From NCBI GenBank assembly GCA_024681935.1, contig JAIKZX010000077.1, positions 1 through 36,675 on the forward strand: DNA of 36,675 nucleotides. Reading direction: 5' to 3'. The notes beneath the pieces were generated by a model, which was not told the origin of the DNA, searched no databases, and was given only the letters and a program-made list of their open reading frames with translations. Position numbers and translations under genes: made by a program. Positions 1 to 36,675 of the stretch are shown here, one piece after another. Source of the stretch: Fretibacterium sp. GTDB lineage: Bacteria; Synergistota; Synergistia; Synergistales; Aminobacteriaceae. Within the stretch, counting starts at the first letter, position 1. Every line of letters starts with the position of its first letter.

Positions 1-16
1 ATCTTATTTCCTCCTT
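1..16 (-). promoter_or_regulatory. Ribosome binding site of a minus-strand gene beginning at the left edge
   Basis: On the minus strand the edge reads AAGGAGG, then 7 nt, then AT at positions 2-1. The next base, outside the window, would complete an ATG. This is a strong Shine-Dalgarno sequence with ideal spacing, so a minus-strand gene very probably starts at the boundary. Nothing of its product is visible. Confidence 0.6.
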
Positions 17-75
17 CACAAATGAAAAGACCCTGCCCCTCAGAAGATCAACGCGGAAGAAACCCCTCTCCAGCT

Positions 76-105
76 ATTAAATTATCCTCAGGGCTGTTGA
101 CTCAA
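76..105 (-). promoter_or_regulatory. Possible promoter for the gene left of the window
   Basis: The minus strand shows TTGAGT (100-105), an 18-bp spacer and TTTAAT (76-81), which is 4/6 and 5/6 of the sigma-70 consensus. It lies downstream of the tal terminator and upstream of the edge ribosome binding site, as expected for a promoter of the next gene. Positions 1-155 otherwise hold no gene that I can support. Confidence 0.35.
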
Positions 106-155
106 GAAGTATATCACACCCCGCAGGGCAGGGATCTGAGAAGGGGCTGAGGATG

Positions 156-191
156 AAAACAGCGCCCCGGCTCTGTCAGGACCGGGGCGCT
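156..191 (-). terminator. Rho-independent terminator after tal
   Basis: Positions 161-170 and 182-191 form a perfect 10-bp GC-rich stem with an 11-nt loop. On the minus strand it is followed by GTTTT. It begins 25 bp after the tal stop codon and ends the tkt-tal unit. Confidence 0.75.
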
Positions 192-216
192 TCAGCGGTG
201 TCCCTGTTCCGGATAC

Positions 217-1305
217 TTACTTCTTCCCTGCCTTCGTCTCAATGGCGGCCAGGAGGGACCTGAACGCCCCGTTGAAGGACTCCAGCCCGTCCGCCAGCAG
301 CCTGGCGCAGACGGCGGAGAGATCGACGCCGGCCTCGTTCAGACGCTTCATCCTCGTTCGGGCTCCGTCAAGGTCGTTCTCAATCGCCGCCCTGGCCTTG
401 CCGTGGTCCAGGAAGGCGGTGAGCGTCGCGGGAGGAACGGTGTTCACCGTATCGGGTCCGATGAGCTCCTGAACGTACTTCACGTCGGAGTAGGCGGGGT
501 TCTTCGTGCCCGTGCTGGCCCACAACGGCCGCTGCACTTTCGCGCCCCTGGCGGCCAGCGCCTCCCACTCCGCGCCGGAGAAGATCTTTTTGAACCGCTG
601 GTAGGTGAGACGGATGCCATCCACGGCGATCGTGCCGCAGAGGGAATTCTCGCCCTTTGCCGCCAGGGCCTTGTCCACCGCCGTGTCCACGCGGCTGACG
701 AAGACGGAGGCCACCGACGCCACGGCAAGGCTCTCGCCCTTCGCGGCCCGCGCCTTGAGCCCCTTAATGTAGGCCTCGGCTACGGAGGCGTACTGCTCCT
801 CCGAGAAGATGAGGGTGGCGTTGACGTTGACGCCCGCGGCAATGCACTGCTCCACCGCGGCCACGCCCTCCGGCGTGGCGGGGATCTTGATCATGACGTT
901 GGGGCGGTTCAGAACGGAGAAGAGCCGCTTAGCCTCCGAGACGGTGCTGGCAAGGTCGGACGCCAGCAGGGGATTGACCTCCAGGCTCACATAGCCGTCC
1001 TGTCCCTTTGTCCTGTCATAGACGGGGCGCATGATGTCCGCCGCCGCCCCCACCTCCTGAAGCGTCAGGGCCTCATAGATGTCGGACGCGCTCTTGCCCC
1101 TGCCCGCCATCTCCGCGATCTCCCTGTCGTAGTCCTCCGTCTTGGCGATGGCTCCCTCAAAGATTGAAGGGTTTGTCGTCACCCCGACGACGCCCTGATC
1201 GATCCACTGTGCCAGGCCGCCCGAGGCGATCAGACTGCGGCTGATTGTGTCCAGCCAGGCGCTCTGTCCCAAATCAAAAACGTCATGCAGCACGGTACGA
1301 GGCAT
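217..1305 (-). CDS. tal: Transaldolase
   Basis: This 362-aa protein is a transaldolase. The enzyme moves a dihydroxyacetone unit between sedoheptulose-7-phosphate and glyceraldehyde-3-phosphate in the cytoplasmic non-oxidative pentose phosphate pathway. The N-terminus carries the family signature GVTTNPSIFEGAI, and MIKIPAT contains the Schiff-base lysine (about Lys140). The length fits the long transaldolase subfamily of about 360-370 aa (from family knowledge). The ATG is preceded by GGAGGAA at good spacing. It lies 82 bp downstream of tkt, its pathway partner, and a hairpin in that gap (1349-1369) may set the ratio of the two messages. A terminator follows the stop. Confidence 0.95.
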   Translation of the reverse strand: MPRTVLHDVFDLGQSAWLDTISRSLIASGGLAQWIDQGVVGVTTNPSIFEGAIAKTEDYDREIAEMAGRGKSASDIYEALTLQEVGAAADIMRPVYDRTKGQDGYVSLEVNPLLASDLASTVSEAKRLFSVLNRPNVMIKIPATPEGVAAVEQCIAAGVNVNATLIFSEEQYASVAEAYIKGLKARAAKGESLAVASVASVFVSRVDTAVDKALAAKGENSLCGTIAVDGIRLTYQRFKKIFSGAEWEALAARGAKVQRPLWASTGTKNPAYSDVKYVQELIGPDTVNTVPPATLTAFLDHGKARAAIENDLDGARTRMKRLNEAGVDLSAVCARLLADGLESFNGAFRSLLAAIETKAGKK

Positions 1306-1348
1306 GATTTATTCCTCCGTTTCAAAAATAGTTTCATAAAATCAAATG

Positions 1349-1369
1349 GCTGGCCCCTGGGGGGCCAGC
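1349..1369 (-). repeat. Strong hairpin between tkt and tal
   Basis: GCTGGCCCC (1349-1357) pairs perfectly with GGGGCCAGC (1361-1369) around a 3-nt loop. On the minus strand it is followed by CATTTGATTTT, which is T-rich but not a clean T-tract. It could be a leaky terminator or an RNA processing or stability hairpin within a tkt-tal transcript. Confidence 0.6.
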
Positions 1370-1387
1370 ACAAAGACCCAAAGGGAA

Positions 1388-3325
1388 TTACAGTTTGCGG
1401 AACGCCGCGGCGATGTCCGCAGCGGAGAGTCCCATGTCCGCGTAAACGTCGGCCGATGCGCCGGACGCGCCGTAGCGGCTTACGCCCAGCGTCCTGAACT
1501 TCCCGAGCTTCAGTCCCTCCCGCGCCGCTGCCAGGGCCATAATCGCGCCCATGCCGGTGTCCGCGTGGTGGTCCTCCACGGTCAGGATGGGCCCAGCCTG
1601 GGCAGCCTCCTTCAGAGCCTCGAGGTCCGTCTCCAGCGGGCAGGAAACTCCCCACACCGTCACCTCGACGCCCTCCTCCGACAACAGCTTTGCCGCCTCC
1701 AGGGCGGTCTGGGCCATGGCTCCCAGGGCGAAGAGGGAGCCGTCCTTGCCCTGACGCAGCTTCACGGCCCTGCCATACTCAAATCGGTAATTTCCGGCGA
1801 ACAGCGGCTTGCCGCTGGCGTCCGTCACCGTGTTGAGCTTGCTGCGCCCCACGGCCAGACAGATGCAGCCCGGTGTGGCAAGCATCCAGCGCGTGACGCG
1901 GTCCGTCTGATTGGGGTCGATGGGGACCACCAGCTTCCAGCCAAACATATTTCTGAACAGCCCCACGTAGTCGATGCACTGGTGAGTCTTGCCGTCCTCA
2001 CCGACGTCCAGCCCCACATGGGTGAGGACGGTCTTGCTGCCCGCGTGGTTGATATCGTTCAGACGCTGCTGGTTGTAGACCTCGTCGATGCCGAACACGC
2101 CAAAGTCCGCCCAGACGGACACCACGCCCGTGGACGCGGCCGCGCCGGCGGCCGTGGCGGTGTTGTGTTCCTGAATGCCGCACTGCACATAATTCTCCGG
2201 GCAGGCGTCGCGGAAGCCGCCGGTCATGACGGAGGGCGCCAGGTCGCAGTCAAAGACAAGGATGGGCGTCCGGCCCTCCTTCCTGTAGTTCAGCGCCCCG
2301 ATATCGGCCAGAGCCTTGCCGAAGGCCCCGCGGTTGTCTGACGCTTTGGGCCCCTCGTAGGTCCGGGGAGTGCCCAGATCAAGGGACGGCATGGGCGGAA
2401 GCGGCACAGGACGGCCTTTATACTCCGGCTCCGACTTCCTGGCCTCCAGCGCGCGGGTCAAAACCTCCGGGTCGCCGCCGAGGCCTTTGACAACCTGCGC
2501 GTAGACCTCCGGACCGGGGGCCTTGCCGTGATAGTCCGGGATGCCCTCCATGGGCCCGCCGTCCCTGCCCATCACCGTGCGGCACAGAAGCACCGTGGGC
2601 TTCCCGCGCTGTCCGGCGGTCCGCAGCGCCTCGTAGATGGCGGGGAAGGAATGGCCGTCGCACTCCACGGCCTCCCAGCCGTCCGCCTCCCAGATGGCCC
2701 GCAGATTGCAGGGCATGACCGTCTCGCGGTCCCCGTTGATCTGGATGTTGTTCCAGTCCACCAGGGCAACCACGTTGGTCAGCTTCTCCTTGACGGCGAC
2801 ACGCCGGGCCTCGGCGAGCTGTCCCTTGGGCTGCCCGCCGTCCCCCATCAGGACGTAGGCGCGGCCGTGGTGTCCCCGGGCGCGCTGGGCCAGAGCGAAG
2901 CCCACTCCGGCGGAGAGTCCCTGTCCCAGGTTCCCTGTTCCCCAGTCGATGCCGGGAACTTCACGCGTCACGTGCCCCTGAAAGGCGCTGTGGCAGTGGC
3001 GGAAGTGCGCCCTCACCTCGTCCCGGTCCACAAAACCCCATGCCGCCAGAGCCGCGTAGGCCCCCGCTGAGGTGTGCCCGTGCGATACAACGACAAAGTC
3101 TCTCTCACCCGGCTCTTCCTGAGGGGCTGTCAGGTTCCTCGCAACGCCAAAGACGGTCATGAACATCTCCATGCTGGAGAACGCGCCGGCCGGATGTCCG
3201 CTTTTTGCGGCAGCGACCATTGTCACGGCGCTGACGCGGGCATCCCGGGCCGCAGCCTGAAGGGCAGAGACCTGCTCGCCGGTGAGCTTCTCCGCCGGAA
3301 AACCGTTCAACTTCGGTAAGGACAT
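1388..3325 (-). CDS. tkt: Transketolase
   Basis: This 645-aa protein is a single-chain transketolase. It transfers two-carbon units between sugar phosphates using thiamine diphosphate (TPP) and a divalent metal. The N-terminal half carries the TPP-binding core, starting with GDGGQPKGQLAEA and ending with NN about 30 residues later, preceded by GTGNLGQGLSAG. The pyrimidine-binding half contains GIQEHN, whose Glu activates the cofactor, and VWADFGVFG. Fused halves and normal length distinguish it from split archaeal-type transketolases. The ATG has AAGGAG 9 nt upstream. It begins a unit with tal and starts 69 bp after cbiD, in a gap with a TATAAT on the same strand. Confidence 0.95.
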   Translation of the reverse strand: MSLPKLNGFPAEKLTGEQVSALQAAARDARVSAVTMVAAAKSGHPAGAFSSMEMFMTVFGVARNLTAPQEEPGERDFVVVSHGHTSAGAYAALAAWGFVDRDEVRAHFRHCHSAFQGHVTREVPGIDWGTGNLGQGLSAGVGFALAQRARGHHGRAYVLMGDGGQPKGQLAEARRVAVKEKLTNVVALVDWNNIQINGDRETVMPCNLRAIWEADGWEAVECDGHSFPAIYEALRTAGQRGKPTVLLCRTVMGRDGGPMEGIPDYHGKAPGPEVYAQVVKGLGGDPEVLTRALEARKSEPEYKGRPVPLPPMPSLDLGTPRTYEGPKASDNRGAFGKALADIGALNYRKEGRTPILVFDCDLAPSVMTGGFRDACPENYVQCGIQEHNTATAAGAAASTGVVSVWADFGVFGIDEVYNQQRLNDINHAGSKTVLTHVGLDVGEDGKTHQCIDYVGLFRNMFGWKLVVPIDPNQTDRVTRWMLATPGCICLAVGRSKLNTVTDASGKPLFAGNYRFEYGRAVKLRQGKDGSLFALGAMAQTALEAAKLLSEEGVEVTVWGVSCPLETDLEALKEAAQAGPILTVEDHHADTGMGAIMALAAAREGLKLGKFRTLGVSRYGASGASADVYADMGLSAADIAAAFRKL

Positions 3326-3373
3326 TGAGCTTCACTCCTTAAAAATCGGGAAACTGATTTTGGTGATGCTTTA

Positions 3374-3379
3374 ATTATA
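3374..3379 (-). promoter_or_regulatory. Probable -10 element of the tkt promoter
   Basis: A perfect TATAAT lies on the minus strand 48 bp before the tkt start, in the AT-rich cbiD-tkt gap. No good -35 hexamer stands at the usual distance, so this is either an activator-dependent promoter or a chance match. It would make tkt-tal independent of the cbi operon. Confidence 0.45.
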
Positions 3380-3394
3380 TAGCATTATGGGGAT

Positions 3395-4459
3395 TTAAGG
3401 ACATAACGCCCCCGGTGTGCAGCCCAGAATGTTTCCCTCGTTGTCGATAAAGGCCGCCTCAACAGGGAACCCGCCAAAGGAACGGTCTGTGCAGCGCCGG
3501 GCCGCCACCCCGGCCAGCGTCTCCCAAAGGCTGGTCAGGCCCTCATCCCGCAGAAGCCGCATGGCATTTTCTGTTGTGCGGCAGGTGTAGAGCCGCTGGA
3601 TAAGCTCCTTTCGCGCGCCGGCCAGCGCCGCGTGAGTGCACAGCGCCTCAATCCGTCCGTCCGCGACGCGGTTGTGGGTGTTGAAGGACCCCGCCGCCAC
3701 CTTCAGGAGCTTTCCGGGATGGCCGCAGAGAAGACCGCGCTGAAAGCCCAGACGGGCCGCCGAATCCAGAACGTGGCCGGGATAGTTCCCCACCTGGATT
3801 ACACGCCGCCCCTGGACGCCAAGGGCCTTTCTCAAAGCCGTCTCCCCCGTGTTCCCAAAGGTCATGATGAGGTTTTTGACTCCCAGCGAGTGCAGAATGC
3901 TGAGCTCAAGGTCCAGAGACGCCAGCAGCGCCCCCTCGTCCATGGGACGCACCACGCCGGTGGTCCCGAGGATGGAAAGCCCTCCCGCCACCCCAAGCCG
4001 GGGATTGAAGGTGTGTTTTGCCGTCTCCTCCCCGCCGGGAATGGAGAGGGTGACGCGCACGGCACGGGCCCCCAGCACCGAACGCACCGCGTCCTCAATC
4101 ATCCTGCGCGGAACGGGGTTGATGGCCGGCTCGCCGGGAGGGACCTTCATTCCCGGCAGGGTCACCGTGCCCACGCCCTCCCCCGCGGCAAAGGTCACCG
4201 GCCCCTCATCCGGGCTGACCTCCAGCGACGCGCAGACCGTCATCCCATCCGTCGCGTCCGCGTCGTCCCCGGCGTCCTTCACCACGCCGCAGCCGCCGGG
4301 GACAGGAAAAACCGAAAGGGTGAACGTCCTCTCAGAGGGCCCTGTCACGGTCACCTGTCCGGGGCATTTCCCGTCGCGTAAACACAGGGCCGCCGCCTTC
4401 GCCGCCGCGGCCGCGCAGGTCCCGGTCGTAACCCCCTCGCGGAGAGGTTCACATCCCAT
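3395..4459 (-). CDS. cbiD: Cobalt-precorrin-5B C1-methyltransferase CbiD
   Basis: This 354-aa protein is CbiD, which methylates C-1 of cobalt-precorrin-5B in the anaerobic cobalamin pathway. The N-terminus LREGVTTGTCAAAAAKAA is the CbiD hallmark. GVRPMDE-like and NPRLGVAGG segments also fit. The open frame continues upstream to 4795, but that extension is the antisense-free shadow of cbiC and has shadow-type composition. The correct start is the ATG at 4459, which overlaps the 3' end of cbiC by 11 bp and implies translational coupling. The length is close to the usual 350-380 aa. It is the last gene of the tolC-to-cbiD unit. Confidence 0.93.
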   Translation of the reverse strand: MGCEPLREGVTTGTCAAAAAKAAALCLRDGKCPGQVTVTGPSERTFTLSVFPVPGGCGVVKDAGDDADATDGMTVCASLEVSPDEGPVTFAAGEGVGTVTLPGMKVPPGEPAINPVPRRMIEDAVRSVLGARAVRVTLSIPGGEETAKHTFNPRLGVAGGLSILGTTGVVRPMDEGALLASLDLELSILHSLGVKNLIMTFGNTGETALRKALGVQGRRVIQVGNYPGHVLDSAARLGFQRGLLCGHPGKLLKVAAGSFNTHNRVADGRIEALCTHAALAGARKELIQRLYTCRTTENAMRLLRDEGLTSLWETLAGVAARRCTDRSFGGFPVEAAFIDNEGNILGCTPGALCP

Positions 4460-5054
4460 AGAGCAGCGCGTTGACGATGGCGGCCGCCACGGTGGAGCCG
4501 CCCTTGCGGCCCATGGCGCAGATCTGATGCACGTCCGTTGCGGACAGCATTTCCTTGGCCTCCACCACATTGACGAAGCCCACCGGCACGCCGATGACGA
4601 GCGAGGGTTTTGCCATCCCGTGGCGGATAAGCCTGCAGAGGTGGATGAGGGCCGTCGGAGCGTTGCCGATGGCGAAAATCGCGTCCGGCGTCTCCAGAGC
4701 CGCGCGTTCCATGCTGACAACCGCGCGTGTCGTGCCGCGCATCTCGGCTTCCTCCCGAACTTCAGCCTCCGCCATGTGGCAGACGACGGAGACATTCCAG
4801 CGTGAGGCCGCCTCCTTGCTGATGCCCGCCGCGGCCATGGCCGTGTCCGTCACCACCGTGACCCCCCGGCGCAGCGCCTCGCGTCCCCGGGGCACAGCCC
4901 CCTCAGAGAAGCGGAGGGTCCGGACGAAGTCAAAGTCCGCCGTCGTGTGGACGACGCGCTTCACGATGGGAAGATCTTCCGCGTTCCCCGGCCATTCCCC
5001 CATCTCATCCGCAATGATGGCCATGCTGGCCTGTTCAATTTCCTCCGGTCTCAT
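4449..5054 (-). CDS. cbiC: Cobalt-precorrin-8 methylmutase CbiC
   Basis: This 201-aa protein is CbiC, the CobH family mutase that moves the C-11 methyl group to C-12 to give cobyrinate. VKRVVHTTADFDF near the N-terminus contains the catalytic histidine (His36 here, equivalent to His43 of CobH). GVPVGFVNVVEAKE and GRKGGSTVAAAIVNALL near the C-terminus are typical. It overlaps the end of the mscS gene by 20 bp and cbiD by 11 bp, so both B12 genes sit in the reading chain of an envelope operon. No other cbi gene and no cobalamin riboswitch are visible in the window. Confidence 0.94.
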   Translation of the reverse strand: MRPEEIEQASMAIIADEMGEWPGNAEDLPIVKRVVHTTADFDFVRTLRFSEGAVPRGREALRRGVTVVTDTAMAAAGISKEAASRWNVSVVCHMAEAEVREEAEMRGTTRAVVSMERAALETPDAIFAIGNAPTALIHLCRLIRHGMAKPSLVIGVPVGFVNVVEAKEMLSATDVHQICAMGRKGGSTVAAAIVNALLYGM

Positions 5055-7377
5055 TGGGGGATGCCTCCTTCACGTTCGTTTCTGGCGGGATAATGTGGAC
5101 GTCCCGCTGCGGATAAGGAATGCCAATGCCTTCGTCCCGGAACACCGAGGCGAGGTGGTGTCGCATATCGCTGGCAACCTTCAGGGTTGACGCCTGACGC
5201 AGGTCAATCCAGTAATAGCCCTCAAACTCCAGCGCGTTGTCGCCAAAGTTCCTGAAGACGACGAAGGGCGCGGGGTCCTTCAGCGTTTTTGAATGCCCCT
5301 TCATGATATCCCGCATCAGCTCCTCCACCTTGCGGGTGTCCGCGTCATAGGCGACCCCTACCTTCAGGACGCAGCGCATCTTATAGTCCGAGCCGGTCCA
5401 GTTGGTGACGCTGTTTTCCAGGAAGTAGCGGTTGGGCAGCACCACATCCAGCCCGTCCCAGGTCTTGATGGTGGTGGAGCGGGACCCGATGTCATGCACA
5501 GTGCCCTCCGTCCCCGCGATGGAGATGATGTCGTTGACCTTGAAGGGCCGGCTGAAGATGACAATGAAGCCGCTGATGAGGTTGTTGAAGATGTTCTGCA
5601 TCCCAAATCCAAAGCCCACCGCGAAGGCGCCGCCCAGGAAGGCGAAGGCCGTCAGGGGGATTTTGACGATGTTGAGTGCTGTGAGGGCGAAGGCGAGCCA
5701 TAAAATGTAGAAGACGATGCGCTGGGTGGCGTTGGCTGCCGTCTCACTGGTGTTGAAGCGTTTGATCATCCGGGACTTCAGCCAGCGGCTGCCGATGGAA
5801 CTGAGGAAGAAACTGGAGAGGAACACCAGCACAGCGACGGACAGCCGCCAGACTGTGACGGAGTAGCCCTCACCCTTCCACAGCTCCGTATCCAGAAATC
5901 CGATGATGGTCTCTTTGCTGAAGCTGTGAACCTTCTCCGCAATGCGGATGGCGCTGATTCTGTCGCTGGCCTCGATGTAGAGACGCTGGTAAAGGAAGCT
6001 CAGGATAGGTATCTGAGACTCGTAGCGGTTCAGGATGTCCGAGATAATCCTGCGCTGGTTCGCTATGGTCTGGAGCAGGTTCTGCTGCACCTTGCTCCGG
6101 TCCTCAGCCGAGAGCCCGGCCAGGCCGGTCTGACCCTCCTGAGGCTCCTCCTTGCCGGCGTCCCTGATGGCATCCGCCTGCTTCTGCAGGCTCTCAATGT
6201 GCTGAATCAGGTCCATCTCCAGCCTTCGTACGGCTTTGAGCTGCATCTGGAGCTCATCGAGGCGCGTCCTGGCGCTTTCCCGGTCCTTCCATATATCCTC
6301 CCCGGACGCCTTGTCCAGGAAGAGCTTATATCGCTTGCGCCAGACATTCTGTGTCTCTCTGAGGAACCCGACCTCCTCGTCGAGAAGGGCAACCATGTGC
6401 TCCCAATAATCTGACCGCGCAAGCCGCGCCATGTAGAGCGACAGAGCCGGTGTCAGCCGGTCGGTCTCTGTGTTTTCCTCGTTTTCATTGACGGAAAGGG
6501 ATGCCCGGGCCCGGACCACGGAGGCGGTGGCAGAGTCCAGCGCATTCCGGGCCTCCTCCATTTCATGGGTCATCGCGTCAATGCGCTCCTGTAACGCCGC
6601 GATGTTGGCGTTCAGGACCTCCTCCGGGAAGGTAATATTCTCCTCCATGAGCTCCAGCTGCCGCTCGAGCTGAGAGACAAAAGTAATGTTCCGGTCAAAC
6701 CCCTGGCGCATCGTGCGGACCTGGAGCGAGGACAGGGCGAGGTTCAGACGGGCCGCCTCCAGCGCCAGCGAGTAGGTGCGCGGCAGCTCAATAACCATGC
6801 CCCCCGTCTGGTCACCCTCCGCCTCTTTTTTGAGCTTTTCCACATCGGCAATATCGAGGCGCAGCGTGTGGAGCTTCGACTGAATCATGAAGGCCGCATG
6901 GTTCAGCCCCTGAGACACTTTTTCAATCTCCATGCGCAGAAAGTCGGAGTCATTGATATCCGGTGATACCGGCATGAGGGGCAGCTCCGGCCCGGACTGA
7001 GGCGGAGTCATCTGATTGAAGACACTGAAGGCCGTGTAAGTCACTTTCAGATCTGACAATATCTGCATATGCAGTTCACGCTGCTCATTCGTGTAGCCCC
7101 AGATCGTCATGTCCTCCGAAGCCGTCTCGATCAGCGCGGCAAGCTCACTGAGCCTGAGAGTCACATCCGCGCTCCCCAGCTTTAAAGCCACCAGCTCCGC
7201 CTCGACAACCTCGCGCGTCTGTGCAATATCTTCACTGATCTCCGTCTGGAGCCGAATCACATCGTCCGCTGCGTTCTCATCGGTCTGTGCGCCCAGAGCA
7301 GGGGAGTCAAAGGGAAGAACAAGCAGCGTCAGGGCCCACAGCCCGACAAAAAACTTACGCAGCAAAAAGCCGGTCAT
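5035..7377 (-). CDS. Large MscS-family mechanosensitive channel with periplasmic coiled-coil domain
   Basis: This protein of about 780 aa has the start set at the ATG at 7377. That start follows an AGGAGAGG-type site and opens a clear signal peptide (MTGFLLRKFFVGLWALTLL). Residues about 30-490 are rich in Glu, Leu and Arg heptads and look like a long periplasmic helical domain. The C-terminal third is the MscS core: helices near 505-527 and 552-572, a glycine/alanine pore helix near 575-600 (GGAFAVGFGFGMQNIFNN), then the beta domain with FKVNDIISI and VLPNRYF. It should relieve osmotic stress in the inner membrane. The gene starts 22 bp after the lytic transglycosylase and overlaps cbiC by 20 bp. 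It resembles MscK/YnaI-like large channels in architecture, and I do not assign a symbol. Confidence 0.88.
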   Translation of the reverse strand: MTGFLLRKFFVGLWALTLLVLPFDSPALGAQTDENAADDVIRLQTEISEDIAQTREVVEAELVALKLGSADVTLRLSELAALIETASEDMTIWGYTNEQRELHMQILSDLKVTYTAFSVFNQMTPPQSGPELPLMPVSPDINDSDFLRMEIEKVSQGLNHAAFMIQSKLHTLRLDIADVEKLKKEAEGDQTGGMVIELPRTYSLALEAARLNLALSSLQVRTMRQGFDRNITFVSQLERQLELMEENITFPEEVLNANIAALQERIDAMTHEMEEARNALDSATASVVRARASLSVNENEENTETDRLTPALSLYMARLARSDYWEHMVALLDEEVGFLRETQNVWRKRYKLFLDKASGEDIWKDRESARTRLDELQMQLKAVRRLEMDLIQHIESLQKQADAIRDAGKEEPQEGQTGLAGLSAEDRSKVQQNLLQTIANQRRIISDILNRYESQIPILSFLYQRLYIEASDRISAIRIAEKVHSFSKETIIGFLDTELWKGEGYSVTVWRLSVAVLVFLSSFFLSSIGSRWLKSRMIKRFNTSETAANATQRIVFYILWLAFALTALNIVKIPLTAFAFLGGAFAVGFGFGMQNIFNNLISGFIVIFSRPFKVNDIISIAGTEGTVHDIGSRSTTIKTWDGLDVVLPNRYFLENSVTNWTGSDYKMRCVLKVGVAYDADTRKVEELMRDIMKGHSKTLKDPAPFVVFRNFGDNALEFEGYYWIDLRQASTLKVASDMRHHLASVFRDEGIGIPYPQRDVHIIPPETNVKEASPNETGGN

Positions 7378-7399
7378 CTCCGGGAATCCTCTCCTCTTT

Positions 7400-8074
7400 T
7401 TATTTAAGGGTCCTGAGGTGTTTCTTATACGCGTCCTCCAGCGTCTTCTTTGTGGCCAATATCCTGTGGGCCAGTTTCTTGTTCCCCGCGCTGTAGCGCA
7501 GCAGTCCCGCCCGCAGGTCCGACCCGGCGGCAGCACGGCAATCCCTTAATATCTCTGTTCCCATCAGGATATTGATTTTGGGGTCCAGAAAATCCTTCGC
7601 TTTTTTAACGCTGGGGTACTCCTTCATGATTCTTTTCTTGTGAATGCGCCAGCGAACCTGCATCAGACCATAGTCTCCGCCCCGGGAGACGGCGGCGGCG
7701 TTGGCTGCGGATTCGTGCACCACTATTGATGCCAGCACGAAGGGGTCCTGCCCGAACTTTTCCCCCGCCTGGAGGACGTACTCCGCGTACTGCCGCGCCT
7801 GCTTCTTTGAAAGTTTGCGGTTGTAGCGGGAGAACAGCTCCGCAATGCTCCTGATCCGGGCCTCCCTTTGTTTGGCGTTGGACGGGCTGCCGGAATCCGC
7901 TTTTTTGCCAGTAAACTTTGGAAGAAGGTCGACCCTGATGATCCGGTCATCTTCAGAGGGGGGCGGAAGCTCGAATTTTCCCGGCTTCGCCCCCGCCGTA
8001 ACGGGGAGCAGCAGAAAATACAGACACAGGCTGCTCTCCGCGATAGTTCTCAGAAGCGGTTTCGGAAGACTCAT
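7400..8074 (-). CDS. Exported lytic transglycosylase (SLT domain)
   Basis: This 224-aa protein has an N-terminal hydrophobic signal segment (SSLCLYFLLLPVTAGA). Its C-terminal SLT-type lysozyme-like domain cuts the MurNAc-GlcNAc bond of peptidoglycan. VVHESAAN holds the expected catalytic glutamate, and GGDYGLMQV and NILMGTEIL are the next conserved motifs of the family. A basic linker (residues about 60-90) precedes the domain. The gene starts 4 nt after the tolC stop and lacks a strong ribosome binding site of its own, which suggests coupling. Its position between an outer-membrane channel and a mechanosensitive channel points to envelope maintenance. Confidence 0.88.
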   Translation of the reverse strand: MSLPKPLLRTIAESSLCLYFLLLPVTAGAKPGKFELPPPSEDDRIIRVDLLPKFTGKKADSGSPSNAKQREARIRSIAELFSRYNRKLSKKQARQYAEYVLQAGEKFGQDPFVLASIVVHESAANAAAVSRGGDYGLMQVRWRIHKKRIMKEYPSVKKAKDFLDPKINILMGTEILRDCRAAAGSDLRAGLLRYSAGNKKLAHRILATKKTLEDAYKKHLRTLK

Positions 8075-8078
8075 GGAA

Positions 8079-9581
8079 TTATTCTATCCCCCGCTCCTGA
8101 TATATCTTCTGAAGGGAGGCCTTGATTTCCGCAACCTCCTCAGCGGACTTTGGAGGCACTCCAAAGGTTTTTGCCCCGGGGACGGCGGACTCCGCCTCAG
8201 CTGCGGCCGGTTCCATGCGCTGGACCCGGGGATCGCGCAGGGACTTCAGCCCCACCTCTCCCAGGACGTCATTGCCTTTTCCATAACGTGTCACAGCCTC
8301 GCGCCATGTGCCGTCCTCGTCCGGGGCGTAGTCGCCCATGGCCTGACGAAGCTCCACCAGCGCAACATACATATCCCGCACGGCGGCAAGGTATTCTGTG
8401 CTCACAGAGCGATAGGAGACCTGAGCGTTGATGAGGTCAATCTGGGCCCCCATGCCCTCGCTGTACATCAGCTCCGTGATGTGCAGCTCCTCCTCCGCGC
8501 GCTCCACCTGCCGCTTGCGGTCAACCTCCGTGGCCGAGGCATTCTTCCAGTTGTTCAGCGCCACGGCGATATCCCGGCGTGTCTGCTCTTTCAGGGACTC
8601 CAGAGTGGACTCCGCCGCCTGAATCATCCGGTCAGCGTTCAGAACGCCGTACTTCGTCTGATGCCCGTCAAAGATGGGAAGCTTCAGCGACAGCCCTGCA
8701 GCGGCCTCACCCTTCTTGGGGACAGAGTTGGTTGTTTCCGGGTCGGACCAGGCCGTCCACTGCGCCGAGAAGTCCAGCGTCGGGGAGAGCCCTTTGGCTG
8801 TCAGTTTTTTGACCAGTTTTGCCCGCTCCACGGACAGCCGCGCGGAACGCACGTCGGGCCGGAACTCCAGCGCTTCGTCATAGTTGACCTTCACGTCGAA
8901 TTCCGGGACCTTCAGTTCCTGCTCCTCGGGCTCGACATCCAGGCCCCCCGCGAGGAACGAAAGAGAGGCCAGCAGGTTTTGGTAGGTGGTCTCCGCCTCT
9001 TTCACCTGACTCTCCGCCTGCACGACCTGGGCCTCGCTCCTCACGATGTCCAGTCTCGGAACCAGCTCCTGGCGGTATTTTTCCATGGTGACGCGGTGGT
9101 TCTCCGACCTCTGGGTCAGGACCTCCTGCTGGAGCCGGACGTTCTCACGCGCCAGCACAGCTGACCACCAGGTCTGCTCCGCCGTGGAGATCAGCGTGTT
9201 CAGGTTTGCGTCGAACTTCGCGCGGGAGACTTCATAGCCAAGGATACGCTGCCGCTCGTCCAGAGAATAGCGCCCGGAGATGTCGATGCGGTGCGTCAGA
9301 GCCAGCCCGAGATGGCCGGCCGTGTAGCCGGAATCATTGCCCTGATGCGAGGCCCAGTTTGCCCCGGCCGTGGCTGCCAGCGCCGGACGCTGTGTCCCCA
9401 CCGCCGACAGCACGGAGTAGTAATCCGCCTCGACGGACTTGACCCCGGCCCTCAGGGCATGGTTGTTGAGCAATATCTCCCTCATATACTGCTCCAGCGT
9501 CATGGAGACCGATGCGGCGGCCTCCCCGGCGCAAATCAGAAGAACAAGCGACAATGACAAACCTACCAGACGTTTCTTCAA
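8079..9581 (-). CDS. TolC-family outer membrane efflux protein
   Basis: This 500-aa protein belongs to the TolC/OEP family of trimeric outer-membrane channels. A signal peptide (about residues 1-24, ending GEAAAS) is followed by two related helical halves, with typical segments such as NNHALRAG, ERAEEELHITELMYSEG and YLAAVRDMYVALVELRQAMG. The start is a TTG at 9581 with GAGGTG 9-10 nt upstream. A periplasmic C-terminal extension of about 70 residues, rich in Glu, Ala and Pro, follows the channel domain. No membrane-fusion protein or inner-membrane pump gene is adjacent, so the export partner is unknown. The gene is first in the tolC-slt-mscS-cbiC-cbiD unit. Confidence 0.88.
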   Translation of the reverse strand: MKKRLVGLSLSLVLLICAGEAAASVSMTLEQYMREILLNNHALRAGVKSVEADYYSVLSAVGTQRPALAATAGANWASHQGNDSGYTAGHLGLALTHRIDISGRYSLDERQRILGYEVSRAKFDANLNTLISTAEQTWWSAVLARENVRLQQEVLTQRSENHRVTMEKYRQELVPRLDIVRSEAQVVQAESQVKEAETTYQNLLASLSFLAGGLDVEPEEQELKVPEFDVKVNYDEALEFRPDVRSARLSVERAKLVKKLTAKGLSPTLDFSAQWTAWSDPETTNSVPKKGEAAAGLSLKLPIFDGHQTKYGVLNADRMIQAAESTLESLKEQTRRDIAVALNNWKNASATEVDRKRQVERAEEELHITELMYSEGMGAQIDLINAQVSYRSVSTEYLAAVRDMYVALVELRQAMGDYAPDEDGTWREAVTRYGKGNDVLGEVGLKSLRDPRVQRMEPAAAEAESAVPGAKTFGVPPKSAEEVAEIKASLQKIYQERGIE

Positions 9582-9613
9582 CTGAAATCACCTCATTTTT
9601 AACTTCTCTCTTC

Positions 9614-9619
9614 ATTATA
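9614..9619 (-). promoter_or_regulatory. Probable -10 element upstream of tolC
   Basis: A perfect TATAAT lies on the minus strand 32 bp before the tolC TTG start, in the 198-bp dtd-tolC gap. The region 16-17 bp upstream (CTGAAG) is a poor -35 match. No clear terminator for dtd is visible in the gap, so read-through from rel-dtd is also possible. Confidence 0.5.
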
Positions 9620-9779
9620 CTCTATCATTCGCCATCTTCAGGGCATGGAGCCGATATCCCGCTCTTTTTGACGGCAGAATCTTTGCGGCCGTCTTTGCCG
9701 TTCAGAGAAAAGAAAAAACAGAGTCTTCAGGCAGGTTAATCCCCGCAGTCCACGCTGGGGGGCAGGGGAGTGTCCGCTG

Positions 9780-10226
9780 TTATTTTTTGTCTGTGTCCAC
9801 AATCAGGGTTACGGGGCCGTCGTTCAGGATTTCCACTTCCATGTGGGCCTGGAAGACTCCGCAGCCCACCTCCACGCCCCGGGCGCGGACCTTCTCCACA
9901 AAATCGCTGTAAAGCCTCCGGCCCTCTTCCGCCCCTGCCGCTCCGGCGAAGGAGGGACGCCGTCCCTTCCGGCAGTCCCCGTAGAGCGTAAACTGGGACA
10001 CCAGCAGCGCCGCTCCGCCCACATCCAGCAGGGAGAGGTTCATCCTGTCATCGGAGTCCTCGAAAATGCGGAGATGGACCAGCTTGTCCGCCAGCCAGTC
10101 CGCGTCAGCCTCCGTATCGCCCGCACCGACGCCCACCAGCACGCAGACCCCAGGGCCGATCCGGCTGACTTCTTTGCCGTCCACAGAGACAGCGGCCTGT
10201 TTTACCCTCTGCACCACTATCCGCAC
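9780..10226 (-). CDS. dtd: D-aminoacyl-tRNA deacylase
   Basis: This 148-aa protein is D-aminoacyl-tRNA deacylase (DTD). The enzyme hydrolyses D-amino acids, and also glycine on tRNA-Ala, from mischarged tRNAs. It starts MRIVVQRV and carries the two family motifs SQFTLYGD and NDGPVT, the second being the Gly-Pro dipeptide that rejects L-amino acids. The length is normal. It starts with GTG, 4 nt after the rel stop, and its ribosome binding site (AGGGGG) lies inside the last rel codons, so its translation should be coupled to rel. The rel-dtd pairing is common in bacteria. Confidence 0.95.
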   Translation of the reverse strand: MRIVVQRVKQAAVSVDGKEVSRIGPGVCVLVGVGAGDTEADADWLADKLVHLRIFEDSDDRMNLSLLDVGGAALLVSQFTLYGDCRKGRRPSFAGAAGAEEGRRLYSDFVEKVRARGVEVGCGVFQAHMEVEILNDGPVTLIVDTDKK

Positions 10227-10230
10227 AGCG

Positions 10231-12561
10231 CTACCCCCTCGTGACCTCGAGAATCCCCCGAACCTCGTTCAGCCGGCCGATGACTGCATAAAGATGTTCC
10301 AGGTTGCGGACCCTCAGCTCAATTTTCATCCTCATCAGGCTGTTGCCCACCATGGCCGCCTTGATGCCGGAGATGCTGCCGCCTTCAAGCCCCACGGTCC
10401 GTGTGACGTCGGAGATCAGGTCCGCGCGGTCCAGCCCCTCTGCCTTCAGGCGGGCTGTGTAAAGTTTCCCGGACCCCGCCGTCGGGCCCCATGAAACGCC
10501 CACCACCTGTCCCATCCTGGCGTTGAGGATGTTGGCGCAGTCGATGCGGTGGATGGTGATGCCCCGCATTCGGGTGGAATAACCGACGATGGCGTCGCCG
10601 GGGATGGGGTCGCAGCAGCTGGCCAGCAGAACGCTCACCCCTCCCTCGCCCTCCACAAGAACATCGGAGTCCTGCCGGCGCGGCGCAGGGGCCCCTTCCT
10701 TAATCTGAGGCGGCAGACTGCCCGCGGGATTCCGCTGCTGAAGGTAGGCCAGCGCCAGCTTCTGAGCCACAGTGCTGGGCCCCGACGTCCCGGACCCGAT
10801 GGACACCAGAAGGTCGTCCTTGCTGGAGAGCCCCAGGTCCCGTGCCACCCTGTTGAGAGCGGGGGAGAATTCCTGTTCATCGGCGTTCAGGCCGCGCCTG
10901 CGGAGTTCCCGTTCCAGGGCCTCCCAGCCGCGGGCCAGCTTCTCGTCCCGGTCAATCTTCTCCGCCTGCCGGAACCATGTGCGGATCTTGCCCCGGGTTT
11001 TGTTGGAGTGGGCGATTTTCAGCCAGTCCCGGGAAGGGGAGCCCTGAGGCGACGTGATAATCTTCACAAAGTCCCCGCTGTGGAGCTGAGTGTTCAGGGG
11101 AACGATTCGGTTGTTGATCATCGCCCCGACACAGTGGTTGCCCACCTCCGTGTGGATGGCATAGGCAAAGTCAAGGGTCGTGGCCCCCCGTGGAAGCGCC
11201 ATGGCCTTGCCCTGCGGCGTGAAGACGTAGACCTCTGAGGTGAGAAAGTCGCTCTTCAGAAGCTCCACAAACTCCTCCGGGTCGCCGTTCTCTCCCTGCT
11301 CGGCCTCAAGGGCCTGGCGCACCCACATCAGCTTCGTGTCCAGACTGTCCGCCTCAACCCCCTTGGACTTGTAGAGCCAGTGCGCCGCAATGCCGTACTC
11401 GGCAAGGTGGTTCATCTCATAAGTGCGTATCTGGACTTCCAGCGGCACGCCGAAGGCCATAACGGTGGTGTGCAGCGACTGATACATATTGCTCTTTGGG
11501 GTGGCGATATAGTCATCAAACTGTCCCGGGATGGGAACCCACAGGGCGTGGACGACGCCCAGCACGGCATAGCAGGTGGACACGTCGTCCACAAGGACGC
11601 GAATCGCGAGGATGTCGTACAGCTCGTCCACGGAGAGCTTCTTGCGCTGCATTTTTTCGTAAATGCTGTAGTAATGTTTGGCGCGTCCCTTGATCCGGCA
11701 GGGGATGTCGTCTTTCTTCAGGCGCTGCTCCAGCACCTCAATGCCCTGCTGGATGATCTTCTCCATCTCCGGCAGACGCTTCTTCACCTTGCGGCGGATT
11801 GTAAAGAATTCATCCGGCAGGAGGTAGCGGAAGGACAGGTCCTCCAGCTCGCGCTTGATCTGATAGATTCCGAGGCGGTGCGCCAGAGGCGCGAAGATCT
11901 CCAGCGTTTCACGGGCAATCCGCTCCTGTTTTTCCCGATTCAGCACGTTCAGGGTCCTCATATTGTGCAGGCGGTCCGCCAGCTTGATGAGGACGACGCG
12001 GATATCCCGCGCCATGACGATGAACATCTTGCGCAGATTCTCAGCCTGATAGCCTTCCATGGACATGAAGGGCAGTTTGCCCAGCTTCGTGACCCCATCG
12101 ACAAGCGTGGCGACTTCTCCGCCAAAGGCAGATTCCAGCCCTTCGCGGGTCACGGCCGTGTCCTCCAGGACATCGTGGAGCAGCGCCGCTGTCAGGCTTG
12201 CCAGATCCAGCCGCATCTCCGCGAGGATCAGAGCCGCGCTCAGCGTATGGATAATGTAGGGCTCGCCGCTCTTGCGCTTCTGCTCCGCGTGGGCCTGGGC
12301 CGAGAACACAAAGGCCTGCCCCAGCTTCTGCATCTGCAGCGGCGTGAGAATGCTGAGGGCCCTGAGCCAGAGGTTCTGCCACAGGGTCCTGACCGTACCG
12401 GTGTTGCTTTGCTCCGGAATCTGAGACAGGAAGGTGTCACGAAGGGCGGACATCTCTTCATAGTCCTCGTTCCCCAGAAGGGTCGGGACACTGTCAAGAA
12501 TGGAGCTCATTGCCGAGCTGTCAGCAGGAAGGTCTGCCCTGCCCAGAGTTGAATCCGCCAT
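10231..12561 (-). CDS. rel: Bifunctional (p)ppGpp synthetase/hydrolase (RelA/SpoT family)
   Basis: This protein of about 776 aa makes and degrades the stringent-response alarmone. The domains in order are: HD hydrolase with LLHDVLEDT (His129-Asp130), synthetase with FDDYIATPKSNMYQSLHTT and VQIRTYEMNHLAEYG, TGS domain (EVYVFTPQGKAMALPRGAT), a zinc-finger-like CC segment (LASCCDPIPGD), and a C-terminal ACT domain. The intact HD motif indicates a bifunctional long Rel rather than a synthetase-only RelA. A GTG at 12564 immediately precedes the ATG. The AGGAGG site is 7 nt from the ATG and only 4 nt from the GTG, so I use the ATG. It lies between recJ and dtd. The 5' gap to recJ contains a triple 12-bp repeat. 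Confidence 0.95.
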   Translation of the reverse strand: MADSTLGRADLPADSSAMSSILDSVPTLLGNEDYEEMSALRDTFLSQIPEQSNTGTVRTLWQNLWLRALSILTPLQMQKLGQAFVFSAQAHAEQKRKSGEPYIIHTLSAALILAEMRLDLASLTAALLHDVLEDTAVTREGLESAFGGEVATLVDGVTKLGKLPFMSMEGYQAENLRKMFIVMARDIRVVLIKLADRLHNMRTLNVLNREKQERIARETLEIFAPLAHRLGIYQIKRELEDLSFRYLLPDEFFTIRRKVKKRLPEMEKIIQQGIEVLEQRLKKDDIPCRIKGRAKHYYSIYEKMQRKKLSVDELYDILAIRVLVDDVSTCYAVLGVVHALWVPIPGQFDDYIATPKSNMYQSLHTTVMAFGVPLEVQIRTYEMNHLAEYGIAAHWLYKSKGVEADSLDTKLMWVRQALEAEQGENGDPEEFVELLKSDFLTSEVYVFTPQGKAMALPRGATTLDFAYAIHTEVGNHCVGAMINNRIVPLNTQLHSGDFVKIITSPQGSPSRDWLKIAHSNKTRGKIRTWFRQAEKIDRDEKLARGWEALERELRRRGLNADEQEFSPALNRVARDLGLSSKDDLLVSIGSGTSGPSTVAQKLALAYLQQRNPAGSLPPQIKEGAPAPRRQDSDVLVEGEGGVSVLLASCCDPIPGDAIVGYSTRMRGITIHRIDCANILNARMGQVVGVSWGPTAGSGKLYTARLKAEGLDRADLISDVTRTVGLEGGSISGIKAAMVGNSLMRMKIELRVRNLEHLYAVIGRLNEVRGILEVTRG

Positions 12562-12579
12562 CACGGCACCTCCTTTCGG

Positions 12580-12615
12580 GAGTCAAATCGAGAGTCAAAT
12601 CGGGAGTCAAAGGCC
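12580..12615. repeat. Three tandem 12-bp units upstream of rel
   Basis: The unit GAGTCAAATCGR is repeated at 12580, 12592 and 12604, with the third copy diverging after GAGTCAAA. The array fills most of the recJ-rel gap and ends just upstream of the rel ribosome binding site. On the minus strand the repeats precede the site, so they would lie in the mRNA leader. Their role is unknown, and replication slippage is the simplest origin. Confidence 0.85.
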
Positions 12616-12617
12616 CC

Positions 12618-14282
12618 TCAGATCACCATTGCATCCAGGATAAACTGAATCTGCTCCTCGTTTCTCCAGTAATCCAGCCGCGGATGATAAATCCAGCCCT
12701 TCACATCCGCCGTATCCAGAAGGTCCGGGGTGGAGTTGAAGGCCAGAAGCTTCACATTGTCCACGCGCACGGAGCTGTGTCTGCCGTTTTTGCCCAGGGG
12801 TTCCACCCGGTCGCCAGGGCTGCTGGAACAATAGAAACGCGGACACGGATTGTCATTGCCAAAGGGCCCCAGCTCCGTCACCGCCTGCCAGTCAGCCATG
12901 GATATCCTTGCGGGCGACATGCTGATGGCCGAGATGACCTCCTCCTGCACGCCCACCCTTGCGAGCAGATCCTCCAGCGTCCGGGAGACCTCGTCCCAGT
13001 TCTCATTCAGCACGGAAAAGCCCGCGGCGTAGCGGTGCCCTCCCCAGGCGTCCAGCAGGTCGGATATTGTGCTGAGGATGCCCACGGCATTGCCCCCCAC
13101 AGGGACCCGCAGCGTGCCCCTTATCTTTCCCCCGACGGGGGCGGCCAGAACCACCGGGCTGCGGCGCTGAGCGCAGATCCGGCTTGCCACTCCGCTCAGC
13201 ACTCCCACCGGCCAGGATTCCCCGTACAGCACATGCCGCTCCGCGTCGGGGTCCTCGCAGATCTCGACCGCGATGCGCTCGGAAATCATCTGGCGCCGCC
13301 GGTTTGCCCGGATGAGATCACTGATGCAGGCGTAGACAGTGTCCTCGTTCCCCATTCCCAGCAGGGCCCGCACCGCGGTATCCGCGCTGGAAATGCGTCC
13401 CGGGGCGTTCAGGCACGGGATAACCCGCATGGAGAGCTGCTCCTCGGAAAGCAGCTGCCGGTTGATGCCCAGACGGTTGAGCAGCGCGCTCAGCCCCCGG
13501 CGCGGGTTTGTCCTCATGAGCCCCATTCCCTGACGGACCAGAGAACGATTCAGGCTGTTCAGAGGCATACAGTCCGAGATCGTTGCCAGAGCCACGAGAT
13601 CCAGAGCGTACTTCAGCCAGTCCCGGGAGACAATGCCTTCCTTCCATGCCCAGCACCACAGCACCGCCGTGGCGCAGAGCTTCCGTCCCTTATCCCCCCC
13701 GTCAAAGCAGGGGTTGACGATGGTGGGAAAGGTGGGGGGCTCCGCGACAGTGTGGTGATCAAACACAAAGATATCCATCCCGCGTTTTTTCAGCCTGAAC
13801 AGCAGCTCTGAGTCGTTTGTGCCGCAGTCCACCACCACCAGAGTGCTGCAGCCTTTGCCGGTGATCTCCTCCAGCACCCCGGCGTTGAGCCCGTAGCCCT
13901 GAGTGTCCCGGCGGGGGATGAAGTAGCGCACCTGAGCGGCCTTCTGGCGGAATATCTCCATCGCCAGCACCGTCGCCGAAATACCGTCCGTGTCGTAGTC
14001 CCCGTAGACCAGAATATTGCCGAAGGAACTCCTGGAATTCCACAGCTCCCGCGCGGCGGCGCTGGCGGAACCGAGGTCCATGGAGTCCATCAGTTTGTCA
14101 AACTCCGGCCGGATCCATTCCTGCACCCACGCGGTGTCGGGGGGCGTATCCCCGCTGCTGATCCGCGTCATCTCCAGAACCATTGCCGCCAGCTCGGAGC
14201 AGGGGACGCATCGCGCCAGATTCCGGGCGCTGTCATCGATCTCATACAGCCTCAGATTAGAATCTCTACAGGTCGCCAACAA
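12618..14282 (-). CDS. recJ: Single-stranded-DNA exonuclease RecJ (DHH family)
   Basis: This 554-aa protein is RecJ, a 5'-3' single-strand exonuclease used in recombination and mismatch repair. The DHH phosphoesterase motifs appear in order: YGDYDTDGISAT, VVDCGTND and FDHHT bind the metals, and GGHRYAAGFS is the DHHA1 motif. An OB-like C-terminal segment follows. The length is at the short end for RecJ, which usually has about 560-800 aa. The start is uncertain: no ATG exists near the N-terminus, and I use the TTG at 14282 (a second TTG follows directly) with AAGGGA about 10 nt upstream. The gene sits between tadA and rel in a tight minus-strand unit. Confidence 0.88.
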   Translation of the reverse strand: MLATCRDSNLRLYEIDDSARNLARCVPCSELAAMVLEMTRISSGDTPPDTAWVQEWIRPEFDKLMDSMDLGSASAAARELWNSRSSFGNILVYGDYDTDGISATVLAMEIFRQKAAQVRYFIPRRDTQGYGLNAGVLEEITGKGCSTLVVVDCGTNDSELLFRLKKRGMDIFVFDHHTVAEPPTFPTIVNPCFDGGDKGRKLCATAVLWCWAWKEGIVSRDWLKYALDLVALATISDCMPLNSLNRSLVRQGMGLMRTNPRRGLSALLNRLGINRQLLSEEQLSMRVIPCLNAPGRISSADTAVRALLGMGNEDTVYACISDLIRANRRRQMISERIAVEICEDPDAERHVLYGESWPVGVLSGVASRICAQRRSPVVLAAPVGGKIRGTLRVPVGGNAVGILSTISDLLDAWGGHRYAAGFSVLNENWDEVSRTLEDLLARVGVQEEVISAISMSPARISMADWQAVTELGPFGNDNPCPRFYCSSSPGDRVEPLGKNGRHSSVRVDNVKLLAFNSTPDLLDTADVKGWIYHPRLDYWRNEEQIQFILDAMVI

Positions 14283-14301
14283 AGATACAAAATCCCTTCA
14301 G

Positions 14302-14316
14302 CCCTCCGTCGGAGGG
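14302..14316. repeat. Short palindrome between tadA and recJ
   Basis: CCCTCCG and CGGAGGG flank a single central base, giving a perfect inverted repeat just after the tadA stop. No T-tract follows on the transcribed (minus) strand, so I do not call it a terminator. It could tune expression of recJ, whose start codon lies 20 bp downstream. Confidence 0.6.
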
Positions 14317-14320
14317 ACGC

Positions 14321-14782
14321 TTAATTTTTTTCATTCGCCCTGCGCCGCCTCAGGAAATACTCCTGCAGAAGCCAGGTACATTCCTTCGCCAGGAGACCTG
14401 ACCGGACCTGACAGCGGTGGTTCAGGCGCGTGTCATGAAGAATATTGTAAAGCGTGCCGCCGGCCCCCGCCCTGGGGTCCGCGGCGCCGAACACCACACG
14501 GCTCACCCGTGCGTTGACACACGCACCGGCACACATGGGGCAGGGCTCCAGAGTCACATAGAGGGTGCAGTCTCCCAGGTTCCAGCGTCCCAGCTTTGAC
14601 GCAGCCATCCGGAGCGCCTGAACCTCAGCATGGGCGGTGGGGTCGGTATCCTTGCGGTTGCTGCCGGTCCCCAGAACCTTCTCTCCCAGAACAACCACCG
14701 CCCCCACGGGGACATCCCCGCGTTCCAGAGCCCTGCGCGCCTCATCCAGAGCCAGACGCATAAAGGGCAGGTCGGCCGTCAT
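14321..14782 (-). CDS. tadA: tRNA-specific adenosine deaminase TadA
   Basis: This 153-aa protein is TadA, which deaminates adenosine 34 to inosine in the anticodon of tRNA-Arg(ACG). The zinc-dependent cytidine-deaminase fold motifs are present: HAE (His51, Glu53) and PCPMC (Cys81, Cys84). DVPVGAVVV is the usual N-terminal strand. The length is typical. The ATG lies 4 nt after the yhcH-like stop codon and has no good ribosome binding site, so translation is probably coupled to the upstream gene. The last codons are A/T-rich and should not be mistaken for a terminator tract. Confidence 0.95.
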   Translation of the reverse strand: MTADLPFMRLALDEARRALERGDVPVGAVVVLGEKVLGTGSNRKDTDPTAHAEVQALRMAASKLGRWNLGDCTLYVTLEPCPMCAGACVNARVSRVVFGAADPRAGAGGTLYNILHDTRLNHRCQVRSGLLAKECTWLLQEYFLRRRRANEKN

Positions 14783-14786
14783 CGCA

Positions 14787-15245
14787 TCATATACCCGGAA
14801 GCTTTACCTTCAGGACAAGCTTCCGCACCACTCCCGGCTCCTTGAAGAACACCCGGGCCTTGTGGGCATCATCCGGCATAAAGAGGACAAAGTGCCCGGG
14901 GGGGGCCTGAAGGTAGACGCCCTCACCCCTGTAGTAAGCCGTGTCCTTATCTTCCTGATAGGGCGTGGCCAGCTCCAGCTGCCTGATGATGGCGTGGCCG
15001 AACCACTCCTCGCCGCTGAGGGTGACATGAATATCCACATAGCGCCGGTGGGCTTCAAAGAGCGCGTCGCTGGCGGGGATCGTCTTCACCTCGGAGATAT
15101 CGAAGAAGATGTTGTCCCCATCGATGACGTGACGCCCCGGCGGAAGGGCAGAAAGATCGTGCTCAGCAAGGTATTTCAGCCCGGCCTTGACTCCCGGCCC
15201 CAGGCCACCGTAACGGGAAGGATACTGTATCGTTCCTAAAATCAT
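14787..15245 (-). CDS. YhcH/YjgK/YiaL family protein
   Basis: This 152-aa protein belongs to the YhcH/YjgK/YiaL (DUF386) family of small cupin-like proteins. Some members are found in sialic-acid and other sugar catabolic operons, and their exact activity is poorly established. HRRYVDIHVTLSGEEWFG and PGHFVLFMPDDAHKA match the conserved metal-site regions. An ATG further upstream would extend it to 173 aa. The ATG at 15245 instead has AAGGAG 8 nt upstream and gives the normal length. No sugar genes are adjacent; it heads a unit with tadA, recJ, rel and dtd and has its own promoter and a leader hairpin. Confidence 0.85.
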   Translation of the reverse strand: MILGTIQYPSRYGGLGPGVKAGLKYLAEHDLSALPPGRHVIDGDNIFFDISEVKTIPASDALFEAHRRYVDIHVTLSGEEWFGHAIIRQLELATPYQEDKDTAYYRGEGVYLQAPPGHFVLFMPDDAHKARVFFKEPGVVRKLVLKVKLPGI

Positions 15246-15281
15246 CGGTCCATCTCCTTCTGAAAAGATAAAACGACTCCT

Positions 15282-15306
15282 GAGCTCTTCTCCGAAGACA
15301 GAGCTC
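15282..15306 (-). promoter_or_regulatory. Leader hairpin upstream of the yhcH-like gene
   Basis: On the minus strand a 7-bp stem (GAGCTCT with AGAGCTC) continues, after a one-base bulge, into three more pairs closed by a TCGG loop. It lies between the likely transcription start (near 15315) and the ribosome binding site (near 15257). A T-rich stretch (GTTTTATCTTTT) begins 7 nt after it. This arrangement could act as a weak attenuator or as a 5'-end stabiliser. No ligand-binding fold is recognisable. Confidence 0.55.
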
Positions 15307-15321
15307 ATATTTAATCATTTA

Positions 15322-15350
15322 ATTATACGACATATTTCCCGCTGCCCCAA
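15322..15350 (-). promoter_or_regulatory. Promoter of the yhcH-tadA-recJ-rel-dtd unit
   Basis: The minus strand shows TTGGGG (15345-15350), a 17-bp spacer and a perfect TATAAT (15322-15327). It lies in the 119-bp gap between the nth stop and the yhcH-like start. This suggests that the unit is transcribed separately from lon-nth. Confidence 0.65.
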
Positions 15351-15364
15351 ATCCAAAGAACATT

Positions 15365-16057
15365 TTATCTCCTGCCGGCGTCTTCGCTGCCGGGGGCGGC
15401 CGCGGCGCAGAGCTTTGTCAGGGGGCAGGACCCGCACAGGGGGCTCCGCGCCCGGCAGACCGCCCGGCCGTGGTCAATGAGGTTGACGTGGCCCCCAAGG
15501 TAGCGTCCGGGGGGCACCTCCCGCTCCAGCAGAACAGAGATAGCCTCCGCCGGGGCTTTCGGCGGCACAAACCCAACGCGGCGGCAGATGCGCCCGATGT
15601 GGGTGTCCACCGGGAAGGCCGGCAGTTCCAGATCGAAAAGCAGCACGCAGGCCGCCGTCTTGGCCCCCACGCCGGGCAGGGCGGTGAGGTAGTCCCGCGC
15701 CCCGTCGCGGCCCCGCTCCTTCAGGCGGAGGATGGAATACTCCCCAAAATCCCGGCGTATCGTCTCCAGAATCGTCAGAATGCGCCGCGCCTTTGTCGGG
15801 GCAAGCCCCGCCGGGCGGATGGCCTCCGTCAGAGCCTCCGCCTCTGCCCCGGCGACGTCCTGCCAGCCGGGGAAGCGGGCTTTCAGCCGGCCAAAGGCCG
15901 TGTCCCGGTTGCGGTCGTTTGTGTTCTGGGACAGGACGGTCAGAATCAGTCCGTCCAGAGGCTCCCCGTGCTTCAGATCCGGCGGGTTGGCCTCGTTGTG
16001 ATACAGGTCCTCCAGGCGGTCCAGCATGGAGGCTGTCCAACGGGCAAGGGGTCCCAT
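15365..16057 (-). CDS. nth: Endonuclease III-type DNA glycosylase
   Basis: This 230-aa protein is an HhH-GPD base-excision repair enzyme that removes oxidised pyrimidines and nicks the abasic site. The helix-hairpin-helix LPGVGAKTAACVLLF keeps the catalytic lysine of the bifunctional enzymes, and FPVDTHIGR supplies the catalytic aspartate. The C-terminus has the [4Fe-4S] cluster ligands in the pattern C-x6-C-x2-C-x5-C (CRARSPLCGSCPLTKLC). The ATG follows the lon-like stop codon directly (TAGATG), so it is probably translated by coupling. A specialised member of the endonuclease III family is possible, so Nth substrate range is inferred. Confidence 0.9.
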   Translation of the reverse strand: MGPLARWTASMLDRLEDLYHNEANPPDLKHGEPLDGLILTVLSQNTNDRNRDTAFGRLKARFPGWQDVAGAEAEALTEAIRPAGLAPTKARRILTILETIRRDFGEYSILRLKERGRDGARDYLTALPGVGAKTAACVLLFDLELPAFPVDTHIGRICRRVGFVPPKAPAEAISVLLEREVPPGRYLGGHVNLIDHGRAVCRARSPLCGSCPLTKLCAAAAPGSEDAGRR

Positions 16058-18517
16058 CTACTGGTCCTTTTTGCTGCCACGGCGTGACCTTCGGCCCCCG
16101 AGCAGGTCCTTTTTCAGCTTTATATTGTCCTGCAGCATCTTTCTGAGCCGCGCCCTGACGCGCCCGTGGACGGACCCTTTGGTGTAGGAGCCGCTTTTCA
16201 GCAGCCGCCCCGCCGGCACGCCGGTCAGGATCTCAATGCCCTCATCGATGGTGCTGACGGCCCACACGGAGAATTTCCCCTCCCGGACGGCCTGGATGAC
16301 CTCCGGGTTCAGCATGAGATGGCGGATGTTGGCCTGGGGAATCATCACGCCCTGGTCTCCCGTCAGGCCCCTGAGCCTGCAGTATTCAAAGAACCCCTCG
16401 ATTTTCTCGTTGACGCCGCCGATGGGCTGGACGTTGCCGAACTGGTCCACAGAGCCCGTCACCGCGATGCCCTGCTTCAGCGGCAGTTCCGCCAGTGCGG
16501 ACAGCAGGCAGTAAAGCTCCGTGGAGGAGGCGCTGTCCCCCTCTATGCCGCTGTAGTTCTGCTCAAAGGTGATGCGGGCGGAGAGCGACAGCGGCATGTC
16601 CCGGGCGTACTGGCGCCCCAGGTAGCTGGAGAGGATCATGAGCCCCTTGTTGTGGATGGGGCCCGTCATGCGGACCTCCCGCTCAATGTTCACCACGCCC
16701 TCATGTCCCATAAAGACGTTGGCCGTGATCCGCGAGGGATGCCCAAAGCAGCAGTCCGTCAGGTCGATGACGGAAAGTCCGTTGATCTGTCCCACCACGG
16801 AGCCCGTGGTGTCCACCCGGATGACTCCGTCCTGAAACGCCCGGATCAGCTTCTCCTGATAAAGGGCGGAGCGGTAGCGCTTGTGCTCAATGGCCTTGCG
16901 GACGTGGGGAGCCCCCACGCGCTTCGCCTCCGGGGACAGAATGCCCGCCCAGGCGCTGGACTCCACCAGAAGCTCCCGCAGCCGCCCCAGCTCCACGGAG
17001 AGGAGGTTCTGGTCCCCGGCCTCCCGGCCCGCCCACTCGATGATCTCGGAAAGGGCCTCCGCGTCAAAGGGTTTCAGCCCCTCCCGCTCAAGGATGCCGG
17101 CGACACACTGAGCCATCTGCCGCTCCGTTTTTGCGCTGCGCGGCATGTCCACGTCAAAGCTTGCCCGGATTTTAAAGAGCTTCTGGAACTCCGGGTCGTA
17201 GTTCTGAAGCAGTTCGCAGATACAGGGGGAGCCGATCAGGATGACCTTGATGTTCATTTTGATGGGGCCGGGACGGAGGGAGGAGACGGGAATGGAGCCG
17301 TACTGCTCGCCCATGTTCTCGATGGCGGCCTCCTCCGTGCGCAGCAGGCGTTTGACGGCCTCCCAGGACATGAAGTTCATCAGGACCTTTTCCGCGTCCA
17401 GCACCAGAAACCCGCCGTTGGCACGGTGGAAGGCCCCGGCGGTGATGCGCCGGAAGTCCGTGTAAAGGCAGCCCTGCCGGCTCTCGTACTCCACCTTGCC
17501 GGAGAGGTTGTAGTAGGTGGGGTTGGTTTCCCACACCACGGGGGCGCCCGCCTCCGGGTCGTTGCTGACAAAGAGGTTGGCCTGGTAGCGCGAGAAGTCC
17601 AGATCGGCGGATTCGTCGCGCATGGAGGTGACGAACGCGCCGAAGTTTTCAATAACGTCCTCCGCCATGCGGGCAAACCAGGAGGAGAGGGGCCTGTTGC
17701 CGCTCCACGCGCCGCAGATGTCCGCAAGACAGGGGGCGATGGCGGCGCGGCATATCTCGGATTCCAGGCGGCTGAGTTTTTCCTTGAGCTCCTTTTCCAT
17801 GTCGCGGATGCGGCGCAGACCCAGAAGCGTCTTCTGGGAGACCTTCTCGGACAGAGCCTGATAGCGCTTCTGCCGCTTATCGGAGAGCGCCTCGAACTCC
17901 TCTTCCTTAATCTCCCGGATGATCTTCTTTCCATTCTCGTCTTTGTCCTCCACAAGCGGGATGTTGATGAATCCCTGGGGAGTCCGCTTGAGCGAGAACC
18001 GGTGTTTCGCGGCCTGGGCCCGCAGGGTCTCCATGATCGCCCCGGCCTTCTCCTGAAACTCCCTGACGTACTGGGCCTTGGCGTCCTCGTACTGGCTCTG
18101 CTCAAAGGCCTTGCTGATGGTCACCTTCAGGTCGTTCAGCAGCGCGTCCAGAGCAGAGGCCAGCTTCCGGCCCTCACCGGCGGGAACGGAAACCGCCAGG
18201 GGCTCCCCCGGTTCGTCAAAGTTGTAAAGGTACAGCCAGTCGTCGGGCACGGGAAGCCCTTTGGCCCGGCTTTTGAGACGGGCCAGGGCGTAGCTCGTGC
18301 GGCCGCTTCCGGGCTGGCCGGTCAGAAAGATATTGTACCCCCTGCCGGAGACGGCGAGGCCAAACTCCAATGCCTCCACGGCGCGTTCCTGCCCGATGGG
18401 ATGAAGGGACGGCCTGCTCCGCAGACTGTCCGTTCCCTCCAGCTTCCAGCTCCCGGGATCCTTGACCCTCCTCAGCTTATCGGGTCCCAGACTCAATTTA
18501 TCGGATTTAGACCTCAC
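16058..18517 (-). CDS. Lon-like ATP-dependent protease (AAA_32/Lon_C architecture)
   Basis: This 819-aa protein has an N-terminal AAA-type domain with FLTGQPGSGRTS (about residues 64-73), a central coiled-coil region (about 180-260) rich in Lys and Glu, and a C-terminal Lon peptidase domain. The catalytic dyad is visible: Ser662 in GDSASS and Lys705 in GGVNEKIEGFF. They are 43 residues apart, exactly as in Escherichia coli Lon (Ser679, Lys722). The Walker A lysine is replaced by arginine, which I recall as usual in this Lon-like family. It lacks the classic Lon N-terminal LAN domain. The start is a GTG with AGGCGGGG upstream. nth follows with no gap. Its substrates are unknown. Confidence 0.88.
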   Translation of the reverse strand: MRSKSDKLSLGPDKLRRVKDPGSWKLEGTDSLRSRPSLHPIGQERAVEALEFGLAVSGRGYNIFLTGQPGSGRTSYALARLKSRAKGLPVPDDWLYLYNFDEPGEPLAVSVPAGEGRKLASALDALLNDLKVTISKAFEQSQYEDAKAQYVREFQEKAGAIMETLRAQAAKHRFSLKRTPQGFINIPLVEDKDENGKKIIREIKEEEFEALSDKRQKRYQALSEKVSQKTLLGLRRIRDMEKELKEKLSRLESEICRAAIAPCLADICGAWSGNRPLSSWFARMAEDVIENFGAFVTSMRDESADLDFSRYQANLFVSNDPEAGAPVVWETNPTYYNLSGKVEYESRQGCLYTDFRRITAGAFHRANGGFLVLDAEKVLMNFMSWEAVKRLLRTEEAAIENMGEQYGSIPVSSLRPGPIKMNIKVILIGSPCICELLQNYDPEFQKLFKIRASFDVDMPRSAKTERQMAQCVAGILEREGLKPFDAEALSEIIEWAGREAGDQNLLSVELGRLRELLVESSAWAGILSPEAKRVGAPHVRKAIEHKRYRSALYQEKLIRAFQDGVIRVDTTGSVVGQINGLSVIDLTDCCFGHPSRITANVFMGHEGVVNIEREVRMTGPIHNKGLMILSSYLGRQYARDMPLSLSARITFEQNYSGIEGDSASSTELYCLLSALAELPLKQGIAVTGSVDQFGNVQPIGGVNEKIEGFFEYCRLRGLTGDQGVMIPQANIRHLMLNPEVIQAVREGKFSVWAVSTIDEGIEILTGVPAGRLLKSGSYTKGSVHGRVRARLRKMLQDNIKLKKDLLGGRRSRRGSKKDQ

Positions 18518-18604
18518 ATTGTCCCCGCCTTGCCGTCGATTTTTTTACCCCGCGAGGGGTCCCTGACTTCTAATTGTATCAAATATCTGAGCTTCAGACT
18601 GCCC

Positions 18605-18631
18605 CTCCCTGATATAACTCCCTGATATAAT
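18605..18631 (+). promoter_or_regulatory. Duplicated 13-bp element containing an extended -10 promoter
   Basis: CTCCCTGATATAA occurs twice in tandem (18605-18617 and 18618-18630). The second copy plus the next T gives TGATATAAT, an extended -10 (TGnTATAAT), about 38 bp before the TTG start of the membrane protein gene. No good -35 is visible, as extended -10 promoters allow. The duplication created the consensus TATAAT only at the downstream copy. Confidence 0.55.
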
Positions 18632-18668
18632 AAAAAGGATTAAAGGGAAAAACGAAGGCGGTGTTATT

Positions 18669-19157
18669 TTGTTCCAAAAAATACTGGATCATATTCCACT
18701 TTTCCTGCGGCCGGCCATCTTCATCAGCGGGCTGAGCGATATCTTCTCCCTGTGGCAGAGGGGGGACGTCAGGGAAAGAAGCATCCTCATCCTGGTGTTT
18801 GCCCCCATGCTGCTCTGCGGGGCGGGAATGCTGTTCAGCGTCGTTTCCTTCGTCCTGTTTGTGCTGCCCTCCTTTGTCCTGCGCGTGCTGGGCTGGGGGG
18901 TGCTCACCGCGCTCTTCGGCGCGGGGGGGCGTTACTGCTATGAGCGCATGACGGGAAAGTCCGTGTCGGGCGGCGGTCCCTCCTTCAGATCGGGCTCCTC
19001 GTCGAACGCATGGGGCGGGGGACAGCCTTACACCGATGTGAAATTCACGGAAAACGGGACGGGGAACGGCTTCAGCGAAACTCAGTCCGGCCCCTCCGCT
19101 TCCCGGCGGCAGGAGGTCCGCCAGCGCTGGTTTGAAAGGGTTCGTGGGAAGCAATGA
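18669..19157 (+). CDS. Small membrane protein of unknown function, coupled to nikR
   Basis: This 162-aa protein is not recognised. It has an amphipathic N-terminus and two strongly hydrophobic segments at about 39-65 and 67-90. They are followed by a Gly/Ser-rich linker (about 98-120) and a basic C-terminus (RRQEVRQRWFERVRGK). It starts with TTG, with AAGGCGGTG upstream. The last codons overlap the nikR start by 4 bp (ATGA), so the two are probably translated together. There is no metal-binding motif and no similarity to known nickel permeases that I can see. A role linked to nickel is only suggested by position. Confidence 0.7.
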   Translation: MFQKILDHIPLFLRPAIFISGLSDIFSLWQRGDVRERSILILVFAPMLLCGAGMLFSVVSFVLFVLPSFVLRVLGWGVLTALFGAGGRYCYERMTGKSVSGGGPSFRSGSSSNAWGGGQPYTDVKFTENGTGNGFSETQSGPSASRRQEVRQRWFERVRGKQ

Positions 19158-19600
19158 GGACGAAAGAAATCAAAGAAAGGGAGAAACTGGCGCGGTTCAG
19201 CGTCACAATCCCCGAAACGCTGGTTCATGAGCTGGACCAGAGAATTCAGAGCTCCGGAAGAAACAACCGCTCTGAGGCATTCAGGACCCTGCTGCGGCGC
19301 TATATCGCGGACGCGCGGTGGCAGGAGGCCCTGGATTCCGGCCAGGAGGGGGGCGAGGTGTATGGGACCGTGACGCTGGTGTACGATCACCACCTCCCGA
19401 ATCTGACCCGCAGGCTGACCGGCGTTCAGCACGACCACAGCGGGATCATCCTCTGCACAACTCACGTTCACGCAGACCACAACACATGCCTTGAATGCGT
19501 CATCATGCGGGGAGCCCCGCTGGAAGTGAAGAAATTTCTTGAAGCTCTGAAGGGCATCCGAGGAATCCGGAGCCTCGAGAAAGTGATTGTTCCGGATTAA
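19154..19600 (+). CDS. nikR: Nickel-responsive transcriptional regulator NikR
   Basis: This 148-aa protein is NikR, a ribbon-helix-helix repressor that senses nickel. The N-terminal DNA-binding strand and helices (RFSVTIPETLVHELD, NRSEAFRTLLRRY) are followed by the ACT-like metal domain. All four high-affinity nickel ligands of E. coli NikR are present: His93, His104, His106 and Cys112 match His76, His87, His89 and Cys95 at exact spacing. The N-terminus is longer than in E. coli by about 15 residues. It overlaps the upstream membrane protein gene by 4 bp. No nickel transporter or hydrogenase gene is in the window, so its target is elsewhere or is its own operon. A partial copy lies directly downstream. 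Confidence 0.95.
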   Translation: MRTKEIKEREKLARFSVTIPETLVHELDQRIQSSGRNNRSEAFRTLLRRYIADARWQEALDSGQEGGEVYGTVTLVYDHHLPNLTRRLTGVQHDHSGIILCTTHVHADHNTCLECVIMRGAPLEVKKFLEALKGIRGIRSLEKVIVPD

Positions 19601-19603
19601 AAA

Positions 19604-19627
19604 TCAGGGGGGGCTTTGCCCCCCTGA
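19604..19627 (+). terminator. Terminator-like hairpin 1 after nikR (TTT loop)
   Basis: TCAGGGGGG...CCCCCCTGA arms enclose GCTTTGC, giving a 10-bp GC stem with one extra G, four bases after the nikR stop. No T-tract follows on the plus strand (GAAACCCC). It may act as a weak or factor-assisted terminator or as a 3'-end stabiliser. The same hairpin recurs at 19861-19883 with the loop reversed. Confidence 0.55.
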
Positions 19628-19639
19628 AACCCCTGTCGG

Positions 19640-19857
19640 CCCGCAGGCTGACCGGCGTTCAGCACGACCACAGCGGGATCATCCTCTGCACAACTCACGT
19701 TCACGCAGACCACAACACATGCCTTGAATGCGTCATCATGCGCCCCGCAGAGCGGGTTTCCCAGCGAGGAGCCCCGCTGGAAGTGAAGAAATTTCTTGAA
19801 GCTCTGAAGGGCATCCGAGGAATCCGTAGCCTCGGGAAAGTGATTGTTCCGGATTAA
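19640..19857 (+). pseudogene. Truncated duplicate of the nikR 3' half (nikR')
   Basis: Positions 19640-19742 are identical to nikR 19407-19509, and 19768-19857 match 19511-19600 with two substitutions, one silent and one Glu to Gly. Between them is a net 24-bp insertion that keeps the frame open and would add PAERVSQR after Met-Arg. The fragment lacks the whole DNA-binding domain and has no ATG, GTG or TTG start in frame near its 5' end. It does encode all four nickel-ligand residues. It is most simply a recent tandem duplication remnant. Expression as a metal-domain-only peptide would need an unseen start. Confidence 0.85.
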
Positions 19858-19860
19858 AAC

Positions 19861-19883
19861 TCAGGGGGGCAAAGCCCCCCTGA
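19861..19883. terminator. Hairpin 2 between nikR' and the convergent gene (AAA loop)
   Basis: TCAGGGGGGC and GCCCCCCTGA form a perfect 10-bp stem around AAA. On the minus strand it is followed by GTTTTAA, so it could terminate the convergent gene ending at 19922. On the plus strand it lacks a T-tract. It is the reverse-loop version of the hairpin after nikR. Confidence 0.55.
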
Positions 19884-19890
19884 AACCCCC

Positions 19891-19973
19891 GATGCAGACT
19901 TGGTATGGTCGGTTCACGGACTTACTGTCCGGTTAAGTCCGGCCACAAGGGCATCCAGGCCCTTGTCTGCATC
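19891..19973. repeat. Cluster of nested perfect inverted repeats at the convergent junction
   Basis: GATGCAGAC (19891-19899) and GTCTGCATC (19965-19973) are perfect inverted copies. Inside lie CGGACTTA/TAAGTCCG (19917-19924, 19934-19941; 9-nt loop) and ACAAGGGC/GCCCTTGT (19945-19952, 19959-19966; 6-nt loop). Apart from a 2-nt overlap the three stems are compatible and would give a branched three-way fold. The cluster covers the last 17 codons and the stop of the 673-aa protein gene. Confidence 0.7.
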
Positions 19974-21943
19974 AGGCCGATATCCAGATAGACGGCGAGC
20001 ATGGAACGGCTGGGATACCCCGATGAAGACAGCTCCTGGGGAAGGGGAATCTGTATCTGCAGCCGTGAACGCGGAACGGAAAGCTCCGGAGTGCGGCGGA
20101 GGGAGAGGAGCGTCTTCCCTCCTGTGAAGGCCGAGGCCCGCACCAGAGACACTGGAGGGATATCCCGCGCCCAGACGTCCAGCTCAAGCCCATTCATCAG
20201 GCAGAATCGCATCAGATAAAGAATATCGTCCGCCGAAAAGGGAATGGAGGCATCAACGATGATGTGCGTCAGCGTCTCACGGTGGAGGGCCCAGACCGGC
20301 GGGATGACGGAGCGTATGTCTCGGCCGCGCGTCACCTGAGCGGATTTCAGCGTGGGAGGCAGCGACTGGCCCGGCGCAAGGGCCCTGTACAGCACCAGCC
20401 CGTCAAGGAACCGGGGCGGCGCGGTCCACTGGGCAGACGAGCGCATGGTCCTCTCGTTCCAGACGCACTGCACCACGATGGCGGAGTCCTGAAGGTGGCT
20501 TGTAAAAGGCCCCCCCAGGGTGGCGTTGATGAGGAAACTCTCCCGGTTGGGCGACTCCAGCGCCAGGGTGGGGTGATAGATCCCCAGAAACCCCTGGTTG
20601 ATGGTCCGGGAGGGCTGCATCACAAGCTTGTGCAGATGAAAAGCAGAGATATCGAGGCAATAGATATCCCCCTCGGCGGAGGGAAAAAACGTCCAGATGT
20701 CCTTCAGACCGGACCACAGGGGACTGCCTGCAGAGGCGGTTTTTTCCCCCAGATCCACAGTCAGGCAGAATATATCCCCGCGTTCCGTGAGAACGAACAG
20801 CTCCCCAAGGGGGGACCACATGATGTCCCGCGGTGCCGGGACCTCCGTGAAGAAGGACTCCCGGCGGTTGGAGACGTTCAGAAAGTACACCCGGGCGTTT
20901 CCCCGGTCTGCCACGGCCAGCCATTCCCCAAAGCCGTCCAGCGCCACAGGCTCAAACAGCATCTCCGCGGCGGGTGCTGTCCACTGGCTCAGGAGCTCCG
21001 GTGCGCCCTGCCCTGCAGAATCGATCCGGTAAAAAGACACTATCCGCCCCACGGGGTCCGAGATGGCAAAGGTGTTCTCCGAAAGAGCTTCCGCGTCGGA
21101 GACGTCCGAGTCCAGATGGCCTCTCAGGTCCAGCGAGACGGGGGTTTCCCCGTCCAGGGGACAGGTGAAGAAGTACACATCCCCCTCCCCGCAGAACAGG
21201 GTAAAGGAACGGTCTCCATGGGGCAGCACTGTGACAGGTTTAGGGACGTCAAAGGTGCGGTAGTCTATCTTTGGGGGCGCGGCCTGTTCCCCGTCCCCGG
21301 AAGGGCCCGGTGCGGAAATCCCGGAAGCATCTGCCGGCCGGAGGTACACGCGGTCGCCCAGCGTGTCCGCAGCACAGAAAACATTCCCCAGCGCCTCAGC
21401 CTTGCCCAGCCCCCTGATGTTGAACGGGTGCGCGAGGGGCAGCTGCATCTCCGTCTGAAGGTCCGGCTTTGAAAGCTGCCAGCGGGGTGAGAGAGGCCGT
21501 GTCCCCATGACAATGCGGAGCAGACGGTCCTGCTCCACAAAGCTTCGCGCAATGCGGGGCACGGAGTTGTCCATGGGGCGGACCTCAAGGTAGTTGGCCA
21601 GCGCGGCCCGGGCTCTGTCCCCGTCGCCGGTGCGCTGAAGCGTCAGTCCGCTCAGGAGGTAGTAGTCCACCAAATAGGTGTTCGCCCGCAGGGCCCGGTC
21701 CAGATAATCCAGCGCGCTCCAGTAGTCACGTTCCATAAAGTGCAGATAGGCCCGGGTGAACTGCCGCTCGGACTCATCCAGCTGGGCGCGGGGCATCTCC
21801 GCCGCCAGGGCGGAACTCAGAGAGAAGAAATCCCTCCGGGACGCTGCCGGCGGATTATCCGCCGCTTCCTGGCGGGGATTTTCCAGAGGAGCGAGCCCGG
21901 CCAGGCAGACCGCCATGACCGCAAGAAGAATTGTCCGCTTCAT
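19922..21943 (-). CDS. Exported protein with TPR-like and beta-propeller-like regions, function unknown
   Basis: This 673-aa protein is not recognised as a named family. The frame is open to 22072, but the ATG at 21943 opens a signal peptide (MKRTILLAVMAVCLAGLA) and has GAGAGG about 6 nt upstream. Residues about 70-140 look like two TPR repeats (AYLHFMERDYWSALDYLDRA, then AALANYLEVRP). Residues about 200-480 contain repeated short strand motifs such as EWLAVADRGNARVYFL and GELFVLTERGDIFCL, as in NHL-type propellers. A C-terminal part (about 560-673) has THIIVDASIPFSADD, faintly like a von Willebrand A fold. It follows tRNA-Asn and its terminator and converges on nikR. A role in periplasmic protein assembly is only a guess. 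Confidence 0.75.
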   Translation of the reverse strand: MKRTILLAVMAVCLAGLAPLENPRQEAADNPPAASRRDFFSLSSALAAEMPRAQLDESERQFTRAYLHFMERDYWSALDYLDRALRANTYLVDYYLLSGLTLQRTGDGDRARAALANYLEVRPMDNSVPRIARSFVEQDRLLRIVMGTRPLSPRWQLSKPDLQTEMQLPLAHPFNIRGLGKAEALGNVFCAADTLGDRVYLRPADASGISAPGPSGDGEQAAPPKIDYRTFDVPKPVTVLPHGDRSFTLFCGEGDVYFFTCPLDGETPVSLDLRGHLDSDVSDAEALSENTFAISDPVGRIVSFYRIDSAGQGAPELLSQWTAPAAEMLFEPVALDGFGEWLAVADRGNARVYFLNVSNRRESFFTEVPAPRDIMWSPLGELFVLTERGDIFCLTVDLGEKTASAGSPLWSGLKDIWTFFPSAEGDIYCLDISAFHLHKLVMQPSRTINQGFLGIYHPTLALESPNRESFLINATLGGPFTSHLQDSAIVVQCVWNERTMRSSAQWTAPPRFLDGLVLYRALAPGQSLPPTLKSAQVTRGRDIRSVIPPVWALHRETLTHIIVDASIPFSADDILYLMRFCLMNGLELDVWARDIPPVSLVRASAFTGGKTLLSLRRTPELSVPRSRLQIQIPLPQELSSSGYPSRSMLAVYLDIGLMQTRAWMPLWPDLTGQ

Positions 21944-22002
21944 CCTTATCCTCTCCCTCACGATGCCTGATTTTTGTTTTCTGAGTGCAGTCTCCTGACC
22001 TG

Positions 22003-22030
22003 AAAAAAAATCCCGCCTCACGGGCGGGAT
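22003..22030 (-). terminator. Rho-independent terminator of tRNA-Asn
   Basis: ATCCCGCC (22010-22017) and GGCGGGAT (22023-22030) form a perfect 8-bp stem with a 5-nt loop. On the minus strand it is followed by a run of eight T. It lies 34 bp after the tRNA 3' end. Confidence 0.92.
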
Positions 22031-22063
22031 TCTATCGAACACCGGTCTTACCCGGATAATTTC

Positions 22064-22139
22064 TGGCTCCACGACCAGGACTCGAACCTGGAACCTAGTG
22101 ATTAACAGTCACCCGCTCTGCCGATTGAGCTATCGTGGA
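22064..22139 (-). tRNA. tRNA-Asn (anticodon GTT), CCA encoded
   Basis: The minus strand folds into a full cloverleaf. The acceptor is TCCACGA with TCGTGGA (22133-22139 and 22068-22074). The D arm contains AGCTCAATCGGCAGAGC, the anticodon loop reads CTGTTAA with GTT, and the T arm carries GGTTCGAGTCC. A G discriminator and a genomic CCA follow (22067-22064). GTT reads AAC and AAT, hence asparagine. It has its own consensus promoter and terminator, so it is a monocistronic tRNA gene. Confidence 0.97.
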
Positions 22140-22152
22140 ACGCAACAAAGGA

Positions 22153-22181
22153 ATTATACTCCGCCTCATGGGGCTTGTCAA
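22153..22181 (-). promoter_or_regulatory. Perfect consensus sigma-70 promoter of tRNA-Asn
   Basis: On the minus strand TTGACA (22176-22181), an exact 17-bp spacer and TATAAT (22153-22158) match the sigma-70 consensus at every base. The -10 ends 13 bp before the mature tRNA 5' end, so only a few leader bases would be trimmed. Confidence 0.93.
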
Positions 22182-22205
22182 CAACAGACGGCAGTCAAAT
22201 CCGCC

Positions 22206-22237
22206 TTACTGAATTTCTTCCGCCATTATACTATAAT
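22206..22237 (+). promoter_or_regulatory. Possible promoter of tex
   Basis: TTACTG (22206-22211), 17 bp and TACTAT (22229-22234) overlap a perfect TATAAT (22232-22237) on the plus strand, 33 bp before the chosen tex start. The -35 is weak. The region is divergent from the tRNA-Asn promoter. Confidence 0.45.
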
Positions 22238-22270
22238 CTTGATATCTATCTTGTCAGGGAGATGGTTGGG

Positions 22271-24622
22271 ATGGAGACGGCAGCTTCCGGTTTGCTGAAT
22301 ATTCCGGAGCTCATCGCTAAGGAACTGAAGGTGGGTGCCGGACAGGTGAAGGCCGTTCTGTCCCTTTTTGAGGATGGCTGCACGGTCCCCTTTATCGCGC
22401 GCTACCGCAAGGAGGTGACGGGCTCGCTGGACGAAACCGTTATCACCGCGATCCGTGACCGCAGTGAAAAGCTGGCGGAGCTGGGCAAGCGCCGGACGGC
22501 TGTCCTGGAGTCCCTGAGGGAACGGGAGCTGCTGACGGACGAGCTGAAGGCCGCCGTCATGGGCGCGTGTACAATGACCGCCCTTGAGGATATCTATCTT
22601 CCCTACCGGCCCAGGCGGCGGACGCGCGCTTCCATTGCCATGGAAAAGGGGCTGAAGCCGCTGGCGGACCTTTTGCTGGCTCAGGCGCCCGGCACGGATC
22701 CCCGGGCCGCGGCCCTGTCCTTTGTGAACGTGGAAAAGGGCGTCGCTGGGGCGGAGGAAGCTCTGGCCGGCGCCATGGACATCATCGCGGAGCAGGTCAG
22801 CGAGGACGCCGGCGCCCGTCAGGAGATCCGGAGGCTCTTTGCCCGGAAGGCCGTACTGACCAGCACCTGTGTCAAGGGCATGGAAAACGCGGAGGAGGCC
22901 CAGAACTACCGCGATTATTTTGAATGGGAGGAAGTGGCGGCCGCCATGCCCTCCCATCGTGTACTGGCCATCCTGCGGGGCGAGCGGGAGGGCTGTCTGA
23001 GCATCAGCGCCGCCCCGCCGGAGGAGGAGGCTCTGGCGATCCTCAAAGGCCGTTTTGTGCGGGCGGGGGGCGGCGCGGCGTGCTCCCGTCTGGTGGGGGA
23101 GGCTGTTGAGGACGGTTACCGCCGTCTGCTGAAGAAATCCATGGAAAACGAGCTGAGGGCCGCTCTTAAGAAGCGCGCCGACACCGAGGCCATCCGCGTC
23201 TTTGCCGGGAACGTCCGGGAAGTTCTGATGGCTGCGCCTCTGGGGCAGAAGGCGACGCTGGGCATCGACCCGGGCATCCGCACGGGCTGCAAGGTGGTCT
23301 GTCTGGACCGGCAGGGGAAGCTGCTGCACCATACGGTGATCTTTCTCCATGCCTCTGAAGCCAGGCGCCGGGCCGCGGCTCAGACGCTCCGGGAGCTGAC
23401 GGAGAAGTACCATATTGAGGCGATTGCCGTGGGCAACGGGACGGCGGGCCGGGAGACGGAGGCCTTTGTCCGGGAGCTGGGTCTCCCGGTGGCGGTGGCC
23501 TCTGTCAATGAGAGCGGCGCGTCCATTTACTCCGCCTCGGAGGCCGCCCGGCGCGAGTTCCCTGATCAGGACGTCACGGTGCGGGGGGCTGTCTCCATTG
23601 GCCGCCGCCTGATGGACCCTATGGCGGAGCTGGTGAAAATCGACCCCAGGTCCATCGGTGTGGGCCAGTATCAGCACGACGTGGACCAGAAGGAGCTGAA
23701 ACAGGCTCTGGACGATGTGGTGATTCACTGCGTCAACGCCGTGGGGGTGAACATCAACACGGCCAGCCCGGAGATCCTGTCCTGCGTCTCCGGCCTGAAC
23801 AGGACCGCCGCGGCGCAGATTGTGAAGTACCGCGAGGCCAACGGGCCCTTCCCCAGCCGCGAGTCGGTGAAGAAGGTCCCCCGGGTCGGCCCCAAAACCT
23901 GGCAGCAGGCCATCGGCTTTCTGCGGGTTCAGGGCGGCGAGAACCCTCTGGACGCGAGCGCCGTCCACCCGGAGAACTACGCCACTGTCGGGCGCATGGC
24001 TCAGGCGCTCTCCTGCTCTGTGGCCGACCTCATCGCCAGGCCGGAGCTCCGCAGCCGGATCAGGCCGGAGGACTTTGTGTCGGAGACGGCGGGTCTGCCC
24101 ACGCTGAAGGATATTCTGGCGGAGCTGGAACGTCCGGGCCGGGATCCCCGGGCCGGGTTTGAGGCTTTTTCCTTCGATCCCGACGTCCACACGCCGGAGG
24201 ACCTTCATCCCGGCATGATCCTTCCCGGGCTGGTGACAAACGTCACGGCCTTCGGGGCCTTTGTGGACATCGGGGTTCATCAGGACGGCCTTGTTCACAT
24301 CAGCCGCATCGCGGATATTTACGTTGAAAACCCCGGCGCCCATCTGAAGCCGGGGCAGCCGGTCCGGGTGCTGGTGCTGGAAGTGGACCGTCAGCGCGGC
24401 CGCATCAGCCTTTCCATGAGAAAATCCGACATGGAAAGGAAGGGGCTCAGTTCCGGAGGGGGGGAGCCCGGCAGGGGGCCGGCGCGTCCGTCCGGCCGGA
24501 ACCGGGAGAAGGAGGCCGGCATGACCCTGGGTTCCCTTCTGCGCGATCAGATGCAGCAGAAATCAGACGGCCGCGGGGGCAGGCAGCCCTCAGGCAGAAG
24601 GAACAGGCAGGGGAGGGAGTGA
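22271..24622 (+). CDS. tex: Tex-family RNA-binding transcription accessory protein
   Basis: This protein of about 783 aa is Tex, a cytoplasmic nucleic-acid-binding protein tied to transcription and stress tolerance. The layout is: Tex N-terminal helices (FIARYRKEVTGSLDE), a YqgF/RNase H-like domain (TLGIDPGIRTGCK, about residue 330), helix-hairpin-helix motifs (VNINTASPEIL to PRVGPKTWQQ, about 492-555) and an S1 domain (NVTAFGAFVDIGVHQDGLVH, about 646-717). The tail after 718 is Gly/Arg-rich and basic, likely to bind RNA. The frame extends to 22175, but that part covers the promoter. The ATG at 22271 has AGGGAG 9 nt upstream, and an ATG at 22262 is the alternative. The flavoprotein gene follows after 7 bp. 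Confidence 0.93.
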   Translation: METAASGLLNIPELIAKELKVGAGQVKAVLSLFEDGCTVPFIARYRKEVTGSLDETVITAIRDRSEKLAELGKRRTAVLESLRERELLTDELKAAVMGACTMTALEDIYLPYRPRRRTRASIAMEKGLKPLADLLLAQAPGTDPRAAALSFVNVEKGVAGAEEALAGAMDIIAEQVSEDAGARQEIRRLFARKAVLTSTCVKGMENAEEAQNYRDYFEWEEVAAAMPSHRVLAILRGEREGCLSISAAPPEEEALAILKGRFVRAGGGAACSRLVGEAVEDGYRRLLKKSMENELRAALKKRADTEAIRVFAGNVREVLMAAPLGQKATLGIDPGIRTGCKVVCLDRQGKLLHHTVIFLHASEARRRAAAQTLRELTEKYHIEAIAVGNGTAGRETEAFVRELGLPVAVASVNESGASIYSASEAARREFPDQDVTVRGAVSIGRRLMDPMAELVKIDPRSIGVGQYQHDVDQKELKQALDDVVIHCVNAVGVNINTASPEILSCVSGLNRTAAAQIVKYREANGPFPSRESVKKVPRVGPKTWQQAIGFLRVQGGENPLDASAVHPENYATVGRMAQALSCSVADLIARPELRSRIRPEDFVSETAGLPTLKDILAELERPGRDPRAGFEAFSFDPDVHTPEDLHPGMILPGLVTNVTAFGAFVDIGVHQDGLVHISRIADIYVENPGAHLKPGQPVRVLVLEVDRQRGRISLSMRKSDMERKGLSSGGGEPGRGPARPSGRNREKEAGMTLGSLLRDQMQQKSDGRGGRQPSGRRNRQGRE

Positions 24623-24629
24623 GTCCATC

Positions 24630-25937
24630 ATGGAGCGTTTTGATACCCTTGTGATTGGCGGCGGACCGGCGGGGCTGATGGCGGCCATTCAGGCGTCGTC
24701 CGTCGGGGAGCGGGTCCTGCTGCTGGAGAAGAACGCCTCTCTGGGGGAGAAGCTGCTTCTGTCCGGGCGGGGGCGCTGCAATTTCACCAACGGCGAGGAG
24801 AATACCAACGCCTTCCTTGACCGCTACGGGGAGAAGGGCCGGTTCCTCTGCTCCGCCTTCAGCCGTTTCGGCCCGGCTCAGACGCTGGATTTCTTTCACA
24901 GCAACGGCGTGGAGACGGTGATGGAGCGCGGAAAGCGCATTTTCCCCGTCCCGGGGAACGCGGACACAGGCGGCCAGCGGATTCTGGATGTGCTGCTGCT
25001 GCTGTGCAAAAAGGGGAACGTCCGGATTCTCCGCTGCGCGAACGTGCGGGCCATGAAGGTCAGCAGGGCGGACTCCCGCGTGGAGCGTGTGATCACGGAT
25101 CGGGAGGAACTGGAGGCGGCGCGCTACATCATCGCCACGGGGGGAAAGTCCTACCCCAAAACGGGCTCGACCGGGGACGGCTACCGGTTTGCCCAGGCCG
25201 CCGGCCACACCATTGTCCCGACCTGTCCCGCCCTTGTGCCCATCCGGACGCGGGAGACATGGGTCAAACTGGCCCGGGGCTGCAACCTTCGGAACGTGAA
25301 CCTGACGGTCCTGATCAATGGCCGGAAGGCGGAGGAGCATTTCGGCGAGATGGAGTTCACCAACTTTGGGGTCAGCGGCCCCATTGTGATGGAGATGAGC
25401 GCGCGCGTTCCGGACTGGCTGGACACGGCCGCGGCGGAGGGCAAGCCGGAGGGGGGCGTGCAGCTTTCCATTGACCTCAAGCCGGCCCTGCTCCGCGGGA
25501 AGCTGAGGACCCGCATAGCACAGGATTTCCAGACCGGGGGGGCCCGCCGGTTTGACGGCGCGCTGCGGCGGTTTGTGCCGGGGTCTCTGATCCCGATGAT
25601 TCTGGAGCTCTCTGACGTGCCGCCGGACAAGCCCGTGGCCTATATTTCCAGCGAGGAAATCGATGAGCTGGCGCGGCTCCTGAAGGACATCCGTCTGACC
25701 ATCAACGGTCTCTGGGGCTTCAACCACGCCATTGTCACCCGGGGCGGCGTCAGCCTGAAGGAAGTGGACCCCCGGACGATGCGCTCCAGACTGTGCGGCA
25801 ACCTTTATTTCGCGGGGGAGGTGCTGGACCTCAACGGCCCCTCCGGCGGATTCAATCTTCAGGTCTGCTGGAGTACAGGGTATGTGGCCGGGAAGGGGGC
25901 CGCCCCGGACGTTTCTGAGACAGCCGCCACGGACTGA
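24630..25937 (+). CDS. HI0933/YhiN-family flavoprotein (BaiN-like)
   Basis: This 435-aa protein is an FAD-dependent oxidoreductase of the HI0933 family. It begins with the FAD-binding beta-alpha-beta motif LVIGGGPAGLMAA. It has the family signature LSGRGRCNFTN, an internal ATGGKSYPKTGSTGDGYRFA and a C-terminal FAGEVLDLNGPSGGFNLQ that closes the FAD site. Family members have been annotated as aminoacetone oxidases, and one, BaiN, acts on bile acid intermediates. None of this can be assigned here. It starts 7 bp after tex and is probably co-transcribed. Confidence 0.9.
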   Translation: MERFDTLVIGGGPAGLMAAIQASSVGERVLLLEKNASLGEKLLLSGRGRCNFTNGEENTNAFLDRYGEKGRFLCSAFSRFGPAQTLDFFHSNGVETVMERGKRIFPVPGNADTGGQRILDVLLLLCKKGNVRILRCANVRAMKVSRADSRVERVITDREELEAARYIIATGGKSYPKTGSTGDGYRFAQAAGHTIVPTCPALVPIRTRETWVKLARGCNLRNVNLTVLINGRKAEEHFGEMEFTNFGVSGPIVMEMSARVPDWLDTAAAEGKPEGGVQLSIDLKPALLRGKLRTRIAQDFQTGGARRFDGALRRFVPGSLIPMILELSDVPPDKPVAYISSEEIDELARLLKDIRLTINGLWGFNHAIVTRGGVSLKEVDPRTMRSRLCGNLYFAGEVLDLNGPSGGFNLQVCWSTGYVAGKGAAPDVSETAATD

Positions 25938-26161
25938 TTCTCAGGGGGCCTGGGAGTCCCGCCCCCGGTTCCCGCAAAGGGGCTCCAAAAGGGCTCCAAA
26001 AGGCCTCCATGATGTCCCCTGCGCCGGGGCCGGTGCGGTGCGGGCCTGCGGCGCGCCGGGACAGGCCCGCCGGGGGGCTTCCCGGAGGGTCAGCCGGCTC
26101 CGGGGCAGCCTCAAAAGCTGTCCGGTTCCTGCAGCTCCTCATCTTTGCGAAGCTCCCTGCC
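25938..26161. repeat. Convergent gap with a duplicated 11-bp unit and a GC hairpin
   Basis: This 224-bp gap between two convergent genes holds no supportable gene. GGGCTCCAAAA is repeated in tandem at 25980-25990 and 25991-26001. GGGGGC (25944-25949) pairs with GCCCCC (25961-25966), with GGGA/TCCC inside, to form a hairpin just after the flavoprotein stop. No T-tract follows it. The rest is GC-rich without a clear signal. Confidence 0.7.
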
Positions 26162-28132
26162 TCATTCTCCCCCCTCCTTCACCCTCAGCATTCTCACCCG
26201 GCAGGGGGGGAAGGCGGAGAGGATTCCCCAGCTCTTTCTCTCCACGGCCCGGCCGTCCAGCAGCACCACGCGCCCGTGGTCGGAGGAACTGCGGATCAGG
26301 CGGCCCACTGCCTGACGCAGGAACATCCGCGCCGTGGGGAGGGTCACGCGGACAAAGCCCTTTCCCCCCTCCAGCACATCACGGGCACGGACAAGGGGGT
26401 CACTGGGGTGAGGAAAGGGGATGCGGTCGATGATGACCTGGGTCAGCCCCTCGCCGGGCACGTCCACTCCCTCCCGGAAGGAGACGCTGCCGATGAGGAT
26501 GGAGGTCTCGTCCTTCGCGAAGCGCCGGAGGAGCTGGCGCTGGGGCATATCGCCCTGCACAAGAACGCTGTAGGAGCGCTGTCCGGCCCTCATCCTCCGG
26601 GCAAAGGCCCTCAGCAGACGCAGGGAGGACAGGAGCACGAGGGTGCGCCCGCCGTTGTCGTCGCACAGCTTCTCCATCACGCGGCACATCCGCCCGTCAT
26701 AGCCCTTTTCCATGACGCCCAGCCCCGCGTCCACCACCAGGACCTCCATCTGACGCTGAAAGTCAAAGGGGGAGCTCACCACCAGACTCTCGTCCGGCAC
26801 GATGCCCGACTCCCGGCTCCAGAAGTCCATGGAGCCCAGCGCCAGTGTCGCGGAGGTGAAGACGGCCTTGCCGGGCGCTTCCTTCTCCAGAACGCTGCGG
26901 ATAATCTCCGCGGCATTCACCGGCTTGCTCATCAGCGCGGCGTGCTGCCTGTCCGGGTCCCCGGCCGCGCCCCGGCCCGGCGTCTCGGCCCAGTAGGCCC
27001 ACTGAGGGAACTGCTCCACGGACAGACACCACATCAGAGAACGGCGGAAGGCGCGCACGTCGTCAATCCAGTTCATGAGCTCCGCTGCCCGGGCAAGGTC
27101 CCGGCGGTCGCCGATGTCCCCCGCCGCGAAGCGGTCCTCAAAGGGCTTCAGAGGGTGCAGCAGATCGTCCAGCAGGCCCGCCGCGGCATGACCCCGGTGC
27201 AGCAGCGCCTCGTCCGGAGACTGAAGCCCGCCGGAGGGGGAGTCCCCCAGTTCGCTGAAGAGCCCGCTCACCGCCTCTCTGGCCTCTTTGGCCAGCTGGT
27301 TCAGCCCGTTCCTCGTCTCTTTGGGCAGAAAGGCGGAGAACCCCTGAAGGTTTCGGGGGCCCAGCAGGGCCAGCGCGTTCTCCGCCCGGGCGCAGACGGC
27401 GGCGGAGGAGCGGGCGGCGTCCGGCAGGCGGTGGGCCTCGTCGCAGACAAGCCAGCTGTACCGCACGGGGAAGTTCCCCATCCCATCCAGGATGTGCGAG
27501 AAGTAGAGGTGATAGTTCGCGACCACCAGGTCCCACTCCTGGGCCCTGCGGTAGGCGCGGATGACGAAGCACCGGTCCCGGCAGGGACAGGCCGGCCCGA
27601 TGCAGTTCTGCGTCCCGGCGGAGATGAACCGGAGGGGCCCGGCGCTGCCCCGCTCCGCCAGGTCCCCCGTCTCCGTCTCCTCCAGCCACCGGGCAAGGGG
27701 GACCATTTCCCCGTCCCCGTCCTCCGGCTCAAAAAGGGAGGGCTCCGCCACGCTCCGGGCCAGCCGGAGGCAGACATAATTGGACCGGCCCTTCAGGAGG
27801 CCGAAGGAGAAGCTGAAGCCCAAAAGCTGGCGCAGCCGGGGGAGGTCCTTTTCAATCAGCTGCTCCTGGAGGGTGATGCCTGCCGTCAGGAACAGGATCC
27901 TCGCGCCCTGCCGCTTTGCCTCCCTCAGGGCGGGGATGAGGACGGCGAAGGTCTTTCCCACGCCCGTCGGGGCCTCGACGGCAAGCCGCGCGCCCGGCCC
28001 GCGCAGAAACTTCTCCACCGCCAGCGCCACCTCCAGCTGCTGGGGGCGGAACTCGTAGCCGGGGAGGCGGGACAGAGGGCCGGACGGGGCATAGAAATCC
28101 TCAAGGGGCAGAAGTTCCGTGATAGCGTTCAC
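26162..28132 (-). CDS. dinG: DinG/YoaA-type ATP-dependent helicase with iron-sulfur cluster
   Basis: This 656-aa protein is a superfamily 2 XPD/DinG-like 5'-3' DNA helicase. Walker A is VEAPTGVGKT (about residues 50-60), the DEAH box is LVCDEAHRLP, and motif VI is QAVGRLIRSSSD. Cysteines for a [4Fe-4S] cluster lie between them: one in SNYVC and three in CIGPACPCRDRC, in DinG order. No exonuclease domain is fused. The only candidate start in frame near the N-terminus is a GTG at 28132, which overlaps its own GGAGG sequence. The symbol is by family and YoaA-like function is equally possible. It is divergent from rpsT. Confidence 0.88.
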   Translation of the reverse strand: MNAITELLPLEDFYAPSGPLSRLPGYEFRPQQLEVALAVEKFLRGPGARLAVEAPTGVGKTFAVLIPALREAKRQGARILFLTAGITLQEQLIEKDLPRLRQLLGFSFSFGLLKGRSNYVCLRLARSVAEPSLFEPEDGDGEMVPLARWLEETETGDLAERGSAGPLRFISAGTQNCIGPACPCRDRCFVIRAYRRAQEWDLVVANYHLYFSHILDGMGNFPVRYSWLVCDEAHRLPDAARSSAAVCARAENALALLGPRNLQGFSAFLPKETRNGLNQLAKEAREAVSGLFSELGDSPSGGLQSPDEALLHRGHAAAGLLDDLLHPLKPFEDRFAAGDIGDRRDLARAAELMNWIDDVRAFRRSLMWCLSVEQFPQWAYWAETPGRGAAGDPDRQHAALMSKPVNAAEIIRSVLEKEAPGKAVFTSATLALGSMDFWSRESGIVPDESLVVSSPFDFQRQMEVLVVDAGLGVMEKGYDGRMCRVMEKLCDDNGGRTLVLLSSLRLLRAFARRMRAGQRSYSVLVQGDMPQRQLLRRFAKDETSILIGSVSFREGVDVPGEGLTQVIIDRIPFPHPSDPLVRARDVLEGGKGFVRVTLPTARMFLRQAVGRLIRSSSDHGRVVLLDGRAVERKSWGILSAFPPCRVRMLRVKEGGE

Positions 28133-28150
28133 CTCCGGTTTGAAAACTTT

Positions 28151-28178
28151 TTGAGGTTCCTTCTTGCACTTCTATTAT
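28151..28178 (+). promoter_or_regulatory. Candidate rpsT promoter
   Basis: TTGAGG (28151-28156), a 16-bp spacer and TATTAT (28173-28178) are 4/6 and 5/6 of consensus. The site lies 58 bp before the rpsT ATG. A second option is TTGCAC with TAAAAT 18 bp downstream. The same bases read as TATAAT on the other strand. Confidence 0.5.
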
Positions 28179-28179
28179 A
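28174..28179 (-). promoter_or_regulatory. -10 element of the dinG-like gene, overlapping the rpsT -10
   Basis: A perfect TATAAT on the minus strand lies 41 bp before the helicase GTG. No good -35 is visible at 17 bp. It shares bases with the plus-strand rpsT -10, so binding of polymerase at one would exclude the other. Confidence 0.5.
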
Positions 28180-28235
28180 CAAAATGTTAAAATGTTTGAT
28201 GTTGTTCCTGAGTTTACCTGAGTGGAGGTGAAAGC

Positions 28236-28517
28236 ATGCCCAATAAGAAGTCGGCGGAGAGGCGTGTTCGCATTGCTGAGCGCAACCGCATTTACAACCG
28301 TTACTGGACGACGCGGTGCAAGACGGCCGTGAAGAAACTGATGGAGTCAGTGGAGTCCGGGGACGGCGAGGCGGCGGCAAAGAACTTTGACATGGCCCAG
28401 AGCGTTATTGACAAGGCTGTGGTGAAGGGCGTCATGCACCGCAACACGGCGACGCGGCGCAAGCAGATGATGGCCCGTTGCCTTAAGAGCTTGTCTGCGG
28501 AAGGCGGCAACGCATAA
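28236..28517 (+). CDS. rpsT: 30S ribosomal protein S20
   Basis: This 93-aa protein is S20, a 30S assembly protein. The N-terminus MPNKKSAERRVRIAERNR and the IDKAVVKGVMHRNTATRRKQ segment are diagnostic. The size is normal. The ATG has GGAGG 7 nt upstream. It is monocistronic or leads into the V-type ATPase operon, with a hairpin terminator in between. Confidence 0.96.
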   Translation: MPNKKSAERRVRIAERNRIYNRYWTTRCKTAVKKLMESVESGDGEAAAKNFDMAQSVIDKAVVKGVMHRNTATRRKQMMARCLKSLSAEGGNA

Positions 28518-28541
28518 CGCTTTGCGTGTGCAGGCAGGAGA

Positions 28542-28571
28542 GGGGATGCCCGTTCGCGGCAGCCCTTTTTT
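28542..28571 (+). terminator. Terminator after rpsT
   Basis: GGGATGCC (28543-28550) pairs with GGCAGCCC (28558-28565) with one internal mismatch and a 7-nt loop, followed by six T. It lies 25 bp after the rpsT stop and before the ATPase operon. The mismatch may allow some read-through, since no strong separate promoter is visible for the operon. Confidence 0.68.
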
Positions 28572-28624
28572 GTATAGGATGTAAGCAGTGAGTTCTGTAT
28601 CTCGCGGGGGGAGGTGAAGCGAAG

Positions 28625-28954
28625 ATGGCTGAGAATCCAACGATCGCGGAGATCAAGGCGGCTGAGGAGAAAGCGGCTCAGGCCGTCCAGGAGGCGAAGT
28701 CCGCCGCGGCGCGCAAGCTGAACAGTGCCCAGACGAACGCGGAGACCACGCTGAAGGAGGCCCGGCAGTCATCGGCCCGGCAGTTCAGGGAAAAAATCCG
28801 CAGGGCCGAGGAAGCGGCGGAGATTAAGGCAAAAGACATTTTGACCAAACGCGAGGCCGGAGCCAGGGATTTTTATGAGAAGCACAAGGCAAAGGTTGCC
28901 GGCGCGGCCTCATGGATAACGGAAGAGGTGATGGGTAGATATGGGCGTGGCTAA
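28625..28954 (+). CDS. V-type ATP synthase peripheral stalk subunit (G/H type)
   Basis: This 109-aa protein is almost entirely a charged coiled coil (Ala, Glu, Lys, Arg repeats through residue 90). This matches subunit G of V-ATPases, called H in A-type enzymes and F in the Enterococcus ntp operon. It would pair with subunit E to form the peripheral stalk. GGAGG lies 10 nt before the ATG. It overlaps the subunit I gene by 14 bp. Sequence identity in such coils is low, so the call rests on composition, size and operon position. Confidence 0.85.
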   Translation: MAENPTIAEIKAAEEKAAQAVQEAKSAAARKLNSAQTNAETTLKEARQSSARQFREKIRRAEEAAEIKAKDILTKREAGARDFYEKHKAKVAGAASWITEEVMGRYGRG

Positions 28955-30920
28955 GCTCAGGAAGGCGGAGCTTTATTATCACAAATCCGTTCATGAGGAG
29001 ATCGCCGCGGCCCTTCAGGAGACCGGTGTGTGCCAGATCATCGGCGAACCCGGGGGAGGGCCGGCCAGCGTTGAGGCCCGGCTGTCCGAGAGCACGGAGC
29101 GCCTGGCGGACGTGCGCTATCTGATGCGCACGCTGACGCCCCACTTCAACGATCCCATCTCGTCACTGGACCGTATGCTGGGCGAGCGGCCTGTCGTCTC
29201 CATGTCCGACCTGACCGATCTTGCCCGGAAGACGGATTTGAGCAGCCTTTGCACCCGCGTCCGCGGCCTTGAGCACGACATCGGCGCGGTGCGGCTGGAG
29301 CTCTCTCAGGCCAGGGCGAATCAGACCCTGCTTGAGAATTTCCGCTTCCTCCCGTATCCGCTTTCTGCCGTCACGGAGGGGACACGTACCCTCACCGGTG
29401 TGGCCGGAGTGGTTCGGGCGGAGCAGCTGAAGGAATTCCGTGCAGCTCAGGACAGTTTTGCGGAGGACACGGAGCTCGTCACAGAGCCGCTGGGCGAAAA
29501 AGTGCAGGACGTCCACCTTGTCCTGTTCCTCACGCGCCAGCGTGCCTCCGAGGTGCTGGAGGCCTGTGTGAAGAAGGGGCTGTCCGTGGTGGAGATCCCT
29601 CCGGAGTTCACAGGGACCGTGGAAGAGGAGATGGCCCGTCTGGCGGCCTCCGTCGCGGCTCTTGAGGAGAAGGAAGCCGGACTGATTCAGGATATGGAAA
29701 AAGAGGCTGAGGCGTGGATGCCCTCTGTTCAGAGACTGTCCGACTACTGGAACAGCCTCACGGATCGCTACACGGCTCTGGAGAGGAGCGGGGAGACCGA
29801 CAGGACCCTGCTCACGCGTTTCTGGCTTCCCGCGAAGGACGCGGAGGCCGTGCAGAAGAAGATCGAGGCCGTCAGTCCCCACGTGGCGCTCTTCATGAGC
29901 GACCCCGCGCCGGATGAGGAGCCCCCGACGCTTCTGCAGAACGGCGATTATGTCCGTCCGTTCAACATCCTGACGGAGCTCTATTCGCCGCCCAAATACC
30001 GGGGCATTGACCCCACGCCCCTTCTGGCGCCCTTCTTCTTCCTCTTCTTTGGGATGTGCCTGGGCGATGCGGGCTATGCCATTGTCATGCTGGCGGCCAT
30101 CTGGCTGCTCTTCAGGAAATACCGGCACGTGCCCCTCGGGGTGAGGGACTTTATCGTGCTCTTTGCCTTCAGCGCGGTTTCGACGTTTGTTTACGGCATT
30201 ATCAGCGGCAGCTTCTTTGGAAACTTCATCGACTCGTTCCTGCCGTTCCTCGTGCCGGTGAAGAACGCGCTGATGCTTGTGGATCCCATGACCAACCCCA
30301 TGCAGGTGCTTGGGATCTCCCTGCTGCTGGGTGTGATTCACCTGATGTTCGGCCTGCTGATCGCGGCTTACGACAACTTCAGAAACGGTCAGCCCGTTGA
30401 CGCGGTGGGGGCGAATATCTCCTGGTTCCTGCTGATTGTGGGGCTCTGTCTCATGGGCGTGGCGATGGGCGGGATGGTTCCGCCGCATTTCCAGAGCGTC
30501 GGCCAGGCAATGGCCATCATCGGGGCCGTCATCATCTTCTGGTACGCAGGGCGTGAAAAGGCCGGCATTTTCTCCAAAATCATCTCCGGCTTCCTTGCCC
30601 TTTACGGTTCCACCTCCTACCTGGGCGACATCCTCAGTTACAGCCGCCTTCTGGCTCTGGGCTTCGGCTCGGCGGTCATCGGCATGATCATCAACCTGCT
30701 GGGCGGCATGGCGGCGGATATCCCCTATGTGGGGTGGCTGGTGGCCGTCGTGGTCATCATCGGCGGACATCTGTTCAGCATTCTCATCAACATTCTGGGG
30801 GCCTTTGTGCATCCCCTGCGTTTGCAGTACGTCGAGTTCTTCGGCAAGTTCTACACGGGCGGCGGGGAGCCCTTCACCCCCCTCACGCTCTCCGGAGAAT
30901 TTGTCAGCGTGAAGCAGTAA
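28941..30920 (+). CDS. ntpI: V-type ATP synthase subunit I
   Basis: This 659-aa protein is the membrane stator subunit I (the a-subunit analogue), which forms the ion half-channels beside the proteolipid ring. The N-terminal half is soluble and helical. From about residue 355 on there are several membrane helices, with GIDPTPLLAPFFFLFFGMCLGDAGYA, SYLGDILSYSRLLALGFG (containing the essential arginine) and a C-terminal LHPLRLQYVEFFGKFY-like end (here FVHPLRLQYVEFF). The length is typical (640-660 aa). It sits between subunits G/H and K in the usual order. Confidence 0.95.
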   Translation: MGVAKLRKAELYYHKSVHEEIAAALQETGVCQIIGEPGGGPASVEARLSESTERLADVRYLMRTLTPHFNDPISSLDRMLGERPVVSMSDLTDLARKTDLSSLCTRVRGLEHDIGAVRLELSQARANQTLLENFRFLPYPLSAVTEGTRTLTGVAGVVRAEQLKEFRAAQDSFAEDTELVTEPLGEKVQDVHLVLFLTRQRASEVLEACVKKGLSVVEIPPEFTGTVEEEMARLAASVAALEEKEAGLIQDMEKEAEAWMPSVQRLSDYWNSLTDRYTALERSGETDRTLLTRFWLPAKDAEAVQKKIEAVSPHVALFMSDPAPDEEPPTLLQNGDYVRPFNILTELYSPPKYRGIDPTPLLAPFFFLFFGMCLGDAGYAIVMLAAIWLLFRKYRHVPLGVRDFIVLFAFSAVSTFVYGIISGSFFGNFIDSFLPFLVPVKNALMLVDPMTNPMQVLGISLLLGVIHLMFGLLIAAYDNFRNGQPVDAVGANISWFLLIVGLCLMGVAMGGMVPPHFQSVGQAMAIIGAVIIFWYAGREKAGIFSKIISGFLALYGSTSYLGDILSYSRLLALGFGSAVIGMIINLLGGMAADIPYVGWLVAVVVIIGGHLFSILINILGAFVHPLRLQYVEFFGKFYTGGGEPFTPLTLSGEFVSVKQ

Positions 30921-30928
30921 AATTCTGA

Positions 30929-31429
<501 letters not shown>

Positions 31430-31443
31430 GCGGGTGACGTTCA

Positions 31444-32022
31444 ATGTCACTTGCTGATATCAAAGCGAAGATTCGTTCGGACTCTCAGGCTCAGATTCAG
31501 GCCATCGAGTCAGAGAACGACGCGAAGATCCGGGAGATTACCCAGAAGGTGAACGGCGAAGTCAAGGCGGTGCAGGACTCCTATGCCCGGCGTCTGGCGA
31601 AGGAAGAGCCTGAGGTCCTGAAGCGGCGGGAGATCGTCGCGGAGCTGGACGCGAAGAGGGTTGACCTCGGCACGCGCCAGCGCCTCATCGGCGAGGCCTT
31701 TGATGCCGCGCTGAAGAAAATGACAGAGCTGTCCCCTGACAAGTACGTTGCGTTTGCCGAAAAGCTGATGAAGGAGGCCATCTCCACGGGGCATGAGACG
31801 GTTCTGGTTGGAAAGAACGAGAAAACCCTGGACCAGAGGTGGCTGGACGGCTACAACGCCTCCCACCAGACCTCGCTTACGCTGTCCCCGGAGAAGCTGC
31901 CCATCTCGGGCGGTTTCGTGCTGAGGGACGACAGGATTGACACAAACTGCTCCTGGGAGATGCTGATTGCCGACGCTCGCCCGGAGATCGAATCCGAGGT
32001 CGTTAAGAGGCTGTTCTCCTGA
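31444..32022 (+). CDS. ntpE: V-type ATP synthase subunit E
   Basis: This 192-aa protein is peripheral stalk subunit E. The N-terminal 80 residues are a charged coiled coil that would pair with subunit G/H, and the C-terminus (ISGGFVLRDDRIDTNCSWEMLI) is the globular head that binds the catalytic hexamer. GGFVLRDDRID is the family motif. It lies 14 bp after K and 14 bp before C. Confidence 0.93.
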   Translation: MSLADIKAKIRSDSQAQIQAIESENDAKIREITQKVNGEVKAVQDSYARRLAKEEPEVLKRREIVAELDAKRVDLGTRQRLIGEAFDAALKKMTELSPDKYVAFAEKLMKEAISTGHETVLVGKNEKTLDQRWLDGYNASHQTSLTLSPEKLPISGGFVLRDDRIDTNCSWEMLIADARPEIESEVVKRLFS

Positions 32023-32036
32023 GAGGAGGTGGCGTT

Positions 32037-33035
32037 TTGAGTTACGTGTACACCGTGGCCCGGCTTCGGGGCATGGAGAACCACATCCTGGACGCTGCCT
32101 TCTTTGCGCGGCTTATGGACAGCCCCACGGTCGACGAGGCCATGAAGGCGCTGGGGGAGACCTCCTACGCTCAGTGGTTCAACGCCGGGGGCGTGGGGTT
32201 TGACAAGGCCATTGACGAGGAGATCCTTGCCACGTGCCGGGAGCTGGGACAGTTTGTCCCCAACCCGGAGCTCCTTGTCCTCTTCCGGCTGCCCTACGAC
32301 TTCCACAACGTCAAGGTGCTGCTGAAGAGCCTGTTCAGGGTGCGCGGCGGGGATGCCGACGGGCGGCGTCATGACCTTCTCACTCCCCTGGGAACCCTTT
32401 CCACGGAGGAGCTGACGGAGGCCATTGAGACGGAGGAGTACGGCGGGCTGCCCTACAGGCTGAGCGACGTCATCCCCCAGTGCTGGACGCTGTGGGATCA
32501 GACCAAAAACGCGCAGGCTGTGGAGCTGCTGCTGGATCACGCTCTGTTTGCCGCCATGCTGGACATCGCGGAGAAACTGGGCGTGCCCGATATCGTGATG
32601 TGGGTGCGGCACAGGATTGACGTGGAGAACCTGAAGAGCGCCATCCGGCTTGCGCGCATGAATTACGACCCGGCGCGGGGTCTGCCCTTTTTCCACGAGG
32701 GGGGAACCTTCCGGGCGGCGGACGCGGCGCGTCTGCTGGCAGAGCCGCAGGAGACCTGGGGCAAACTGCTGTCCCACACGGATATCGGGGCTCTTTTGAA
32801 CGTGCTGGGGGAATCGGATATGCAGGCCGCGCTGTCCGACATCTCCAGGTCGCTGGACGAGTACCTGATCCATACGCTGGAGAGCGCCCGTTACTCCATC
32901 GACGCCCCGGCCAACGTCCTTCTCTACCTTCTTATCAAGGAGGCGGAGGCCCGCAACCTGCGCATTGCGCTGGTCTGCGTGGCGGGAGGGCTGAACCGTG
33001 AGTTTGCGAGGAGGCTGCTGAGCCATGTCCGATAG
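32037..33035 (+). CDS. ntpC: V-type ATP synthase subunit C
   Basis: This 332-aa protein is subunit C (d analogue), the funnel-shaped link between the central shaft and the membrane ring. It opens with SYVYTVARLRGME, and FRLPYDFHNVKVLLKS and ENLKSAIRLARM are typical repeats of this subunit. The start is TTG with GAGGAGG about 8 nt upstream; no ATG fits. The 3' end overlaps the F gene by 11 bp. Confidence 0.93.
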   Translation: MSYVYTVARLRGMENHILDAAFFARLMDSPTVDEAMKALGETSYAQWFNAGGVGFDKAIDEEILATCRELGQFVPNPELLVLFRLPYDFHNVKVLLKSLFRVRGGDADGRRHDLLTPLGTLSTEELTEAIETEEYGGLPYRLSDVIPQCWTLWDQTKNAQAVELLLDHALFAAMLDIAEKLGVPDIVMWVRHRIDVENLKSAIRLARMNYDPARGLPFFHEGGTFRAADAARLLAEPQETWGKLLSHTDIGALLNVLGESDMQAALSDISRSLDEYLIHTLESARYSIDAPANVLLYLLIKEAEARNLRIALVCVAGGLNREFARRLLSHVR

Positions 33036-33384
33036 CGCGAGCACAGGCAAGAACCTGCCGATGGCGGCCATTGGCAGCTATGAGATGGTGCTGCCGTTCC
33101 AGGCTGTCGGCGTCAAAACCGTCATTCTGGACACGCAGAACGCGGAGCAGCGCGATACCTTTGAGGATACGCTGGAGCGTCTGGCCCGGGAGGGCTTTGC
33201 GGTTGTGTTTATCCAGGAGGATCTCTTCGTCAGTTTCATGCACAAGGTTGAGGAGGTCAACGACAGCTATCCCACCAGCGTTCTGCCCATCCCCGGTCCC
33301 TCCGGGACAACGGGGGCGGGGCTTGATTCCATCCGCAGCAGCGTTGAAAAGGCTGTCGGAATGGATATTTTTGCGGAAAGATAA
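33025..33384 (+). CDS. ntpG: V-type ATP synthase subunit F
   Basis: This 119-aa protein is shaft subunit F (named NtpG in Enterococcus), a small Rossmann-like protein. [17 protein letters not shown] and [10 protein letters not shown] fit the family, and the C-terminal [20 protein letters not shown] is its conserved end. It overlaps subunit C by 11 bp and is 20 bp before A. The N-terminus has about ten extra residues. Confidence 0.92.
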
Positions 33385-33404
33385 TAGCGGAGGCGATCAT
33401 ATCA

Positions 33405-35198
33405 ATGCCTGATAAAAAAGAAGTGAAAGGAACCATAGAGCGAATCTCCGGCTCCCTGGTTGTCGCCAGGGGGATGGAGGGCGCCAGTATGCAGGACGTT
33501 GTGCATATTGGCGAGCTCGGGCTGGTTGGTGAGATCCTCGAGGTGAATGGAGACAAGGCCTCCATTCAGGTTTACGAGGAGACCTCCGGCCTGATGCCCG
33601 GCGAGCCCGTCGTCTCCCTTGGCGAGCCCCTCAGCGTTGAGCTGGGGCCGGGGATTATCGAGCAGTTCTACGACGGCATCCAGCGCCCGCTGGAGCTCAT
33701 TGAGAAGGCGGCCAGGAGCCACTTCATCTCCCGCGGCATCAGCGTTCCCGCGCTGGACCGCAAGAAGAAGTGGAAGTTCGAGCCCCGCGTAAAGGTGGGG
33801 GACGAGGTGGAGGCCGGCGACATCCTGGGCGTGGTGCAGGAGACGGTTGTCGTGGAGCACAGGATCATGGTGCCCAACGGCATGAAGGGCAAGGTCACGA
33901 AGATCGAGAGCGGCGAGCACACCATCGAGGACGTCATTGCCGTGCTGGACAACAACGGGACGAAGCAGTCCGTCACCATGCTCCAGCGCTGGCCGGTGCG
34001 CCGTCCCCGTCCGGTGAAGACCCGTCTGGCCCCCAACGTTCCCATGACCACGGGCCAGCGTGTCGTGGACGCGTTCTTCCCGGTGGCGCTGGGCGGCACC
34101 GCCTGCGTGCCCGGTCCCTTCGGCAGCGGCAAGACGGTTATACAGCACCAGTTCGCCAAGTGGGCTCAGGCCCAGATTGTTGTCTACGTCGGCTGCGGTG
34201 AGCGCGGCAACGAGATGACGGACGTGCTTCTGGAGTTCCCGGAGCTGGACGACCCCCAGACCGGCCAGCCCCTGATGAAGCGGACCACGCTCATCGCCAA
34301 CACGTCGAACATGCCCGTGGCGGCCCGTGAGGCGTCCGTCTACACGGCCATCACTCTGGCGGAGTACTATCGCGACATGGGTTATTCCGTGGCTCTGATG
34401 GCCGACTCCACCAGCCGCTGGGCTGAGGCTCTTCGTGAGATGTCCGGCCGACTGGAGGAAATGCCTGGCGAGGAGGGCTACCCCGCGTACCTGGGCACGC
34501 GCCTTGCGTCCTTCTACGAGAGGGCGGGCCGCTGCATCGTCAACGGCAAGGACGGCCGCGAGGGCTCCATCACGGTTATCGGGGCCGTTTCACCTCCCGG
34601 CGGCGACCTTTCCGAGCCCGTTACGCAGAACACGCTCCGTGTCACCAAGGTGTTCTGGGGCCTGGACGCGAACCTTGCCTATCAGCGGCATTTCCCGGCC
34701 ATCAACTGGCTCAACAGCTACTCGCTGTACACCGAGCGCCTGGATCCCTACTGGGACGAGAAGTTTGACGACCAGTGGAGCGGTCTGCGCGTGGAGGCCA
34801 TGGGCCTTCTGGAGCAGGAAGCGCAGCTCAACGAGGTGGTCCGCCTTGTGGGTATCGACGCCCTGTCCCGCGACGAGCGCATGGTCATGGAGACGGCGAA
34901 GTCTCTTCGTGAGGACTTCCTGCATCAGAACGCCTTCCACGAGATAGACACCTATGCCTCGATGGAAAAGCAGTTCAAAATGCTGAAGACCATTGTGCGC
35001 TTCCACCATGTGGGGCTGGACGCCCTGCACAGGGGCGCGCCGATGAACGCGCTCTTCAACCTGCCGGTGCGGGAGCAGATTGCCCGTATGCGTTATCTTG
35101 AGGAGTCACAGATCGGGCAGATCGACAAGCTGGAGGACACGATGAAGGAACAGGTCAACGGGATTATCCCGGTGGGAGGTGAGACCCATGCTGCCTAA
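33405..35198 (+). CDS. ntpA: V-type ATP synthase catalytic subunit A
   Basis: This 597-aa protein is the catalytic subunit. It has the beta-barrel N-terminus ([16 protein letters not shown]), the A-specific bulge region, and the Walker [18 protein letters not shown] (about residues 236-252). [15 protein letters not shown] with the catalytic Glu and [14 protein letters not shown] follow. The length is typical at 580-600 aa. The start ATG has GGAGG about 12 nt upstream. It overlaps subunit B by 11 bp. It pairs with B in an A3B3 hexamer that makes or hydrolyses ATP. Confidence 0.97.
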
Positions 35199-36597
35199 GG
35201 AGTACAGGACCATCTCAAGCATCTCCGGGCCTCTGATGATGGTTGAGAAGACGAAGGACGTCCGCTACGACGAGCTGGTGGAGATTGAGCTTTCCAACGG
35301 CGAAAAGCGCCGCGGCCGCGTTCTGGAGATTGAGTCGGACCGCGCTCTGGTGCAGGTTTTCGAGGGCACGTCCAGCATTGACAGCGAGGGCGCCAGCGTC
35401 CGTTTCCTTGGCAAGGTTCAGACCCTGCCTGTGTCCCGCGACATGCTGGGCCGCGTCTTCAATGGCCGCGGTGAGCCCATCGACGGCGGCGCGCCCCTCA
35501 TTCCCGAGCAGAACCTGGACATCAACGGCATGCCGATGAACCCCTTCTCCCGCGACTTCCCCTCGGAGTTCATTCAGACGGGCATCTCGACCATCGACGG
35601 CCTGAACCCCATGGTCCGCGGTCAGAAGCTGCCCATCTTCTCGGCGTCCGGCCTTCCGCACAACCGCATGGCGGCGCAGATTGCGCGTCAGGCGACGGTT
35701 ATCAGCGGGCACGAGGATTTCGCCGTTGTGTTCGCGGCCATGGGCATCACGTTTGAGGAAGCTTCCTTCTTTATGGAGGACTTCCGCAAGACGGGCGCCC
35801 TGCAGCGGACGGTGCTTTACATCAACCTGGCGGACGACCCGGCGATCGAGCGTATTTCCACGCCGCGCATCGCGCTGACGGCGGCCGAGTATCTGGCCTT
35901 TGAGTGTGATATGCACGTCGTCGTCATCCTGACGGACCTCACGAACTACTGCGAGGCTCTGCGCGAGATCTCCGCGGCCCGTAAGGAAGTTCCCGGACGC
36001 CGCGGCTATCCCGGCTACCTGTACACCGACCTTGCGACGATGTACGAGCGTGCCGGCCGTCTGAAGGGCAAGAGCGGCTCCGTCACTCAGATTCCCATCC
36101 TCACCATGCCTGAGGACGACAAGACGCACCCCATCCCTGACCTGACGGGCTACATCACGGAGGGTCAGATTATCCTGAGCCGCAGCCTTCACCGTCAGGG
36201 CATCTACCCGCCGGTGGACGTCATGCCCTCCCTGTCCCGTCTGAAGGATAAGGGTATCGGCAAGGAAAAGACGCGTGAGGACCATGCGGACCTGATGAAC
36301 CAGCTTTTCGCGGCCTATGCCCGCGGCAAGGAAGCGAAGGAGCTGGCGGTCATTCTGGGCGAAGGCGCGCTCTCCGATGAGGACAAGGCGTTTTCCAGGT
36401 TCTCCACTGTCTTTGAGGATAAGTACATCCGTCAGGGCGAGTATGAGAACCGCACCATCAAGGAGACGCTGGAGCTGGGCTGGGAACTGCTGACGATGAT
36501 CCCGACCAAGGAGCTGAAGCGTATCCGCGACGCCTATATTGAGAAGTACCTGAACCCGCTGCTGAAGGAAAAGGCTGAGAAGGCAGCAAAGGCGTAA
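35188..36597 (+). CDS. ntpB: V-type ATP synthase subunit B
   Basis: This 469-aa protein is the regulatory, non-catalytic B subunit. [20 protein letters not shown] opens the beta-barrel, and [20 protein letters not shown] is the degenerate P-loop region typical of B subunits. [19 protein letters not shown] carries the interface arginine. A GTG at 35179 could add three residues, but GGGAGG lies 8 nt before the ATG at 35188. It overlaps A by 11 bp and is followed by D. Confidence 0.96.
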
Positions 36598-36610
36598 GGG
36601 GGCGATAGCG

Positions 36611-36675
36611 ATGGCACGCATCAACGTCAACCCCAACCGTATGGAGCTGTCCCGGCTCAAGAAGCGGCTCGCTGT
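36611..36675 (+). CDS. ntpD: V-type ATP synthase subunit D, N-terminal fragment cut by window end
   Basis: The last 65 bases encode MARINVNPNRMELSRLKKR and two more residues. This is the conserved start of central shaft subunit D (NPxRMELxxLKKRL). AAGGGGGCG lies 7-8 nt upstream. The gene continues beyond the window and completes the usual A-B-D order. Confidence 0.9.
   Translation, partial: MARINVNPNRMELSRLKKRLA

Follow-up and report, generated by a model that had tools for sequence, protein, structure and literature searches.

A partial nikR copy associated with two short dispersed hairpin repeats in Fretibacterium

The partial second copy of nikR that lies behind the intact gene in a Fretibacterium contig probably has no function and arose as a by-product of E1 and E2, two short dispersed repeats of hairpin form that appear to be active in this lineage. 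As a gene fragment the copy is ordinary, and the 24-bp repeat family represented by E2 is of more interest. We analysed a stretch of 36,675 nucleotides (the window), contig C181 of assembly G000 (2.3 Mb in 226 contigs, 98% complete, 5.8% contaminated), and compared it with three genomes of rumen bacteria from the same genus (G001, G002 and G003), all four being metagenome-assembled drafts with completeness of 81-100%. Some 9 kb of the window (13026-22162) recur on another contig of G000, C195. As this match is only ~82% identical, a second species in the bin is the most likely source of C195, and the presence of a second version of one chromosomal region at this identity indicates that G000 is probably a mixture of two Fretibacterium species. 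The nikR gene of C195 occupies the same syntenic place as that of the window; we rejected its assignment as a paralogue and treated it as the orthologue from the second genome.

The intact nikR (19154-19600, forward strand) encodes 148 residues comprising an RHH_1 and a NikR_C domain, and its QH/THVH/C ligand motif aligns with NikR of known structure. The 194 bp at 19407-19600 (copy 1) recur on the same strand at 19640-19857 (copy 2) with a 24-bp insertion and three substitutions, the copies being ~98.5% identical and their match far above chance. A recent partial tandem duplication had been proposed from the sequence alone, with 103 identical bp (19407-19509 and 19640-19742) followed by about 90 bp with two changes, and at the assembly level we found it located as described; one more changed base lies at the edge of the insertion. 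The two other changes in copy 2 are a silent G to T relative to 19570 and an A to G relative to 19578, which replaces Glu by Gly. The reported reversal of the hairpin loop was recovered as well, with CTTTG downstream of copy 1 and CAAAG downstream of copy 2. Rfam gave nothing credible over 19100-20000, and a mir-378 match in this interval was sub-threshold and dismissed as chance.

A comparison with related genomes, which had been suggested as a check, revealed a single nikR at the syntenic site in G002, G003 and C195 and the duplication in none of them, indicating a lineage-specific event. Wherever the two copies differ by a substitution, at three bases, the orthologues have the base of copy 1, which is thus ancestral there, and copy 2 is derived. 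The native flanks sit outside both copies, as a true tandem would give, and because the right flank of copy 2 is native and shared with G002, the new junction is CCCCTGTCGG/CCCGCAGG at 19639/19640. This junction resembles an E2-E2 joint found once in G001 (CCCTGTCGGCCCACAG), but the likeness to that joint (CCTGTCGG/CCCGCAG) is a short match and suggestive only.

Copy 2 has an open frame from before 19600 to a stop at 19857, kept through the insertion, with all four nickel-ligand codons (QH, THVH, C) unchanged, in agreement with the sequence-only reading. In a profile search it scores as NikR_C with 48.9 bits and covers profile positions 17-72 of 77; positions 1-16, at the start of the domain, and the first strand of the nickel domain are missing. 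The combination of an N-terminal ribbon-helix-helix domain with a complete NikR_C that marks a NikR protein is thus present in the intact gene and absent from copy 2, whose lack of a DNA-binding domain had been recognised before. No in-frame ATG, GTG or TTG precedes the ATG at 19738, which is itself past the ligand codons, consistent with the earlier statement that no start is visible, and we detected no clear Shine-Dalgarno sequence. As it has neither a DNA-binding domain nor the opening strand of the nickel domain, and lacks a usual start before the ligands, copy 2 is very probably a dead fragment and would not be expressed. The single-copy relatives and the confinement of the changes to copy 2 support the dead remnant that had been put forward as one of two fates; a functional NikR fragment we discarded on the missing start codon and the missing first strand.

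The hairpin E1 terminates both copies, lying at 19590-19639 behind copy 1 (TTCCGGATTAAAAATCAGGGGGGGCTTTGCCCCCCTGAAACCCCTGTCGG) and at 19847-19890 behind copy 2, where it is followed by the native right flank shared with G002 (CGATGCAGAC; both forward strand). At both nikR ends it reads TTCCGGATTAAA(A/C)TCAGGGGGG...CCCCCCTGAAACCCC, a strong GC hairpin of ~45 bp with a stable fold. E1 is dispersed in all four genomes (12 copies in G000, 40 in G001, 17 in G002 and 4 in G003 with one mismatch allowed in the 18-bp head) and is absent from the ends of the orthologous nikR genes. Similarity to the three orthologues stops at 19590, at the beginning of E1, and a C-terminus that reads VQG(A/V) in the orthologues becomes VPD-stop, from which it follows that E1 supplies the nikR stop codon; the last codons and the TAA lie inside the element. 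Since the orthologues already have CAGGGGG at that site, and G002 also TGAAACCCCC, native sequence may have given rise to E1 or recombined with it. A classic terminator was rejected, as the hairpin is present and a T-tract after it is not. A further E1-like head, the third in the window (GGACTGATTCTCAGGGGG), lies at 25931-25948 and has no matching second arm.

Duplicated gene ends were also found at other E1 copies. Direct repeats of at least 16 bp span E1 at 8 of 39 E1 places, which represent about four or five independent sites, as compared to 1.8% of 2000 positions drawn at random from the same loci. In contig C27 of G000 each of four E1 copies is accompanied by a repeat of a 27-bp gene end. 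Direct repeats of 37-39 bp lie across E1 in C195 and at the orthologous site in G002 (C77), another G002 contig (C35) has one of 29 bp, and contig C123 of G003 is a weaker case. In the cases read, the apparent 3' end of a gene including its stop is repeated beyond E1. With several further E1 copies lying between duplicated gene ends, the nikR event seems to belong to a class that recurs. Positions 1700-2200 of G000 contig C27 form a tandem array of ~105-bp units, each consisting of a gene 3' end and an E1 copy.

The 24-bp insertion in copy 2 (19744-19767, forward strand; CCCGCAGAGCGGGTTTCCCAGCGA) is the second repeat, E2, which adds the residues PAERVSQR and whose empty counterpart in copy 1 is at 19509/19510. 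Within three mismatches of the consensus CCCGCRRAGCGGGYTTCCCRGCGR there are 6 copies in G000, 66 in G001, 8 in G002 and 16 in G003, whereas 27 other genomes gave 6 matches, the same number as a reversed-pattern control in those genomes. Scanning 84,980 species with a strict pattern returned matches in Fretibacterium metagenome-assembled genomes only, in a collection from which the window's own genome may be absent; the strict pattern had no match in the viral contigs of IMG/VR, and no identical donor was found within the G000 assembly. Some E2 copies stand alone, others are nested in E1 loops or form tandem arrays with a period of exactly 24 bp. The element folds into a single 5-bp stem, and at the stem pair 4-10 the 76 distinct copies include G-C (53), A-T (15) and A-C (5), with 69 paired copies as compared to a mean of 58.2 and a maximum of 65 in 10,000 shuffles. 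As the copies were collected with a consensus pattern, invariant columns partly reflect this way of selecting them, but the G-C/A-T exchange does not. Two subfamilies can be distinguished by their tails, CCCRGCGR and CCTGCCGR, with columns 19 and 21 co-varying most strongly. G001 contains long intergenic mosaic arrays of E1 and E2 modules with E2 units in E1 loops (C119, 29715-29882; C63; C36).

E2 has no stop codon in any of its six frames, and all six are used, yielding peptides such as PAERVSQR, PQSGFPS, RAGFPA, SLGNPLCG, RWETRSAG and AGKPALR; with a length of eight codons, its insertions thus leave genes readable. In G000, G002 and G003 together, 16 of 20 matches with up to two mismatches lie in frames of recognisable genes, one is that in the nikR copy, and the remaining three are unassigned or upstream of a gene. 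The host genes are unrelated in function, and Pfam domains span or flank the element in HisF, a dihydropyrimidinase (G001), an FAD oxidoreductase, ABC ATPases (TOBE domain), an Era-type GTPase, methylmalonyl-CoA mutase, an aminotransferase, a SpoIIE phosphatase, a polyphenol oxidoreductase, a cyclophilin, IF-2, MreC and Tex, some of these cases, e.g. methylmalonyl-CoA mutase and Tex, being three-mismatch matches. The tex gene of G003 has four E2-like units near its N-terminus (contig C2, 9998-10093); the corresponding site in the window, after the METAAS codons (22287-22292, forward strand), is empty.

Occupied and empty sites could be paired between the genomes. E2 is present in hisF of G003, the site being empty in G001 and G000 (+24), in the dihydropyrimidinase gene of G001 with an empty site in G000 (+24), and in era of G002 with empty sites in G000, G001 and G003 (+24), while two units occupy the oxidoreductase gene of G002 and its counterparts in G000 and G001 are empty (+48). 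In the aminotransferase gene, G000 and G002 have E2 at one shared site (+24); G001 and five outgroups lack the eight residues, and at this point G003 shows a two-residue difference of an unrelated kind. HisF and hydantoinase of solved structure exhibit an eight-residue gap at the same points as E2. The ends of E2 have 3 to 9 bp in common with their targets (GCG, CCCG, CCAGCGG plus CC), as in nikR copy 2, where the left target is ATGCG and E2 ends in GCG, and the sites show no constant target duplication. From these comparisons we infer that E2 is a dispersed hairpin repeat that has been mobile.

Searches for a Y1 transposase (PF01797) and a reverse transcriptase (PF00078) were negative in G000-G003 and positive in control genomes, and both were dropped as candidate mobilisers of E2; no E2-mobilising gene was identified in these four genomes. 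E2 might move by single-strand hairpin capture at short homologies, or by an unknown enzyme or RNA route, an RNA intermediate being compatible with the negative PF00078 search. The distribution of the elements suggests how the locus may have formed. E1 is found in both copies and would have reached nikR before or during the duplication, whereas E2 and the three substitutions are restricted to copy 2, which points to the order E1, then duplication, then, or together with it, E2 and decay. In this order, E1 would first have come to the 3' end of nikR, where it provided the stop codon. The 3' half of the gene through E1 would then have been duplicated in tandem, possibly by template switching if the polymerase halted at the E1 hairpin and resumed synthesis farther upstream at a short homology, and E2 would have entered copy 2 in frame, either afterwards or as part of the duplication.

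We weighed this scenario against a joining error, in which two strain variants of nikR, with and without E2, were assembled head to tail across the repeated hairpin. The mixed bin, the 226-contig assembly and the dispersed repeats at the junction speak for such an error, but we consider it unlikely, as the flanks are arranged as in a true tandem, the same kind of duplication occurs at other E1 copies in other genomes, and the junction CCCCTGTCGG/CCCGCAGG lacks a counterpart in the other contigs read, so that an artefact would need joining reads. It is very improbable that copy 2 is expressed as a nickel-binding NikR domain forming mixed tetramers with NikR, the other fate envisaged by the sequence-only reading. 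Even though the frame is open, the four ligand codons are kept and NikR_C is still recognised, such a peptide would have to do without a start codon before the ligands, a good ribosome-binding site and the beginning of its domain (profile positions 1-16); E2 and the Glu to Gly change arose in copy 2 itself, and relatives lack it altogether.

The mobility of E2 could be doubted if the repeat were a local tandem unit produced by slippage, its scattered single copies being convergent. Near-identical single copies at unrelated loci, in both orientations and in conserved genes with empty orthologues, together with the restriction to this genus, make this reading improbable, even if tandem arrays with an exact 24-bp period exist (G001, C119) and a gltD-like target already contains CCAGCGG, the tail of E2.

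Elhai and co-workers (2008, Genome Res 18:1484) reportedly described small dispersed repeats (SDR) of 21-27 nt in Nostoc and its relatives. SDRs are hairpins with compensatory changes that occur in nested and tandem copies within one clade, and an RNA intermediate has been proposed for them; we know of no enzyme that mobilises them. E2 resembles SDRs in being very short (24 nt), dispersed and clade-confined, in its compensated hairpin, its nested and tandem copies, its recent mobility as judged from occupied and empty sites, and the lack of a known mobiliser. In contrast to SDRs, E2 has an unrelated sequence in another phylum, is for the most part found within protein genes in three of the four genomes, and has 3-9 bp in common with its targets rather than a fixed site such as HIP1. 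PMC3116915 and PMC4390886 cite the SDR work of Elhai et al. 2008. Rickettsia palindromic elements (RPE; Ogata et al. 2000) are ~150 bp long and lie in frame in many unrelated genes (PMC10969869), some reportedly with a CGTC tag (PMC3733652). E2 is likewise a palindromic repeat found in frame in many unrelated genes, but with 24 bp instead of ~150 bp, a single 5-bp stem and no CGTC tag it differs from RPEs.

REP and REPIN sequences are short GC-rich hairpins at high copy number that have a GTAG tag and are accompanied by RAYT (Y1, IS200-like) transposases. Both E1 and E2 are short GC-rich hairpins at high copy, E1 being REP-like and mostly extragenic in the loci read; unlike REP/REPIN, E2 is commonly intragenic, has neither a GTAG nor a CGTC tag in its consensus, and occurs in four genomes without a Y1 transposase. 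Searching the literature on palindromic repeats in Fretibacterium or Synergistetes, we found nothing relevant. We regard E2 as a new family within a known kind of element, SDR-like with RPE-like behaviour and an unusual gene tolerance, in a phylum for which we found no such family described. The chances seem evenly balanced that it is one of the smallest mobile DNA elements known, a hairpin of 24 bp, or eight codons, with all six frames open, which would be spreading through essential genes across a bacterial genus and adding eight residues to every host protein, with no transposase or reverse transcriptase of a known type involved.

To our knowledge, the case for very small mobile repeats has been made in cyanobacteria, and that for repeats invading genes in frame mainly in Rickettsia. 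In rumen Synergistota, a gene-tolerant family of 24 bp whose sites are cleanly empty in close relatives would make the question of how DNA so short moves tractable, and would also allow one to ask how often proteins gain eight-residue insertions in this manner; the two nikR copies provide the E2 site before and after insertion in one genome. The duplications linked to E1, in turn, suggest that strong hairpins located behind genes give rise to partial copies of them.
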